This document shows positions 1-62,230 of a stretch of DNA of 62,230 nucleotides, one piece after another; positions within the stretch are counted from its first letter, which is position 1, and the number at the start of each line of letters is the position of its first letter. Below the pieces are notes generated by a model. The model was given only the letters and a program-made list of their open reading frames with translations, was not told the origin of the DNA and did not search any database. The stretch comes from Thermocrinis sp. (GTDB lineage: Bacteria; Aquificota; Aquificia; Aquificales; Aquificaceae): the NCBI GenBank assembly GCA_028276475.1, contig JAPYWH010000006.1:1-62230 (forward strand). The letters are read 5' to 3'. The translations under genes and the position numbers were made by a program.

Positions 1-2
1 CA

Positions 3-1724
3 GATACCCTATGGATACCAACACTCTTGATAGTCCTGAGCGGTATATTAAAGTCCGCACAGATACCCTTTCACGTTTGGTTGGTTTATAGCATGGAAGG
101 TCCCACCCCCGTATCCGCCCTTATGCACGCGGGCATAGTAAACGCGGGTGCCATCATAGTAAGCAAGTTTTCCTTCTTGTTTGCTTACGACCTGTATGGG
201 CTTAGCCTTTCCTTCTTGGTGGGCATAATAACTGCGGTGTTGGGCTCCACCCTTATGCTGATGCAGAACGATGTAAAGAAGGCGTTGGGATACTCCACTG
301 TAGGGCAGATGGGTTATATGATGATGGAAGTGGGTGTGGGTGCCTTTGCCCTTGCCATATATCACATGATGGCTCACGGCATATTTAAGGCTACCCTGTT
401 TCTTTCCTCGGGTGGTGTTATACACGAAGCAAGAAAAGACCCCAACATCCCAAGGGACGAGGTTTACGACGCATTGATAAAAAAGGAGGAGCATTACAAA
501 GATACACCCACCGTGTTTTATGGAGCCATTACCTTGTTGATGCCACTTCTGTTAGTTTTGATTACTCACTACATCTTTGAGCCGGATTTCTTTAAATATC
601 AAGCTCCCCTCATACTTTTGTTCTTTGGCTGGATCGCATCCGCCCAGGTGCTTCTGAACCTTTTCAAGGTAGGCAGGGAAAAACCTCTGCTTACTGCCCT
701 CTTAGGTATCGTTTCCCTGTTTGTTCTTCTGAGTATATATGTCCTTATGTCCCATCTCCTTAGAGGCTTTGTCTTTCCTTACGAGGGTCTGCAGGAAAAG
801 ATATACGAAAGGGCATTCTCCAACCCTGTCCTTCTCGCACTCGGTATAGCCATAAGCTTAATTTTGGTCTTGGTGGGCTGGATACTCATATACTTTGCCA
901 ACAGGGAGGAACCTTTGAAGGTCCACCTGAGCCTTTATGCCCACCTTTCCAGGGAGCTTTACTTTCTAGACCTTTATAAACTCACGGGAGAAGGCTTTAT
1001 GAAGTTGGCACGCCTCTTATCCTTTACTTCTTTTTCTGCGGTGTCTGCTTATGGAATTTTCTACGCAGGAGAAACTTCGGAGAATTTCCCTCTGGACGCA
1101 CTCATACTCGCGTTCTTTATTCCCCTGTTTCCCATAAGTCTGATAACCTCTTACCTTATAAGAAGGTTTTGGATATACTCTTACCCCCTTGTTGCCCTTT
1201 TGGGTGCGATAAGCCTTGCGTTCATAAAAATACCAAACTACGAGTTCCTTTACTATCTTGCAAGCTTTACGCTACTTTTCCACTCGCTAAGGGCTGTAGT
1301 AAGCCAAAGCTTTAAGGAAGGTATTTCAGAGCTGTACCCTGCGCTCCTTAGCCTGATTTGGCTATCCAAGGAAGAAGCGCACTTCATTTTACTCCTACTA
1401 CCTTCCGCCCTTCTCTATCTTCTTGGCATTTACACTAAAAGGATGCTACATACAGATAGCTTTTATTACGCGGGTGGGTTTATAGAAAAGATGCCCGTCT
1501 ATTCCCTTTTGTTAGTGATCGCCTCTTTGCAAGCATACCTTACACCCCTTATGCTAAGCTTCTATCCATTCTTTGATGCACTTTTGAAAGCCAATATCCT
1601 ACAGACAACTCTGCTAATAACAGTATGGTTTATGCTTGGTGTAGCCGTTGCACTTTCTGTATGGAGACCATTGCACGGCTTGCCAAGGAAGGACATAAGT
1701 TATGCAGACCTTTTGAGGAGGTGA
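3..1724 (+). CDS. dabB: DabB-type proton-conducting membrane subunit (NuoL-like), 5' end missing
   Basis: This is the membrane partner of DabA in the DAB dissolved-inorganic-carbon uptake complex, which is thought to couple ion flow to vectorial CO2 hydration. The reading frame is open from base 3, so the gene starts upstream; the TTG at 27 is only an internal codon. The visible N-terminal part carries the proton-antiporter signature of NuoL/MrpA proteins (KSAQIPFHVWL, then MEGPTPVSALMHAG), followed by multiple hydrophobic segments. It lacks neighbouring nuo genes and is followed four bases later by dabA, which argues for DabB rather than complex I NuoL. The stop lies just ahead of the dabA ribosome site GGAGG. 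Confidence 0.85.
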   Translation, partial: DTLWIPTLLIVLSGILKSAQIPFHVWLVYSMEGPTPVSALMHAGIVNAGAIIVSKFSFLFAYDLYGLSLSFLVGIITAVLGSTLMLMQNDVKKALGYSTVGQMGYMMMEVGVGAFALAIYHMMAHGIFKATLFLSSGGVIHEARKDPNIPRDEVYDALIKKEEHYKDTPTVFYGAITLLMPLLLVLITHYIFEPDFFKYQAPLILLFFGWIASAQVLLNLFKVGREKPLLTALLGIVSLFVLLSIYVLMSHLLRGFVFPYEGLQEKIYERAFSNPVLLALGIAISLILVLVGWILIYFANREEPLKVHLSLYAHLSRELYFLDLYKLTGEGFMKLARLLSFTSFSAVSAYGIFYAGETSENFPLDALILAFFIPLFPISLITSYLIRRFWIYSYPLVALLGAISLAFIKIPNYEFLYYLASFTLLFHSLRAVVSQSFKEGISELYPALLSLIWLSKEEAHFILLLLPSALLYLLGIYTKRMLHTDSFYYAGGFIEKMPVYSLLLVIASLQAYLTPLMLSFYPFFDALLKANILQTTLLITVWFMLGVAVALSVWRPLHGLPRKDISYADLLRR

Positions 1725-1728
1725 GCCC

Positions 1729-4716
1729 ATGGAAAAGGGAAGAAAGCTGTACATAAGGTCTCTTGTAAATATATCCGCTGAGCCAATAGCATACTTTTGG
1801 CCTATGAGAACTTTCACGAGCCGGAATCCCCTCAGGGAGTTTGAAAATAAACCCTTTAAGGATGCCCTAAAGGACGGAGAGCTTTTGTTTGGAGGCAGAG
1901 GCTATCTCAAAAGGGAAGACTACAGGGAACTTTACTCCAAAGGCTACATAAAGGAACAGTTTCTAAGAGAAAGCATAAGAAAGTTCCTTTCCTTTGTGGA
2001 ACCTAAAGCGGACCTTCCCTACGAAGAGCTACTTTTTATCCTTTTGGTGGAGGACATAAAGGAGCCCACTTTAAACAACCTATATAAGGGAAAAATAGAC
2101 GAGGGAACGATGAACGCCCTGTTGGAACACTTTACAGAGGACCCAGCCCAAGTGTGCAGGGAGCTTTTGCTATCCATAGGTTTAAAGCACACTATACAGG
2201 ACATCATAAAACTACTAACCGGTAAAGACCTCTCCCAAACCATAGACGAACTTACAATAAAGACAGCCTTTGACTTTTTGGACGAAGGACAATCCACCAT
2301 AGACATGCCCGGTAGGAGTGCGGGCTTTTACAAAGCTTGGAGAGAGCTTGCAAAGAGTAACCTAAGGTTCTTCTTATGGGCAGGGAAAGGTTTAAAGGAA
2401 ATGGTGGAAGCCTTTGAAGAACCCGAGCCCGCCATAGAGTATGTGCTAACTTCTTTTGAGCTCCCCCAAGCCCTTTGGGAGGGATACATAACCCTTGAAC
2501 TGGCACGCCTAAAGGGCATAGTGGGTTTTATAAAATGGCGTTCTCACAACAAGTTTTACTACTGGCAAAAGGTCCATCCCGTTGATGTTGTGGATTACAC
2601 CGCCATAAGACTTTTGATAGCCAAAGCGGTAATAGATGCCAACAAGAAGGACCTTCCCTTTGAACCCACCTACAGGGCGTTGGAAGAGTTTTTAAGCAAA
2701 GATTATGCCAGAGCCTACCTAAAGCACGAGCTTGCCACAAAGAGATGCCCACCCCAACTTTGGGATCGTATAAGGGATTATCTAAAGAAGCCTCACGAAA
2801 AAGTAGAAGAATACACAAAAGCAAAGGCGGAAATTCTAGCAATTAGTCATTATCAGTTTCTGGCAAACTGGACAAAAAAGGCAGGCATAGATATAAACAG
2901 CATCAGCCCAGGGCATGTTCTTGAACTGGTAAAGGTTTATGAAAAGTTCAAAGAGGAAGAGGGATACATATGCCTCAGGGCACTTGAGGACACGCACATA
3001 GATAACCTGATAGAGTCCATAAGGTTATCCCAAGAGACGCAAGAAAAGCCCTTTGCCCAAGCTCTGTTCTGTATAGACGTGCGTTCTGAGCGTTTCAGGA
3101 GAAACCTTGAGAGCTTAGGAAGGTATCAAACCTACGGTATAGCAGGCTTTTTTGGTGTTCCCTTCGCCTTAGTAAACCTTCAAAAAGGGCACGAAGAGTT
3201 TCTGTGTCCTGTGATAGTAATTCCAAGAAATGTGGTTTTTGAGGTGCCCTACAAAAAGGGTGGAGTAGAAAAGGAAAAAGCCATACACCAGGTCCTCCAC
3301 GGTGTAAAAGACCACATATTGGCACCCTTTGTAGCGGTGGAGATGGTAGGGTTTGCCTTTGGCTTTGACTTCTTGGGAAAGACCTTCCTACCGGAGAAGT
3401 ATCTAAAGCTAAAAGAGTTCGCTTTCAAAGACCACACAAAAACATCCCTAATGGTAAATAAACTCTCCGAGGAAGAAATAGAACAGATAACACGATCTTA
3501 CTACTTTACGTTCATAAGGTCAGTCCTACAAGAACATCTTGGAATGCAGGATGTTGATGTAAGCCGGGTGTATGAAGCCTGTTTAAACGGTGCGGACACG
3601 CTTGATGAAAACCTGAAAAAGGCGGTTGAAATTCTGAAAAGCAAATACAAAGTGGACCGCGGTTATGTGGGGCTTTTCAAAGAAAGACTAAAAAACATAG
3701 GCTTCACAAAGGAAGAACAGGCATTTCTAATATCCACAGCCCTAAAAAGCATTGGTCTAACCAAAGACTTTGCTCCAATAGTTTTTGTGCTTGGACACGA
3801 GGGCAGGTCTGAGAACAACCCCTACGAGTCCGCCCTGGATTGTGGTGCCTGTGGTGGTGCTTCGGGTATTTATAACGCAAGGGTATTCTGCGTTATGGCT
3901 AACGACCCTGAGGTAAGGCGGATAATGGCTCAAAGGCATGGATTGGAAGTTCCCTCAAACACTGTATTTGTCCCCGGCATACATAATACCACTACCGATG
4001 AAATATTCCTTTACGACCTTGAGTTTTTGCCTGCGAACTACCTTCCACTACTTGAAAACATAAGGAAAGACTTTCAAAGGGCTAAGGAGCTCACCCTTAT
4101 AGAAAGAGGACAGTCTTTGGATGCAAAAAAGCCGGAGGAAGTTTACAGGAAAGCCTACGATTGGTCTGAAGTTAGACCCGAGTGGGGTCTTTCTGGCAAC
4201 TACGCCTTCATTATAGGCAGGAGGAGCCTTACGCGCTCCGCCAACTTGATGGGTAGAGTATTCTTGCACTCTTACGACTATCGCGTAGATAAAAAAGGTT
4301 TCTTGCTGGAAAACATACTGGCAGGTCCAGCGGTTGTAGGTCAATGGATAAACTCCGAATACTATTTTTCAACGGTGGATAACGAGGTTTACGGTAGCGG
4401 AAGCAAGGTTTATCACAACATAGTGGGAAGAATAGGGGTTATGACTGGTAATTACAGCGACCTAAGAACAGGTCTGCCCGCCCAAACGGTGCTAAAGGAT
4501 GGCAAGCCCTTCCACATACCCATAAGATACACGCTCGCTATAGAGGCGCCCTTTGAGTTGGCAAAAAGAACCATCAACAAAATAAGAAAGATAAGGGAAC
4601 TTATGCAAAACGAGTGGATAAACGTGATGATCCTTGACCCAGAAAGCGGAGTCTTTTATAGATACTTGGAAGGCAGTTGGCTTGAATATCTTAAAAAAGA
4701 GGAGGTAAAGGTATGA
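1729..4716 (+). CDS. dabA: DabA (DUF2309/UPF0753), zinc-binding subunit of the inorganic-carbon transporter
   Basis: A 995-residue cytoplasmic protein of the DabA family, which resembles a beta-carbonic anhydrase core embedded in a larger protein. The four expected zinc ligands are visible: Cys448 and Asp450 in CIDVRSERF, and His690 and Cys705 in HEGRSENNPYESALDC. That set matches the Cys-Asp-His-Cys ligands known for the family, so the active site looks intact. Length fits the family. The start has a strong GAGGAGG site overlapping the end of dabB. It overlaps the next gene (P-II-like) by ATGA, so dabB-dabA-PII form one operon that would supply CO2/bicarbonate to an autotroph. Confidence 0.93.
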   Translation: MEKGRKLYIRSLVNISAEPIAYFWPMRTFTSRNPLREFENKPFKDALKDGELLFGGRGYLKREDYRELYSKGYIKEQFLRESIRKFLSFVEPKADLPYEELLFILLVEDIKEPTLNNLYKGKIDEGTMNALLEHFTEDPAQVCRELLLSIGLKHTIQDIIKLLTGKDLSQTIDELTIKTAFDFLDEGQSTIDMPGRSAGFYKAWRELAKSNLRFFLWAGKGLKEMVEAFEEPEPAIEYVLTSFELPQALWEGYITLELARLKGIVGFIKWRSHNKFYYWQKVHPVDVVDYTAIRLLIAKAVIDANKKDLPFEPTYRALEEFLSKDYARAYLKHELATKRCPPQLWDRIRDYLKKPHEKVEEYTKAKAEILAISHYQFLANWTKKAGIDINSISPGHVLELVKVYEKFKEEEGYICLRALEDTHIDNLIESIRLSQETQEKPFAQALFCIDVRSERFRRNLESLGRYQTYGIAGFFGVPFALVNLQKGHEEFLCPVIVIPRNVVFEVPYKKGGVEKEKAIHQVLHGVKDHILAPFVAVEMVGFAFGFDFLGKTFLPEKYLKLKEFAFKDHTKTSLMVNKLSEEEIEQITRSYYFTFIRSVLQEHLGMQDVDVSRVYEACLNGADTLDENLKKAVEILKSKYKVDRGYVGLFKERLKNIGFTKEEQAFLISTALKSIGLTKDFAPIVFVLGHEGRSENNPYESALDCGACGGASGIYNARVFCVMANDPEVRRIMAQRHGLEVPSNTVFVPGIHNTTTDEIFLYDLEFLPANYLPLLENIRKDFQRAKELTLIERGQSLDAKKPEEVYRKAYDWSEVRPEWGLSGNYAFIIGRRSLTRSANLMGRVFLHSYDYRVDKKGFLLENILAGPAVVGQWINSEYYFSTVDNEVYGSGSKVYHNIVGRIGVMTGNYSDLRTGLPAQTVLKDGKPFHIPIRYTLAIEAPFELAKRTINKIRKIRELMQNEWINVMILDPESGVFYRYLEGSWLEYLKKEEVKV

Positions 4717-5066
4717 AGAGTGTAAAACTTCACGAGATGAAAAAAGTAGAGATAGTTGTCAGAGGAGAAGACTTAGACTTTGTGATTGACCTTCTCGAAA
4801 GGGCGGGCGTCAGTGGCTACACTATAATACACAACCTTTCCGGAAAGGGTAGCCACGGTTTCCACGAAGGACATCTCCTATTCAACGAAGAGGACACCCT
4901 TGTGATGGTTATTTCGGTAATGCCAGAAAGCCTTGTTGAAGCACTGCTTGAAGGCATAACTCCTTTTCTGAACAAACATTCGGGAGTGGTGTTTGTAAGC
5001 AGTGTTATGGTGAGCAGGGTGGAAAAGTTCGGTGATGTGCCAACAAGTGCGGGTGGAGGAAGTTGA
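4713..5066 (+). CDS. P-II-like regulatory protein of the DAB operon
   Basis: 117 residues with the P-II fold pattern: an early beta strand (KKVEIVVRGEDLDFVIDLL), the GVSGYTI turn, a T-loop-like segment rich in Gly/His (residues about 42-56), and a C-terminal VFVSSVMVSRVEKFGD that matches the P-II second signature region. Divergent P-II-like proteins are known beside DAB and other bicarbonate transporters (compare SbtB), where they sense nucleotides or carbon status; that role is inferred here from position. The start ATG overlaps the dabA stop and has GGAGGTAAAGG upstream. The classical uridylylation motif is not evident, so it is not an ordinary GlnB. Confidence 0.75.
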   Translation: MKSVKLHEMKKVEIVVRGEDLDFVIDLLERAGVSGYTIIHNLSGKGSHGFHEGHLLFNEEDTLVMVISVMPESLVEALLEGITPFLNKHSGVVFVSSVMVSRVEKFGDVPTSAGGGS

Positions 5067-5116
5067 GCTAACTTCTGGAGCTTACTAAAAGGTGCATAAC
5101 TAAAGAGGAGGAAGCT

Positions 5117-5236
5117 TTGCAGTCAGTCCTTTTAGATTTTGGTATATATGTCTGCATCCTTTTCAATGTGAGGATGACTCACACCAAACAGTGTGGTTTA
5201 AAATACTGCAACGATGTGGCTTTTTGCCCTTATACT
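5117..5236 (+). other. Possible short ORF (39 codons, TTG start) in the PII-tolC gap
   Basis: A strong AAGAGGAGG site at about 5103-5111 precedes a TTG at 5117 by six bases, and the frame stays open for 39 codons into the start of the outer membrane channel gene. The predicted peptide has Cys and His residues (…THTKQCGLKYCND…). A good ribosome site without any other obvious start nearby is the only support. It could be a leader peptide for metal-responsive control, a remnant, or chance. Confidence 0.2.
5168..5204 (+). promoter_or_regulatory. Promoter and nested inverted repeats ahead of the RND efflux operon
   Basis: A -10-like TAAAAT lies at 5199-5204, ten bases before the channel gene ATG, so the transcript would be nearly leaderless. 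Two inverted repeats abut it: GTGAG-N5-CTCAC (5168-5182), which covers the expected -35 position, and CACAC-N6-GTGTG (5180-5195). Such placement is typical of a repressor operator. No metal-regulator gene is adjacent. Confidence 0.45.
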
Positions 5237-6383
5237 CTTTAGTTTTAGCTTTGGGATAGACCTAAAAAATGCAGTGGAAAGCGCCTTGGAATATTCTCCC
5301 TCAATAAAAGCCCTGAGGGAAGAACAAAAAAGTTTTGAAGGGAAAACCTTAACTTACAGGAGTTTCCTTAACCCTTCAGTGGGCGTTAGCTTTGGAAATT
5401 TTGGAACCTCAAAGGAGGGCTTTAACAAAAATCCTCTTTACGGAATTTCTTACTCCCAACCTATTCTTCTTTATCCCTTAGGTAAGCTTTCAAGGGAAGC
5501 AACGGAAAAGGAAAAAGAAGCCTTTGGCTTACAGATAGAAAGGGAGAAAAACCAGCTAAAAGCAGAGGTTTATAGAAGCTTTTACGACGCCCTTTACAAA
5601 AAAGAGCTTTTGAGAATAGCTCAGGAGAACTTAAAACTTTCTGAAGAGCTCTACAACTTCGTAAAAAGGCTCTATGAGCTTGGAGAAACCACCAAGTTGG
5701 AGCTATTCAGGGCAGAAAGGGAGCTCCAAACTGCCAAAACGGAGCTTGAGCTGGCAAGGGTAGATTACCAAAACGCACTGAGGAGCCTCTCCTCTTTTGT
5801 GGGAAGGGAAGTGCAGGAGGTGGAAGGAAGGGTTGAGGAGCTAAGAGACTTAGAGCCCTTAAACCCAGAGGACACGCCTCAGGTAAGATATTACCAACTT
5901 GCCATAGACGGCGTAAGAAAGAACGTAGAACTGGAAAAATTCTACGCAAAACCACAGGTTAGAATAGAACTCCTTGGCGAAAAGGTGGCAGACAGAGAGT
6001 ATGGCTACAGGCTTCTTGTGAGCACCACTCTTCCATTTTTTTACAAAAGGGAGGGAGAAATAATACAACTTTTGGCACAAGCAAGCTCCCTAAAATACCA
6101 AAGGGAAAGGGAACTTATAAACACAAGGAGCCAGTATGAGGCAATCAGAGAGAGATACAACACTCTAAGGAGGGAGATTGAAAAGACCGAGAGAGAACTC
6201 CTACCAAGAGCACAGGAGGAGCTAAGCCTCGCAATAAAAAGCTACAAACTTCGCACCATAACACTCTTGGAACTATCCGACACAAAGAGGCGGTATTTAG
6301 AACTTCTAAAATACAGGGCGGAGCTTTTGATGAAGGCTCACGAGGAATTTTCCAAATACCTTTCCTTGGGAGGAAAACTATGA
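5214..6383 (+). CDS. TolC/CusC-family outer membrane efflux channel
   Basis: 389 residues with a short hydrophobic leader (WLFALILFSFSFG) followed by long alpha-helical, Glu/Lys/Arg-rich segments and two internally similar halves, the pattern of the outer membrane efflux protein family. It would form the trimeric exit duct of a tripartite pump. The stop overlaps the start of the fusion-protein gene by ATGA, and the pump gene follows likewise, so all three are translationally coupled. It is short for the family (typically 420-480 residues), as is common in thermophiles. The metal transported cannot be read from this subunit. Confidence 0.85.
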   Translation: MWLFALILFSFSFGIDLKNAVESALEYSPSIKALREEQKSFEGKTLTYRSFLNPSVGVSFGNFGTSKEGFNKNPLYGISYSQPILLYPLGKLSREATEKEKEAFGLQIEREKNQLKAEVYRSFYDALYKKELLRIAQENLKLSEELYNFVKRLYELGETTKLELFRAERELQTAKTELELARVDYQNALRSLSSFVGREVQEVEGRVEELRDLEPLNPEDTPQVRYYQLAIDGVRKNVELEKFYAKPQVRIELLGEKVADREYGYRLLVSTTLPFFYKREGEIIQLLAQASSLKYQRERELINTRSQYEAIRERYNTLRREIEKTERELLPRAQEELSLAIKSYKLRTITLLELSDTKRRYLELLKYRAELLMKAHEEFSKYLSLGGKL

Positions 6384-7405
6384 GAATTATTTTGCTTTTA
6401 TTCCTTCCCTTCTTGGTGTTTTCCCAAAGCATAAAGGTGGATGAGAAAACTCAGCAAAAGCTTGGTATAAAACTTTACACTTTGAGGCAAGAGGAAGTTA
6501 AAGAAAAACTCACTCTTCCCGCCACCGTAAGCGAATACGCAGGACTTGTGGCAGAGGTTTATTCTCCGGTCAGTGGAGTTATAAAAAAACTCTACGTGAA
6601 GGAAGGAGACAGAGTTAAGAAAGGCTCTCCCTTGGCGCTTATATACTCTCCACAGGTGGCGGACCTTTTGACCCAAATAAGGAACGCAGAAGTTAGGCTA
6701 AAGACCGCAGAAGAGACGCTTAAGAGGGAAGAGATGCTATACAAGGAGGAGGTAATTCCTTACGCCCGATACTTTTCCGCAAAGGTGGAGTATGAAAAGG
6801 CTAAGGGAGAGTATAGGGCACTTCTCTTGAGCCTACGCTCCTTCGGAGAAGTTGTTGGAGGTTCTGTTTTGATTAGGTCTCCCATAAACGGCTATGTGGT
6901 AGAACAAAAGGTGTTTCTGGGGAGTGGCGTGGATGTCTCAAAGGAGATGTTTAAAATTCACGGACATGAAAAGCTCTGGGTCTACGCCTATGCCCTTCCT
7001 GAAGATGCTATGAAAGTAAAAAAAGGAACAAAAGGCTATGTGCTGTGGCAGAACATAAGAGTTCCCGGCTACGTGGATTACATATCCCATGAGGTGGATA
7101 AAAACACAAAAAGAGTTCCCATAAGGCTCTTGGTGGATAACAGACAGGATCTTCTAAGACCCGGGCTTGGGGCAACGGTGGAGTTGGAGCTGGGAAAGGT
7201 TTTTGGCTTTTGGCTACCTGCGGAGGCGGTTGCCAACGTAAAGGGAAAGGATGTGGTGTTTGTAAAAACTCCAGAGGGTTTTTCAGTGGTGGAGGTGAAG
7301 GTGTTGAGAAGAGAAAAGGATAAAGTTCTTGTGGAAGGCTTAAAGACAGGAGAGCAAGTGGCAGTTAGCGGTGTAATATTCCTAAAGGCTCAGGCGGAAA
7401 AATGA
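6380..7405 (+). CDS. Periplasmic membrane fusion protein of an RND metal efflux pump (CusB/CzcB family)
   Basis: 341 residues beginning with a signal-type leader (RIILLLFLPFLVFS). A split lipoyl-like (barrel-sandwich hybrid) domain is visible around residues 55-80 (VYSPVSGVIKKLYVKEGDRV) and again near 165-180 (IRSPINGYVVEQ), flanking a helical hairpin, then a beta-barrel (around residues 235-275) and a membrane-proximal domain. This is the normal order for HlyD/CusB adaptors. It links the inner membrane pump encoded next to the channel encoded before it, overlapping both genes by four bases. No Met- or His-rich metal-binding N-terminus is seen, so substrate remains open. Confidence 0.85.
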   Translation: MRIILLLFLPFLVFSQSIKVDEKTQQKLGIKLYTLRQEEVKEKLTLPATVSEYAGLVAEVYSPVSGVIKKLYVKEGDRVKKGSPLALIYSPQVADLLTQIRNAEVRLKTAEETLKREEMLYKEEVIPYARYFSAKVEYEKAKGEYRALLLSLRSFGEVVGGSVLIRSPINGYVVEQKVFLGSGVDVSKEMFKIHGHEKLWVYAYALPEDAMKVKKGTKGYVLWQNIRVPGYVDYISHEVDKNTKRVPIRLLVDNRQDLLRPGLGATVELELGKVFGFWLPAEAVANVKGKDVVFVKTPEGFSVVEVKVLRREKDKVLVEGLKTGEQVAVSGVIFLKAQAEK

Positions 7406-10400
7406 CGAAGATTTTGAAGTTTAGGCTTTTGGTGCTTTTCTCTTTGGTGTTGATGGTCGGAGTGGGAATATGGAGCTTTTTGAAGCTTCCAATAGACACC
7501 TTCCCAGACCCTACACCCGTTCAGGTGGTGATCTATACAGAAACTCCCGGACTTTCTGCGGAGGAAACTGAAGTTTTGGTTACAAAGCCCATAGAGTCGG
7601 TGATGTCGGGGCTGAACGGTGTGGAACTTGTAAGGTCTGTAAGCTTGCCCGGACTTTCTTATGTTACGGTCTTTTTTAAGGAAGATACAGATGTTTATTT
7701 TGCCAGAAATTTGGTGTCTCAAAAACTCCAAGAAGCCCAAGCCCAAATACCTCCCGGCTATATCCCAAGGATGGGTCCAAACACATCAGGACTTGGAAAC
7801 GTGCTCTTTTATGCCTTGGTGGACGAAAGCGGAAACCACTCCCTGGAAGACCTAAAAACCCTCCAGATGTGGAAGGTAAAGCCACTGATAAAGTCGGTGG
7901 ATGGCGTTGAGGAGATATCCCAGTGGGGACCTGAAAGGGCTTACCTGATAAAGCTTGACCCAACAGCCATGAGCCTCTACGGAATAACCTTCCAAGACGT
8001 AATAAAGTCCTTAGAAGAGTATAACCAGATAGCGGGTGGGGGCTTTTTGATGTCTCCGCAGGGGGACTTGGTGGTGAGAGGTCTTGGAAGGATAAAGAGC
8101 ATAGAAGAACTCAAGAACATACCTATAAAGAAGGCGGAGGGAGTTTCTGTACTCTTGGGGCAGATAGCCCAAATAGAACCGGGGGAGCTTCCCAACAGAA
8201 GGGGTGCCTTTACTCTAAACGGCGAAGAAGTTCAAGGGAACATCGTATTAAAGAGGATCAACACCAACACTATGGAGCTTGTTTCTATGCTGAAAGAGAA
8301 AATAAAGGAAGCCCAGAAAATTCTTCCAGAGGGTGTGAAGATAGAAATCCTATACGACCAGTCTTATCTTACGGAGCGTGCCCTGTATACCGTTGAAAGA
8401 GCCCTGCTGGAGGGTATAGTGCTCGTGTCTATTGCCATAATGCTCTATCTTTGGAACATAAGAACCGCCCTGTTGGTGGTTCTCTCCATTCCTTTTACCA
8501 TGCTCTTGACCTTTATCCTAATGAAGCAAACTGGACTTTCGGGAAATCTTATGTCCCTGGGTGGTTTAGCCATAGGCATTGGACTTTTTGCGGATGCCAC
8601 TGTGGTTGTGGTGGAAAACATTTACAAACATCTCTCTGAAGCAAAAACCCGCAACAAACTTTCGGTGATAGCAGATGCGGTGAGTGAGGTGATAAAGCCC
8701 GTAAGCTTTGCCATAGCTGTGATAATTGTGGTCTTTTTACCCATCTTTACCTTTGAATCGGTGGAAGGGAAATACTACAAGCCTCTTGCCCTCACCATCA
8801 TATTCGCCCTTTTATCTTCTTTGGTGGTTGCCTTGTTCTTTATGCCCGTGCTCTCATACTACTTCTTGAAAGGTGGAAAAGAAGAGACCTATATATTTGC
8901 CAAGCTAAGGGAGAAGTATTTGGCTCTGTTGGAAAAAGCCCTTAAGATAAGACCAATTCTTATAGCCTTTGCGGTGGTTTCCTTTGCCTTTTCCCTCTTC
9001 TTGCTTTCCAGGGTAGGAACGGAATTTGCTCCAGAGCTTGAAGAGGGTGCAGTTTTGGTAAAGTCCTTTTTGGACCCGAACGTATCCTTGGAGGACGCAA
9101 AGAGAGTAGCCAAGCTCGTAGAAGAAACCGCCTTGCAGTATCCCGAAGTGGTCAGAACCTTTTCCAACATAGGAAGGGCGGAGGTGGGAGAGCCGGAGGA
9201 TGTTAGCTACATAGAAACCTTTGTTATTCTAAAGCCTGCTGCTGAATGGAAGACTTTTAAAAGCAGAGAGGAGTTTGTAAGCATACTCAGAGAAAAGCTA
9301 AAAGACGTGCCCGGCGTGGAGTTTAGCTTCACACAGCCTATACAGATGAGGATAGACGAGCTAATCTCGGGTGTAAAAGCAACGGTTGCCATAAAGATCT
9401 TTGGGGATGACCTACAAAAGATAAACGAGCTTGCCCAACAGGTGGAAGAAATCGTCAGGAGCGTAAAAGGTGCTGTGGATGTGGAAACAGAAGCCCAATC
9501 GGGAAAGGCACAACTAAGGATAATCCCAAAGATGGAGGAGCTAAAGCGGTATGACCTAACCACCGCAGAGCTTATGGAGTTGGTTGCCTATGCCCTTGGT
9601 GGAAAGGAGGTGGGCTACCTTCAGAAGGACCAGATCCTTTTCCCTATAGTGGTTAGCCTAAGGGACAAAGACTTAGAGACCTTGAAAAACCTCCCGCTTC
9701 TTTTAAAGGACGGAAGTTTGATAAGTCTTTCTCAGGTGGCAGACCTTGAAGTTGCCGAAGGCTTTCAAAAGATAAGAAGAGAAAACGGTATAAGGTTTGC
9801 CTTGGTGCAGTGCGACGTCTCCGGAAGGGACTTGGGTAGCTTTGTGAAAGAGCTAAAAGACAAACTCTCCAAAGAAGTTAAGCTTCCACCCGGCTACTTC
9901 ATAACCTTTGGAGGTCAGTTTGAAAACCAGGAGAGGGCTATGAAAAAGTTAGCGGTGGTAGTTCCCATCGCAATAGCCTTAATATTCTTACTCCTTTACA
10001 TAAACTACAACTCGGTAAGGGACGCCCTGATAGTTATGCTAAATGTTCCCTTTGCCACAATAGGCGGAGTGTTTGCTCTGTATCTTTCCGGCTACAACCT
10101 CTCGGTGCCCTCCGCCATAGGCTTTATAGCGGTCTTTGGCATAGCTACCTTAAACGGTGTGGTGCTTGTCTCTTACATAAAGAGCCTCTTAGAGGATGGC
10201 TTGCCCATCAGGTCCGCGGTGGTTCAAGGTGCCAGCAGAAGGCTAAGACCGATCCTGATAACCGCCACCGCCACATCCCTCGGATTGGTGCCCATGCTTT
10301 TGTCAAAGGGCATAGGCTCGGAGGTTCAAAAGCCCTTAGCCTTGGTGGTTATAGGTGGAATTTTTACTTCCACTTTGCTTACACTGCTCATTCTGCCCTC

Positions 10401-10440
10401 AGTCTATGAAAAGTTTGGTGTTAAAATGGAAAAAAAATGA
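7402..10440 (+). CDS. Heavy-metal efflux RND pump (CzcA/CusA family)
   Basis: 1012 residues with the RND layout: TM1, a large periplasmic loop, a block of membrane segments, and a repeat of this in the second half. The family hallmark near TM4 reads GLFADATVVVVEN (residues 394-406), keeping Asp398, which belongs to the proton relay in heavy-metal RND pumps. It matches neither the CzcA-type DFGIIVDGAV nor the CusA-type motif exactly, so the ion (Zn/Co/Ni/Cd versus Cu/Ag) is undecided. It is translationally coupled to the fusion protein before it and to the SulP gene after it. Confidence 0.88.
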   Translation: MTKILKFRLLVLFSLVLMVGVGIWSFLKLPIDTFPDPTPVQVVIYTETPGLSAEETEVLVTKPIESVMSGLNGVELVRSVSLPGLSYVTVFFKEDTDVYFARNLVSQKLQEAQAQIPPGYIPRMGPNTSGLGNVLFYALVDESGNHSLEDLKTLQMWKVKPLIKSVDGVEEISQWGPERAYLIKLDPTAMSLYGITFQDVIKSLEEYNQIAGGGFLMSPQGDLVVRGLGRIKSIEELKNIPIKKAEGVSVLLGQIAQIEPGELPNRRGAFTLNGEEVQGNIVLKRINTNTMELVSMLKEKIKEAQKILPEGVKIEILYDQSYLTERALYTVERALLEGIVLVSIAIMLYLWNIRTALLVVLSIPFTMLLTFILMKQTGLSGNLMSLGGLAIGIGLFADATVVVVENIYKHLSEAKTRNKLSVIADAVSEVIKPVSFAIAVIIVVFLPIFTFESVEGKYYKPLALTIIFALLSSLVVALFFMPVLSYYFLKGGKEETYIFAKLREKYLALLEKALKIRPILIAFAVVSFAFSLFLLSRVGTEFAPELEEGAVLVKSFLDPNVSLEDAKRVAKLVEETALQYPEVVRTFSNIGRAEVGEPEDVSYIETFVILKPAAEWKTFKSREEFVSILREKLKDVPGVEFSFTQPIQMRIDELISGVKATVAIKIFGDDLQKINELAQQVEEIVRSVKGAVDVETEAQSGKAQLRIIPKMEELKRYDLTTAELMELVAYALGGKEVGYLQKDQILFPIVVSLRDKDLETLKNLPLLLKDGSLISLSQVADLEVAEGFQKIRRENGIRFALVQCDVSGRDLGSFVKELKDKLSKEVKLPPGYFITFGGQFENQERAMKKLAVVVPIAIALIFLLLYINYNSVRDALIVMLNVPFATIGGVFALYLSGYNLSVPSAIGFIAVFGIATLNGVVLVSYIKSLLEDGLPIRSAVVQGASRRLRPILITATATSLGLVPMLLSKGIGSEVQKPLALVVIGGIFTSTLLTLLILPSVYEKFGVKMEKK

Positions 10441-12218
10441 AGGTCCGCGTTAGCTTCAATCCTGCACCCTTTCTTGTTTGGTTCAAGGACTACGACAGAG
10501 ATAAGTTTATTAGAGACCTGATAGCTGGGCTCACTGTAGCGGCGGTTTTGGTGCCCCAGGGTATGGCTTACGCCTTGCTGGCGGGCATGCCACCCATCTA
10601 CGGGCTCTACGCATCCTTTTTGCCGGTGGCTGTGGCAGCCCTCTTTGGCAGTTCAAGGTTTTTGGCAACGGGTCCAGTGGCGATGACCGCCCTTCTTTCT
10701 GCCTCTGCGGTGCAAGGGCTCGCAGAACCGGGCTCCCAAAGATGGATAGAGCTGATGGCGGTCTTAGCCCTCATGGTGGGCTTTATAAGGCTTTTTGTAG
10801 GACTTTTCAAGTTGGGCTTTGTGGTAGAGCTTATATCCACCAGTGTAATAACGGGTTTTATAAGCGCGGGTGCCTTGGTTATAGCCCTATCTCAAGTGGG
10901 GCACTTCTTGGGTTTTAAAGTGGTTCAAACTACCCATATATACGACGTGGTTGTGGATATAATCCAAAAGATAGGGCAAACTAACCCATACACACTGGCA
11001 ATAGGGGTCTTAGCCTATGCCATTATTTGGCTTTCAAGAAAGGTCCATCCCCTTGTGCCGGGGGCGTTGCTGGCGGTTATAATAACCTCCCTTCTATCTT
11101 ACCACTTTCAGCTTAAAAACTTTGGCGTTTCCATTGTGGGAGATGTGCCTCAGGGTATACCAAGTCCATACCTTCCATCAGTTAGTTTGGACGCTTTGGC
11201 ATCCCTTTGGGGTGGTGCCTTGGTGGTGGCTGCCTTTGGCTTGGTGGAAGCGGTGTCTATAGCTAAACGTTTAGCCCTTCAGGCGGGGGACAAATGGGAC
11301 GCAAACCAAGAACTAATAGGTCAGGGGCTCGCCAACATCGTGGCAGGAATATTTAAAGGCTTTCCGGTGGGAGGCTCCTTTTCAAGGTCCGCCCTGAACT
11401 TTCAGCTGGGTGCCAAAAGTCCAATGGCAAGCGTAATAACCGCCTCGGTTATCGGTCTTACCCTTTTGCTTATGGCCCCCGCTTTTTATTACCTCCCAAA
11501 GGCAACCCTGTCTGCCATAGTGCTCTCTGCGGTCATAAGCCTTATAAGACCTCAGGAGATTTTTAAGCTATATCAAATCAATAAAACGGATGGGGTCATT
11601 GCAGGTATAACCTTTGCCAGCGTTTTCTTTATGGACCTGTGGGTTGCCCTTACCCTTGGCACTGTAATATCGCTCGGCTCTTTTGTCTATAGAACCATGT
11701 ATCCACGTATTGTGGTGCTAACAAGAAATCCCAAATCTCACACCTTTGTAAACGCAGAAAGGGAAAAATTGCCCGAATGTCCTCAGATACTATACGTAAG
11801 ACCCAACATGTCTATATACTACGCCAACGCAGAGTATGTTTATGAATACATTCTCCAAAAGGCACAGGAAAGACAAAAGGACAGACCATTAAAGTATGTG
11901 TTAATAGATTTTGAGGCGGTCAATTACATTGATGCCACCGGTGGTCAGACCCTTATGAGGCTCTTTGATGAACTAAAAAGGATGGGCTTAGAGCCAGCCC
12001 TTGCAAACATTGGCTGTGATATTTTCCCCATACTGGACAGGTTTGGTTTTGACAAAAAGGTTAGAGAGGACCTTGTCTTTGACTCAAAGGGTCAGTCCAT
12101 AACCGAACTGTTTAAGAGGATAGACCATGAATACTGCGCCAAGGTTTGCCCCTACGCAGTCTTTAAGGAGTGCTACAGCGTTAAGCCCGCTGATTTCAAA
12201 CCAGTAATAAACTTGTAA
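10437..12218 (+). CDS. SulP/SLC26-family anion transporter with C-terminal STAS domain
   Basis: 593 residues. The first roughly 400 residues are hydrophobic and include the SulP signature region ([19 protein letters not shown]) and a conserved [10 protein letters not shown] segment; the C-terminal 130 residues form a STAS domain ([20 protein letters not shown]). SulP proteins move sulfate, bicarbonate or other anions. Substrate cannot be read from sequence; nearby DabAB makes bicarbonate plausible and the sulfur-oxidising lifestyle makes sulfate plausible. The start overlaps the RND pump stop by ATGA, an unusual partnership. After the STAS domain is a Cys cluster (C-x3-C-x7-C in [14 protein letters not shown]). 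Confidence 0.85.
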
Positions 12219-12224
12219 TATAAT
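12219..12224 (+). promoter_or_regulatory. Putative -10 element for rplS
   Basis: A perfect TATAAT starts immediately after the stop codon of the SulP gene, 31 bases ahead of rplS, which itself has a strong GCGGAGGT ribosome site. The -35 region lies inside the SulP coding end and is weak (TTTCAA-like). Confidence 0.5.
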
Positions 12225-12255
12225 ATTAAGTCCTTTAAAAAGCGGAGGTAAAGCC

Positions 12256-12630
12256 ATGGGTGGTTTGTTGCAAGAGGTCCAAAAAGCTTATATCCCCCAA
12301 AGGGAATTTCCCGAGCTGAAGGTGGGGAACACAGTTAGGGTTTATTACAAGATAGTGGAAGGTGAAAAGGAAAGGGTTCAACCCTTTGAGGGTGTGGTTA
12401 TAAGAATAAGGGGCTCAGGGCTGGATAAGACCTTCACAGTCCGCAAGGAATCCTACGGAGTGGGCATAGAGAGGACATTTCCCTATTACAGCCCTAACAT
12501 TGAAAAGATAGAGCTCGTGAAGTATGGAAAGGTGCGTAGGGCAAGGCTCTACTTCCTGAGAAAATACAAGGGTAAAGAAGCCCTAAGCAAGATAAGGGAG
12601 ATCAAACCCTGGGAGCTCAAGAAAAAGTGA
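12256..12630 (+). CDS. rplS: Ribosomal protein bL19
   Basis: 124 residues with the conserved L19 core ([33 protein letters not shown], partly quoted: [13 protein letters not shown]) and C-terminal RRARLYFLR. bL19 sits at the 30S-50S interface. Length is normal for a thermophile with a slightly longer C-terminus. The ATG has AGCGGAGGTAAAG upstream. It is the first gene of rplS-rnhB-rsmH-ftsL; the stop overlaps the rnhB start (TGATG). Confidence 0.96.
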
Positions 12631-13241
12631 TGCTTGATTTTGAGAGGTCCCTCTGGGACAAGGGACTTGTGGTGGCGGGTGTAGATGAGACGGGGCGGGG
12701 ACCCTTGGCGGGTCCTGTGGTTGCCTGTGCGGTGATCCTCCCACCCTTCACAGAACCCTTTTTAAAGGGCGACTCTAAAAAGCTCTCTCAGAAGGAAAGA
12801 GAAGAAGCTTATGAACATATTAAAAAAATAGCCATAGCCATAGGCACCGCGGTGGTGGATAGCACGGTAATAGACAGACTAAACATCCTGAAAGCCACCA
12901 AGTTAGCGATGGAGAGGGCTTTGGAGGACCTAAAAACAAGGTTTGATGTGGTGGTCTCAGATTATGTGAAATTGGAAAAGTTTAGCTGTATTCCATTGGT
13001 TAAAGGAGACCAAAGGAGCTTAAGCTGTGCTTGTGCCTCTGTGGTGGCAAAGGTGCTAAGGGACAGAATTATGGAACACTACCATAGCCACTTTCCAAGC
13101 TTTAACTTTCATAAAAACAAGGGCTATCCTACGCCGGACCATCTGAGGGTCCTGAGGGAGTTAAAACCTACTCCAATACACAGAAGAAGCTTTTCACCTC
13201 TAAGACAGCGGGAGCTTTATGCATATTCCCGTTCTACTTGA
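12630..13241 (+). CDS. rnhB: Ribonuclease HII
   Basis: 203 residues. RNase HII removes RNA from RNA-DNA hybrids, including single ribonucleotides. The catalytic region [15 protein letters not shown] with its Asp-Glu pair is near the N-terminus, and [11 protein letters not shown] and the later VVSDYVKLE acidic site are present. I choose ATG at 12630, which overlaps the rplS stop as TGATG; a GTG three bases upstream is the alternative. The 3' end overlaps rsmH by 23 bases. Confidence 0.94.
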
Positions 13242-14079
13242 GGAAGCGGTAGACCTACTTCTAGGAAGTGGAGGAAAGTTTTTTGTAGATTGCACGGTAG
13301 GACTTGGGGGACACACAAGGAGAATTTTAGAAAGGAACCCGCAAGCCTTTGTTGTAGGCATAGACAGGGACCCTTTCGCCCTGGAGAAAGCGGAGGAGAA
13401 CCTGAGAGAGTTTGAGGGAAGGTTCAGCCTATACAAAGCGAACTATTCGGACCTTGACTTGGTTTTAAAGGAGGAAGGTGTAGAGGCGGTGGATGGCTTT
13501 CTCTTTGACCTTGGCATGTCTATGCTACAGTTAAAGGGTCCGCGAGGCTTTTCCTTTCAGAGGGATGAGCCCTTGGACATGAGAATGGACCCAGAAGATA
13601 GGCTAACCGCCTTTGATGTGGTCAATAAATACTCGGAGAAGGATCTGGAAAGAATACTTAGAGAATACGGAGAGGAGAGAAGGGCAAGGGCGATAGCAAA
13701 GGCAATAGTTTTGCAAAGGAGCAAAAAGCCCATAGAGACCACCGGCGAGCTCGTGGACGTTGTGCTATCTGTGGTAAAAAGAAGTGGAAAAATCCATCCA
13801 GCCACAAAGGTCTTTCAGGCAATAAGGATAGAAGTAAACAAAGAGTTGGAGCATTTAAAGGTTGCCCTCTGGAAAGTTCCCCGTTATCTCAGAAAGGGTG
13901 GAAGACTGGTGGTAATATCCTTCCACTCCTTGGAGGACAGGATCGTTAAAAATTTCTTCAAAGAGCATGCCTCTCAGTTTAAAATTCTTACCAAGAAGCC
14001 GATTACTCCAAGGAGGGAAGAAGTGATGAGAAACCCAGCCAGCAGAAGCGCCAAACTTAGGGCGGGAGAAAAGCTATGA
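13219..14079 (+). CDS. rsmH: 16S rRNA (cytosine1402-N4)-methyltransferase RsmH (MraW)
   Basis: 286 residues starting [14 protein letters not shown], the typical RsmH N-terminus. SAM-binding motifs [13 protein letters not shown] and [12 protein letters not shown], and the conserved [10 protein letters not shown] and [15 protein letters not shown] are all present. It methylates C1402 in the ribosomal P-site. In most bacteria it heads the division and cell wall cluster; here only the FtsL-like gene follows, overlapping by ATGA, so the cluster is broken up. Confidence 0.95.
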
Positions 14080-14315
14080 GGTATATAGTTCTGTCTGCCC
14101 TTCTAATAGCCCTTAACCTTCTCTACTCCGCCTACGCCATAAAGTTCTCAAGGGAATATGTGCAAAAAACCATGGAACTAAAAAAGGCATCCGAAAGAAA
14201 CCTGCTTTTGAAGGTAAGGTATGCCAACCTGATCAACTACACAAAGGCAAAGAAGTGGAGCGTTGAAAGGGGTTTTGTTCCCGTAGATTGGGAAAGGGTG
14301 GGCTTTGTGGATTAA
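14076..14315 (+). CDS. ftsL: FtsL-like cell division protein
   Basis: 79 residues: a single N-terminal membrane segment ([22 protein letters not shown]) followed by a short coiled-coil-like, charged stretch ([29 protein letters not shown]) and a conserved-looking tail. Size, topology and position directly after rsmH are those of FtsL, the bitopic divisome scaffold partner of FtsB and FtsQ. Sequence conservation in this family is low, so the call rests on topology and synteny. It converges with the CNNM gene; the two stop codons share a TTAA. Confidence 0.65.
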
Positions 14316-15550
14316 ACCTCTTGCTCTTGCAAAGTAACCACCAAAAGGCTTATTATCCTGTTCCCCTCCATTTTATCAATAACAAACTTGTATCCGCCGT
14401 ATTCAAACTCATCTCCTTCCTCTGGCACCTTAGATAAATGCTTCATGGCAAAGCCTCCTATGGTGTCGTATTCATAGTCCTCTGGCAGTTCAAAGCCAAG
14501 CTTTTTTGAAAGGTTTTCCACTGGCACCCAACCGTAGGTTTTATAAACATTCTTCCCCACCTGCAGAACATCCTCCTCCCAGCTTTCAGGAAAGCTCTCA
14601 AAAAGAAACCTGAGGATGTTCCCAAGGGTTATAAGACCAGTTAATTGACCATGTTCATCCACCACCACCGCTATCTGGGAATTGCTCCTTCGCATCTCCA
14701 TTAGCAGGTTTCTTAAAAGCATCACCTCTGGAACGATTAGGATATCCCTTTTAAACTCTTTCAAGGACCTTTGGGTGTTTTCGCTGAAGGGCACAATGTC
14801 CTTTACAAAGAGCACACCTGTTATGTTATCGGGCTCTTTTGAATAGAGGGGTATTTTGCTGTGCTTCCTCCTTAAAATTTCCGGATAGACTCCTCCCACT
14901 TTGCTGTCCTCCTCCAATATAAACAGGTCTGGTCTTGGCGTCATTATCTCTTTGACCGTTGTCTCCCTTATTGAAAGGGACCTCTCTACCATCTTCTTTT
15001 CATCCTCGCCAAAGAGCCCCCTGCCGTAGCCAAGGTCAAAAACCTCCCAAAAAACCTCCTCCGGCTTTTTGTCCTCCTTATCAAAGGGCATGAGGGCGTC
15101 CAACGATTTTTTGAACAAAAACCTGATGGGTGTAAGAAGGGTATGAACAACATAAAAGGGTATTGCGTAGATGAAGGATAGAACGGTGGCAAAGGGAAAA
15201 GCTACATTTTTAGGAATAACCTCTCCAAAAATGAAGATCAGCATGCTTAGAATGGGGGCAGAGATGGTGGCACCCTTTTCCCCAAGGTGGGAAATAAAGA
15301 GCTTGGTGCCGTAGGCGGAGATCAGCACATTGACGATCTCGTTGCCAATAAGGATAGAAACTAAAATTTCCCTCGGCTTTGAAAGAAGCCTATTAACCAA
15401 ACCGTAAAACCTTCTTTGGGAGTATTTTTTTAGTAAAAATCTGTTGGTGCCGAAGAAAACTACCTCCGAGGAGCTAAAAAAGCCCGAAAGGAACAAAAGG
15501 AAAAGAAACAAAATTAGTTCAGTATATATTACAGCTGACGAGCCTTCCAT
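14312..15550 (-). CDS. CNNM/CorC-type membrane protein (DUF21, CBS pair, CorC_HlyC domain)
   Basis: 412 residues. Residues 1 to about 190 are the DUF21 (CNNM) membrane domain with GFFSSSEVVFFGTN; a CBS pair follows (around EIMTPRPDLFILEEDSKVG and VPEVMLLRNLLMEMRR…VVVDEHGQLTGLIT); the C-terminus is a CorC_HlyC domain (DTIGGFAMKHL). Members are annotated as haemolysin C homologues but are implicated in magnesium/cobalt or sodium transport. It is the last gene of hemN-oppF type-CNNM on the minus strand, overlapping the ABC gene by 32 bases. Confidence 0.85.
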   Translation of the reverse strand: MEGSSAVIYTELILFLFLLFLSGFFSSSEVVFFGTNRFLLKKYSQRRFYGLVNRLLSKPREILVSILIGNEIVNVLISAYGTKLFISHLGEKGATISAPILSMLIFIFGEVIPKNVAFPFATVLSFIYAIPFYVVHTLLTPIRFLFKKSLDALMPFDKEDKKPEEVFWEVFDLGYGRGLFGEDEKKMVERSLSIRETTVKEIMTPRPDLFILEEDSKVGGVYPEILRRKHSKIPLYSKEPDNITGVLFVKDIVPFSENTQRSLKEFKRDILIVPEVMLLRNLLMEMRRSNSQIAVVVDEHGQLTGLITLGNILRFLFESFPESWEEDVLQVGKNVYKTYGWVPVENLSKKLGFELPEDYEYDTIGGFAMKHLSKVPEEGDEFEYGGYKFVIDKMEGNRIISLLVVTLQEQEV

Positions 15551-16430
15551 CTACATAAACCTCCCTAAGCTGGGACAGACACTCCTCCCTTCTCTCTTGG
15601 CACAGATGATAAAAGGGACACACCGCCTCCGAATAAAAGGGTGTATCTGTGATTTCTGGGCTTTTTCTTTGAGAGGGATGCTCTACGGGCACATTCTGGA
15701 TCAGATACCTGGTGTATGGATGGAGGGGGTTTTTCAAAACCTGCTCCTTTGTGCCCCACTCTAAGAGCCTTCCCCTGTAGAGAACCGCCACCCTGTCCGC
15801 GCAGTATTGCACCGCCCTAACATCGTGGGTTATGAGTAAAACAGACACACCTTTTTCCTTCATTTTTAAAAAAAGGTCAAGGATGCCCCTTCTGAGGCTT
15901 GCATCCAAGGAAGAGGTGGGTTCGTCCGCCACCAAAAGCTTGGGCTCCAAGAGCATAGCCCTCGCTATGGCAACCCTCTGCTTTTGCCCCCCTGAGAGTT
16001 GAAGGGGTCTTCTTTCCAAAAATTCTTCTCCCAAGCCTGCTTCCTTAAGGGCAGAGAGAATTTTCTCTTCCCTGTTTTTAACACCGTGCACCCGCAAAGG
16101 CTCTTCAAGGATCTCCCTAACGGTCATCCTGGGGTTCAAAGAAGAGGAAGGGTCCTGAAAGACCGCAGAAATCAGCCGTGTGTATGCCCTGCGGTAGTTC
16201 CAGACGTCCTTACCTTCAAAGAGAACTCTTCCCTCGGTGGGCTTTTCTAACCGTAGGATTAGCTTGCCAAGGGTGGTTTTCCCGGAGCCCGATTCCCCCA
16301 CCAAAGCCAAAAGCTCTCCCCTCTCCACCCGCAGGCTAACGTTATGCAGGGCGAAAAAACTCTTTGTTCTAAAAAGCCCCGCACCCACCTTGTATGCTTT
16401 GCTAACTTGCTCCAAGCTCAGAAGGCTCAT
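15519..16430 (-). CDS. Oligopeptide/dipeptide-type ABC transporter ATPase (OppF/DppF family)
   Basis: 303 residues. Walker A GESGSGKTTLGK, signature LSGGQKQRVAIARAM, Walker B LLVADEPTSSLD and the switch His (LLITHD) are intact. The C-terminal extension with CPFYHLCQERREEC is the oligopeptide-transporter C-terminal region. No permease, second ATPase or binding protein lies nearby, so it is an orphan subunit whose partners must be elsewhere. The start overlaps the hemN stop by ATGA. Confidence 0.85.
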   Translation of the reverse strand: MSLLSLEQVSKAYKVGAGLFRTKSFFALHNVSLRVERGELLALVGESGSGKTTLGKLILRLEKPTEGRVLFEGKDVWNYRRAYTRLISAVFQDPSSSLNPRMTVREILEEPLRVHGVKNREEKILSALKEAGLGEEFLERRPLQLSGGQKQRVAIARAMLLEPKLLVADEPTSSLDASLRRGILDLFLKMKEKGVSVLLITHDVRAVQYCADRVAVLYRGRLLEWGTKEQVLKNPLHPYTRYLIQNVPVEHPSQRKSPEITDTPFYSEAVCPFYHLCQERREECLSQLREVYVDGRLVSCNIY

Positions 16431-17797
16431 ATGGTTCTTGAAAAGCGCATCTCCTTTTTCTTTGGTAAATACTGGTCAAAGGTCATAGCCACATTTCTAA
16501 CGAGCAACCTGCCCACAGGCAAAACCTTTATAGCCCTGTCTTTGATTTCTACCAGTCCATCCCTTTCCATGTCCTTGAGCTGCTGAAGTTCCTCCTCAAA
16601 GTGCCCTTCAAAGTTTATACCAAAGGCTCCCTCTATACGGTCAAAATCACACCTAAAGTTGCACATCAATTCCATGATGACCTCCCTTCTGAGAAGGTCC
16701 TCCTGTCCCAGCAAGAAGCCCCTCATGGTGGTAAAATCTCCACTGTCCAAAGCTAAATAATACTCCCTCAGGGTTTTGTAATTTTGAAAGTACGCATCGT
16801 AGAACATACCAATGGATGTGGCACCTATGCCTATTAGGTCCACGCCCTTTTTGGTGGTGTAGCCCTGAAAGTTCCTCCAAAGGCTTCCTTCCCTCTGGGC
16901 TATTGCCAGCTCATCCTCCGGCTTGGCAAAGTGGTCCATGCCAATGTAAAGATAGCCCGCGGATTGGAACATTTCAATGGTCATCTCAAGGATAGTTAGT
17001 TTGTCCTCCGGCGGAGGAAGTGTACTTGGGTCTATTCTTCTTTGAAGGGGCTTTAGCCAGGGCACATAGGCAAAGTTATAAACCGCAACCCGGTCTGGAC
17101 CAAGCCCTATGGTTTTTTCTATGGTTCTTCTAAACTTCTCCGGCGTTTGATAAGGAAGTCCGTATATGAGGTCTATGTTTATGCTTTTAAAGCCCAAGTC
17201 TCTCAGTTGTTTTATAACATCCCTCATTAGGGATTCTGGCTGGATACGGTTTATTGCCCTTTGAACCTCCTCATCTAAATCCTGCAGACCCATGCTGACC
17301 CTGTTAAAGCCAAGCTGTCTTAGGGTTTCCAACTGCCCATCGGACAGATATCTTGGGTCTATCTCTACGCTTATCTCCGCCTCCTCATCCACAGAAAAGT
17401 TTTCCTTTATCTTTGAGAAAAGCTCCTCCATTTCTTCCACGGTAAGGAAGTTGGGAGTTCCACCGCCCCAGTGGATCTGCACCACCTTCCTTGATTTGTC
17501 TAAGTATCTACCCAAAAGTTCCATTTCTCTGTACAGGTAGTCCAAGTATCTTCTGCTCACATCCTTTCTGTGGGATATGATCACATTGCACCCACAGAAC
17601 CAGCAGGCGCTTTCACAGAAGGGAATGTGAAGATACAGAGAAAGAGGTCTTTTGCCTTGATTACTCTCTAAGAGCTTTCTCTTGTAGTCTTCCTTTCCTA
17701 CGCTTTCGTTAAACTCCGTGGCGGGAGGGTAGCTGGTGTATCTGGGACCCGGCTTGTCGTATTTCTCTATGAGACCCTTGTTAAAAATTGTTTTCAT
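16427..17797 (-). CDS. hemN: Oxygen-independent coproporphyrinogen III oxidase (radical SAM)
   Basis: 456 residues. It oxidatively decarboxylates coproporphyrinogen III to protoporphyrinogen IX in haem synthesis. The radical-SAM cluster is Cys61, Cys65, Cys68 in HIPFCESACWFCGCN, with the extra Cys70 that is characteristic of genuine HemN as opposed to HemW. The N-terminal KYDKPGPRYTSYPPATEF is also HemN-typical. It heads a three-gene minus-strand operon; no clear Shine-Dalgarno site precedes the ATG. Confidence 0.94.
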   Translation of the reverse strand: MKTIFNKGLIEKYDKPGPRYTSYPPATEFNESVGKEDYKRKLLESNQGKRPLSLYLHIPFCESACWFCGCNVIISHRKDVSRRYLDYLYREMELLGRYLDKSRKVVQIHWGGGTPNFLTVEEMEELFSKIKENFSVDEEAEISVEIDPRYLSDGQLETLRQLGFNRVSMGLQDLDEEVQRAINRIQPESLMRDVIKQLRDLGFKSINIDLIYGLPYQTPEKFRRTIEKTIGLGPDRVAVYNFAYVPWLKPLQRRIDPSTLPPPEDKLTILEMTIEMFQSAGYLYIGMDHFAKPEDELAIAQREGSLWRNFQGYTTKKGVDLIGIGATSIGMFYDAYFQNYKTLREYYLALDSGDFTTMRGFLLGQEDLLRREVIMELMCNFRCDFDRIEGAFGINFEGHFEEELQQLKDMERDGLVEIKDRAIKVLPVGRLLVRNVAMTFDQYLPKKKEMRFSRTI

Positions 17798-17812
17798 AGG
17801 TATTAATTTAAT

Positions 17813-17950
17813 TCAAAGGTTGAAAATGTAATCTGCCTTTTCGTGAGCATCCTTTAAAATTCGGAATAGGTCAGATCTGTAAATGCCCGTGAGTTCCTCT
17901 ATTTTGAGAAGGAGAGGAGCGTTGAATATATCTTCCGAAGTCAGTATTTC
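17813..17950 (-). pseudogene. Possible coding remnant between glyA and hemN
   Basis: On the minus strand a frame is open for 45 codons up to a TGA at 17815-17813. The translated segment looks protein-like (…KIEELTGIYRSDLFRILKD…). An in-frame TAG at 17953-17951 interrupts it, and upstream of that the same frame continues open to the glyA end (…LDKGTNCFLIIYTSLPP…). No plausible start codon exists, so this looks like the tail of a decayed gene. I cannot name the family. Confidence 0.3.
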
Positions 17951-18049
17951 CTAATACTTTATTGGTGGAAGGGATGTATATATGATCAGGAAACAGTTAG
18001 TCCCTTTATCCAATGGGGGAACCTCCCGATGAAGAATTTTTAGACAGCT

Positions 18050-19336
18050 TCAAAAATGGGCTGTTTTGCTATCAAGAAGCTCATTAAGGCTCCTCCTTAA
18101 TTCTGGATATAACGGAAATTGCTCGCAGAGTTCAAGGACCTGTTCTTTTACCTTTTCTATTGTTTGGCCGTCCTTTATGTTTTTGATAACCTGAGAGATA
18201 AGCCTTGCTATGAGCCTCATTTCATCCTCTTTCATGCCCCTTGTGGTAAGGGCTGGTGTGCCGAGCCTTATACCGCTGGTCTTTGTGGGCGGGAGGGGGT
18301 CAAAGGGCACCGCATTTTTATTTACGGTGATGTTAGCCCTTCCGAGGGCTTCCTCCACCTGTTTACCCGTTAGCCCTGTGTTCCTAAGGTCCAAAAGGAC
18401 GATGTGGCTATCTGTTCCACCGGAGACCACCTTAAAGCCCTCTTTCTGCAGTTCTTCCGCTAAAGCCCTTGCGTTTTGGACTACCTGCCTCGCGTATGCT
18501 TTGAACTCTTCTGACATAGCTTCTTTGAAAGCTACCGCCTTTGCGGCGATCACGTGCATCAACGGTCCTCCCTGTGTGCCCGGAAAAACAGCCTTATCAA
18601 TATCCTTGGCAAACTCTGCCTTGCAGAGGATAAAACCACCCCTTGGACCTCTGAGGGTCTTGTGGGTGGTGGATGTAACAAAGTGGGCATAAGGCACAGG
18701 GTTAGGATAAACACCTCCCGCTATCAAGCCTGAGTAGTGTGCCATATCCACCATCAGGTAGGCTCCCACCTCGTCCGCTATCTCCCTCAGCCTTGCCCAG
18801 TCTATGACCCTTGGGTAGGCGGAAGCCCCACCCACAATCATTTTGGGCTTGTGCTCTTTCGCAAGCCTGTATATTTGGTCGTAGTCTATAAGCTCAGTCT
18901 CCGGGTTTAGCCCATAATAAAAGGCTCTGTAGACCTTTCCTGAAAAATTGACCTTCGCACCGTGTGTTAGATGCCCACCGTGTGCCAAGTCCATGCCAAG
19001 GATCGCGTCTCCCGGTTGAAGCACCGCCATATATACCGCCATGTTTGCTTGACTGCCCGAATGGGGTTGCACGTTGGCATGCTCCGCACCATACAGGGCT
19101 TTTACCCTCTCTATGGCTAATCTTTCCGCCACATCCACCCATTCACAACCACCATAGTATCTTTTGCCGGGCAACCCTTCCGCATATTTGTTAGTAAGCA
19201 CAGAACCCTGTGCGGACATAACCGCAAGGGAGGTAAAGTTCTCAGAGGCGATCATCTCAAGATGGTAAAACTGCCTCTCATACTCTTTGACCACCACCTG
19301 GTAAATCTCTGGGTCTGTCCTCTTAAGATGTTCCAT
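18050..19336 (-). CDS. glyA: Serine hydroxymethyltransferase
   Basis: 428 residues, PLP enzyme interconverting serine and glycine with tetrahydrofolate. The PLP lysine motif [15 protein letters not shown] and substrate motifs [18 protein letters not shown] and HPHSG-type residues ([15 protein letters not shown]) are intact. The ATG has AGGAGG seven bases upstream and overlaps the nuoF stop by 14 bases, giving an unusual nuoE-nuoF-glyA order. A weak inverted repeat ACAGC-N11-GCTGT straddles the stop. Confidence 0.96.
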
Positions 19337-20612
19337 AAGCTACCTCCTCAATTTTACCCACATACCGCTCCCACTCCTCTTGGAACTTTTGCATGGTCTG
19401 TCTTATGAGCCTGCCTGCCACCGCACCCAAACCGCATATGGATGTGGGCTGTATATATTTATTAACAAACTGAAGACCCTCCCAATCCTTCGGCGTAGCA
19501 TCGCCCTCTATAAGCTTTTCCAGCAGGTGCGCCTGCTCGTGGGTGCCCACCCGGCATGGCGTGCACTGCCCACAGCTTTCGTGGGCATAGAATTCTGCTA
19601 TATCCAAGCATGCCTTAACTATGTCGTCCTCCTCTGTTAACACTATTACTGTTCCTGTCCCTCCAAAGCCAAAGGGAGAGTAGTCCATGGGCGTGTCCAG
19701 CTCCTCCGCAGAAAAGCAGTCCAAGGCACCAGAAAACACCGCCTTTACCTTTTTGTTCCCCAAAGTTCCACCCGCATACTTGTATACAACCTCCCTTAGG
19801 GTGGTATTCATAGGAAGCTCATAAACTCCGGGCTTTTTTACCTTGCCACTGACCGGAAAGAGCTTGGGTCCCGGATAATCGCTCGGTCCGATGTATCTGT
19901 ACTCTTCCCAGCCCATACCCACGATAAGGGGGATGTTGCAGAGAGTCTCCACATTGTTAACCACCGTAGGTCTTCCAAAGAGACCATACTGCACCGGGTA
20001 GGGAGGTTTTATTCTTGGAAATCCCCTTTTGCCCTCCAGGGATTCTATGAGGGCGCTCTCCTCTCCGCATATGTATGCACCCGCCCCTCTGGCAACATAG
20101 ATCTCCAAGTCAAAGCCAGAGCCGAGGATATTTTTTCCCAAAAAGCCCTTAGCCTTTGCTTCCTCTATTGCATCCAGCAGTATGTAGTATCCCGCCGGGT
20201 ATTCGCCCCTTATGTATATGAAGGCTTGGTTTGCCCCTATGGCGTAGGCGGATATGATCATACCCTCTATAAGAAGGTGGGGGTCCCTTTCTATGAGTAT
20301 TCGGTCCTTGAAGGTGCCGGGCTCCGACTCGTCTGCGTTGCAAATCAAATAACGGGGTGCTGGATTTTGGACTGCAAACTTCCACTTTTTGCCGGTGGGA
20401 AAGCCCGCACCGCCCCTGCCTCTGAGCTGACTTTTGTCTACCCAGTCAATGATCTCCTCCGGGCTCATGTTGAGGGCTTTTTCCAGCGCCTGATAGCCAC
20501 CATCCTTAAGGTAGTCCTCTATGGTATGAACTTTGGGCTTTTTTGCCCTCTTTAGCAAAAGGTTCAAAGTGGTCTCCGCATAAATATTAGGTATATTTGG
20601 ATAGGACCTCAT
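19323..20612 (-). CDS. nuoF: NADH-quinone oxidoreductase subunit F (NADH/FMN/4Fe-4S)
   Basis: About 429 residues from the ATG at 20612, which has GAGGAG upstream; a longer frame to 20687 adds 25 unlikely residues. The NADH site [14 protein letters not shown], the FMN-region [19 protein letters not shown] and the 4Fe-4S ligands [12 protein letters not shown] plus SICGLG are present. It takes electrons from NADH into the peripheral arm. Start overlaps the nuoE stop by 26 bases. The remaining nuo genes are not in the window, so it could serve complex I or another NAD-linked complex. Confidence 0.93.
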
Positions 20613-21051
20613 AGAGCTTCTCCTCGCTTTCAAATTTATAGGTGTCATTATCCACCATAAAGACTGGCGCCTCCGAGCACGCACCAAGACACTGCACCGC
20701 TATAAGCTTAAACCGTCCATCCTTTGTAACTTCCCCCATCCCAATGCCAAGATGTTTTCTTATGGCGTCCAAAAGCCTCTTTTTGTTCATCAGATTACAC
20801 ACAACGCTTACGCACACCCTTATACGGTGTTTGGCAGGCTCTCCCCTATCAAACATATCATAGAAGGAAACCACATTCTCCACATGATTGAGGGGCAAGC
20901 CCAATATCTGGGCAACCCTCTCCAAAGCAAAGGGAGGGATGTTGCCATAATAGTCCTGAACCTCATGTAAGCACAGAAGTATTGCCTGCTCCCTTTTAGG
21001 GAAATAGTTGGCATACTCTACAAGCTTCTGCTCAACTTCTGGCGGTAGCAT
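20587..21051 (-). CDS. nuoE: NADH-quinone oxidoreductase subunit E (2Fe-2S)
   Basis: 154 residues with the thioredoxin-like 2Fe-2S ligands C-x4-C (CVSVVC) and C-x3-C (CLGAC). It passes electrons from NuoF in the NADH dehydrogenase module. The ATG follows a TATAAT element by ten bases without a Shine-Dalgarno sequence, so the nuoE-nuoF-glyA transcript is probably nearly leaderless. Confidence 0.94.
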   Translation of the reverse strand: MLPPEVEQKLVEYANYFPKREQAILLCLHEVQDYYGNIPPFALERVAQILGLPLNHVENVVSFYDMFDRGEPAKHRIRVCVSVVCNLMNKKRLLDAIRKHLGIGMGEVTKDGRFKLIAVQCLGACSEAPVFMVDNDTYKFESEEKLYEVLSKYT

Positions 21052-21061
21052 TTGGGTTTAA

Positions 21062-21067
21062 ATTATA
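21062..21067 (-). promoter_or_regulatory. Putative -10 element for nuoE-nuoF-glyA
   Basis: TATAAT on the minus strand at 21067-21062, with the nuoE ATG at 21051. A start site about seven bases downstream would leave a leader of only a few bases. Confidence 0.5.
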
Positions 21068-21249
21068 ATCCAGTTTGGCAACGGGGGAAAGGTGTATTCT
21101 AAAAATACAAACCCACTTACACACGAAAATTTTAAATCTAAAATCTAACCCTCGTTTTCCGAATCGCCGACCAGACAAATTGATTCAGCTACCTCCAAAT
21201 GTTTGTTTAGGATCGTGCCTAAATGTCAAAATGTGTTATCTTTTAACTG

Positions 21250-22260
21250 ATGGAAAGAAAAGATTTTCTCGGGCTATCTATATCAGAGTTGGGTGTGGGC
21301 ACCTATTTGGGAGACTTTGACCAAGCCACATCCGAAGGCTACAAACAGGTAATAAGGACCGCCTACAAAAGGGGCGTCAATGTGGTGGATACCGCCATAG
21401 TGTACAGGTATATGAAAAGCGAGAGAGATGTGGGGGCTGTAGCCAAGGAGCTTGGCAGAGAAAACCTTATCATATCCACCAAAGGGGGCTATGTGCCCTA
21501 CGACATTGACCTTAGGGCAGACCCAAAGGATTACTTTTATGAAAACTTCATAAACACAGGAATAATCAACCTACAGGAGATGACACCACAGGGACACTAC
21601 TTGGGTGCCAAGTTCATAGAGTGGTGCTTTAACAAGAGCTTGGAGAACCTACAAACCCATTACATAGACATATACTTTCTTCACAACCCAGAGGAACAGC
21701 TAAACTTCTTCCCGAGGGAGAACTTTTTGAGAAAGCTTGAAGAGTGCTTTTACTTCTTGGAGGAGATGGTAAAGGTAGGAAAGCTCAAGTTTTATGGGCT
21801 TGCCACTTGGAGTGGCTTTAGGGTCTCGCCCGCCTCAAGGCAGTATTTAAACCTAAGGGAGATTTTAGACATAGCCCAAAGGGTGGGAGGAAAGGACCAC
21901 CACATGCGCTTTATTCAACTACCCTACAACCTGGGAATGACAGAAGCCTTTACCCTCAAAAATCAAGAAATAAACGGAGAAAAGCTCTCCACCCTTTCCG
22001 CATGCCAAAGGCTTGGGATATACACCTATATAAGTGCATCCATCTATCAGGGAAATGTGATCGGTAGGGTTCCACAAAAACTAAAGGACTTCTTTGATTT
22101 GGAAAAGGATGTGCATACCGCCCTGCAGTTTGTGAGGAGCACGCCCGGAGTTGGCACCGCCTTAGTGGGAATGAGTAAGCTAAAACACCTTGAGGAAAAC
22201 CTTGAGCTCTTTGAAAAGCCCAAATTGGAGGAAAACAAGTTCCTAAGCCTTTTTGATTAA
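21250..22260 (+). CDS. Aldo/keto reductase family protein
   Basis: 336 residues. The family barrel pattern is seen: GVGTYLGDFD near the N-terminus, VVDTAIVYRYMKSERDVGAVAKEL (the catalytic Asp-Tyr region), then HYIDIYFLHNPE and VGKLKFYGLATWSG. NADP-dependent carbonyl reduction is the expected chemistry, but members vary widely and the substrate cannot be read. It stands alone between divergent nuoE and downstream dnaA. There is no Shine-Dalgarno site; TATCTT at 21237-21242 may be the -10 of a leaderless mRNA. Confidence 0.8.
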   Translation: MERKDFLGLSISELGVGTYLGDFDQATSEGYKQVIRTAYKRGVNVVDTAIVYRYMKSERDVGAVAKELGRENLIISTKGGYVPYDIDLRADPKDYFYENFINTGIINLQEMTPQGHYLGAKFIEWCFNKSLENLQTHYIDIYFLHNPEEQLNFFPRENFLRKLEECFYFLEEMVKVGKLKFYGLATWSGFRVSPASRQYLNLREILDIAQRVGGKDHHMRFIQLPYNLGMTEAFTLKNQEINGEKLSTLSACQRLGIYTYISASIYQGNVIGRVPQKLKDFFDLEKDVHTALQFVRSTPGVGTALVGMSKLKHLEENLELFEKPKLEENKFLSLFD

Positions 22261-22308
22261 ATTTGATGAAAAGCTACCCACTTATAAAGACCTTTCCAAA
22301 ATACGGAA

Positions 22309-22330
22309 ATTTCTTAACAATTTCTTAACA
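22309..22330 (+). repeat. Perfect 11-bp tandem repeat upstream of dnaA
   Basis: ATTTCTTAACA occurs twice back to back (22309-22319 and 22320-22330), 21 bases before the dnaA ATG. An inverted repeat TTTCC-N7-GGAAA (22293-22309) abuts it. No consensus DnaA box (TTATCCACA) is present. The site may serve dnaA regulation. Confidence 0.5.
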
Positions 22331-22350
22331 AAACCTCCCGCCATTCCCTT

Positions 22351-23580
22351 ATGCTATTGCAAACCATGGAAGTGGGTAGCTTCCTAAACCTCATAGAGAG
22401 CATAGACAAGTTCGCGGTTGGGATCTTCAGACAGTTTCTAATAAGGGAGGAGGCGGATAAGGTGCTGATCCTGACCCCCAACGAAGAATATAAAAAGTGG
22501 GCTACCGCCTACCTTAGCAACCGCCTTAAGGGTTTTGGCAAAAGCATAGTGGTAGAGTGCGAGGGAGAAAGAAAAGAACAAAAGGAGATAGAAAGTCCAA
22601 GGGACAACCTTTTAGATAAATACACCTTTGAAAACTTTGTGGTAGGACCATCCAACGAGCTTGCTTATAAGGTGTGCCTTGAGGTGGCAAAAAACCCCGG
22701 CAAGCTTTTTAACCCTCTCTTCATATACGGAAGGTCAGGTCTTGGAAAAACCCACCTTTTGCACGCCATTGGCAACCAGCTCAAAGCCCGGTATAGGGTG
22801 CTCTATATCCCCCTCATGGACTTCTCGGACAGTATGGTCAAGGCTTTCAAAGAAAACAGGGTGGAAGAGTTCAGGGAGAAGTTTTTTAATTTGGATGTTT
22901 TACTCTTGGACGATGTGCAATTTTTGGTAGGCAAAGAAAGAACCCAAATTGAGCTCTTTAGAATTTACGAAAGGCTTCAGGCGGAGGAAAGGCAGATCGT
23001 CTTGGTTAGCGACAGGCATCCCAGAGACCTAAAGGATGTTTCAGAGAGGCTCATCAGCCGGTTCGAAAGTGGTTTGATCATAGAGGTCGGTTTGGACGAA
23101 GAGACCAAAAGGCGCATCATAAAACAAAAACTGATCCTTTATGGACTGCCCTTAGACCAAGAGACCATGGACTATGTCTTTGAAAACACCGGCTACAATG
23201 TTAGGGAGATAGAGGGCTTTGTGAAAACTCTAAAGGTAAGTGGTATAAAAAGGCTTCCAAAGTCTGAGGAGCTAGACAAAGAGAAGAAGGTTCAGCTGAT
23301 AATCAACACGGTGGCAAAGGGCTTTAAGCTAAACCCAGAGCTACTAAAAAAGGATACCAAAGAGAGAAAGGTGATAAACGCCAGACACATAGCCATGTTT
23401 CTGTGTAAAACCATTCTAAACCTACCCTACTCTCAGATCGGTGAGTTCTTTGGCAAAAAGGACCACACTGCAGTTATGTACGCGGTAAAAAAGGTGGAGC
23501 AAAGATGCAGGGAGGACAGGAAGTTTATGTATATGGTCTCCTTTTTTGAAAAGAGCATCAGAAAAAGCCTGGGCTTATAA
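22351..23580 (+). CDS. dnaA: Chromosomal replication initiator DnaA
   Basis: 409 residues. A short N-terminal domain I is followed by the AAA+ core starting at YTFENFVVGPSNELAY, with Walker A GRSGLGKTH, Walker B LLLDDVQFL and sensor regions, and by the DNA-binding domain with signature GKKDHTAVMYAVKKVE. Domain II is nearly absent, as in small thermophile DnaAs. ATG at 22351 is chosen; ATG at 22366 is equally possible since neither has a Shine-Dalgarno site. The context is unusual: no dnaN, gyrB or rpmH nearby. Confidence 0.96.
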   Translation: MLLQTMEVGSFLNLIESIDKFAVGIFRQFLIREEADKVLILTPNEEYKKWATAYLSNRLKGFGKSIVVECEGERKEQKEIESPRDNLLDKYTFENFVVGPSNELAYKVCLEVAKNPGKLFNPLFIYGRSGLGKTHLLHAIGNQLKARYRVLYIPLMDFSDSMVKAFKENRVEEFREKFFNLDVLLLDDVQFLVGKERTQIELFRIYERLQAEERQIVLVSDRHPRDLKDVSERLISRFESGLIIEVGLDEETKRRIIKQKLILYGLPLDQETMDYVFENTGYNVREIEGFVKTLKVSGIKRLPKSEELDKEKKVQLIINTVAKGFKLNPELLKKDTKERKVINARHIAMFLCKTILNLPYSQIGEFFGKKDHTAVMYAVKKVEQRCREDRKFMYMVSFFEKSIRKSLGL

Positions 23581-23589
23581 TAATCCCAA

Positions 23590-23949
23590 ATGGACTTTCC
23601 CGAGCTAATTCTGATCCTTTTGGTGGCTTTGATTGTTCTGGGACCGGAAAAGACCATAGAACTGGCGGGAAAGCTGGGAGAACTTCTCAGAAAGGTAAGG
23701 GAGACTTGGGATGAGCTCAGGTATCAGATGTATTTGGAGGAGATAAATAGAAAGGTTATGGAAGAGTCCAAGAACTTGGAAGAGGAAGCTAAGACTGAAG
23801 AAGTGTTAGAAGAAACCACGAAGCTTACAGAAGAGTCCAGTAGCTTAGAGCAAGAGACTAAAACTGAAGAGGTGTTAGAGGATGGGTCAAGAGCTTCCCA
23901 AGATGCCACTGACGGAACATCTGAGGGAACTAAGACAAAGGCTGATTAA
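23590..23949 (+). CDS. tatB: Twin-arginine translocase subunit TatB/TatA-like
   Basis: 119 residues: an N-terminal membrane helix FPELILILLVALIVLGPEK, an amphipathic helix and a long acidic tail. The FPEL…LGPEK pattern and Glu near residue 5 favour TatB. The tail carries an 18-residue duplication (EESKNLEEEAKTEEVLEE and EESSSLEQETKTEEVLED). The last 68 bases overlap tatC in another frame. It forms the Tat export receptor with TatC. Confidence 0.85.
   Translation: MDFPELILILLVALIVLGPEKTIELAGKLGELLRKVRETWDELRYQMYLEEINRKVMEESKNLEEEAKTEEVLEETTKLTEESSSLEQETKTEEVLEDGSRASQDATDGTSEGTKTKAD
23761..23883 (+). repeat. 54-bp imperfect direct repeat inside tatB
   Basis: Copy 1 at 23761-23814 and copy 2 at 23830-23883, period 69 bp, both starting GAAGAGTCCA. 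It encodes the duplicated acidic segment of the TatB tail; the second copy ends at the tatC start codon. Confidence 0.7.
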
Positions 23950-24640
23950 GTCCGTGGTAGCCTTTTTGGTTGCCTCTGGCGTAGCCTTCTACTTAGCCCA
24001 GTATATTTTTGAAGTGCTAAAACAACCCGTCCAGAGGGCTTACCCTCAGGTCCAGCTTATAACCCTTTCTCCCACAGAGCCTCTCTTCATACTCATAAAG
24101 ATTTCGGTGGTTTTTGGCTTTATTCTTTCCTCTCCTGTTATCCTCTATCAGCTTTGGAAGTTTGTGGAGCCAGCCCTTTACCCTCACGAGAAAAGATTGG
24201 TGATCCCTATAACCCTCTTTTCTGTTGTTCTTTTTCTTTTGGGTGCCAGTTTTGCTTACTTTTTGGTGATGCCCATAGCCCTAAAGTTTTTAATAGGCAT
24301 AGGCTTTTCCCAATTGCAGGCTACTCCCTACCTTTCGGTAGATCTCTATGTGTCCTTCTTGCTAAAGATGATCGTGGGCTTTGGTTTGGCTTTTCAGTTG
24401 CCTATTGTTCTGTACCTTTTACAGAGGGCGGGCATAGTTTCCGAACAGCAACTAAAAGCCTTCAGAAAATACTTTATAGTCTTAGCCTTTGTGGTGGGTG
24501 CCTTTATAGCTCCAGATGCCACCACCCAAGTGCTTATGGCTATACCCCTCATATTGCTTTATGAAATTTCCCTCATCTCTGGGAAGCTGGGAAGGAGAAA
24601 AAAGGAAACCTCCATAGAGCAGGTAAAGGAGAATGTTTAA
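23882..24640 (+). CDS. tatC: Sec-independent protein translocase TatC
   Basis: 252 residues with six predicted membrane segments and the conserved cytosolic LTEHLRELRQRLIKS near the N-terminus, plus SSPVILYQLWKFVEPALYPHEKR. It is the membrane core that recognises twin-arginine signals. ATG at 23882 or the internal ATG at 23903 both place the start inside the tatB coding tail. It overlaps tyrA by eight bases. Confidence 0.95.
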   Translation: MGQELPKMPLTEHLRELRQRLIKSVVAFLVASGVAFYLAQYIFEVLKQPVQRAYPQVQLITLSPTEPLFILIKISVVFGFILSSPVILYQLWKFVEPALYPHEKRLVIPITLFSVVLFLLGASFAYFLVMPIALKFLIGIGFSQLQATPYLSVDLYVSFLLKMIVGFGLAFQLPIVLYLLQRAGIVSEQQLKAFRKYFIVLAFVVGAFIAPDATTQVLMAIPLILLYEISLISGKLGRRKKETSIEQVKENV

Positions 24641-25484
24641 GAGAGTTGCCATCGTAGGCGTGGGCTTTATGGGAGGTTCCCTTTCCCTTGCGGTAAAGTC
24701 TCGCCTTGGCTGTTCAACCTTTGGCATAGACATAAACCCCGAGGCAATAAAAAAGGGAAAAGAGCTCAGAGTGATAGATGAAGGTGCCACCCAGATGTTA
24801 GCCCTAAGAGACTTTGAGCCAGATCTTGTGGTTTTGGCGGTGCCCGTGGGAGCCTTTGAACAGGTTGCCAGAGGGTTAAAGGATGTCCTTGATAAGGAAG
24901 TCCTAATCACAGACCTTGGCAGTGTGAAGGGTAGGCTTGTTTATATGATGGAGGATTTCTTTGGTGGGTATTTTGTGGGAGGGCATCCTATAGCGGGCAC
25001 AGAAAAGTCGGGCGTCCAATACAGCAACCCAGAGCTCTTTAAAAACAAAAGGGTAGTTTTAACACCCACCCAGAGAACAGACCGGTTAGCCCTCCAGAAG
25101 GTCAAGCTCATGTGGGAGAGGATTGACGCCTTTGTAGAATTCATGGACCCCTTTGTTCATGATGTGGTTTTTGGTGCGGTTTCCCATCTTCCCCACGCAG
25201 TAGCCTTTGCCCTTATGGACGCCATGGAAAAGCTAAGCAAAAAAACAAACATAGACCTTTTCCTATACCCCGGCGGTGGCTTTAGGGACTTTACACGCAT
25301 TGCCGCGTCGGACCCTGTAATGTGGAGGGACATATTTTTGGAAAACAGGGAGAACCTGCTTCGGGCAATAGATGAGTTTATCCAGTCCTTGGAAAGACTA
25401 AAAGGGCTTATAGAGGACGAAAAGAAGGAAGAACTCATAGAATATCTCCAGCGTGCCCGGGAACACAGACTAAGAATAGATTAG
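24633..25484 (+). CDS. tyrA: Prephenate dehydrogenase family protein
   Basis: 283 residues. Rossmann NAD(P) motif GVGFMGGSLSLAVK at the N-terminus, and family motifs TDLGSVKGRL, GGHPIAGTEKSG, and SHLPHAVAFALM. It converts prephenate (or arogenate) to the tyrosine precursor. No chorismate mutase or ACT domain is fused. It is coupled to tatC upstream and converges with the deacetylase gene, overlapping by 15 bases. Confidence 0.92.
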   Translation: MFKRVAIVGVGFMGGSLSLAVKSRLGCSTFGIDINPEAIKKGKELRVIDEGATQMLALRDFEPDLVVLAVPVGAFEQVARGLKDVLDKEVLITDLGSVKGRLVYMMEDFFGGYFVGGHPIAGTEKSGVQYSNPELFKNKRVVLTPTQRTDRLALQKVKLMWERIDAFVEFMDPFVHDVVFGAVSHLPHAVAFALMDAMEKLSKKTNIDLFLYPGGGFRDFTRIAASDPVMWRDIFLENRENLLRAIDEFIQSLERLKGLIEDEKKEELIEYLQRAREHRLRID

Positions 25485-26606
25485 AGCCTTTGCCCTATCA
25501 AGGATGTCCTTTACTTCTTGCCTAACTTCTCCTTCCCTTGGCTCATCCGAAAGCCTTTCAAACATATAGCTTCTGTCCTCTTCTTCAAACTCTTCAAAAT
25601 CCACCTTTAAAAGCACCTCCTTTGCCTTTGGAGTTAAAAATTTTGGAATTTCCCTTTGGGAGAGCTCGCACCAGATCAATGCCCAAGCCCTCGCCAAGGC
25701 TATGGGATGATAGCCCCCTCCACCTAAATAAATGCCCTCTCCGAAGGCATCCTTTACCAACCTAAAAGCCCTCAAAAAGCCCCAGTTGGAGAGCTCAAAC
25801 TTTGAAAGGTAGTCTTCTTTGAGGGTATCTGTCCCCAGCTGGAGCACATAAACCTCTGGCTCAAAGACGTCCTTTACAAGCTCAATGGCTCCCTCTAAGG
25901 CGTGCAAAAACTCACTGTCGTTGATGCCTTTGGGCAGTGGAATGTTCAGATTGTAGCCCTTTCCTTTGCCTCTGCCTCTTTCCTCCAAAAAGCCCCTGTT
26001 GAAAGGAAAGGCATACTCGGGAGACTGATGGAGGGAAAGGACAAAAACCTTTTCATCTTCGTAAAAGCCATCCTGCACGCCATCGCAGTGATGGGCATCT
26101 AAGTCTATGTAAAGGATTTTGTGGTAGCCTTTCTGTTTTAGGTAGTTTATTGCTACCGCCGGGTCGTTGATAAAGCAAAAGCCGTTAGCCCTGCTTGGGT
26201 AGGCATGATGCATACCACCCGCCGGGTTGAAGGCTAAATTGCCCTCCAAAAAGAGCTGGACCGCCTGCACCGAGGAGCCAGTGGCGAGCAAAGAACCCCT
26301 CCACATGGCGGGAGAAACCGGGTTCTCAATGGTCCCAATGTGGAATTTCTCCCTTACTTCCTTGCTCACCCTACCCTCCTTGTCTGCCCTCTGGAGGGCT
26401 AAAAGATACTCCTCCTCGTGAAAGAGCGTAAGCTCCTCCCACTGGGCGGGTCTGCTCTCCACCCATTCCTCATCCCCCAAAAGCCCCATAGCCTTCAAAA
26501 ACTCCAAGAGAAGGCTGACCCTGGGGATCCTTAGTGGATGGTTTGGAGTGTATCTTAGCCCTCTGTAAGAGTAGCTGGCAATGAGCTTGGCAGAGTGATT
26601 TACCAC
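25470..26606 (-). CDS. Histone deacetylase/AcuC-family zinc deacetylase
   Basis: 378 residues. HDAC-fold residues are visible: GGMHHAYPSRANGFCFIND, then DLDAHHCDGVQDGFYED with the zinc ligands, and LQLGTDTLKEDYLSKFELS and LGGGGYHP. Bacterial members remove acetyl groups from lysines (for example acetyl-CoA synthetase in AcuC) or act on acetylated polyamines; the substrate here is unknown. GTG start at 26606 overlaps the nrdB stop, so the two share a transcript. Confidence 0.85.
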   Translation of the reverse strand: MVNHSAKLIASYSYRGLRYTPNHPLRIPRVSLLLEFLKAMGLLGDEEWVESRPAQWEELTLFHEEEYLLALQRADKEGRVSKEVREKFHIGTIENPVSPAMWRGSLLATGSSVQAVQLFLEGNLAFNPAGGMHHAYPSRANGFCFINDPAVAINYLKQKGYHKILYIDLDAHHCDGVQDGFYEDEKVFVLSLHQSPEYAFPFNRGFLEERGRGKGKGYNLNIPLPKGINDSEFLHALEGAIELVKDVFEPEVYVLQLGTDTLKEDYLSKFELSNWGFLRAFRLVKDAFGEGIYLGGGGYHPIALARAWALIWCELSQREIPKFLTPKAKEVLLKVDFEEFEEEDRSYMFERLSDEPREGEVRQEVKDILDRAKALIYS

Positions 26607-27628
26607 TTTAGTTCGCTTCTTTTGGCGTAGGTTTGAGGCTTTGCTTGGAAAAAGTCTGTTTTTGTATCGTTTATGGTCCTAAACTGGTCTATCCACTTCA
26701 TGGGGTTTTCTGTAATCTCCGGATAAAGTGGCTCATAGCCTATCTGAGAGAGCCTGAGGTTAGAAAGATACTTTATATACCTTTCAATGAGCTTGTCGTT
26801 TAGCCCAAGAATTTGGTTGTTGGTAACATACTTGCCCCATTCAATTTCCTTTTCGGTGGCAAACTTGAAAAACTCATAGACCCACTTGTTGATCTCGGGT
26901 GTAAATAGGTCAGGCTCTTCCTCCTTGAGGGTGTTTATTATGTTCCTAAAGAGCGTTACGTGGGTCAGCTCATCCCTGTTGATGTATTTGATCTGTTGGA
27001 CGGTGTTTAGCATCTTCCCCTGCCTGCCAAGGGTGTAAAAGAAGGCAAAGCCCGAATAAAAGTATAGGCTCTCCAAGACATAGTTTCCAAAGACTGCCTT
27101 TATAAAGTTCTCCTCGATGGGATTTTTTATAAACTCGTTGTAAAGTTCAGCTACGACCTTGTTTCTTTCCATAAGCTTTTCATCTTGACGCCAGTAGTTG
27201 TAGATCTCGTCCGCCTTGGTAGGCTCCACAACGCTCTCAAGGATAAACTGGTAAGAGTAAGAGTGCAGTGCCTCTTGAAACTCCTGAGAGGTGATTGCCA
27301 TAACCAGCTCCGGTGCGGTCAAATACCGGGCAAACTCCTTTAGCATATTAACCTGATAGGAATCCAAAGCTATCAAAAAGCTGATAACAAGCTCATAAGC
27401 CCTCCGCTCATGCTCGGACAAAAGCCTTTCATACTGCTTTTTGTCTTCTAACATGGGAATTTCTTCCGGGATCCAAAAGTTGGTAAAGCCCATGGTTTTG
27501 TATAGGTCAAAAGCCCACTGATATTTGACGTTGTTAAGTTCCATAATGTTGGTGGGATTGCCAAAAACTGCCTTTCTCTTGCTGGGTTCCCTGTCTCCCT
27601 CTGGGTTGAAAATAAGCACCCTTTCCAT
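26600..27628 (-). CDS. nrdB: Class I ribonucleoside-diphosphate reductase beta subunit
   Basis: 342 residues, all-helical ferritin-like fold. Metal-ligand helices are recognisable: ELVISFLIALDSYQVNM, TSQEFQEALHSYSYQFILE (Glu-x2-His) and NRDELTHVTLF (Glu-x2-His). It generates the radical for deoxyribonucleotide synthesis; the large subunit is not in the window. No intein is present. The ATG directly follows the shared symmetric -10 element and lacks a Shine-Dalgarno site. Confidence 0.93.
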   Translation of the reverse strand: MERVLIFNPEGDREPSKRKAVFGNPTNIMELNNVKYQWAFDLYKTMGFTNFWIPEEIPMLEDKKQYERLLSEHERRAYELVISFLIALDSYQVNMLKEFARYLTAPELVMAITSQEFQEALHSYSYQFILESVVEPTKADEIYNYWRQDEKLMERNKVVAELYNEFIKNPIEENFIKAVFGNYVLESLYFYSGFAFFYTLGRQGKMLNTVQQIKYINRDELTHVTLFRNIINTLKEEEPDLFTPEINKWVYEFFKFATEKEIEWGKYVTNNQILGLNDKLIERYIKYLSNLRLSQIGYEPLYPEITENPMKWIDQFRTINDTKTDFFQAKPQTYAKRSELKW

Positions 27629-27631
27629 TGG

Positions 27632-27641
27632 TATAATTATA
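27632..27641. promoter_or_regulatory. Bidirectional overlapping -10 element, cutA/nrdB
   Basis: TATAATTATA lies in the 18-bp gap between divergent starts. It reads TATAAT on the plus strand (27632-27637) and TATAAT on the minus strand (27641-27636). Start sites about seven bases downstream on either side fall at or next to the two ATGs, so both mRNAs should be leaderless. Confidence 0.65.
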
Positions 27642-27646
27642 GAACC

Positions 27647-27967
27647 ATGGACTGGAAATATGTAGTTGTTTTAATAACCGTTCCTACCGATAAGGGTTTA
27701 GAAATCGCAGACTACATAGTGAAAAATAAGCTGGGTGCCTGCGTCAATGTGGTGCCGGAGGTAAATTCCATCTACTGGTGGAAGGGAAACATCGAAAGGG
27801 ACAAAGAGAGCCTGCTGGTGATAAAAACCTCCCTTCAAAGGTTGGAAGGGCTTATAAAAGAAGTAAAGAGTGTCCATCCCTACACTGTTCCCGAGATCAT
27901 AGCCCTCCCCATTCTGGGAGGGAACGAAGATTACCTCAGATGGATAGACGATAGCCTTGGGCTATAG
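27647..27967 (+). CDS. cutA: CutA1 divalent-cation tolerance protein
   Basis: 106 residues with the compact CutA sequence VVLITVPTDKGLEIADYIVKNKLGACVNVVP and SIYWWKGNIERDKESLLVIKT, and PEIIALPI near the C-terminus. CutA1 forms very stable trimers with a P-II-like fold; its role in copper tolerance is debated. It stands alone; its 3' end overlaps the convergent trpG gene by 32 bases. Confidence 0.95.
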   Translation: MDWKYVVVLITVPTDKGLEIADYIVKNKLGACVNVVPEVNSIYWWKGNIERDKESLLVIKTSLQRLEGLIKEVKSVHPYTVPEIIALPILGGNEDYLRWIDDSLGL

Positions 27968-28529
27968 TTAAGAAGTTTTTCAAAAGGTCCAACCCAGCCT
28001 CCGAAAGCACCGATTCTGGATGAAACTGCACTCCAAAGACCGGATACTCTGTATGCTGGATTGCCATGACCTCGTCGTCTTCCTCAGAGCGAGCGGTTAC
28101 CTTGAGAAAGGGTGGTAGGGTGCGCTCGTCTATGACCAAAGAGTGGTATCTAACCGCGGTAAAGGGATTAGGAATGCCCGCAAATATGCCCTCTCCCGTA
28201 TGGGTGATGAGGGAGGTCTTCCCGTGCATTAGCCTTTTTGCCCGGATTATCTTTGCCCCAAAGGCATAACCGATGGACTGATGCCCCAAGCAAACGCCCA
28301 ATATGGGGTAATCTTTGTAAAGCTCCTGGACTACCTTTACCGAAATGCCCGCCTCCTTTGGACTGCAGGGACCGGGGGATATAACTATGGCATCGGGGTC
28401 CAACTCTCTGATCTCCTCAGTGGTAGTTTGGTCGTTTCTCTTTACCATTACCTCCGCACCAAGGATCTGAAAATACTGCACCAAGTTGTAGGCAAAGGAG
28501 TCGTAATTGTCAATCATAAAGACCTTCAT
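27936..28529 (-). CDS. trpG: Anthranilate/aminodeoxychorismate synthase glutamine amidotransferase
   Basis: 197 residues from the ATG at 28529, which overlaps the ispH stop as ATGA; the longer frame to 28628 is not needed. Class I amidotransferase features: IDNYDSFAYNLVQY, the nucleophile region GVCLGHQSIGYAFG, and QFHPESVLSEAG with catalytic His-Glu. It supplies ammonia to anthranilate synthase (TrpG), aminodeoxychorismate synthase (PabA), or both. The synthase subunit is not nearby. Confidence 0.9.
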   Translation of the reverse strand: MKVFMIDNYDSFAYNLVQYFQILGAEVMVKRNDQTTTEEIRELDPDAIVISPGPCSPKEAGISVKVVQELYKDYPILGVCLGHQSIGYAFGAKIIRAKRLMHGKTSLITHTGEGIFAGIPNPFTAVRYHSLVIDERTLPPFLKVTARSEEDDEVMAIQHTEYPVFGVQFHPESVLSEAGLDLLKNFLTIAQGYRLSI

Positions 28530-29383
28530 GATAAGAGCTCTTGAACCTTGCTTTTTACCTGCTCTATGATCCAGTCTGGTGTGGATGCACCGGCGGTTAT
28601 GCCCACCCTTTGGACACCCACAAACCATTCGGGCTTAAGCTCCTCTGCGGTCTCTACGTGATAGCTCCTTGGGTTCAAAGAGGAGGATATTTGATAGAGC
28701 CGGCGCGTATTTCCACTGTTTTTACCACCCACTATGATCATCACATCCACTTTTCCCGCCAACTCATAAACATCCTCCTGCCTTTCGGAAGTAGCGTTGC
28801 AGATGGTGTTTATGACCTTTAGCTCCTTTACCCATAGGGCAAGCTCACCCACCACCTCTTTGAAAAACTGTTCGCTTTGAGTAGTCTGGGCAACTATGCC
28901 GACCTTCTCCAGGTTTTTGGGCTTTTCCAAGTCTTCTCTCTTTTCCACCACCACACCCGTGCCACCTGCCTCTTGCAAATACCCAAGGGTGCCAATAACC
29001 TCCGGATGTTCCTTTTCTCCCACCAGCACCACAAAGTAGCCCTCTCGGACTAGCCTTTCCACCGCCTGATGCACCGCCTTCACATAGGGACATGTAGCAT
29101 CCACCAGCTTTAAGCCCTTTTGCAAAAGTTCCCTTTCCTTCTGGGGTGGTATTCCATGGGAGCGGATGATCACCGTGTCTCCCTCCTTAGGGTCCTCCTC
29201 CGCCACCATAACCTCAACGCCCAAACTCCTCAGCCTTTGGACCTCCTGAGGGTTGTGAATGAGAGGTCCCATAGACCATATCCTTTTGCCACCCTCTTCT
29301 GCAGAAACCCTTTCTGCAAGGGCTATCGCCCTCTTAACTCCAAAACAAAAACCTGCGTGGGGTGCAACTATAACCTCAGCCAT
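28526..29383 (-). CDS. ispH: 4-hydroxy-3-methylbut-2-enyl diphosphate reductase
   Basis: 285 residues. The three iron-sulfur cysteines are in AGFCFGVKRA, DATCPYVKAVH and TICNATSERQ. IspH makes IPP and DMAPP at the end of the MEP pathway. It overlaps sfsA by eight bases upstream and trpG by four bases downstream, so recG-sfsA-ispH-trpG run as one strand-consistent series, with an extra promoter before sfsA. Confidence 0.95.
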   Translation of the reverse strand: MAEVIVAPHAGFCFGVKRAIALAERVSAEEGGKRIWSMGPLIHNPQEVQRLRSLGVEVMVAEEDPKEGDTVIIRSHGIPPQKERELLQKGLKLVDATCPYVKAVHQAVERLVREGYFVVLVGEKEHPEVIGTLGYLQEAGGTGVVVEKREDLEKPKNLEKVGIVAQTTQSEQFFKEVVGELALWVKELKVINTICNATSERQEDVYELAGKVDVMIIVGGKNSGNTRRLYQISSSLNPRSYHVETAEELKPEWFVGVQRVGITAGASTPDWIIEQVKSKVQELLS

Positions 29384-30026
29384 CTTTTAAAAATATAACC
29401 TCGAGCTCCCTGCTTATGCTGATTTCTCTCAGGCTAACGTTGCACAAAAAAGCCCTAACCGTTAGTCCCCTGTTGTAGAATTCTTGGACTGCCTCCGAAA
29501 AAGGCTTATCCACTTTGTAGTTTGGAGAAAAGGCTAAGGCGTCCTCCCTTTGCACCACAAAAATTAGCTGGGGTTCAAAGCCCTGCCCCGAAAGTTCTAT
29601 GAGTTTTTGTATGTGTTTTCTTCCTCTCTCGGTGGGTGCATCCGGAAAAAGGGCTACGCTACCTTCTACCAAATTCACGGACTTTGTTTCCACTACCCTG
29701 TTGTCATACATGAGGTCAAAGCGATGCTCTCCAAACTTGGGCTCAAACCTAACGGGCATACTCAAAAACTCTGCGTACAGCTTTGGGGTAATGGTAGAGT
29801 CTATGCAAACCAATGAACTTCCCATATCCACCAAGAGCACTTCAAAGGGATATTTCCCCGAGTTCTTTTCCTTCAAAAAGACCGTGTTGCCCGGCTTTAA
29901 AAGCTCCGTCAGCCTTCCCGTGTTTCTTATGTGTGCAAAAACTCTCCTGCCCTCAATGGATACCTCTCCCACAAACCTGTTTAACCTTCTTAAGAACTTT
30001 GCGGGGATCAAATCTGGGAATTTCAT
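29376..30026 (-). CDS. sfsA: SfsA family DNA-binding/nuclease-like protein
   Basis: 216 residues from ATG 30026; a longer TTG-started frame reaches 30062 but would run through the hairpin. Family features: FVGEVSIEGRRVFAHIRNTGRL near the N-terminus, FDLMYDNRVVETKSVNLVEG (a restriction-endonuclease-like D…E-x-K arrangement) and RGRKHIQKLIEL. SfsA was named for maltose fermentation effects in E. coli; its biochemical role is uncertain. The gene has a long structured leader. Confidence 0.85.
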   Translation of the reverse strand: MKFPDLIPAKFLRRLNRFVGEVSIEGRRVFAHIRNTGRLTELLKPGNTVFLKEKNSGKYPFEVLLVDMGSSLVCIDSTITPKLYAEFLSMPVRFEPKFGEHRFDLMYDNRVVETKSVNLVEGSVALFPDAPTERGRKHIQKLIELSGQGFEPQLIFVVQREDALAFSPNYKVDKPFSEAVQEFYNRGLTVRAFLCNVSLREISISRELEVIFLKDG

Positions 30027-30036
30027 TTTTACAAAG

Positions 30037-30056
30037 GCCCCACCGGGCGGTGGGGC
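30037..30056 (-). promoter_or_regulatory. GC hairpin immediately upstream of sfsA
   Basis: An eight-base-pair perfect stem (GCCCCACC / GGTGGGGC) with a four-base loop sits ten bases before the sfsA ATG. The 3' arm holds the only G-rich stretch that could act as a ribosome site, so folding could limit translation. There is no strong U tract, so it is not a typical terminator. Confidence 0.55.
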
Positions 30057-30066
30057 AAACAAATTT

Positions 30067-30084
30067 GGGGAGGGAGGGGGAGGG
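30067..30084 (+). other. G-quadruplex-type run between recG and sfsA
   Basis: GGGGAGGGAGGGGGAGGG contains four G-runs with single-A loops on the plus strand. For the minus-strand sfsA transcript this is the template strand; the RNA would be C-rich (CCUCCC repeats). Confidence 0.6.
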
Positions 30085-30120
30085 AGTTTCTAATCTCCAA
30101 ATCTCCAACTTGTATCTATT

Positions 30121-30148
30121 ATTATATACCCCTTTTAGAGGATGTCAA
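30121..30148 (-). promoter_or_regulatory. Consensus sigma-70-type promoter for sfsA
   Basis: On the minus strand a perfect TTGACA (30148-30143), overlapping the recG stop codon, is followed by a 16-base spacer and a perfect TATAAT (30126-30121). It is the best promoter in the window. The predicted start near 30113 gives an unusually long leader of about 87 bases. Confidence 0.75.
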
Positions 30149-32493
30149 GGGGGTGTTATTATACTTTCCGAATACCTGTAAAAGAGCACTTGCCTTAGTT
30201 CTGGATATCTTTCAAAGGACGGGTCCTTTTCTAAAAGCTCCTCTGCATCTTTTTTACACACTTCAAGGAAGCGCCTATCCCTTTCCCTCTGGAGGTTTGC
30301 GACCCAAAAACCAAAGTATCCAGACTGGCTCTCTCCCAAAAGCTCCCCCGGACCCCTCATCTTCAGGTCCTCTTCTGCTATTTTAAAACCATCGTTAGTT
30401 TGCACTAAAACCTTCAGCCTTTTCAAGCCCTCTTGGTCGTAGCGCATCTGGTCTGGAACCACAAGGAAGCAAAAGGACTGAAGCTGGGACCTACCCACCC
30501 TTCCCCTAAGTTGATGAAGCTGAGAAAGCCCAAAACGGTGGGCGGATTCTATCACCATAACCGTCGCAGTTGGCACATCCACCCCCACCTCCACTACCGT
30601 CGTGGAAACAAGAATGTCTCCTTCCCGCTTGAACTCCTCCATCACCCTTTTCTTTTCTTCGTCTTTTAGCCTTCCGTGTAAAAGGAGAACCTTTCTATCG
30701 GAAAAGAAGGCTTTCCACCGCTCAAACTCCTTCACCGCAGACTTTAGCTCAAGCTTAGGAGAATCCTCTATAACAGGGTATATAACATACGCCTTGTGTC
30801 CTTTTTGAAGCTCCTCCCTGATGAACTTTAGAACCTTTTCCATCTCGGACTCAAAAAACAGCCTTGTGATTACGGGCTTTCTGCCCGCGGGCATCTGGTC
30901 TATTATTGAAAGGTCCAAATCTCCATACAGGGAAAGGGCAAGAGTCCTTGGAATGGGTGTGGCAGACATTACAAGAAGATGGGGGAAGAATTCTTCGGAC
31001 TTTTCAAGGAGCATTTTTCTCTGCAAAACACCAAAGCGGTGCTGTTCATCAACCACTGCAAAGCCCAAGCTTTTAAAACTAACTCCCTCCTGTATGAGGG
31101 CGTGGGTCCCCACTACCACTTGGATGTTTCCCTCCCTTATATGCCTCAGCAGGCTCCTCCTTTGGGCGGTTTTTACCGAGGAAGTAAGAAGTCCTACCTT
31201 AACGCCAAGGGGTTCTAAAAACCTTTTAAAGTTTTCGTAGTGTTGGTAAGCCAGTATTTCAGTTGGGACCATTATGGCAGATTGATAACCCTCCTTGGCA
31301 AAGGCGTAAGAGATAGCCATTGCAACCACCGTTTTTCCACTTCCCACATCCCCTTGCAAAAGCCGGTTCATGGGTGCCTCTTGCTTTACATCCTCCAAGA
31401 TCTCTCTTAGGACCCTGAGCTGTGCTTGGGTTAGCCCAAAGGGAAGGCTTCTTAAAAACTCCTGTATGTGCTCCTCCGCCCTTAAAAGCTTTGGTGCCCT
31501 TAGGGACTTTATCTCCCTTCTTTTAAGCTGGAGGGCAAGCTGGAAAAGAAGAAGGTCTTCGTATATCAACCGATGGTGTGCTGGTGTGTCCCAACTGTTT
31601 AACCTTTCATCCCACTGATAAGGAGCATGCAAGAAATACAGGCTTTCTGGCAGTTTGTAAAGGTTGTGTTTTTTTAAAAGTTCCTCGGGTAGGTATTCGG
31701 GCATATATCGTAGGTATTCCAACAGCTTTTGGATGGCTTGCCTTACCTTCCTGTGCCTGAGCTTGGCAGACATGCTTTCCGCAGACTTTACCCTTACGTT
31801 ATAAAAGGGCAGAACTTTGCCAGCGTCCTCTTCCTTCAGCAACTCTGGATGAACCATATACTTTTCTCCCTTATACTCCATGAACTTTCCATAGACTATA
31901 AGCTCGGTGCCCTTTTTGAAGCTTAAGAGCACCTTTTTATCCTTGAACCTGTATTTTAGGCTAAGGTAGCCGGTGCCGTCTTCACAGAGCACAGAGATGG
32001 GATACTTGGCATCTGGCTCCCATGAACTTTCCACCACCTTGACCCGCAGGGCAACCGCCTTTCCGGGAATGGAGGTTTTTATTGAGGTGTTGAGCCTTCG
32101 GTCCTCGTACCTTACGGGCACAAACCAGAGGGCAGAATACAGGTCTTTTATGTTCAAAGACTTTAAAAGCTTCTTTTCCTTTGAGTCTAAAATCTTCAAG
32201 CTTTCAAGGAGGACAAAAAACTTCTCTATGGGCTTTTTGGGATATACATCAAAAGACACCTTTGGGACAAGCTCCTCCCTGTTTAACGCCTGCTCTATCT
32301 CCTGAAGTATGGCAACCTTTTTGGGAAAGGGCATGGAGTCAAATTTTTTTAAAAGCTCCAAATGGCTGTTTGAAAGTCTGTTCTTCAGAAGGTTAAAAAG
32401 ATACAGCCCCACTCCAAAGCTCCTTTTAAGCTTGAGATGGTTATTCTCCTTTAGCTCCTCTATGAACCTTTTTGCCTTTTCCACATTGTCCAT
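30145..32493 (-). CDS. recG: ATP-dependent DNA helicase RecG
   Basis: 782 residues, longer than the usual roughly 690 because of an N-terminal helical extension of about 110 residues. The wedge/OB domain is followed by the helicase core: Walker A GDVGSGKTVVA, DEQH box VVDEQHRFG, MSATPIPRTLALSL, and the C-terminal RGRVGRSQLQSFC. RecG remodels stalled forks and branches DNA. It is divergent from flgM and upstream of sfsA on the same strand. Confidence 0.95.
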   Translation of the reverse strand: MDNVEKAKRFIEELKENNHLKLKRSFGVGLYLFNLLKNRLSNSHLELLKKFDSMPFPKKVAILQEIEQALNREELVPKVSFDVYPKKPIEKFFVLLESLKILDSKEKKLLKSLNIKDLYSALWFVPVRYEDRRLNTSIKTSIPGKAVALRVKVVESSWEPDAKYPISVLCEDGTGYLSLKYRFKDKKVLLSFKKGTELIVYGKFMEYKGEKYMVHPELLKEEDAGKVLPFYNVRVKSAESMSAKLRHRKVRQAIQKLLEYLRYMPEYLPEELLKKHNLYKLPESLYFLHAPYQWDERLNSWDTPAHHRLIYEDLLLFQLALQLKRREIKSLRAPKLLRAEEHIQEFLRSLPFGLTQAQLRVLREILEDVKQEAPMNRLLQGDVGSGKTVVAMAISYAFAKEGYQSAIMVPTEILAYQHYENFKRFLEPLGVKVGLLTSSVKTAQRRSLLRHIREGNIQVVVGTHALIQEGVSFKSLGFAVVDEQHRFGVLQRKMLLEKSEEFFPHLLVMSATPIPRTLALSLYGDLDLSIIDQMPAGRKPVITRLFFESEMEKVLKFIREELQKGHKAYVIYPVIEDSPKLELKSAVKEFERWKAFFSDRKVLLLHGRLKDEEKKRVMEEFKREGDILVSTTVVEVGVDVPTATVMVIESAHRFGLSQLHQLRGRVGRSQLQSFCFLVVPDQMRYDQEGLKRLKVLVQTNDGFKIAEEDLKMRGPGELLGESQSGYFGFWVANLQRERDRRFLEVCKKDAEELLEKDPSFERYPELRQVLFYRYSESIITPP

Positions 32494-32540
32494 TTTTGGC
32501 TTAAACTTCCCTTAAAAAATACGATAATATATTCAGAGCC

Positions 32541-32810
32541 ATGATAGAAAGGATAGATTTATGGAACTTGGTAAATAATATCCTTGAGCAAGAGAAAAAG
32601 AGCAAGGAAAAGCCCGCGAAGGTTAAGGGGCAAGAGGCGGTAAAGGTTGAGCTTTCGGAGGTAGCAAAGAAAAGACCACAACCCGACCTTTCAGAACTGG
32701 AGAGCAAAGTTTCAGAGATAAGGGCAAAGCTGGAAAGGGGAGAGTATAAGGTGGAGCCAGAGAAGATCTTTGAAGGGTTGAGCAAGTATCTGAGCAGTTC
32801 CGATAGATAG
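32541..32810 (+). CDS. flgM: Anti-sigma-28 factor FlgM
   Basis: 89 residues, close to the length known for Aquifex FlgM. The C-terminal half matches the family (VELSEVAKKRPQPD…VSEIRAKLERGEYKVEPEKIFEGL). FlgM holds FliA inactive until the hook-basal body can export it. A TAATAT/TATATT element ends seven to ten bases before the ATG and no Shine-Dalgarno site is visible, suggesting a leaderless mRNA. It ends one base before the end of the convergent flgJ-like gene. Confidence 0.82.
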   Translation: MIERIDLWNLVNNILEQEKKSKEKPAKVKGQEAVKVELSEVAKKRPQPDLSELESKVSEIRAKLERGEYKVEPEKIFEGLSKYLSSSDR

Positions 32811-32811
32811 C

Positions 32812-33069
32812 TCAATCCTTCAGGTTTTTAAGAATGAACTGGGCTATGCCCACACCTCCATTAAGGGCTAAGTACCTGCTCAAGTTCTCCAAAAAGGCAT
32901 CGTAGTATAACCTTTGCTGAAAGCCTTTACCGTTCATAAACCCTTTGAAGCCCTCTTTCAAAACCTCCTTCAACAGGACCGCCTCAAACTCCTGGGCGAG
33001 CTTCTTCTTGTCCTTTGTGTATTCTTGCATGTAGCCCATTGAGGGAGGAAGATAGATTTTGGTGTCCAC
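32812..33069 (-). CDS. flgJ: FlgJ-like rod-binding protein
   Basis: 85 residues from the GTG at 33069. The rod-binding signature is visible: AQEFEAVLLKEVLKEGFKGF, YYDAFLENLSRYLALNGGVGIAQFILKNL. It lacks the muramidase half, as in many non-enterobacterial FlgJ proteins; that domain is often separate. The frame is open further upstream to 33561, but that runs through apgM on the opposite strand. The GTG lies ten bases after a minus-strand TATAAT. Internal ATG starts at residues 11 and 14 are alternatives. Confidence 0.75.
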   Translation of the reverse strand: MDTKIYLPPSMGYMQEYTKDKKKLAQEFEAVLLKEVLKEGFKGFMNGKGFQQRLYYDAFLENLSRYLALNGGVGIAQFILKNLKD

Positions 33070-33075
33070 AGTGTT

Positions 33076-33085
33076 TAAAATTATA
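33076..33085. promoter_or_regulatory. Bidirectional overlapping -10 element, apgM/flgJ
   Basis: TAAAATTATA reads TAAAAT on the plus strand (33076-33081), seven bases before the apgM ATG, and TATAAT on the minus strand (33085-33080), ten bases before the flgJ GTG. Both transcripts would be leaderless or nearly so. Confidence 0.6.
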
Positions 33086-33087
33086 TC

Positions 33088-34305
33088 ATGCTTGAAAAAC
33101 TTGTTCAGAAAAATAGTAGCAAGCTTTTGCTTGTAGTCCTTGATGGGATTGGTGGGCTTCCTGTAAAGGATGGCAAAACGGAGCTTGAGCTTGCCCACAC
33201 GCCAAACCTTGATAGCTTGGCAAAGGAAAGTGCCCTTGGTCTTCATATCCCGGTGGACCATGGCATCACGCCCGGCAGTGGTCCCGGACACTTGGGCATT
33301 TTTGGCTACGACCCCCTTGAGTATCAGATAGGAAGGGGTATCCTTGAAGCCCTTGGGCTTGGCATTGAGGTAAAGGACACAGACATCGCCATAAGAGGAA
33401 ACTACGCGACGGTAGAGTATGTGGATGGTAAGCCCATAGTGAAGGACAGAAGGGCGGGCAGGATTGCCACAGAAGAGAACAGAAGAATAACCCAAAGGAT
33501 CAAGGAAAACATAAAGGAAATAGAGGGGGTTGAGGTGATCATTGAACCGGGGATGGAGCACAGGTTTGCGCTGGTGCTAAGGTTTCCGCATCCGTTGCCT
33601 GAAGGTTCAGACCAAATAAAGGACACAGACCCTCAAAAGGAGGGAAAGGAGCCCTTAAAACCCATAGCCCTGAATGCCAACGCCCAAAGGGTGGCTGAGG
33701 TAGTAGAGAAGTTTGTAGATAAGGTGGGCGAGCTTTTAAAGGATGAACCAAAGGCAAACTATGTGCTTTTGAGGGGCTTTTCCCAAAAGCCAAAGATGAA
33801 AAGCTTTGAGGAGAGGTTTGGGCTGAAAGCCTGTGCCATTGCGGTCTATCCTATGTATAGGGGGCTTGCCAGCTTGGTAGGAATGGATGTTATAAACTTT
33901 GAAGGCTCTTCCATAGAGGATGAAATAGAAACCTTGAGAAGCCTTTGGAACGATTATGACTTTTTCTTCTTGCACATAAAAAAGACAGACTCTTACGGCG
34001 AGGACGGAAACTGGGAAGGAAAGGTCAAGGTCATAGAGGAGTTTGACAAAAACCTTCCAAAGATCCTTGGGTTAAAGCCGAGCGTTCTGGTGATCACAGG
34101 AGACCACTCCACACCCTCTGTGCTCAAAGGACACTCTTGGCATCCTGTTCCGGTGCTTTTGAAGTCCGACTATGTGCTGGGAGGGACTTCCCAAAGATTT
34201 ACCGAGAGGGAGTGCCTGAAGGGAGAGCTCGGCATATTCCCAGCTAAGAAGTTAATCAACCTTATGCTGGCCCACTCCTTGCGCCTTGCCAAGTATGGGG
34301 CTTAA
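33088..34305 (+). CDS. apgM: 2,3-bisphosphoglycerate-independent phosphoglycerate mutase (archaeal type)
   Basis: 405 residues of the alkaline-phosphatase superfamily: [14 protein letters not shown] with the metal Asp, [17 protein letters not shown] with the nucleophile Ser, and [20 protein letters not shown] with the metal-binding His/Asp. The length fits ApgM rather than the longer GpmI. It interconverts 3- and 2-phosphoglycerate. It overlaps the convergent symporter gene by 54 bases. Confidence 0.93.
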
Positions 34306-35658
34306 GAGAGAAGTCAAAAGGTAGGCAAAGAGGCTTACGAAAAGCCCCGCAAGGAGGGAAAACTCATACTCAAAGCCATAGTTCAAAACCGCCCAGACAA
34401 GAAAGCCCGAAGTCATGCTAACCACTGCGGAGTATTGGTTAGAACCTTTAAAGTAAAGCCCAGCCACCAAGGGAACAAACAAAGACACCAAGCTCAAGGC
34501 AGAGGAGTCTCCCACCAAGTGAAAGATGGACTCTCCACTGAGGGCAAAGAGAAGGGAAATAAAGCTTATCAAAATCACAGAAAACCTGGTGAGCCAAAGA
34601 AAGCCTCTGTCGGATAGGTTTTTAAACAGCGGTCTCAAGAGGTTTTCACTTAGAATTGCGGAAGGTGCAAGAATAGCAGAACTGGACGTGCTCATTATGG
34701 CAGAGAGCAGTGCCCCAAAGAAGAGCACCTTTGTAAGGGTTGAGGTATGCTCCAAAATCAGTGTGGGAAGCATTAATTGGGAGTCAAGTTTCAAAAGCTC
34801 TGGGTATTTCACCCTTGCAAAGATAGCAAGGATAAGAGGAATAAAGGCAACAGTCAGATACATGAAGCCCGCAGTGATGGAAGAATAGACTGCCACCCTT
34901 TCTGAACGAGAGGACATAACCCTTTGGAAGACATCCTGCTGGGGTATGGAACCAAGTCCTATGGTAATAAGGGCGGTGATAAAGAGCAGGAACTCCTGAA
35001 GGTTCAAAGAAGGAAAGAACTTGTAAAACTCCGGCGGTTGGGACGCTAAAACTTGAGGGATATGGCTAAAGCCCTGAGAAACTTCATACAGGGCAGTCAA
35101 AAGCCCCACTATGATCATTATGGTTTGGATAAAATCCGTAAGAGAGACCGCCCACATGCCACCCAAAAAGGTGTAAAAGACCACCACCAAAGAACCTATA
35201 ACAGTTCCAAGCTTTACGCTAATACCAGTAGTTATGTTTAGGATCAAGCCTATGGCAAGCATCTGTGCACCGATCCAACCAAAGTAGGACGCTATGATCA
35301 AAAGGCTCGCCACAATTTCCGCCTTTCTGCCGTAAAACCTTCTGTAAAAATCCCCAAAGGTCAAGAGGTTAAGCCTATACAGAGGCTTTGCAAAGAATAA
35401 ACCCACCAATATTAGGCAGAGGGCTGCGCCAAAAGGGTCCTCTATCACTCCCCAAAGCCCTTCCTTTGCCATCTGGGAGGATGCCCCCAAAACGGTTTCT
35501 GCACCAAACCAGGTGGCAAAGGCAACAAAGGTAGCCATAAAAAAGGGAAGATTTCTCCCCGCCAAAAGGTAATCCTTTGAGTTCTTCACAAAGGTGCTTG
35601 CATAGACCCCTATGGCTAAGGTTAGAAGTATGTATAGAACTATAGAAAGAAGAAGCAT
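34252..35658 (-). CDS. Sodium:solute symporter (SSS family)
   Basis: 468 residues with about 13 hydrophobic segments. SSS features include [26 protein letters not shown] at TM2 and [18 protein letters not shown] (the family signature region), and a [16 protein letters not shown] loop. Members carry acetate, proline, pantothenate and others; the substrate cannot be assigned. It starts one base after the mnmG stop on the same strand. Confidence 0.85.
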
Positions 35659-35659
35659 C

Positions 35660-37504
35660 TCAGTCTAGCTTACCCAAAAATGCCAACAGCGCTGTTATGG
35701 TAGCTGGTGTGATACCATCTATCCTGCTGGCTTGCCCCACCGTCAGCGGTCTGAACTTTTTGAGCTTTTCCCTCGCTTCGTTTGTGAGCCCGGGCACCTT
35801 GTCATAGTCTATATCCTCTGGAATGGGTGTATCCTCAAGCTTCTTTAATTTTTCGTTTAACTTTCTTTCCCTTTCTATGTATGGCTCGTATTTTAGCTGA
35901 ATCTCCACCTCCTCCGCCACGTAGGGATGTTCTGGCACGCTAACTCCAAGCTCCTTTAGGTCCCAGATGGAACGCTCAGAGGTCAAGAGTTGAGAAAGAC
36001 TGTAAGCCCTAACATCGGAGCCTATGGCAACGGAGACTTTATACCCCTTGTAAAACTCAAGCCAAGCTTGAATTTCCCTTTCTACCTCTTGCACCAGTTT
36101 ATACTGTTCCTTCGTCAAAAGCCCCAGCCCTCTTCCCAGCTTGGCGAGCCTCAAAATGGCGTTGTCCTGCCTCAGGTAAAGCCTATACTCAGAACGTGAG
36201 GTAAAAAGTCTGTAGGGCTCCGTCACACCCTTTGTGGTAAGGTCATCCACCATTATACCAATGTAGCTCTCGTCCCTCCTTAGATATATGGGCTCTTTGC
36301 CAAAGGCTCTAAGGGCAGCGTTTATGCCAGCCAGAATGCCCTGTCCAGCCGCTTCCTCGTACCCTGTGGTGCCGTTAAAGTTGCCCGCGTGAAAGAGCCC
36401 TCTTATTTTCTTGGTCTCCAAGGTGGGATAAAGTTCCGTTGGGGGCACTACGTCGTACTCTATTGCGTAGGCGGGTCTTATCAGCTCCACCTTTTCAAGC
36501 CCAGGGATAGACCTGTACATCTCCCACTGGACTTCCTCCGGTAAAGAGGTAGAAAGTCCGTTGGGGTAGATCTCTATGGTGTCCCAGCCTTCAGGTTCTA
36601 AAAATATTTGGTGCCTTTCCTTGTCGGAGAACTTTACCACCTTGTCCTCTATGGAAGGGCAGTATCTTGGTCCTATGCCCTTTATGAGCCCACCGTAGAG
36701 GGCAGTTCTGTGAAGGTTCTTTCTTATGATCTCGTGGGTCTTTGGAGTGGTGTAGGTGATCCAGCAGAGGGCTTGGGGTTTACCCTTTTCAAACCAATAG
36801 CTTCCCACGGGCTCTGTCCAGAAGGAGAACTTTGGGGGTGGGTCATCCCCCGGTGCGGGCTCAAGGGCGGAAAAGTCTATGGTCCTCCTGTCCAACCTTG
36901 CGGGAGTGCCCGTTTTGAACCTCATTAGCGGAAAGCCATGCCTTTTGTAAAAGTCCGCCAGTCCGGTGGAGTTTGGCTCCCAAGCCCTACCGCCCAGAAA
37001 GGTTTTATCGCCTATGTAAATAAGTCCGTTTAAGAAAGTGCCCGTGGTGACCACCACAGCCTTTACTTTGTATTCAAGCCCAAGGCGAGTTTTTACTCCC
37101 ACCACTCGGTTGTTTTCCACGATAATATCCACCACCTCGTCCTGTTTTATGTGAAGGTTCTCCTGATTTTCGCAGACCCTTTTCATATACTCCCTGTATG
37201 CCTTTTTGTCCGCCTGAGCCCTCGGAGACCAAACCGCTTTGCCCTTACGGGTGTTTAGCATCTTAAACTGAATGCCCGTATGGTCTATAGCCTTTCCCAT
37301 CTCTCCACCAAGGGCGTCTATCTCCCTCACTACAATACCCTTTGCTACGCCACCTATGGCAGGGTTGCAGGACATCTGCCCAATGGCATCTGCGTTCAGC
37401 ACGAACATAACCGTCTTGGCACCCATACGGGCGCTTGCAAGCGCTGCCTCTATGCCCGCATGACCACCACCAATAACCGCCACATCAAACTCATCCACCA
37501 ACAT
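35660..37504 (-). CDS. mnmG: tRNA uridine 5-carboxymethylaminomethyl modification enzyme MnmG (GidA)
   Basis: 614 residues. FAD motif VAVIGGGHAGIEAALASARMG, conserved MSCNPAIGGVAKG and GLFHAGNFNGTTGYEEAAGQG, and the C-terminal MnmE-binding helical region ending RIDGITPATITALLAFLG. It modifies U34 of several tRNAs together with MnmE. The ATG follows an AT-rich -10-like segment with no Shine-Dalgarno site. Confidence 0.96.
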   Translation of the reverse strand: MLVDEFDVAVIGGGHAGIEAALASARMGAKTVMFVLNADAIGQMSCNPAIGGVAKGIVVREIDALGGEMGKAIDHTGIQFKMLNTRKGKAVWSPRAQADKKAYREYMKRVCENQENLHIKQDEVVDIIVENNRVVGVKTRLGLEYKVKAVVVTTGTFLNGLIYIGDKTFLGGRAWEPNSTGLADFYKRHGFPLMRFKTGTPARLDRRTIDFSALEPAPGDDPPPKFSFWTEPVGSYWFEKGKPQALCWITYTTPKTHEIIRKNLHRTALYGGLIKGIGPRYCPSIEDKVVKFSDKERHQIFLEPEGWDTIEIYPNGLSTSLPEEVQWEMYRSIPGLEKVELIRPAYAIEYDVVPPTELYPTLETKKIRGLFHAGNFNGTTGYEEAAGQGILAGINAALRAFGKEPIYLRRDESYIGIMVDDLTTKGVTEPYRLFTSRSEYRLYLRQDNAILRLAKLGRGLGLLTKEQYKLVQEVEREIQAWLEFYKGYKVSVAIGSDVRAYSLSQLLTSERSIWDLKELGVSVPEHPYVAEEVEIQLKYEPYIERERKLNEKLKKLEDTPIPEDIDYDKVPGLTNEAREKLKKFRPLTVGQASRIDGITPATITALLAFLGKLD

Positions 37505-37509
37505 AGGGA

Positions 37510-37518
37510 TAAAATATA
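37510..37518. promoter_or_regulatory. Overlapping divergent -10 elements, mnmG / zinc protein
   Basis: In the 19-bp gap between divergent ATGs, TAAAAT (37510-37515, plus) and TATATT (37518-37513, minus) overlap. Each lies about nine bases from its start codon, so both mRNAs would be leaderless. Confidence 0.45.
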
Positions 37519-37523
37519 TACTA

Positions 37524-37871
37524 ATGCAACTTGGAGAGTTAAGTGAAAGGCAGAGGGAGTTTTTGCAAACTGTTTTTGAAATGGAAGAGTTGCCCTTAGA
37601 TCAGGAGTTGGAGGAGTTTTTGAACTCCAAAGGTTGCAAGCTTTATAGCTGTCTTGGTTGCGGAAAGCTCATATTTCACGATAACTACGAGTTTTGGAAC
37701 CTCACCGATTGCTGTGATGATAACTCCAAGCTGGTGGAAGGAGGGCTTTTGTGTGAAGTATGCTACGGCAAAAGCGCAGAGAACTTGAAGGATTGGATCC
37801 TGTTTAAACCCACCTATATGAAGCCCGTAGAGTTTAGAGGTAAGTTCAATGCCTCAGATAAAGAACTTTGA
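37524..37871 (+). CDS. Small protein with a treble-clef-like Cys cluster, unknown function
   Basis: 115 residues. An N-terminal helical region is followed by Cys pairs: CLGCGK (with an earlier Cys), a TDCCDD element and LLCEVCYGK, which look like zinc ligands. I do not recognise the family. Its last 23 bases overlap a DUF458 gene, so the two are probably co-transcribed and may share a nucleic-acid role. Starts with ATG without a Shine-Dalgarno site. Confidence 0.7.
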   Translation: MQLGELSERQREFLQTVFEMEELPLDQELEEFLNSKGCKLYSCLGCGKLIFHDNYEFWNLTDCCDDNSKLVEGGLLCEVCYGKSAENLKDWILFKPTYMKPVEFRGKFNASDKEL

Positions 37872-38289
37872 CGAAGTCAGGGAGTTTATAAAGAGCACCT
37901 CAGAGAAGACCGCCATATATGTGGGTTGTGATTCAAGGCAGGTAAATGATAGCACCCTCTTCGTGGTGGTGATAGTGGTTCATATAGACTCCTGCAGGGG
38001 TGCCAAGGTCTTTTGGAAGACGGAAAAAGTAAAGCGCATAAGGTCCCTAAGACAAAGGCTCATGGAGGAAGTAAGCAGGGCGGTTTACACCGCCTTGGAG
38101 CTCATAGATGTGGTGGGCAACAGACCCTTTGAGGTGCATTTAGACATAAACCCAAATCCACAGCACAACTCCTCTGTGATCCTCAAAGAGGCGATAGGCT
38201 TTGTGTTAGCACAGGGACTAAAGCCAGTGGTAAAGCCCAAAGCGATCGCTGCCTCCTCTGTAGCAGACTACATAACGGGAAAGTACTAA
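37849..38289 (+). CDS. DUF458/YkuK-family RNase H-like protein
   Basis: 146 residues. The sequence AIYVGCDSRQVNDSTLFVVVIVVH, RLMEEVSRAVYTALEL and HLDINPNPQHNSSVILKEAIGFV matches the DUF458 family, predicted to have an RNase H-like fold with acidic residues (Asp in GCDSR and LDINP). Function is unproven. It overlaps the upstream zinc-cluster gene and converges with fliN with a four-base overlap. Confidence 0.75.
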   Translation: MPQIKNFDEVREFIKSTSEKTAIYVGCDSRQVNDSTLFVVVIVVHIDSCRGAKVFWKTEKVKRIRSLRQRLMEEVSRAVYTALELIDVVGNRPFEVHLDINPNPQHNSSVILKEAIGFVLAQGLKPVVKPKAIAASSVADYITGKY

Positions 38290-38675
38290 AGAGCCTTTTT
38301 AACCCTCTCCTCCTTTTCCACAATGTCCGTGATCTTTACACCAAACTTTTCTTCCACCACAACGATCTCTCCCTTTGCCACCAATTTGCCATTTACCTTT
38401 ATATCCACGGGTTCTTCCACCAAGTTGTCCAATTCTACCACAGAGCCGGGACCTAAGTTCAGAATTTCTTCTAAGGTCAGAGTGGTGGAGCCAACCACTA
38501 CCTCTATGAGCAAGGGTAGGTCAAGGAACTTTTTGAGTTTTTCCTGAATATCCGGCGTCAAAACTTCCTTTTTTTCCTCCCTCTCTTTTTCTTCCTGCTC
38601 CTTTAATGCTTCCTGCCAGAGGGAGGATAGATCCTCACCTTGGGCTTGCGCTTCTTCCCTTTTTTCCTCTTCCAT
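38286..38675 (-). CDS. fliN: Flagellar motor switch protein FliN
   Basis: 129 residues. An acidic, low-complexity N-terminus (EEEKREEAQAQGEDLSSLWQ) precedes the SpoA domain (VVVGSTTLTLEEILNLGPGSVVELD, VNGKLVAKGEIVVVEEKFGVKITDIV). FliN forms the lower C-ring that binds CheY-P. It stands alone, apart from other flagellar genes. A minus-strand TATAAT at 38689-38684 ends eight bases before the ATG. Confidence 0.9.
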   Translation of the reverse strand: MEEEKREEAQAQGEDLSSLWQEALKEQEEKEREEKKEVLTPDIQEKLKKFLDLPLLIEVVVGSTTLTLEEILNLGPGSVVELDNLVEEPVDIKVNGKLVAKGEIVVVEEKFGVKITDIVEKEERVKKAL

Positions 38676-38683
38676 GGGAATAA

Positions 38684-38689
38684 TTATAT
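38684..38689 (-). promoter_or_regulatory. Putative -10 element for fliN
   Basis: TATAAT on the minus strand, touching the stop codon of the rrf2 remnant and ending eight bases ahead of the fliN ATG; no Shine-Dalgarno site intervenes. Confidence 0.5.
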
Positions 38690-38966
38690 TACTCTTTTAC
38701 CTGAATAGTCTCTCCGTGCTTTTCTTCAACTCCAGCCAACTCTGTAATGGTGGTGGAGGTCAAATATTCCATTATGTGCTCCCTAAGGGCTGTCCATTTG
38801 TCATGAACAGTGCAGGGTGAGCTTCGCCGTTCTTCACATCTTCCCGCTCTTAGGGCACAATAGTCTAAACGATTGCGATCTCCTCCACTTTAACAAGCCT
38901 ATCCCTGTTTAAAGCCAAGTAAGCAAGCGCCAGCAGGGCATACTTAACAGTTTCTGAGTAGATCAT
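38689..38966 (-). pseudogene. Rrf2/IscR-family regulator pseudogene with internal deletion
   Basis: This fills most of the 338-bp gap between fliN and the next gene. From an ATG at 38966 the minus strand encodes a textbook Rrf2 N-terminus (MIYSETVKYALLALAYLAL…VEEIA) but stops at a TAG after 33 codons. In a shifted frame the C-terminal part follows at once: DYCALRAGRC…CTVHDKW with the three family cysteines, then TSTTITELAG, ending at TAA 38691-38689. About 55-60 codons covering the DNA-recognition helix and wing are missing. The gene is clearly inactivated. Confidence 0.8.
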
Positions 38967-39013
38967 AATAATATAAATATACTCTCAAACAGAAAGCCTG
39001 CAAACTAACGGGC

Positions 39014-39856
39014 TTAAAAGGATCTAACCTTTATCTCCGAAAGACATCCTATGAACCTCAACCCAAAGTAAAAACCAAAGGCTTTAAATTTATAGCTATA
39101 AACCTTTAGCTGGTACCTTCCCTCCTCCTCAAGGTTCAGGGTAAGCAAAGGTTGGTCGTATATCTCCGATAGTCTTCCGTCTCTATAAACAAGCATTAGC
39201 ACCCTTTTGCCTTCCACCTTGAGGTTCAACTGCACCTTTGGGAGGGATGCATCCAGCGGAGGGTTCAACCTTGGAGGGCTGTATATGGAAAAGCTGAGCT
39301 CCCTACCCACCACGGGGTAAAAGGAGAGCATGCTATCGCAATCTGGATAGGCAAGGTTCCACCGTTTTCCCAAGACAAAGGAGTAGCTTGGGAACTCTCC
39401 CAAAGGGGTGGAAACGAGCACAGGAATGTCCGAAAGAATAGGCTTGCAATCCTTTGGGTTCAAAAGTCCGTAGGTGTCCTCCCTCTCCGAAAAGGTTATA
39501 AGCTCTGGTATGTACGCAAAGATAAAGTAAGAAAAGAGACTTAGCCCGCCCAAGTCTCTGTATCCATAGCCTTCTGGCACATCACCTCTTTTGATGCGTG
39601 GGGAGTAGTCAATGGAGTGTCCAAAAGAAAAGGCTATGTCCCTTTCCTCCAACAGCTTTTCCAATGACTTGAGCCTTCCAACACCTCCATCAATGGCAGT
39701 TTTTACACCAAAGACCACCTTACAGGTTTTCTGATAGGGCAGTGGGGCAGGCTTTGGGGGTGCATAATTTACATGAACTGCGTAAAAGACTGGAGTAAGA
39801 TGGTAAAAAAGGTAGCCAAAAATATAAAAGGACAGAAGCCACCTAATAACCTTCAA
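39014..39856 (-). CDS. Membrane-anchored protein of unknown function
   Basis: 280 residues: one N-terminal membrane segment (WLLSFYIFGYLFYHLTPVFYAVHV), then a presumably extracytoplasmic domain with beta-rich character towards the C-terminus. Three or four cysteines are scattered (KTCKVVFG, PKDCKPI, DCDSM, IGCLSE). I recognise no family. The start overlaps the glycosyltransferase gene by 14 bases, suggesting a cell-surface glycan or envelope role. It is the last gene of the tRNA-His-pepA operon. Confidence 0.6.
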   Translation of the reverse strand: MKVIRWLLSFYIFGYLFYHLTPVFYAVHVNYAPPKPAPLPYQKTCKVVFGVKTAIDGGVGRLKSLEKLLEERDIAFSFGHSIDYSPRIKRGDVPEGYGYRDLGGLSLFSYFIFAYIPELITFSEREDTYGLLNPKDCKPILSDIPVLVSTPLGEFPSYSFVLGKRWNLAYPDCDSMLSFYPVVGRELSFSIYSPPRLNPPLDASLPKVQLNLKVEGKRVLMLVYRDGRLSEIYDQPLLTLNLEEEGRYQLKVYSYKFKAFGFYFGLRFIGCLSEIKVRSF

Positions 39857-41279
39857 ACATTCCTTCCTCCTTTATTGTGTGTTTGTAGTTTTTTAACTTG
39901 TATATATGGAACTCTTTAATCACCTCTTCCCTCCAGCGGATGGGTAAAACCCTGTGTTCTATTATACCCTCAAAGCCCTCCAAAACCCTGCTATCAATGG
40001 GTGAATAATCCACGTATATGCCGTCTTTGCCTATGTAGTTCTTCATGCTTTCTCTCCAGAGGTCATACTGGTTCATACGCCTTCCAAGGTTTATACAGTA
40101 GGTGCGTGGATTTCCCTCTGTGTAAAAGGCAAGCTCTGCGGATATTTGATAGCGAGGGCTAAGGATTATTTCCTGCCCTGTGTAGAGTTTGCTCACCTCT
40201 TTACCCAGAAGTTCCCAGCCTATTGCCACTTTGACTGGGTCCCTATTTGGGGGCAAAAGTTTTTTTAACCCCACCTTGTCCAAAATTGGGCTAAAGTGGA
40301 GTAAGATAAAGAGGACAAAGCTCAAAGCATACGTGGGCTTCAAAAACCTGCTTTTGGAGAGATAATAGCTCGCCAGCAAAAAGCCACCAAAGTAGGCAAA
40401 GCCGGACCAGTTGGCTTCCACATGCTTTCTCAAAGACAGGGCTAAAAAGAACAGAAGGACGGGAAGAGACAACACTGTCAAAAAGCCAAGCCTTCTGTCC
40501 TTCCAGCCCAAAAGCCATCCCTTGAGCATAAAAAAGAAGGGAAGGATTGAAACCAAGAGCATCTGCCCTACTAAAAATTCCAAAAGGCTACTTGGGTTAA
40601 AAAGGCTTGCATGCTTGGTCGCCAAGGTGGAAACATGCTTAAAGGAAACAAACTGATGCTTGTAGTTCCAATAAAGCACCGGCAGGCTTATAAAAAGGGG
40701 TGGCAGTAGGCTAAGGTAGGTTTTGGCAGACCAAAGCACTTCTCTTTTGTATATGCTAAGGTAAAGCAAGGCTAAAGGCAAAAGAAAGACCGCCGGGTAT
40801 TTACTCAAAAAGGCAAAGCCGGAGAAAATGCCCAGCAACAGCCACCAAAAGGCGTTGTTTTTTTCCAGCGCATACCAAAAAGCCATCAGGCTCAAACCCC
40901 AAAAGAATATCAGCAAGGCGTCCGTAGTCATGAGAAGGGAGTTTATGGCTAAGCCCACGGAAAATTGTGGAAGGGTTGAAGAAATTACCGCAACTTTTTC
41001 GTCAAAGAGCCTTTTAACAAAAAAATAGGTAAAGATAGACATCAAAAAGGATAGAACGATCGGAGTGATCCTAACCGCCAGCTCGGTGTTTCCCAAAAGG
41101 GATGTGGTTAAAAAGTTTATGTATGCCACCATAGGGGGCTTTGAGTAGTAGCTCAGGTCCAAGTGCCTTGACCAATCCCAGTACTGGGCTTCCTCTGGAG
41201 TAAGGTCTAAGGGGGAATAAAGCACATAGAAAACCCTAAAGAGAAAAAGCAGAAGGTTAAAGCCCAAAACAAACTTCAT
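39843..41279 (-). CDS. Glycosyltransferase family 39-like (PMT/ArnT superfamily) membrane protein
   Basis: 478 residues with about ten hydrophobic segments. The first extracytoplasmic loop has the family pattern DLTPEEAQYWDWSRHLDLSYYSKPPMVAYI, including the acidic pair (EEAQYWDW) and the KPP. Such enzymes use polyprenyl-phosphate sugars to modify proteins or lipids; acceptor unknown. The start overlaps plsY by four bases and the stop overlaps the unknown membrane protein. Confidence 0.8.
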   Translation of the reverse strand: MKFVLGFNLLLFLFRVFYVLYSPLDLTPEEAQYWDWSRHLDLSYYSKPPMVAYINFLTTSLLGNTELAVRITPIVLSFLMSIFTYFFVKRLFDEKVAVISSTLPQFSVGLAINSLLMTTDALLIFFWGLSLMAFWYALEKNNAFWWLLLGIFSGFAFLSKYPAVFLLPLALLYLSIYKREVLWSAKTYLSLLPPLFISLPVLYWNYKHQFVSFKHVSTLATKHASLFNPSSLLEFLVGQMLLVSILPFFFMLKGWLLGWKDRRLGFLTVLSLPVLLFFLALSLRKHVEANWSGFAYFGGFLLASYYLSKSRFLKPTYALSFVLFILLHFSPILDKVGLKKLLPPNRDPVKVAIGWELLGKEVSKLYTGQEIILSPRYQISAELAFYTEGNPRTYCINLGRRMNQYDLWRESMKNYIGKDGIYVDYSPIDSRVLEGFEGIIEHRVLPIRWREEVIKEFHIYKLKNYKHTIKEEGMFEGY

Positions 41280-41857
41280 TTTTTAAAGCCGAGCTCTGTT
41301 CCCTCCAAAAGCCTTTTTATGTTCTCCCTGTGCTTGTAAAAGATAAAAACACCAATGATAAGGCTCATCAAAAAGAGCTTAAAGGGCAACAAAAAGAGGG
41401 ACAAGACCACCGCAAAAGTGCAAGCACTGAGGGAAGCCAAGGAAACATAGCCCTTTAGCTTAAAAACCAAAAGCCAAACAAAGAGGGAGAGGATGGCTAT
41501 GGTGGGAGAGACGCCCAAAAGCACTCCAAAGGCGGTTGCTACACCTTTGCCCCCTCTAAAGCCATGAAAGACAGGATATAGATGCCCCAAGAAGGCAAAG
41601 AGCCCCACAAAGAAGGTAGTCCAACTATCAAGACCAAAGTAAAACCTTGAGAGAAGAACTGGAAAAAAGCCTTTAAAAAGGTCCAGCAGAAAGACCAACA
41701 GGGCATACTTCTTGCCCAAAGCCCTTGCCACGTTAGTAGCACCCACGTTGCCACTACCGACAGCCCTCAAGTCTACGCCCTTACTCTTTGCCACCACCTC
41801 CCCAAAGAGCACAGAACCCAAAAGATAGGCAAAAACCACTAAAAGCAGTGCGTCCAT
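41276..41857 (-). CDS. plsY: Glycerol-3-phosphate acyltransferase PlsY
   Basis: 193 residues, five membrane segments. Conserved motifs GSGNVGATNVAR, GFRGGKGVATAFG and the C-terminal YKHRENIKRLLEGTE are present. It acylates glycerol 3-phosphate using acyl phosphate, the first step of phospholipid synthesis. It overlaps queH by 19 bases and the glycosyltransferase by four. Confidence 0.95.
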   Translation of the reverse strand: MDALLLVVFAYLLGSVLFGEVVAKSKGVDLRAVGSGNVGATNVARALGKKYALLVFLLDLFKGFFPVLLSRFYFGLDSWTTFFVGLFAFLGHLYPVFHGFRGGKGVATAFGVLLGVSPTIAILSLFVWLLVFKLKGYVSLASLSACTFAVVLSLFLLPFKLFLMSLIIGVFIFYKHRENIKRLLEGTELGFKK

Positions 41858-43077
41858 TGACCTTCCCCTATCTTTATTCCCAAGCGCTCCTCTAAGAACC
41901 TGCTACCGCTCCTGCCCAAAGACTCAGCACCTAGCAAGGCTACCGCCAAGCCCCCTTCCCTTATTTCTTTCTCTTTCTCTTGTATGAAATCACAGATTTC
42001 TTGTAGGCTGAAGCCCCTTTGGTCCTGTAGCGTATCCGCAGGGAAGCCCACGATTTTCTCAGCCCCTTGGGAACCCACCAGCAGAACGCTTGAGGTGTCC
42101 CAGGTAAGCTCCCCCTCTAATTGGGCGCTTACGGGTTTTTCCAAGAGCATTTCCCTGTAGCTTTTATCCACCAAAAAGGTAGGGTCTGAAATAGGGTTTA
42201 TATCCTCAAGGGGTCTATCCTGAAGCCTTTCCAAAAGCACCACCTTTAGTCCCTTTTTGTAGTAGAGGACATCCTCCGCCACTTCTTCTGGCTTGCCCTT
42301 TAAGATGCCCTTGATAGACCTTGAAAAGGGCACCACATAGTGAGGGATGGCTACCTCTCCCACCTTCAAGCTTGAATGTAGGAGTTTCCAGTTTAAAAAG
42401 GAGAACTCCCACTCTTTACAAGATAGACCGAGCTTTTCTGCAAAGAGCCGAACCTCTTTTATGAAGAGCCTTTCTTCCCTACTGCCCGGTCTTCTTCCTC
42501 CAAAGGATATAAGGTCCCACATTGCCTTTTCCTTCTTCTGTTTGAAGAGCCCGTATATGCATCCGCAGTAGTCTTGGTGGTAAAGCTCAAGCTCCTTTGA
42601 AAGCCTAAACATCTCCTGCGTGCCACCACCCTTTCTGTAGTCCAGCGCCAAAAACTCTATGCCTTCAGATTCTGAAAGCCTCCTGCCAACTTCCGAAAGG
42701 GTCTTAAAGTCCTTTTTTGGGCTCATCAAAAGGGTTGTGGTGAAGTGTGTGGCAGAGATCCCCTTGGCAAACCTCACAGACCTCTCCAGTCGGTAGTCAA
42801 AGCACACTTCGCACCTTTTTCCCCTCTCTGGTTCCTCTTCTAAGCCCTTTACCGCGTTCATCCATCTTTCCAGGTCGTACTCTCCTTCGTAAAGGGTAAT
42901 GCCCAGGTGATGGCACGTTCTTTCGGTTTCCAAAAGCCTGAGCCTGTATTCTTCGTATGGGTGTATGTTTGGGTCATAAAAGAAGGCACAGATCTCCGCC
43001 TGTGGAAAGTCTTCCCTGAGCCTTTTTAGAAAATAGACCGCATCGGGAGCACAGCATACATGCACCAATATTTTCAT
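41839..43077 (-). CDS. queH: Epoxyqueuosine reductase QueH with a large C-terminal extension
   Basis: 412 residues from ATG 43077, overlapping the pepA stop as ATGA. The N-terminal ~200 residues are QueH (DUF208): ILVHVCCAPDAVY with Cys8-Cys9, YDPNIHPYEEYRLR, KRCEVCFDYRLE and HQDYCGC supply cluster and reaction residues. QueH reduces epoxyqueuosine to queuosine in tRNAs with GUN anticodons. The remaining ~210 residues (from about FKQKKEKAMWDL) are not part of standard QueH and I do not recognise them. The tRNA-His (GUG) gene heads the same operon. Confidence 0.88.
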   Translation of the reverse strand: MKILVHVCCAPDAVYFLKRLREDFPQAEICAFFYDPNIHPYEEYRLRLLETERTCHHLGITLYEGEYDLERWMNAVKGLEEEPERGKRCEVCFDYRLERSVRFAKGISATHFTTTLLMSPKKDFKTLSEVGRRLSESEGIEFLALDYRKGGGTQEMFRLSKELELYHQDYCGCIYGLFKQKKEKAMWDLISFGGRRPGSREERLFIKEVRLFAEKLGLSCKEWEFSFLNWKLLHSSLKVGEVAIPHYVVPFSRSIKGILKGKPEEVAEDVLYYKKGLKVVLLERLQDRPLEDINPISDPTFLVDKSYREMLLEKPVSAQLEGELTWDTSSVLLVGSQGAEKIVGFPADTLQDQRGFSLQEICDFIQEKEKEIREGGLAVALLGAESLGRSGSRFLEERLGIKIGEGQWTHCF

Positions 43078-44531
43078 TGATATTTCTCCATCAAATACTC
43101 CACGCAAGTTCTAAGTCCAAAGCCCGTGGCACCCTTTGAGTAGTAGTCAAACTCCTCTTTGAAGTAAGCAGGTCCGGCTATGTCCAAGTGGATCCACTTT
43201 ATGCCCTCCTTCACAAACTCCTCCAAAAACATGGCGGCGGTTATGGCACCCCCATACCTTCCACCGGTGTTCAGAACATCCCCATCACCCTTCTTGATCT
43301 TCTCCCTCAGCTTTTTGTCGTCCATGGGCAACATCCAGAGCCTTTCCCCAGTCCTTTTGGAGACCTTTATGAGCTCCTCTCCAAAGGCTGGGTCGTTGGT
43401 AAAGAGCCCCGCGGTGTATTCCCCAAGGGCTACCACACAGGCACCCGTCAAAGTTGCCATATCTACGATCCAAGAGGGTTCTAAGTTTGACGCATAAGAA
43501 AGGGCGTCCGCCAAAGTAACCCTACCCTCCGCATCCGTGTTGTCTATTTCAATGGTCTTTCCGTTCATTGCCCTTATGATGTCGTCGGGTCTGTATGCGG
43601 TTCCGCTGGGCATGTTCTCCGCCGCACCTATGATCCCGTGCACCTCCACCGGGAGCTTTAACTGGGCAACTGCCTTCATAATCCCCAAAACAGTGCAGGC
43701 ACCCGATTTGTCCATCTTCATAGTCCTCATATAATCACCCGTCTTTATGTTCAGCCCTCCACTGTCAAAGGTCAAACCCTTGCCCACAAAGACCACCCTA
43801 TCCTTTGGCTCACTCTCCGGCTTATAGGTAAGGTGTATGAACCTGGGCGGTGTTGCGGAACCCTTTCCCACACTCCAAAGGGCGAGCATGCCCATCTCTT
43901 GAATTTGCTTTTCATCATATACCTTACACTCAAGCCCGTGCTCCTGCGCAAGCTTCTGGGCTATCTCCGCAAGGGTTATAGGGTTGATCACATTACCTGG
44001 CTCATTGACCAAGTCCCTTACAAACCTTTGGGCATTTGCCAAGATCTGCCCTATCCTTATGCCCCTTTCATCTCCTTTATAGATCTCTACCTTAGAAAGC
44101 TTTATCTCTTCCTCTTCCTTCTGGGTTTTATACTTGTCAAAGCGGTAATCGCCAAGGATGGCACCCTCCGTTATAGCTTGGGTGGTCTTTTCGTCCAAAT
44201 TTTCCCCCGCATACACAAAAAGGTTTTGGACCTTGTCCTTCTTTGCCCTTTTGACTATAAGGGCTGTCGCCTTTCTAAAGCTATCTATGTGCGCCTTCTC
44301 CTTTGGACCCAAGCCAGCTAAATACAGAGATATAACCTTTCCATCCCTCAAAAGGTTAAGCTTTGCAGTGGAGCCCTCTTTGCCTTTAAAGTCCTCCGCA
44401 GACATTAATAGCTTGGCATCCTGCACCAGGTCCTTTAAAAAAGCCAGGTTGGACTGATCATCCTCGTAGAACAGGATTGCTATAGGACATTGGACATCCT
44501 TTATGGTCTTAAGGGTGGAAAAGACTTCCAT
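43074..44531 (-). CDS. pepA: Leucyl aminopeptidase (M17 family)
   Basis: 485 residues. The metal and catalytic region is intact: FVGKGLTFDSGGLNIKT with Lys/Asp ligands, MKMDKSGACTVLG, and the family signature NTDAEGRVTLADAL. It releases N-terminal residues from peptides. The ATG has AAAGGAGG five bases upstream, directly after the tRNA-His 3' end, so tRNA and pepA share a transcript. Confidence 0.95.
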   Translation of the reverse strand: MEVFSTLKTIKDVQCPIAILFYEDDQSNLAFLKDLVQDAKLLMSAEDFKGKEGSTAKLNLLRDGKVISLYLAGLGPKEKAHIDSFRKATALIVKRAKKDKVQNLFVYAGENLDEKTTQAITEGAILGDYRFDKYKTQKEEEEIKLSKVEIYKGDERGIRIGQILANAQRFVRDLVNEPGNVINPITLAEIAQKLAQEHGLECKVYDEKQIQEMGMLALWSVGKGSATPPRFIHLTYKPESEPKDRVVFVGKGLTFDSGGLNIKTGDYMRTMKMDKSGACTVLGIMKAVAQLKLPVEVHGIIGAAENMPSGTAYRPDDIIRAMNGKTIEIDNTDAEGRVTLADALSYASNLEPSWIVDMATLTGACVVALGEYTAGLFTNDPAFGEELIKVSKRTGERLWMLPMDDKKLREKIKKGDGDVLNTGGRYGGAITAAMFLEEFVKEGIKWIHLDIAGPAYFKEEFDYYSKGATGFGLRTCVEYLMEKYQ

Positions 44532-44549
44532 GAATGCCTCCTTTGTTGG

Positions 44550-44626
44550 TGGGGAGGGTGACGGGACTCGAACCCGCGACCCGTGGATCCACAGTCCACT
44601 GCTCTACCAACTGAGCTACACCCTCC
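44550..44626 (-). tRNA. tRNA-His (anticodon GTG)
   Basis: The minus strand folds as a full cloverleaf: a 7-bp acceptor stem (GAGGGTG/CACCCTC), D-arm TAGCTCAGTTGGTAGAGCA, anticodon loop CTGTGGA and T-arm GGGTTCGAGTCCC. The extra 5' G opposite C73 is the tRNA-His identity feature, and the CCA end is encoded (44552-44550). A minus-strand TATAAT at 44647-44642 leaves a short leader. pepA starts 18 bases downstream. Confidence 0.95.
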
Positions 44627-44637
44627 TTAATGATAAA

Positions 44638-44647
44638 TAAAATTATA
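44638..44647. promoter_or_regulatory. Bidirectional overlapping -10 element, mobB / tRNA-His
   Basis: TAAAATTATA, identical to the apgM/flgJ element, reads TAAAAT on the plus strand (44638-44643), nine bases before the mobB ATG, and TATAAT on the minus strand (44647-44642), 15 bases before tRNA-His. Confidence 0.6.
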
Positions 44648-44651
44648 CCCA

Positions 44652-45077
44652 ATGGACAAAAAACTCAAGCTGGTATTCTTTGTAGGATATCACAACAGTG
44701 GAAAGACAACCCTTGTGGAGCAGGTTGCCAAAAGGCTCACGGAGATGGGCTACAAGGTAGCCTATTTAAAGCATGACCCAAAAGGGCACGCCCTAACAGA
44801 CAAAGAGGGCAGTGATACCCACCGACTCTTTCAAATACTTCCAAAGGTATGCATAGTCTCTCCGGGAAGGATCACTCTCTACGAACGCACCGAGGAGGAG
44901 CCGGAGGATTTGGTTCAAAGATACTTTTCTGGCTTTGACTTTGTCCTGTTAGAAGGCTGGAAATCAAAAAAGGGCTACAAAAGGATAAGCCTTAGCCCGG
45001 AACTGGAAGGCTTTCCCGCTTACGAAAAGAGTCTTCTGGAGGTCCTCAGCTACCTTTTTTCTGAAGAAGAACTTTAA
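44652..45077 (+). CDS. mobB: Molybdopterin-guanine dinucleotide biosynthesis protein MobB
   Basis: 141 residues. Walker A GYHNSGKTTLVEQV, then AYLKHDPKGHALTDKEGSDTHR and FVLLEGWK, all typical of MobB, a GTP-binding helper in molybdenum cofactor maturation. No Shine-Dalgarno sequence; leaderless start expected. It converges with the MidA-family gene, overlapping 32 bases. Confidence 0.9.
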   Translation: MDKKLKLVFFVGYHNSGKTTLVEQVAKRLTEMGYKVAYLKHDPKGHALTDKEGSDTHRLFQILPKVCIVSPGRITLYERTEEEPEDLVQRYFSGFDFVLLEGWKSKKGYKRISLSPELEGFPAYEKSLLEVLSYLFSEEEL

Positions 45078-45993
45078 ACCTTTCTCCCATGCTTATGAGC
45101 ATGGTTTTAAGCCTTGATAACCTCTCCAAAGCTTGCGGGCTCTGCTCTTCTGCTACCGCGGAGAGTTCTTCAACAAACACCCTTGAGGAGAGCAAAAAGT
45201 CCCTTTGGTTTTTAAAAAACACCACCTCAAGCCCAAAGTCCCTGCCGTATTCAATCAGTGCCCTGAAATTGACGCTTGCGGTTATGTCAAAGGGCTCGCT
45301 GGAGTATATATCCTTTACAAGTCTGTGTCCCTTGTAGCCCACCACCGTGCCAGCTCTTGGAAATTCCAAATAACCGTAATCTATGGTTAAAATGTAGCCT
45401 TCCTTTAGCTTTCTTGCCAACTCCCCCAAAAACCTCACACAGTCTAAGCACACTTCGTAGGCAACATCTTCCTCCTTCATCCCAAGCCTTTCCATATAGT
45501 CCTTAACCTCCAAATCCTCCAAGGGCAACCAAACTTCCCTTCCATCTTCCAAATAGAGCTCCTTCCCACCCTTGACGATCCTAACCGGAAGGCAATCAAA
45601 GAATTCGTTGGAAAGCACCAAGCCCGAGAACTCTTGCACTTCATCCACCCAAAAGACTTTATCCTCAAAGTCCCTTAAAAGCTTCCTTTGCCTTTCTTTT
45701 AAACTCTGGCTAAAGTCATATATAAAATAACGCAATCTTTCAAAAAGCTTAGGACTGTAGAACCTTAAAAAGCTCAGAATATCGTAAGCAAGGGTTCCCC
45801 TTCCCGCGCCCAGCTCCAAAATGACTGGCTGTGGATGATCTTTCAAAAGCTTACTGGCGAGCTCTCCCACCGCATAACCAAAGGCTCTGTCCAACTCGGG
45901 TGCAGTAAAAAAGTCCTGCCCTATGTCTTTGCATTGGCTATAATACTTCAAGGACTTTTCCTTCATAAACTGATAAAAGCTCTTTAAGGACAT
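45046..45993 (-). CDS. MidA/NDUFAF7-family SAM-dependent methyltransferase
   Basis: 315 residues. DFFTAPELDRAFGYAVGELA, SAM motif ILELGAGRGTLAYDIL and LSNEFFDCLPVRIV match the DUF185/MidA family, whose eukaryotic member NDUFAF7 methylates an arginine of a complex I subunit. The bacterial target is not established. It is divergent from tusA, 104 bases away. TATAA-type elements precede the ATG without a Shine-Dalgarno site. Confidence 0.85.
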   Translation of the reverse strand: MSLKSFYQFMKEKSLKYYSQCKDIGQDFFTAPELDRAFGYAVGELASKLLKDHPQPVILELGAGRGTLAYDILSFLRFYSPKLFERLRYFIYDFSQSLKERQRKLLRDFEDKVFWVDEVQEFSGLVLSNEFFDCLPVRIVKGGKELYLEDGREVWLPLEDLEVKDYMERLGMKEEDVAYEVCLDCVRFLGELARKLKEGYILTIDYGYLEFPRAGTVVGYKGHRLVKDIYSSEPFDITASVNFRALIEYGRDFGLEVVFFKNQRDFLLSSRVFVEELSAVAEEQSPQALERLSRLKTMLISMGERFKVLLQKKGS

Positions 45994-46018
45994 GTTTATA
46001 ACCTTCTCTTATAACTCC

Positions 46019-46064
46019 ATTAGAAAATTCTAATAACCCTTCCAAATTGGTGGATTAATATAAT
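46019..46064 (+). promoter_or_regulatory. Promoter and palindrome upstream of the tusA-sHdr operon
   Basis: TATAAT at 46059-46064 is a perfect -10, but the -35 region (46036-46041) is unlike the consensus. The inverted repeat ATTAGAA-N2-TTCTAAT (46019-46034) is centred about 44 bases before the predicted start near 46071, a position typical for an activator overlapping -35. A strong AGGAGGTGT ribosome site follows. Confidence 0.55.
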
Positions 46065-46097
46065 ACTATTGCAAAACTTTTTTTAGGAGGTGTAAAG

Positions 46098-46334
46098 ATG
46101 GCTACAATAACTCCAGACAAAACCTTGGATGCTTCTGGACTTAACTGTCCTCTTCCTGTGCTAAAAACCAAAAAGGCATTGGAGGAGCTCCAGTCCGGGC
46201 AGGTGTTGGAAATAATAACCACAGACCCCGGTGCAAAGGCAGACATACCCGCCTTCTGCAACAGAACAGGACACCAACTCTTGGAAGTGGTAGAGGAGGG
46301 TGGCAAGATAATATTCTATGTGAGGAAAAAATAA
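46098..46334 (+). CDS. tusA: TusA-family sulfur carrier protein
   Basis: 78 residues. The sulfur-binding CPxP motif is Cys17 in LDASGLNCPLPVLKTKKAL. TusA accepts sulfane sulfur as a persulfide and passes it on; in sulfur oxidisers it works with DsrE proteins to feed sHdr. No rhodanese gene precedes it here, unlike many rhd-tusA-dsrE2 clusters. First gene of the 14-gene sulfur operon. Confidence 0.96.
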   Translation: MATITPDKTLDASGLNCPLPVLKTKKALEELQSGQVLEIITTDPGAKADIPAFCNRTGHQLLEVVEEGGKIIFYVRKK

Positions 46335-46346
46335 GGAGGGAGCACT

Positions 46347-46877
46347 ATGGCTGAAAAGCTGGCCATAATAGCCACAAAGGGCACCCTTGATATGGCCTAT
46401 CCGCCTTTGATCCTTGCTTCCACCGCCGCATCCCTCGGAGTGGAAACCGCCATATTCTTCACCTTTTATGGGCTAAACATTATCCACAAGCAGAAGATGA
46501 ACCAGCTCAAGATTGCCCCCATCGGAAACCCAGCCATGCCCATGGCTTTTCCACCATCCATGCAAAACCCCATAACCAACGCCATATCCTCCATATTCCC
46601 CGGACCTCCTCAAATAACGGGTATAATCCCCGGTATGACAGACCTTATGACTTACATGATGAAGAAGACCATAAAAGAGCACGGTGTGGCAGATATTCCA
46701 GAGCTTTTAGAAGCCTGCAAAGAGGCAGACGTAAAGCTCATACCCTGCCAGATGACCATGGAGCTCTTTGGCTACAAGTATGAGGACCTTATAGATGGAC
46801 TTGAGCCACCAGCGGGTGCAGCCACCTTTTTTAACTATGTTTTAGATTCAGAAAAACCAATGATAATATTTGTGTAA
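46347..46877 (+). CDS. dsrE2: DsrE2-family sulfurtransferase
   Basis: 176 residues. KLAIIATKGTLDMAYPPLILASTAASLG and FFTFYGLNIIHK are typical of the DsrE2 (peroxiredoxin-like DsrE/F/H) group; two cysteines, Cys124 and Cys134 (LIPCQMTM), are candidates for sulfur binding. The middle Pro/Met-rich loop (NPAMPMAFPPSMQNP) is conserved in the group. It sits between tusA and a second DsrE gene with strong ribosome sites, consistent with a sulfur relay. Confidence 0.85.
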   Translation: MAEKLAIIATKGTLDMAYPPLILASTAASLGVETAIFFTFYGLNIIHKQKMNQLKIAPIGNPAMPMAFPPSMQNPITNAISSIFPGPPQITGIIPGMTDLMTYMMKKTIKEHGVADIPELLEACKEADVKLIPCQMTMELFGYKYEDLIDGLEPPAGAATFFNYVLDSEKPMIIFV

Positions 46878-46888
46878 GGAGGTTGCAG

Positions 46889-47305
46889 ATGGCTTACGAA
46901 AAGGTGCTTTTCTACATCCTTACTGTGCCCTTCTTTGTTAGGGCAGAGCCAACCACTGGAGAGCTTATCAATCCCCAAGCGGGTGCCCCCTTCTTCCTGG
47001 CAACCGCAGCCACCACCATGGATTACGAGGTGGAGATGGTCATAACCTCCGAGGCGGGATTTTTGTTGATGAGAGATAATGCCAAAAAGGTAAAGGTAAG
47101 ACCGGGCGTGGAGCAAACCGTCTATGACTTTATAAAGATGGCAAAGGAGGCTGGTGTGAAGATCTACCTCTGCGTGCCTTCTTTGGACCTCACAGAGGAG
47201 TACAAGAAAGAGGATGTGAACCCCGAACTGTGCGACGGTATCATAGGCGGTGCAGCCTTCTTGGACAAGCTAATGAGCGGTGAGTATGCGGTCATTACCC
47301 TTTAA
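46889..47305 (+). CDS. DsrE-like protein, first copy
   Basis: 138 residues from ATG 46889, six bases after AAGGAGG; a TTG at 46883 is less likely. It has the DsrE fold pattern with FFLATAATTMDYEVEMVITSEAG and TVYDFIKMAKEAGVKIYLCVPSLDL; Cys95 is the family sulfur-binding position and Cys115 a second. It is paralogous to the DsrE protein at 53865. It probably takes sulfur from TusA or DsrE2. Confidence 0.8.
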   Translation: MAYEKVLFYILTVPFFVRAEPTTGELINPQAGAPFFLATAATTMDYEVEMVITSEAGFLLMRDNAKKVKVRPGVEQTVYDFIKMAKEAGVKIYLCVPSLDLTEEYKKEDVNPELCDGIIGGAAFLDKLMSGEYAVITL

Positions 47306-47330
47306 CTCTTCCCCCTTTTTACACACCTTT

Positions 47331-47390
47331 ATAAGCTTATCCTTATATGTTTATAAGAAAATTTTAGTTGCCTTTTATGGGAAAACCCAT
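47331..47390 (+). promoter_or_regulatory. Stacked inverted repeats ahead of shdrC1
   Basis: The 119-base gap between the first DsrE gene and shdrC1 has three dyads: ATAAGCTTAT (47331-47340), CTTATA-TGTT-TATAAG (47342-47357) and ATGGG-AAAA-CCCAT (47377-47390). The last is followed by a T-rich stretch. Together they could be an operator, a weak terminator or a processing site that separates tusA-dsrE from the shdr genes. Confidence 0.4.
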
Positions 47391-47424
47391 ATGTTTATGT
47401 TTATTAACTGCAGGAGGTAATACA

Positions 47425-48153
47425 ATGGATGGACACATATATGGATACAACCTGCCCATCTCCGAAAAGACCAAGATGGTCCCCTGGGAGGAAAAGGTCA
47501 GGATCGTGGAGGAGGTAAAATCGGACTTTAGGTTTAAGGAATACATCTTTGGCTGTCTGAACTGCGGTGTTTGCACTGCGTCTTGCCCCTCCAACAGGTT
47601 CTTTGACTATTCCCCCCGGGAGATCGTCCAGAGGTTCTTAGAGGAGGATGTGGAGGTCCTCTATGATATGATGCACGAGTACATCTGGGCGTGCTCCCAA
47701 TGCTTTACCTGCTGGATCAGATGCCCCTTTGTGAATAATCCCGGTGGGCTTGTGGCAATAATGAGAGAAGTAGCCGTCCGCAATGCCTTTGAGGCAACAA
47801 AGGATCTTCTAAAACCTTACGGAAGGGTTCTACTAAAAGTTATGACCACCGGAAACCAGCTATCCGCAGACATGCTACAGCCCGACTTCTTCCCCGACTG
47901 GGGTCCCAAGATGGCAGACAACATGGAAAACCTCAGGGCAAAGAGGCTTGCCATTCCCTTTGATGTGGGTAAATCTGTGAAGACCGCTTGGGAAGTATCC
48001 TTGGAAACCGCCATAGAAATGTACACCATCTGGAGAGAGACGGGCATATTTGAAATGTTAGAGAAGTTAGACCCAAACCTCTACAACGTCATAATGGACA
48101 TTGTGGAGGAGAACGAAGAGAGGTATCAGGAGCTCTATGAAGAGGAAGAGTGA
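47425..48153 (+). CDS. shdrC1: sHdrC1, iron-sulfur subunit of the sulfur-oxidising Hdr-like complex
   Basis: 242 residues from ATG 47425 with GCAGGAGG upstream. Two 4Fe-4S motifs: CLNCGVCTASCP and CSQCFTCWIRCP. It is the electron-wiring subunit beside sHdrB1. It is first of the order C1-B1-A-H-C2-B2, the type I sHdr arrangement. The C-terminal ~100 residues are helical and acidic at the end. Confidence 0.92.
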   Translation: MDGHIYGYNLPISEKTKMVPWEEKVRIVEEVKSDFRFKEYIFGCLNCGVCTASCPSNRFFDYSPREIVQRFLEEDVEVLYDMMHEYIWACSQCFTCWIRCPFVNNPGGLVAIMREVAVRNAFEATKDLLKPYGRVLLKVMTTGNQLSADMLQPDFFPDWGPKMADNMENLRAKRLAIPFDVGKSVKTAWEVSLETAIEMYTIWRETGIFEMLEKLDPNLYNVIMDIVEENEERYQELYEEEE

Positions 48154-48201
48154 GCTTACAAAAGGGTTTGAAGCCCGAAAAAAACTTAAGGAGGTGTTAT
48201 C

Positions 48202-49566
48202 ATGGCACATGCCAAGTTAGAGTCTAAATGGGGCTATGTTAGCCACGGGGGTATTCTCAGATACCCCGAAGAGCCACCCTTCCCAGTGAAGGAGTATGAC
48301 GCCCACTACGACCACATCTTTGAAATGATGGAGGAGCTTGAGGCTAAGGGCGAGATCCTCATACACAGGATCACCGAGGAGCATCAACCCATAGCGGTCT
48401 TCACTAGAACTGGAAGGATAAAGCTGATCCCCACCAACAAGCTTTGGCACCACAAATCCTGCGGACAGTGCGGAAACATACCCGGATATCCCGCTTCAGT
48501 GTTCTGGTTTATGAACAAGTTTGGACTTGATTATCTCAACGAGCCCCACCAAACTTCCTGCACTGCGTGGAACTATCACGGTTCCGGCACTTCCAACCCC
48601 GTAGCCTTGGCGGCAGTTTGGCTCAGGAACATGCACCAAGCTTGGAAGACTGGATACTATCCTCTTATTCACTGCGGAACATCCTTTGGTTCATACAAAG
48701 AAACCAGGGAACAGCTCATAATGAACAAAGAGCTCAGGGATGCGGTAAAGCCCATCCTCAAAAAGCTTGGAAGGCTAACAGAGGACGGAAGGATCGTTAT
48801 ACCCCAAGAGGTGGTTCATTACTCCGAGTGGGTCCATGCTATGAGATACAAGATTAAAGAGCTTTACGAAAAGGAAGGTAAGGCAAAGGGCATAGATGTC
48901 TCTAATGTTAGGGTTGCCATACACAACGCCTGCCATACCTACAAGATGATCGCCGACGATTACCCCTACGACCCAGAGGTCTATAACGGGCAAAGACCGG
49001 CCGCATCCACCGCAGTGGTAAAGGCACTGGGTGCCCAGGTGGTGGATTACTCCACATGGTATGACTGCTGTGGCTTTGGCTTTAGGCACATTCTAACCGA
49101 AAGGGAATTCACCAGGTCTATGGCGATCCAAAGGAAGCTTAAGGTGATCGCAGAGGAAGTAAAGGCAGACCTGATCGTTACCCACGACACGGGATGCACC
49201 ACCACTTTTGAAAAGAACCAGTGGATCGGAAAGGCACACGGCATGTACCATCCTGTGGCGGTTATGTCCGATGTGATGTTCGCTGCCCTTGCCTGTGGAG
49301 CCCATCCCTTCAAGGTGGTCCAGCTCTACTGGAACTGCTCCCACTACGAACCACTTCTTGAGAAGATGGGCATCACCAACTGGAGAGAGCTCAAGAAGGA
49401 ATGGGAAGACACCGTCAAATACATCTCCGAGCTTGAAAAGGCGGGCAAGTATGATGAGCTGATGGAATTCTTCAAGGAATACGACCTCTATGAACCCTAC
49501 AGCAGAACCTCTACAGGAAAGCCCAAGGCATCCGCCACTGCCAATATGCCACTGTTTAAGTCCTAA
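48202..49566 (+). CDS. shdrB1: sHdrB1 subunit
   Basis: 454 residues, longer than HdrB of methanogens because of an N-terminal extension. N-terminal cysteines are Cys87/Cys90 (KSCGQCG), Cys120 and Cys158. The C-terminal CCG-like motif has Cys244 (NACH), Cys289-Cys290 (YDCCGFG) and Cys332 (DTGCTTTF) but no final Cys at +3, so it is incomplete. It belongs to the complex oxidising lipoate-bound sulfur. Strong AAGGAGG precedes the ATG. Confidence 0.9.
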   Translation: MAHAKLESKWGYVSHGGILRYPEEPPFPVKEYDAHYDHIFEMMEELEAKGEILIHRITEEHQPIAVFTRTGRIKLIPTNKLWHHKSCGQCGNIPGYPASVFWFMNKFGLDYLNEPHQTSCTAWNYHGSGTSNPVALAAVWLRNMHQAWKTGYYPLIHCGTSFGSYKETREQLIMNKELRDAVKPILKKLGRLTEDGRIVIPQEVVHYSEWVHAMRYKIKELYEKEGKAKGIDVSNVRVAIHNACHTYKMIADDYPYDPEVYNGQRPAASTAVVKALGAQVVDYSTWYDCCGFGFRHILTEREFTRSMAIQRKLKVIAEEVKADLIVTHDTGCTTTFEKNQWIGKAHGMYHPVAVMSDVMFAALACGAHPFKVVQLYWNCSHYEPLLEKMGITNWRELKKEWEDTVKYISELEKAGKYDELMEFFKEYDLYEPYSRTSTGKPKASATANMPLFKS

Positions 49567-49574
49567 GCTTTTTT

Positions 49575-49589
49575 GGGGGCTTTGCCCCC
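49575..49589 (+). terminator. Intra-operon GC hairpin between shdrB1 and shdrA
   Basis: GGGGGC-TTT-GCCCCC forms a six-base-pair stem with a three-base loop, eight bases after the shdrB1 stop and just before the shdrA ribosome site (AGGAGG at 49608). A T-run lies before it and only TTTGAT after it. It may be a leaky terminator or an mRNA-stabilising hairpin. Confidence 0.45.
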
Positions 49590-49620
49590 TTTGATAAATA
49601 CTTTGTTAGGAGGTTTTGTT

Positions 49621-50679
49621 ATGGCAAAGGGTGTGCTGGTAATTGGTGGAGGACCTGCCGGTTTGGGAGCGGCAAGGATCCTTGGAAGACTTGGTATCCC
49701 AACTATCCTGGTGGAAAAGGAGGACAGGTTGGGTGGAAACCCTGTCCTGAACCACTATCACACTCTCATACCCAGAAAGCTAAAGCCAGAGCAGGTGATC
49801 GGTCCTTACATCAAGGAGGTGGAAAGCAACCCCAATGTGCAGGTCAAGCTAAAGACAGAGCTTTCTGCCTGTGAGGGAGAGCCCGGAAGCTACAAGGTCA
49901 CACTCTCTAACGGTGAAACCCACGAGGTGGGTGCCATAGTGGTTGCCACGGGCTTTGAACACTTTGACCCAAGGAGAAAGGGAGAATTAGGTTATGGGCT
50001 GTATCCCGACGTGATCACCAACTTAGAGCTTGAGCAGATGTTTTCCAAGGAAGGAAGGCTTTACAGACCTTCCAACGGACAACTGCCCAAGAGGGTAGCC
50101 TTTGTTTTCTGTGTGGGTTCTCGGGACAGACAGCTGGGTGTAACCAACGTGCACTGCTGTAGATATGGTTGTGCCCTGTCCGGTCTGCAGGCTATGGAAA
50201 TAAGACAGCACTATCCCGATGTGGATGTCTTCTGCTACTACATGGATGTTAGGACCTACGGAACTTGGGAGTATCCCTTCTACTGGGCACCCCAAGAGCA
50301 GTATGGCGTAAGGTACGTAAGGGGTAGGATAGCGGAGATAACCTACAGCCCCGCAGACGGTAGGCTAAGGGTAAAGCACGAAGACACCATCGTTCAAAGA
50401 CCTTCCGAGGTACCCATGGACCTGGTGGTCCTTGTGCTTGGTATGGAACCATCCGCGGGCACAAAGAAGGTAGCCAAAATACTGGGACTTGCCCAGGACC
50501 CAGACAGCAAGTTCTTGGTTCCCTCCGAAGAGTCTGGCTCTAACATCATCTCCAACAAACCCGGCATATTCATAGCGGGTGCCTGCAAGGGACCCATAGA
50601 CATAGAGTCCTCCCTCTCTGAAGGTGAAGCGGCCGGTGCAGAAGCTGCAGCCTTTGTGGGTGCAAAGGTGACGGTATGA
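49621..50679 (+). CDS. shdrA: sHdrA, FAD-containing subunit
   Basis: 352 residues from ATG 49621, seven bases after AGGAGG; a longer frame from 49573 would cross the hairpin. FAD motif LVIGGGPAGLGAARILG, a cysteine set (CVGSRD…VHCCRYGCALSG) that matches the 4Fe-4S site of HdrA, and a C-terminal GIFIAGACKGPIDIESSLSEG. It lacks the ferredoxin domains of methanogen HdrA, as expected for sHdrA. It overlaps the next gene by ATGA. Confidence 0.92.
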   Translation: MAKGVLVIGGGPAGLGAARILGRLGIPTILVEKEDRLGGNPVLNHYHTLIPRKLKPEQVIGPYIKEVESNPNVQVKLKTELSACEGEPGSYKVTLSNGETHEVGAIVVATGFEHFDPRRKGELGYGLYPDVITNLELEQMFSKEGRLYRPSNGQLPKRVAFVFCVGSRDRQLGVTNVHCCRYGCALSGLQAMEIRQHYPDVDVFCYYMDVRTYGTWEYPFYWAPQEQYGVRYVRGRIAEITYSPADGRLRVKHEDTIVQRPSEVPMDLVVLVLGMEPSAGTKKVAKILGLAQDPDSKFLVPSEESGSNIISNKPGIFIAGACKGPIDIESSLSEGEAAGAEAAAFVGAKVTV

Positions 50680-51413
50680 AGAAGCTCGCAGTCTTAGACG
50701 ACTTTTTGGTTAGGGACTATCTCATAAAGATCCTCGGAGAGGGCGAGGAGTTTGCCCAGGAGTTCTACAAGGACCTCCTCGCCAAGTCCCTCCTTTTCCA
50801 AAAGAGCCTGAGCAAGGAAAGGCTCGCCTCTTTGAGCAAGGAGGAACTGGACAGCATTTTGGAAAAGGTCTTCTCCGTAAGGAGAAAGAGACAAAGGCTC
50901 ATAGAAGAGACGGGCGTGGAAAATCTAAAAAGGGCTATAAGCGACCTGCTGTATGGAAAGGCTAACAGCTGGGAAGAAAGGGTAGAAAATTTTGTAAAGT
51001 CCATAAAGGGTGTGGATAGAAAGTCCGCAAGGGACTTGGCGTCTGAGCTTTTGCACTTTACGTTCCCAGAGGAGTATGTGCTGTGGACCAGCTGGATATG
51101 GGACCCCGAAAGCGAAAGCGGGGCGGTGGTCTTCCTCAAGGAGGAGCCCCCAAAGAGGCACATGTACGGAGAAACCTACGAGGAGTTTGAACAGATCTAC
51201 AAACAGGTCCAGGAAAAGCTCCTTGATTTTGGTATAAAGGTAAGGGGTTACCTTTTTGTGGATATATTCCTTGCCATGATATACGCCACCTATGTGGATT
51301 ACATGACACTATCCACCATGCACAGTGCCAAGGGCTTTTTCCCACCGGCGGGCGTCATGGCAAGGCGACTTTTGGGTGTTCAAAGACCCGAAGACATTGA
51401 ACTGGAGGTTTAG
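50676..51413 (+). CDS. shdrH: sHdr-cluster conserved protein ('hyp')
   Basis: 245 residues, mainly helical and charged; no cofactor motif is visible. A protein of this kind is conserved between shdrA and shdrC2 in sHdr clusters and is called Hyp or sHdrH; function is unknown. It is coupled to shdrA by ATGA and two bases from shdrC2. There are no cysteines, which argues against direct sulfur chemistry. Confidence 0.8.
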   Translation: MKKLAVLDDFLVRDYLIKILGEGEEFAQEFYKDLLAKSLLFQKSLSKERLASLSKEELDSILEKVFSVRRKRQRLIEETGVENLKRAISDLLYGKANSWEERVENFVKSIKGVDRKSARDLASELLHFTFPEEYVLWTSWIWDPESESGAVVFLKEEPPKRHMYGETYEEFEQIYKQVQEKLLDFGIKVRGYLFVDIFLAMIYATYVDYMTLSTMHSAKGFFPPAGVMARRLLGVQRPEDIELEV

Positions 51414-51415
51414 CC

Positions 51416-52174
51416 ATGGCAATACACGAAAGAAGCTTAGTAGAGCCAGAAAGAATTGTAAGGAAGGAAAGGCTCGTCATTGACGGGGTGGATGTGTCGG
51501 GAGACTGGAACCTGATCATCCTCCCTCGTGTGATCAACGATTATGACCTTGACTTTGCCAAGGAGATCATAAACTCCCCCGACGGAAAGACCATAAACCA
51601 ATGCTATCAGTGTTCATACTGCACCGCATCCTGTCCGGTGCACAACTATTGGGATGAGCGATACAATCCAAGGCACTTTATATACTTGGCAAGGTTAGGC
51701 ATGATTGACGAGCTTCAAAAACGGGCGGATGTAATGTGGAGGTGCGTGTCCTGTCATAAATGCACCCACAGATGTCCAAAGGGTGTGCTGGTAGAAGAGG
51801 TGCTAAAGGTGATCCTCAGAACTATGGCAAAGAAGGGTCTCATAGACGAGTATCCCTCCAAGAAGTTTGACAAATTCTTTACCGAATCGGTCCTTGAGTA
51901 CGGAAGGATAGAGGACGGAGAACTGCTCTTTGGCTGGATTGAAAAGCAGGGCTACAATGTGGTAAAGGACCCCATCCTGAAAAAGCCCATACCCTTCCTC
52001 GGAGAAACACCCGAGTGGCTAAAGCAGTTGGTGATGAAGCCCATAAAATCCATGAACGTTAGCTTTTTAGTCCTTAACGCCAAGCACATGCTATTCCATC
52101 CAAGGACCAAGAACTGGAACAAGTTCAAACAAGTTCTAAGGAAGGTTATGCAAGAAGAGGGAGCACTAACTTAA
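51416..52174 (+). CDS. shdrC2: sHdrC2, iron-sulfur subunit
   Basis: 252 residues. Two 4Fe-4S motifs: CYQCSYCTASCPVHN and CVSCHKCTHRCPKG. C-terminal region with NWNKFKQVLRKVM. Paralogue of sHdrC1 that pairs with sHdrB2. ATG preceded by GGAGG, two bases after the shdrH stop. Confidence 0.92.
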   Translation: MAIHERSLVEPERIVRKERLVIDGVDVSGDWNLIILPRVINDYDLDFAKEIINSPDGKTINQCYQCSYCTASCPVHNYWDERYNPRHFIYLARLGMIDELQKRADVMWRCVSCHKCTHRCPKGVLVEEVLKVILRTMAKKGLIDEYPSKKFDKFFTESVLEYGRIEDGELLFGWIEKQGYNVVKDPILKKPIPFLGETPEWLKQLVMKPIKSMNVSFLVLNAKHMLFHPRTKNWNKFKQVLRKVMQEEGALT

Positions 52175-52186
52175 GGAGGTATAAAG

Positions 52187-53146
52187 ATGGGTGTTATTGG
52201 TAAAAGGGTTGCCTATTATCCAGGTTGTTCCTTAGAGGGTGCCGCAAGGTCTTATGATGTATCCACCAAAATAGTGGCAAGGGAGCTGGGTTTGGAGTTG
52301 GATTATCTGGAAGATTACAACTGCTGTGGTGCTATGGAATCCAAGAATGTGACCTTTATGGGCACCATGCTTTTGAACGCTCGGAACATGTCTTTGGCAA
52401 GAAAGCAAGGGCACGATGTGATCGTGGCACCCTGCAACGGATGTTCCTTTTCCCTGCAGAGGGCAGAATACTTCTTGCAAACGGACGGCAAAGTCTTTGA
52501 AAGGGTCAATAGCCTCCTCAGAGAGGGTGGTGTGGACCCCTTGGACAAAATTCCCGAGACCTATCACATCTTAGAGTGGTTCTATCACGAGGCAGGACCC
52601 CAGAAGGTAAAGGAAAAGACCAAAAGACCCCTCAGAGGGCTAAAGGTTGCCAACTATTACGGATGTCTTTACACAAGACCTCACTTCTATGCTAAGACCT
52701 ATGCCCACGCGGGCGGTCAAGAGGAAGAGGTTAGACCAAGGAGAAGGGAAACTGCGGATGACGACGAGCATCCCTACTACATGAACGCCCTTTTGGAGGC
52801 TGCGGGTGCCACCAGTGTAGAGTTTGAGCCCATGCATACCCAGTGCTGTGGGGGGCCACACTCTCTGTCTGACGAGCAGGTGTCTGAGAAGTTTGTGATG
52901 ATGATCCTGCAGACCGCCAAGAGGAACGGTGCGGACATTATAGCCACCGAGTGCCCACTCTGCCACGCATCCTTGGAAATGTATAGACACAGGCTCATGA
53001 TGAAGGGTGTGCCCGATGTGGATGTTCCTGCTGCGTACTTCACTCAACTATTGGGCTTGGCTTTCGGATACAGTGCCAACGATGTAAAGCTGAAGGATAA
53101 CCTATCGGACCCTCTGCCCGTGCTAAAGAGGCTCGGATTGGCTTGA
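52187..53146 (+). CDS. shdrB2: sHdrB2 subunit with two CCG domains
   Basis: 319 residues. Both CCG motifs look complete: Cys in YYPGCSLEG, YNCCGAME, APCNGCSFS; and YYGCLYT, TQCCGGPH, ATECPLCHAS. These bind the noncubane 4Fe-4S clusters known from HdrB, where disulfide or persulfide chemistry occurs. An Arg/Glu/Asp-rich insertion (around residues 182-200) separates the halves. AAGGAGG precedes the ATG. Confidence 0.93.
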   Translation: MGVIGKRVAYYPGCSLEGAARSYDVSTKIVARELGLELDYLEDYNCCGAMESKNVTFMGTMLLNARNMSLARKQGHDVIVAPCNGCSFSLQRAEYFLQTDGKVFERVNSLLREGGVDPLDKIPETYHILEWFYHEAGPQKVKEKTKRPLRGLKVANYYGCLYTRPHFYAKTYAHAGGQEEEVRPRRRETADDDEHPYYMNALLEAAGATSVEFEPMHTQCCGGPHSLSDEQVSEKFVMMILQTAKRNGADIIATECPLCHASLEMYRHRLMMKGVPDVDVPAAYFTQLLGLAFGYSANDVKLKDNLSDPLPVLKRLGLA

Positions 53147-53155
53147 GGCAAGAAA

Positions 53156-53611
53156 ATGGAAAAGGAGTGGGAATATAACGGCTGTATAATCCCACTGGAT
53201 CTATACTACGAGATAGAAACCCAAACTTGGGTAAGGTTAAACGAAGACGGAACTGTGACGATGGGTCTTACGGATGTGGGGCAGGTCCGGGCTGGGCGCC
53301 TGCTCCATGCCCGTATAAAGGACGTGGGCAAATACATAAAGAAGGGAAAGCCGGTGGCATCCCTTGAGAGCGGTAAGTGGGCGGGACCCATAAACGCCCT
53401 GGTGGAAGGAGAAGTGGTGGAACGCAACGAAAGGGTCTTAGAACAGCCAGACATAATAAACTACGACCCCTACGGAGAGGGCTGGATCGTGAGGATGAAG
53501 CCGGCGGACCTGGAAAGGGACCTAAAGGACCTACTCTATGGACCCCAAGCCATAGAAAAGATGAGGGAATACATAGATGAATGGGATATAATCTGCATGA
53601 GGTGTACGTGA
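53156..53611 (+). CDS. lbpA1: LbpA1, lipoate-binding protein with C-terminal CxxC
   Basis: 151 residues, GcvH-like. The lipoylated lysine is Lys74 in SLESGKWAGP; this ESGKW context marks sHdr-associated LbpA rather than glycine-cleavage H protein. Cys10 lies near the N-terminus. The last residues contain Cys147 and Cys150 as a CxxC, which the second copy lacks. LbpA carries sulfur on its dihydrolipoyl arm to sHdr. The stop overlaps the thioredoxin-like gene as TGATG. Confidence 0.93.
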   Translation: MEKEWEYNGCIIPLDLYYEIETQTWVRLNEDGTVTMGLTDVGQVRAGRLLHARIKDVGKYIKKGKPVASLESGKWAGPINALVEGEVVERNERVLEQPDIINYDPYGEGWIVRMKPADLERDLKDLLYGPQAIEKMREYIDEWDIICMRCT

Positions 53612-53868
53612 TGGCTGGAAAGGACAAACATGTGATCCTTCTGGTCTCTCAGTGGTGTGCCACGTGCCCCGACGCGGACGCCCTCTGGCAAAAGCTCCAA
53701 AAGGAGTATGGTTTTAAGTATGAGGTTTTGGATGTGGCACAGCCGGAGGGCAGAATGTGGGCAAAGAAGCTCGTAATTAGGGCAGTTCCCTCCACCATCA
53801 TAGACGGAAAGCTTACCTTTGTGGGCGTTCCATCAGAAGAGGAGGCAAGGAGGGCTATAGAATCGTGA
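53611..53868 (+). CDS. Small thioredoxin-fold CxxC protein
   Basis: 85 residues from ATG 53611 (overlap TGATG with lbpA1); a longer frame from 53581 lies inside lbpA1. Active site Cys16-Ala-Thr-Cys19 in SQWCATCPD, and a cis-Pro region VPSTIIDG. Size resembles the short archaeal-type thioredoxin/glutaredoxin. Between lbpA1 and a DsrE gene it is a candidate reductant or sulfur-transfer partner in the pathway. Confidence 0.82.
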   Translation: MAGKDKHVILLVSQWCATCPDADALWQKLQKEYGFKYEVLDVAQPEGRMWAKKLVIRAVPSTIIDGKLTFVGVPSEEEARRAIES

Positions 53869-54254
53869 AGGTGGTGATCCTTATGACCAGCGGACCAAAA
53901 ACTCCTTGGAGATGTGCGTCGCCCTTTTACATTGCTGCGTTGATGGCTTCCAACGACGCAGAAGTGGAAATGTTTTTCAACATGGACGGCACAAGGCTCT
54001 TGAAAAAGGGTGTGGCGGAGAGGATCTTGCCTGCGGAGCCCAACTGTCTGAGCGTCAACGGAAAGAAGTTGAAAACTGTTTATGACTTTATGAAGGATGC
54101 CAAGCAGGCGGGAGTTAAGTTTTACTCCTGCAAGCAGGCTATAGACTCTCTGGGCTACAGACCGGAGGAACTGATCCCGGAGCTGGACGGTGTTGTGCCA
54201 GCCAGCGAGTTTGCCCTCAGGGCGATGGAGGCAGATAAGGTAATTACCTTTTAA
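53865..54254 (+). CDS. DsrE-like protein, second copy
   Basis: 129 residues from GTG 53865 overlapping the previous stop. DsrE pattern VVILMTSGPKTPWRCASPFYIAALMA and TVYDFMKDAKQAGVKFYSCKQAID; cysteines at 17, 61 and 89, with Cys89 equivalent to Cys95 of the first copy. Cys17 and Cys61 are specific to this copy. Flanked by the two lbpA genes' block, it may load sulfur onto LbpA. Confidence 0.8.
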   Translation: MKVVILMTSGPKTPWRCASPFYIAALMASNDAEVEMFFNMDGTRLLKKGVAERILPAEPNCLSVNGKKLKTVYDFMKDAKQAGVKFYSCKQAIDSLGYRPEELIPELDGVVPASEFALRAMEADKVITF

Positions 54255-54278
54255 AAATCTTATAAAGGAGGGTATAGC

Positions 54279-54725
54279 ATGGCAGTAGTAAATGGGTGCA
54301 ACATACCCGAGGACCTGCTTTACGATGTGGACCCAGAAGCCAGTACCTTCACATGGGCAAAGGACAATGGGGATGGCACCTTTACCATAGGGCTAACGTC
54401 CATAGCGGCCGCAATGGCTGGAAGGCTCGTTGCCTACACTCCCAAAAAGCCTGGCAGAACAGTGGAAAGGCGTAAAAGCGTAGCCACCATAGAAAGTGGT
54501 AAGTGGGTGGGACCTGTGCCTACGCCTCTAACCGGTGAAATAGTGGAGGTAAACGAAGCCCTCAAGACCAACCCTGCCTTGGCAAACGACGACCCCTACG
54601 GTCAAGGTTGGATCGCCAAGATAAAGCCCACCAACCCCGAGGAGGTCAATATGCTTCTTAAGGGACAGGCGGCTGTGGATGCCCTAACAAAGGTAGCCAA
54701 CGAAAAGGGTATAAAGTGCGGATAA
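54279..54725 (+). CDS. lbpA2: LbpA2, lipoate-binding protein, second copy
   Basis: 148 residues, similar to LbpA1 along its length. Lipoyl lysine Lys75 in TIESGKWVGP, Cys7 near the N-terminus, and one C-terminal Cys147 in place of the CxxC. Two LbpA copies suggest distinct partners or redox steps. AAAGGAGGG precedes the ATG; its end overlaps the radical-SAM gene by ten bases. Confidence 0.93.
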   Translation: MAVVNGCNIPEDLLYDVDPEASTFTWAKDNGDGTFTIGLTSIAAAMAGRLVAYTPKKPGRTVERRKSVATIESGKWVGPVPTPLTGEIVEVNEALKTNPALANDDPYGQGWIAKIKPTNPEEVNMLLKGQAAVDALTKVANEKGIKCG

Positions 54726-55723
54726 TTCAAAACTTTGAGGGGGTCTCTTCCCCCCTCAACCAAGAACTTTTGGAGGAGCTCTTTGAAGGTTTCAAGGTAA
54801 GGGAAGAGAACTTCGGAAAAAAAGTCTATTTTTATAGCCCCGGCTTTAAACACTACCAAGTGGAGGATTTTTACATTTCCGCCGGTCCAAAGTTTGTGGA
54901 TGTTTCCATAACTGGCAAAAACTGCGAGCTTATGTGCGACCACTGTGCGTCCAAAATCCTCTGGCACATGATCCCCGCCACCACACCGGAGGAGCTAAAA
55001 AGGGTTGGAGAGGAGCTAAAAGCCAAAGGTGTGGAAGGCATACTCATATCGGGAGGTTCCAACAAGGACGGAGTGGTAGAGCTCTATCCTTTCTTTGAAG
55101 CCATTGAGTATCTTAAGAGGGAACTGGGACTGATCACCACCTGCCATGTGGGACTTGTAGATAGGGATCTGGCAAAGGGCTTAAAAGAAGCGGGTGTGGA
55201 TGCGGTGCTTATGGATGTGATAGGAGATGATAGGACCATAGCGGAGGTTTATAAACTGCCCCATAAGTCTGTGAAAGATTACGAAGAATCTTTGGCACTG
55301 CTTAAAGAATACAACCACAGGATAGTGCCCCACGTGATCATCGGACTCCATTATGGAAAGGTCTTGGGTGAATACAGGGCGATAGACATGATCTCCAAGT
55401 TTGACCCGGATGGACTGGTTTTAGTGGTAGTCATGCCCTACTACGGAAAGACAAGGTTCCAACTTTTGCCCCCACCCACCCCGGAGGAGTGCGCAAAGGT
55501 CTTTTTGCACGCAAGGTTGAGCCTTCCAAGGGCGCCCGTGGTGATAGGCTGTGCAAGACCCGCAGGTCCTGAGAGGATCAAGATGGACCTCTATGCCCTC
55601 TATGCGGGCGTCAATGGTATAACTTTCCCCGCAGAAGGTATTTTAACCCACGCTAAAGAGATAGGTTTGGAACCTGTTGTATCTCCAAACTGTTGCTCAA
55701 CGGTAGTCCTGCCCATAAATTAA
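54716..55723 (+). CDS. Radical SAM lipoyl-synthase-like protein (LipS1/LipS2 type)
   Basis: 335 residues. Radical-SAM cysteines are Cys70, Cys74 and Cys77 (NCELMCDHC); further motifs ILISGGSNKDG, TCHVGLVDRDL and HVIIGLHYGK. The C-terminal VSPNCCSTVV may bind a second cluster. LipS1 and LipS2 are radical-SAM lipoyl synthases described for sHdr-containing organisms that insert sulfur into octanoylated LbpA. I cannot separate LipS1 from LipS2. GTG start 54716 overlaps lbpA2. Only one such gene and no ligase lie here. Confidence 0.72.
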   Translation: MRIIQNFEGVSSPLNQELLEELFEGFKVREENFGKKVYFYSPGFKHYQVEDFYISAGPKFVDVSITGKNCELMCDHCASKILWHMIPATTPEELKRVGEELKAKGVEGILISGGSNKDGVVELYPFFEAIEYLKRELGLITTCHVGLVDRDLAKGLKEAGVDAVLMDVIGDDRTIAEVYKLPHKSVKDYEESLALLKEYNHRIVPHVIIGLHYGKVLGEYRAIDMISKFDPDGLVLVVVMPYYGKTRFQLLPPPTPEECAKVFLHARLSLPRAPVVIGCARPAGPERIKMDLYALYAGVNGITFPAEGILTHAKEIGLEPVVSPNCCSTVVLPIN

Positions 55724-55728
55724 TAAAC

Positions 55729-56121
55729 ATGCAGATGAAGGTTTTTGACTTAGACACCGCAAGGGAAACCTTAGTTGTAATCAAGCCAATAGTGGAAGAG
55801 ATAAACGCTAAAAGAATGGAGCTAACCGAAGCATACGAAAGATTTCAGGAGGAGCAGGACACCCTTGAAAGGATGTATCTTGAATCCCACATGAAGGATC
55901 TGGATGCGGCAATAGATTCCCTTTTTAGAAAAATAGAGGCACTGGGCGGAGTGATAAAGGGTATAGACCCCATACTGGTGGATTTCTTGAGCTTTCACAA
56001 AAACAGATACATCTGGCTCTGCTGGAAGGAGGACGAAGATACCATAATGTATTGGCATGAACTGAACGAGGGCTTTGCTGGTAGGAAACCAATAACTCTT
56101 TTGGAAGAGGATATGCTATAA
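55729..56121 (+). CDS. DUF2203-family protein
   Basis: 130 residues from ATG 55729 (ATG 55735 is equally likely); a longer frame from 55693 overlaps the previous gene. The pattern FDLDTARETLVVIKPIVEEINAKR, a helical middle and a C-terminal GIDPILVDFLSFHKNRYIWLCWKEDEDTIMYWHE fits DUF2203. Function unknown. It follows the radical-SAM gene closely and may belong to that transcript. Confidence 0.7.
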   Translation: MQMKVFDLDTARETLVVIKPIVEEINAKRMELTEAYERFQEEQDTLERMYLESHMKDLDAAIDSLFRKIEALGGVIKGIDPILVDFLSFHKNRYIWLCWKEDEDTIMYWHELNEGFAGRKPITLLEEDML

Positions 56122-56154
56122 TTTAACCACCTCCCTCGGAGGTAAAGGAGGTGG
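56117..56154 (+). promoter_or_regulatory. -10 box and Shine-Dalgarno-sequestering hairpin of the sbcDC operon
   Basis: TATAAT at 56117-56122 places the start near 56128. The transcript would begin with CCACCTCC (56127-56134), which pairs perfectly with GGAGGTGG (56147-56154), the ribosome site of the next gene. The loop holds a second GGAGGT (56138-56143) that can pair with the same CCTCC in a shorter alternative hairpin. This suggests a compact RNA switch or thermometer. Confidence 0.5.
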
Positions 56155-56157
56155 AAC

Positions 56158-56451
56158 ATGAGGAAGTTAATTTTTGTATTTCTAAGCCTTTTTATCTTTT
56201 CTACCATCATATTACCTGAACCCTCTTTGGCTGCAACACATCATAAACAAAAGAAGGTGTATGTAAAGTCTTCAAAGAAGAAAGCGGTTAAGCAAAAGAA
56301 GAAGGTAAAGGTCAAATCCTCCCACCACACAAAAAAGAAGTACGCAAAGAAGAACGTATTAAAGGTTAGATACTCCCACCACATAAACAAACCCCAAGAG
56401 GGAGACCTTTTAAAGTTGGAGGGTATGGTAAAGGACCTAAATGAACAGTGA
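56158..56451 (+). CDS. Small secreted Lys/His-rich protein, unknown function
   Basis: 97 residues. A signal peptide (LIFVFLSLFIFSTIILPEPSLA) is followed by an extremely basic region with repeated KVKSS/KVYVKSS units, Lys runs and three HH pairs, then a short acidic-hydrophobic tail (LLKLEGMVKDLNEQ). I recognise no family. Possible roles include polyanion or metal binding outside the membrane. Its stop overlaps the LOG-family gene, so it heads that operon. Confidence 0.7.
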   Translation: MRKLIFVFLSLFIFSTIILPEPSLAATHHKQKKVYVKSSKKKAVKQKKKVKVKSSHHTKKKYAKKNVLKVRYSHHINKPQEGDLLKLEGMVKDLNEQ

Positions 56452-57178
56452 ACAACTAAGGCTCATAGAAGAGCTAAAGATCAAGCAGGGGGACACTTGG
56501 AGAGTTTTGAAGATAATGAGCGAATTTGTGGAGGGGTTTGATACCCTCTCCCATGTGGGTCCTGCGGTTACCTTCTTTGGAAGCTCCCGGTTAAGTCAGG
56601 AAAACGAGATTTACAAGCATGCTTACAGAACTGCCTTTATGCTTGGAAAGCTTGGCTTTCATATAATCACCGGCGGCGGTCCGGGGATCATGGAGGCGGC
56701 AAACAGGGGAGCTTATGACGCGGGAACTGTATCTGTGGGTTTAAACATACAAATTCCCACCGAGCAAAAGCCCAACAAATACCAAAATGTATCTTTGAAG
56801 TTTGAATACTTCTTTGTGCGTAAGGTCATGCTGGTCAAATACTCTATGGCTTATGTGATCTTTCCGGGGGGATTTGGCACCTTTGATGAGCTCTTTGAGG
56901 CGCTGACCCTAATGCAAACGGGTAAAGTCTACAGATTTCCCATAATCCTTTATCACACCCCCTTCTGGCAACCTCTGCTGGACTATATGAAGAACACCAT
57001 GGTAGAGCTTGGAGTGATAGACAGAGAAGATATAGAGCTTATGAAACACGCCAACGCCCCGGAGGAGGTAGTTCAAATAGTGCTACGGGAAGCCAAAGAT
57101 AAGCTAAAGCTTTTGAAGAAAGAGGACCCACTTAATCCTTTGGTGGAGAAGTTGGATAAAATCTTAAAGAATGCTTAA
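56441..57178 (+). CDS. LOG-family nucleotide 5'-monophosphate phosphoribohydrolase
   Basis: 245 residues. VTFFGSSRLSQENEIY, HIITGGGPGIMEAANRGAY and the LOG signature YVIFPGGFGTFDELFEALTLMQ are intact. LOG proteins remove ribose 5-phosphate from nucleoside monophosphates or cytokinin nucleotides. The substrate here is unknown. It overlaps the small basic protein by 11 bases and sbcD by eight. Confidence 0.85.
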   Translation: MNSEQLRLIEELKIKQGDTWRVLKIMSEFVEGFDTLSHVGPAVTFFGSSRLSQENEIYKHAYRTAFMLGKLGFHIITGGGPGIMEAANRGAYDAGTVSVGLNIQIPTEQKPNKYQNVSLKFEYFFVRKVMLVKYSMAYVIFPGGFGTFDELFEALTLMQTGKVYRFPIILYHTPFWQPLLDYMKNTMVELGVIDREDIELMKHANAPEEVVQIVLREAKDKLKLLKKEDPLNPLVEKLDKILKNA

Positions 57179-58325
57179 GCTACTTCACATATCAGACTTT
57201 CATGCGGGTAAAACCTTAAACAAAGTATCAAGGAACGAGGATTTGGCTTATGCCTTAGAACAGGTCTCAGATATATGTCTTAGTGAAAAAGTGAATGTTT
57301 TGCTGATTGCAGGGGACATCTTTGACAAGGCGGTCCCTGATTACTCTGCTGAGGGTCTGATCCTTGAGTTTTTGACAGAGTGGGCGGGAAGTGGTATAGA
57401 GGTGGTGCTTATAGCGGGCAACCACGACAGCTACGATAAACTAAGAGCCTACACAAGCATCAAAAAGTTAGCAGGATTGCATATCTTTGACAGACCAATC
57501 CCAAAGGCGGAAGATATGGTCTTTCAATACAAAGACTTAGCCATTGCGTGTCTGCCCTATCCCAGTGAAAGGGTCCTGACCACCATCTCGGAGGATGCCC
57601 ACAGAAGCTACTCCCACAAAGTAGCCCAATATCTAAAAGCCTTGGCAAAGGGGGTGGAAGGCTATAAATACCGCATCCTCCTTGCCCATCTCATGGTGGA
57701 AAAAGGGAAGATTGCTGGCTCAGAAAGGGAGGCAAGCGTGAGCAGTTTTTACGCCATAAGACCAGACCAAATACCCGAAAGCTTTCACTATGTTGCCCTT
57801 GGGCATCTCCATCTCAACCAAAGAATAGAGTCAGCCATTCCACCCACTCACTACTCGGGCAGTCTTTATCAGATAGATTTTTCCGAGAAGGGCACAAAGA
57901 AGTTTGTTAATTTGGTGGTTTTGGAGGAATTTGGGACAAAGGTGCAAGCTTTGGAGCTTTCCCTATACAGACAGCTAAAGGAGGTAAGGATAGCAAAGGG
58001 TCAAAGCATTGACAGGGTTTTGGATGAAATAAAGGATCAGAAAGCACTCTTTAAAGTGATCTTGGAGGCGGACATAAAGGACCCGATGCTCAATCTAAAA
58101 ACCCAGAAACTGCATCAGATATTGGGTGAAAGGCTTGTCTTTTTAAATTTGGAACTGCCCGAGGCTACATCCAACGAGCTTTCCATAGAAACGGAAGGCT
58201 TGGACCTTTTGCAGATTTACAGAGCATACTACAAACAGAATTACAACCAAGACCTACCCGAGGAGATAGAAAGAGAGGTTTTTCGCCTGTTGAACGAGGT
58301 CCAGCATGAGACCCATCAGGCTTGA
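57171..58325 (+). CDS. sbcD: Mre11/SbcD DNA repair nuclease
   Basis: 384 residues. All phosphoesterase motifs are visible: LHISDFHAGKTL, LIAGDIFDKAVPD, IAGNHDSYDKL, LLAHLMVEKG, ALGHLHLNQRI. With SbcC it cuts DNA ends, hairpins and protein-blocked ends. It overlaps sbcC by 20 bases, so the two are translated together. Confidence 0.92.
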   Translation: MLKLLHISDFHAGKTLNKVSRNEDLAYALEQVSDICLSEKVNVLLIAGDIFDKAVPDYSAEGLILEFLTEWAGSGIEVVLIAGNHDSYDKLRAYTSIKKLAGLHIFDRPIPKAEDMVFQYKDLAIACLPYPSERVLTTISEDAHRSYSHKVAQYLKALAKGVEGYKYRILLAHLMVEKGKIAGSEREASVSSFYAIRPDQIPESFHYVALGHLHLNQRIESAIPPTHYSGSLYQIDFSEKGTKKFVNLVVLEEFGTKVQALELSLYRQLKEVRIAKGQSIDRVLDEIKDQKALFKVILEADIKDPMLNLKTQKLHQILGERLVFLNLELPEATSNELSIETEGLDLLQIYRAYYKQNYNQDLPEEIEREVFRLLNEVQHETHQA

Positions 58326-61185
58326 ACTGGAAAACTTTACCATCTTTAGGGGAAGGCATAGCATAGACTTCTCGGGGCTTAGATTTTTTATCATTCAGGG
58401 TAGGACAGGGGCAGGAAAGACGAGTTTAATAGACGCCATGTGCTACGCCCTCTTTGGAAAGGTGCCAAGGCACGGAGATAGAAGAGACCTACACGAACAC
58501 CTTATCTCAAAAGGAACAGACCATATGAGGGTATTCTTGGAGTTCTCCGTCAGGGACAAAAGGTACGCCATTGAAAGGGCTGTAAGGAAGGGAAGGGGTG
58601 AGGTAAGGTTTTGGGAAGGGAACAAGCCCAAGAATGTAAAGGCAAACGAACTTCCCGAACTGGTCAAAAAGGTATTAGGAGTTGATTACGACACCTTTAC
58701 CAAGGTTATACTTTTACCACAGGGACAGTTTGATAGGTTTTTAAAGCCCGAAAGACCACAGCAAAGGAGGGAAATCCTAAACAAGCTATTGGGCATGGAC
58801 GCCCTCATTGAGAAAATGGCAGAGTTAATAAGGGAGACAAAAAGACAGATTGAAAACCGCTTGGAGAGTATAACCGCATCCCTGCATGAGCTCAGCTTTG
58901 CCACAAAGGAGGAGCTTGAGAGGGTGGGCAAGGAAATAACCCTTTTGGAAAAAGACCTTAACCTTTTGGAAGAAGAGAAAAAGAAGCTACAGGAAAGGCT
59001 TAATGTTGCATCCCACAGGGACCGCCTCCAAGGAGAGCTAACAGAGTGCAAAAGACAGCTCGCAGAACTCCTTGAAAAGGCAGAGGATATGGAACAGCGT
59101 GAGAGGGGTCTTCAGGTGATGGAAGAGCTAAGCTCCTACGCTCCCTACGTGGAAAGTTTTAAAAGTCTTTCCCAAAGGGAAGAGCAGGAGATAAAGGAAA
59201 TAAAGAGTTTGAGGGAAAAGCTCGCCAAACTCTCCCATCAGAGGGAACAGTTCCAAATACAGTTGGAAAAATACCGCCAAGAGTGGGAAAGACTGGGCGA
59301 ATACGATGTGCAAATAGAACAACTAACAAAGGATTTAGAAAGGTTAAAGAACGCCCTTGAAAAGCACAGAGAAAGAAACCAAAAGTTAAAGGAGCTGGAG
59401 AAGGTAGAGGAAGAGATAAAGACTTTGCAGGAAGATGTTAAAAACTTAACTGAGAGAACGGACAGGGGCGAAAAATACATAAAGGAGCTAAAGGAAAAGA
59501 TAGAAGATTTAGAGGACAAGCAGAAAAGACTTTTGGAGCTTAATCCCATAAAAATAAAGCTTGATGAGGTAAGAAGGGAAAGAGAAAGCTTGGAGCTTCT
59601 TAAAAAAGAAAGGGAGGGCTTGGAAGCACAGCTGGAAAAAATCAGTGAGGACATAAAGGATAAAGAAAATTCCCTTATTCGCTTTCATGTGGAACACATA
59701 AGGGCACACTTAAGGGAGGGGGACCTTTGCCCAGTGTGTGGCAGTGTAATTGCCCAGCTACCTCCCGCCGAGCTTTCTGAGAACTTTGAAACCATCAAAA
59801 GGGAACTGGATGAGCTCAAAGCCCTTGAATCTGAGCATCTTGAGAAAAAGGCAAGAATAGAGAGCAAACTTTCTGCCCTGGAGGAAAAGGAGAGGGAGCT
59901 AAGGCAACTGCTGGATAAATGGGAGGAAGAAGAGAGGTTTGAAGAGGAATATAGGGAGCTACAAAGGTCCCAAGCTGAACTGGAGGAAAGCAAAAAAAAG
60001 CTAAAACAGGCGGAGGAAAAACTTAAGAATTTAAAGGAGGAGTTGAGCACCAAGAGGGAAAGGTTATCCACCTTGGAAGGTATAAGGGAAAAACTGCAAA
60101 CCGCAATAAAGGAGATAGAGGAGCATTTAGCGATAGAAGGCTTTTGGGAGGTTAAGGAACAGGACATAAGGGAAAAACAGATCAAGTTAAAAACCCTCAA
60201 AGACAGAAGGGATATGATAAGAAACAACTATACCAGTATCTCCGAACAGCTAAAGGAAGTAGAACTGGAGGAGAAAAAGGTCCAAACCGCCCTTTCAGAA
60301 AGGGAGAGGAACATACAGAGCCTGAAGGAGGAAAAGGAAAGGGTTGCCAAAAACTTAGAGCCAGCCATAAAGAAGTTTGGGCTCGGAACAGTGCAAGGGT
60401 TGGAAAAACTGATAAAACCCAAGGAATACATAGAAAGGCGAAAGCAAGAGTTGGAAGATTACAAAAGGAAAATTGCCCTGTTGAAAGAAAAGGAGCAAAG
60501 ACTAAAAGAAGAACTGAAGAACTTTGAGGGAGTAGAACCTACCCAAGAGATAAGGGCTAAAGTGCAACAGGTGGAAGAGGAACACAAAAACAAAAGCGTC
60601 CAGCTTGGACATTTAAGGGAACAAAAAACGCGCATAAAGGAAGGGTTAAAAAGGAGAGAAGAGCTTTTGAAGGATCAAGAGGAACTTCAGAGGAAGGAGG
60701 GTATATACAAAATCCTTGAAAGGGACTTTAGGGCGGATAGGCTTCAGGAATTTTTAAGTCAGATCATGCTCCAAAGGATCATAGCAAGGGCTAACTTCTA
60801 CCTGCAAAAATTCACAGCTGGTGCCTACGAGTATGACTTAGAAGGTTCAGACATACTGGTAATAGACAGGCTCTCCGGACACAAAAGAAGCGTAAGCACC
60901 CTGAGCGGTGGAGAGACCTTTTTGGCAAGCCTCTCTTTAGCCTTTGGAGTAAGCGACATAATATCCAAGAACGCACCCATAGAGAGCCTTTTCATTGATG
61001 AGGGCTTTGGTAGCCTTGACAGGGAAACGAGGGAAGGGCTATCTCAGTTTTTTGAGATGATAAAGCTCAATGCCAACAGGATGGTGGGAATCATAAGCCA
61101 TTTGGAGGATCTGGCAGAGAAGTTTGACCAACGCATAGAAGTGGTGAGGCGAGGAGATAGGTCCTTTGTAAACGTGATAGTATGA
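58306..61185 (+). CDS. sbcC: Rad50/SbcC DNA repair ATPase
   Basis: 959 residues: N-terminal Walker A GRTGAGKTSLIDAMCYALFG, a Q-loop (ILLPQGQFDRFLKPE), two long coiled-coil arms (around residues 170-470 and 490-800) joined by a zinc hook Cys475-Pro-Val-Cys478, then signature STLSGGETFLASLSLAFG and Walker B LFIDEGFGSLD. Length and order are typical of SbcC/Rad50. It tethers DNA ends with SbcD. Confidence 0.94.
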   Translation: MRPIRLELENFTIFRGRHSIDFSGLRFFIIQGRTGAGKTSLIDAMCYALFGKVPRHGDRRDLHEHLISKGTDHMRVFLEFSVRDKRYAIERAVRKGRGEVRFWEGNKPKNVKANELPELVKKVLGVDYDTFTKVILLPQGQFDRFLKPERPQQRREILNKLLGMDALIEKMAELIRETKRQIENRLESITASLHELSFATKEELERVGKEITLLEKDLNLLEEEKKKLQERLNVASHRDRLQGELTECKRQLAELLEKAEDMEQRERGLQVMEELSSYAPYVESFKSLSQREEQEIKEIKSLREKLAKLSHQREQFQIQLEKYRQEWERLGEYDVQIEQLTKDLERLKNALEKHRERNQKLKELEKVEEEIKTLQEDVKNLTERTDRGEKYIKELKEKIEDLEDKQKRLLELNPIKIKLDEVRRERESLELLKKEREGLEAQLEKISEDIKDKENSLIRFHVEHIRAHLREGDLCPVCGSVIAQLPPAELSENFETIKRELDELKALESEHLEKKARIESKLSALEEKERELRQLLDKWEEEERFEEEYRELQRSQAELEESKKKLKQAEEKLKNLKEELSTKRERLSTLEGIREKLQTAIKEIEEHLAIEGFWEVKEQDIREKQIKLKTLKDRRDMIRNNYTSISEQLKEVELEEKKVQTALSERERNIQSLKEEKERVAKNLEPAIKKFGLGTVQGLEKLIKPKEYIERRKQELEDYKRKIALLKEKEQRLKEELKNFEGVEPTQEIRAKVQQVEEEHKNKSVQLGHLREQKTRIKEGLKRREELLKDQEELQRKEGIYKILERDFRADRLQEFLSQIMLQRIIARANFYLQKFTAGAYEYDLEGSDILVIDRLSGHKRSVSTLSGGETFLASLSLAFGVSDIISKNAPIESLFIDEGFGSLDRETREGLSQFFEMIKLNANRMVGIISHLEDLAEKFDQRIEVVRRGDRSFVNVIV

Positions 61186-61203
61186 TAAAATAAAGGACTT
61201 AAG

Positions 61204-61920
61204 ATGACCAGGGTAGGCTGGAGTATAACCCATCAGGAATTTACCGTCACCGACTATTACTACTTTTCAATCCTTCAGAGGGAGGCAGAAAAACACAACA
61301 TAATCATAGAGGAGGTGGATGGTTGGGAGAAGCTAAAGGACTATGATACTATTGTGTTCAACTATCCAGAAATTCCCTTTACTGAAAAGGAGGCGGAGGA
61401 AGTAGAAAAGTGGGTTTGGGAGCTTGGAAAAAAAGTCATACTGGGCGGATACTATAAAAACGAGGATCACATAGCGGACACCTGCAACACCCTGGCAAGA
61501 AGGTTCGGCATGGAGCTAAACCCAGATGAGGTGATCGACGAGATAAACAACCACAAAGGAGAAAAGTATTTCGTGGTAACCTCAAAAATCAGAAGATACA
61601 ACAAAAATCAAAAAAACGAAGTTAATGTGGAAAAAATCATGCTCGCATGCAGTGCGTCCATAAAGCCTCTTATGCCCGACATAAAGGTGGTGGTTAGAGG
61701 AGAAGACACTGCAGTCTCCAACATGGGCAACTACACTCTGCTCATTGCAGAACAGATCGCACCCACCAGCGGTGGATACTTTTGCCTTGCGGGCACCTGC
61801 GTCTTTTGGGACAATTACTCCATAACCCTATACAACAACCTTGAGTTTTCCTTGAACCTGCTGAGGCACCAAACTCCTCTGCCAACCCAATCGGGCAAGC
61901 AGGTAGTTTTTGGTCTATAA
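61204..61920 (+). CDS. Unknown protein, possibly GATase1/GldG-like fold
   Basis: 238 residues. The N-terminal part alternates strand and helix (DYDTIVFNYPEIPFTEKEAEEVEKWV, then KKVILGGYY), resembling the class I glutamine amidotransferase-like domain found in GldG/DUF4350-type proteins, but no catalytic Cys/His pair is evident. The rest is not recognised. It follows sbcC by 18 bases with AAAGGA upstream and precedes the sugar isomerase. Confidence 0.55.
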   Translation: MTRVGWSITHQEFTVTDYYYFSILQREAEKHNIIIEEVDGWEKLKDYDTIVFNYPEIPFTEKEAEEVEKWVWELGKKVILGGYYKNEDHIADTCNTLARRFGMELNPDEVIDEINNHKGEKYFVVTSKIRRYNKNQKNEVNVEKIMLACSASIKPLMPDIKVVVRGEDTAVSNMGNYTLLIAEQIAPTSGGYFCLAGTCVFWDNYSITLYNNLEFSLNLLRHQTPLPTQSGKQVVFGL

Positions 61921-61950
61921 TAAAATCAAAACCAAGAGGGAGGTTTTCCA

Positions 61951-62230
61951 ATGAAGGCACAGGAATGGATAGAAAGACTGCCAGAACAGTTTGTTGTGTA
62001 TGAGATTACTCCTATATCTCCCGGCGCGTACAAGGGGATCGTCTTTACCGGGATGGGTGGCTCTGGGATTGTGGGGGATGTGCTAAAGCTCTTTTTAGAA
62101 AAAGATGGGGTGGCGGTTCCCGTCCTCTCCCTGAGGGGTTATGAACTGCCTCCTTATGTGAGGGAGGGTTGGCTATTGGTGGCTATCAGCTACAGCGGAA
62201 ACACGGAAGAGACCCTAAGCGTGGCGGATG
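61951..62230 (+). CDS. Bifunctional phosphoglucose/phosphomannose isomerase, 3' end missing
   Basis: The first 93 codons are present and the gene runs off the window. SIS-domain motifs are visible: FTGMGGSGIVGDVL and AISYSGNTEETLS, with LRGYELPPYV between; these fit the short bifunctional PGI/PMI family of thermophiles and archaea. It interconverts glucose/mannose 6-phosphate with fructose 6-phosphate. AGAGGGAGG precedes the ATG. Confidence 0.85.
   Translation, partial: MKAQEWIERLPEQFVVYEITPISPGAYKGIVFTGMGGSGIVGDVLKLFLEKDGVAVPVLSLRGYELPPYVREGWLLVAISYSGNTEETLSVAD

Follow-up and report, generated by a model that had tools for sequence, protein, structure and literature searches.

A lipoate-binding protein with a CMRC tail is encoded together with a small thioredoxin-fold protein in Aquificaceae and other lineages

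Results

The window, the whole stretch of 62,230 nucleotides that was analysed, comes from an Aquificaceae genome whose nearest named records are Thermocrinis MAGs. Directly upstream of lbpA1 lies an sHdr core (Table 1), and in the window as well as in its relatives this core has the syntenic order C1-B1-A-H-C2-B2 by which the type I sHdr cluster is defined (PMC11582611). The operon is rich in persulfide carriers of the TusA and DsrE types. LbpA1 ends in WDIICMRCT, so that its CxxC stands one residue before the end, and the best start of trx is an ATG that shares one base with the lbpA1 stop codon (TGATG). The DsrE-like gene starts with GTG and overlaps the trx stop by four bases. The coordinates and C-termini thus confirm the original prediction that LbpA1 has a tail with Cys147 and Cys150, that LbpA2 has one C-terminal Cys, and that a CATC protein is encoded between the two by overlapping genes. 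The tail had also been described as unique to LbpA1, and this is correct for the genome as a whole, since LbpA2 and a third LbpA (G000:C67:10396; 63% identical to LbpA1, C-terminus EGVECKG) each end in a single Cys. In all 4 genes, lbpA1, trx, the DsrE-like gene and lbpA2, the level of amino-acid change is low and synonymous sites are near saturation.

Table 1. Coordinates of features in the window and of example loci in other genomes
Feature	Position	Strand	Description
Type I sHdr core (C1, B1, A, hypothetical, C2, B2)	47419..53146	+	ORFs; order matches relatives by blastp
lbpA1	53156..53611	+	CMRC-tailed lipoate-binding protein, GcvH fold, 151 aa; Pfam GCV_H 9e-40
Lys74 of ESGKW in LbpA1	53375..53377	+	Expected lipoyl attachment site; invariant in 40 aligned LbpA
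C147-M-R-C150 tail motif of LbpA1	53594..53605	+	C147 TGC 53594-53596; C150 TGT 53603-53605
GAGGTG	53599..53604	+	Likely ribosome-binding site of trx; inside tail codons, 6 bases upstream of ATG
trx	53611..53868	+	85-aa thioredoxin-fold protein, WCATCP; Pfam Thioredoxin_3 1.7e-13
Trx active site Cys16-Ala-Thr-Cys19	53656..53667	+	C16 and C19 invariant in Trx alignment
DsrE-like sulfur transferase	53865..54254	+	Pfam DsrE 2.8e-15
lbpA2	54279..54725	+	Single-Cys-tailed lipoate-binding protein; GCV_H 5.8e-40; C-terminus KGIKCG
LipS1-like radical SAM lipoyl synthase	54716..55723	+	NCBIfam LipS1 222 bits, cut-off 230
Hemerythrin/LbpA example loci	L184:11540-13789; L239:8080-8574; L189:2539-3003; L235:7530-7967		
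Tandem LbpA loci, Bacillota	L243:8526-9464; L244; L245		

The lipoyl role of the LbpA family is established (PMC6067878), and the present proteins carry both the lipoyl-attachment Lys and the N- and C-terminal Cys residues that are absent from GcvH. C10 is nearly invariant and C147 invariant in an alignment of 40 sequences, while C10, C147, M148, R149, and C150 are all invariant among 11 LbpA1 sequences of Aquificaceae. In the tree, LbpA separates from bona fide GcvH (support for the GcvH outgroup branch, 99). LbpA1 falls below the gcvH equivalog TIGR00527 (84.1 bits; cut-off 115.85) and exceeds the broader NCBIfam GcvH subfamily model NF002270, so that automatic pipelines would name it GcvH or a glycine cleavage protein; PMC10052474 lists gcvH1-4 of Aquifex aeolicus among the glycine cleavage proteins. 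The AlphaFold2 model of LbpA1 (mean pLDDT 94.3) has the H-protein fold, with a predicted C-terminal helix at residues 130-142 followed by a coil carrying CMRC; its best PDB matches are all H-proteins, and GcvH-L (5a35) appears at rank 22. Trx has the Thioredoxin_3 fold with a conserved WC-x-x-C and a conserved cis-Pro motif (VPS/T or IPS), and both active-site Cys residues are kept in 10/10 of the free-standing sequences aligned. Its nearest solved chains are the protein disulfide oxidoreductase 1j08 and the archaeal thioredoxin 1fo5, and also 1nho; it stays below the cut-off of the MJ0307 family (TIGR00411; 51.8 bits against 92.75).

Profile searches detected Trx in 56/136 Aquificota genomes, comprising 56/64 Aquificaceae and 0/72 others, and LbpA1 ending in CMRC was found in the same 56 Aquificaceae genomes; the 8 Aquificaceae genomes without Trx also had no LbpA1. 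Among the first 23 Aquificaceae relatives inspected, all 23 proteins have the C-terminus C-M-R-C-x and the Trx gene comes next, indicating that chance does not account for the arrangement in the window. Both tests that the original prediction had named for its own refutation, conservation of the tail in orthologues and its co-occurrence with the Trx gene, were therefore passed, and the motif is found in other phyla as well. The spacing between lbpA1 and trx in Aquificaceae is 0-10 nt. At loci from named records, the pair lies inside the sHdr operon at 17 and outside it at 16, and in either setting Trx stands beside LbpA1 (33/33). Where the pair is elsewhere, the DsrE-like gene and LbpA2 stay behind HdrB2 (L036, L038, L050). 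LbpA1 and Trx are thus one unit placed before DsrE and LbpA2, with DsrE going with LbpA2, and the notion of the 4 genes as a single functional block has to be given up. Like LbpA2, a dispersed third LbpA of Aquificaceae (LbpA3) has one tail Cys, and it has no Trx. When the tail columns are left out of the tree, LbpA3 nests within LbpA1, pointing to a duplication with loss of the second Cys and of Trx. In several Aquificaceae, LbpA3 adjoins a gene resembling class II aldolases (L033:6649-7625; L034:6191-7240; L037:6334-7366). One divergent Aquificaceae copy (L166) has the tail CKSC and no Trx directly downstream.

We scanned a genome collection for LbpA1-like proteins outside Aquificota, with group names taken as given by the database records; proteobacterial sampling was confined to Acidithiobacillus ferrooxidans plasmids. 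In one class of Bacillota, Trx occurs in 12/151 genomes, the same 12 that have an LbpA with an IQCMRC tail. This and the other genome counts should be read with caution, as many genomes are MAGs with short contigs and highly divergent partners could escape the Trx profile. At several of the Bacillota loci read at length, HdrB2 of a type I sHdr operon is immediately followed by this LbpA and then Trx. A phylum unnamed in the records, which is perhaps SZUA-79 (a guess on our part), has 2 single-Cys LbpA proteins in the sHdr cluster and, elsewhere, a third LbpA with an IQCMRC tail and Trx downstream. Trx was found in 26/30 genomes of this phylum and the tailed LbpA together with Trx in 25/30; the 4 genomes without Trx also had no third LbpA. 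The one Trx orthologue without an adjacent LbpA is that of G508 (L316, G508:C55:15832). An ORF that resembles ribonucleotide reductase, as judged by eye, lies near it. On A. ferrooxidans plasmids the gene order is Trx, hemerythrin, and an LbpA ending in QCMRCSE. Viral contigs yielded no LbpA in searches with LbpA1 or with a broader alignment of LbpA. Together, these results demonstrate that a CMRC-tailed LbpA and a small CxxC thioredoxin are reproducibly encoded together in at least 4 separate lineages, in one case as a fusion.

In the unnamed phylum, hemerythrin-domain genes lie no more than 2.5 kb from the CMRC-tailed LbpA in 41/41 locus entries, compared with 0/52 entries for single-Cys LbpA, and they also occur near CMRC-tailed LbpA in 2 Bacillota lineages and on the A. 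ferrooxidans plasmid. This neighborhood suggests an O2, NO, or iron context, as would be expected if the tail were a regulatory redox switch (a reversible disulfide, or metal or stress sensing) that Trx keeps reduced and that has no role in turnover; the position of the pair away from sHdr genes in several Aquificaceae points the same way. Against a switch stand the presence of the pair inside the sHdr operon in 2 phyla and the lack of a sensor domain in LbpA, and we regard it as quite improbable. The cluster on A. ferrooxidans plasmid L184 (NZ_CP040512.1) contains LbpA, Trx, 2 hemerythrins, and DUF2249, along with an Hdr-related protein resembling sHdrB1, a hydroxylamine reductase, and an NnrS gene.

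To quantify the linkage we compared 255 distinct LbpA proteins, of which 252 had enough downstream sequence. Trx was encoded directly downstream of 88 proteins with a C-x-x-C tail and was missing there from 38, while none of the single-Cys LbpA proteins had it (0 with, 126 without). Among the tails scored as unlinked, L093, L184, and L321 are in fact linked or cut by a contig end, and the remaining ones belong to Thermoplasmata (17), to a second kind of Bacillota sHdr cluster (19), and to Aquificaceae (L166). Thermoplasmata with C-x-R-C tails have no good Trx orthologue in their genomes. The second kind of Bacillota cluster, which has a single-Cys and a C-x-R-C LbpA in tandem and no such Trx (Table 1), looks like the type II sHdr of PMC11582611, with a fused C2-B2 and, as judged by eye, EtfAB. 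The relation is thus one-sided, from Trx to the tail and not from the tail to Trx, and the presence of the tail without Trx in Thermoplasmata and in the Etf-type Bacillota clusters indicates that it is not only a docking site for Trx. The middle residue of the tail is Met in 87/88 Trx-linked proteins and a mix of M, I, L, and V in unlinked ones. Fisher's test on the tail and Trx counts (1e-37) ignores phylogeny and overstates the case because independent changes are few: on the tree built without tail columns, Trx linkage changes 4 times and the tail 6 times, and the phylogeny-corrected statistics are weak, with 2 independent contrasts on well-supported branches that never run in the opposite direction and are not significant. 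A single origin of all Trx-linked LbpA proteins was rejected by the AU test, a rejection that the nesting of LbpA3 within LbpA1 may drive.

Since the tail codons of lbpA1 overlap the likely ribosome-binding site of trx, the conservation of the tail could simply be that of this site, with operon inertia accounting for the linkage. The Arg codon is AGG in 51/52 Aquificaceae, inside GAGGTG, and hence a constraint at the DNA level exists in this family. Elsewhere, however, the Arg codons vary (CGG, CGT, and CGC in Trx-linked Bacillota; AGA and AGG in the unnamed phylum; all 6 in Thermoplasmata), and C-x-R-C is kept even though Trx either starts at a distance of 14-327 nt or is missing, indicating that the motif is retained as protein. 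We therefore rejected this explanation outside Aquificaceae, and since the same pair turns up again in other lineages and in different contexts, we give it hardly any credence as the sole cause of tail conservation.

The second, divergent copy of the pair in the complete genome G011 is a single ORF of 255 aa (L035:6418-7182; G011:C1:1060441), with an LbpA ending in CMKC, a short linker, and a Trx domain, and both domains are detected by Pfam. The fused Trx keeps the first Cys and has lost the second (active site WCSAS), a hint that the mechanism may proceed through a mixed disulfide or a persulfide and not by plain reduction with a dithiol. The retained Cys alone would be enough for persulfide transfer, and the abundance of persulfide carriers in the operon likewise favors a view of Trx as a sulfane transferase or desulfurase whose first Cys swaps persulfide with the CMRC tail or the lipoyl arm, so that the pair would move sulfur and not electrons. 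However, there is just one such fusion, and the paralogue concerned is divergent, while the free-standing proteins in the alignment retain both active-site Cys residues; we consider a role confined to sulfur transfer unlikely, if less so than a regulatory switch.

Discussion

We propose that LbpA1 and Trx are dedicated partners in a thiol relay of two proteins that is linked to sHdr-type sulfur oxidation, a reading that we favor as reasonably probable. The thiol and electron chemistry that we infer for it would run as follows. The active site of Trx would exchange a disulfide or persulfide with the CMRC pair of LbpA1, and this pair, which we assume to lie near enough to the lipoyl dithiol of Lys74, would exchange in turn with that dithiol. 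Trx could in this way draw electrons (or sulfane) from LbpA1, or reset it, independently of the sHdr complex and dihydrolipoamide dehydrogenase (Lpd). In the model published for LbpA (PMC6067878), turnover proceeds via Lpd and NAD+, and Lpd matches were present in every genome looked at, with and without Trx. Trx would therefore act beside Lpd and give LbpA1 an exit or reset that LbpA2 does not have, while LbpA2, with one tail Cys, would keep a sulfur-presenting role. Trx as a replacement of Lpd found no support, given that Lpd is matched regardless of Trx.

The idea that Trx acts on LbpA1, and that the 2 LbpA proteins consequently have different redox roles, was part of the original prediction; it is strengthened by the natural fusion and by the pair staying together outside the sHdr operon, and weakened in so far as the tail has a wider use than docking Trx. 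Several observations count against the relay. The presence of Lpd wherever we looked means that a substitute electron exit is not needed, a fused Trx with WCSAS is a poor fit to plain dithiol reduction, and both the C-x-R-C tails without Trx (Thermoplasmata, Etf-type Bacillota) and the G508 Trx without an adjacent LbpA break the pairing. More tentatively, the CMRC-tailed LbpA and Trx may make up a portable redox unit through which lipoate bound to protein is connected with a thioredoxin of its own. Such a unit would give sHdr sulfur oxidation a second exit for electrons or sulfur and, in combination with hemerythrin, would operate independently outside sHdr operons; we lean slightly against this broader version.

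The need for 2 LbpA proteins has been left unexplained, and no conserved Cys difference between LbpA1 and LbpA2 was reported (Cao et al. 2018, PMC6067878). The latter statement may be true for the proteins compared there; it fails for the lineages described here, in which a conserved Cys difference between LbpA carriers is now linked, in several phyla, with one particular partner gene. This offers a testable answer to why sulfur oxidizers keep 2 LbpA carriers. It also suggests that lipoate in sulfur oxidation talks to thioredoxin besides sHdr and Lpd, and that part of the proteins annotated as GcvH in these organisms are redox carriers. A search of the literature available without subscription found no paper on an LbpA-associated thioredoxin.

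Parallels to the pair exist in several known systems. In the mycobacterial DlaT-AhpD relay, electrons move from a lipoyl dithiol to a protein with a CxxC motif; that motif belongs to the separate AhpD, whereas here it is on the tail of the lipoyl carrier, with a Trx in addition. DsrC is a carrier of sulfur oxidation with 2 conserved Cys residues on a flexible C-terminal arm, but its fold is unrelated to that of LbpA1, it has no lipoate, and its Cys spacing is different. GcvH-L of Streptococcus (5a35), which functions outside glycine cleavage, is likewise a stand-alone GcvH-like lipoyl carrier and differs in its operon. The nearest solved relatives of Trx are small thioredoxins or protein disulfide oxidoreductases of the MJ0307 family, for which we know of no lipoyl partner. 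The DsbA-like protein near soxT1A in Hyphomicrobium is periplasmic and different from the LbpA-linked Trx. The LbpA proteins that Cao et al. 2018 (PMC6067878) describe for the sHdr pathway share with LbpA1 the GcvH fold, the lipoyl Lys, the N- and C-terminal Cys, and the sHdr operon context; the second tail Cys and the dedicated Trx set LbpA1 apart from them.
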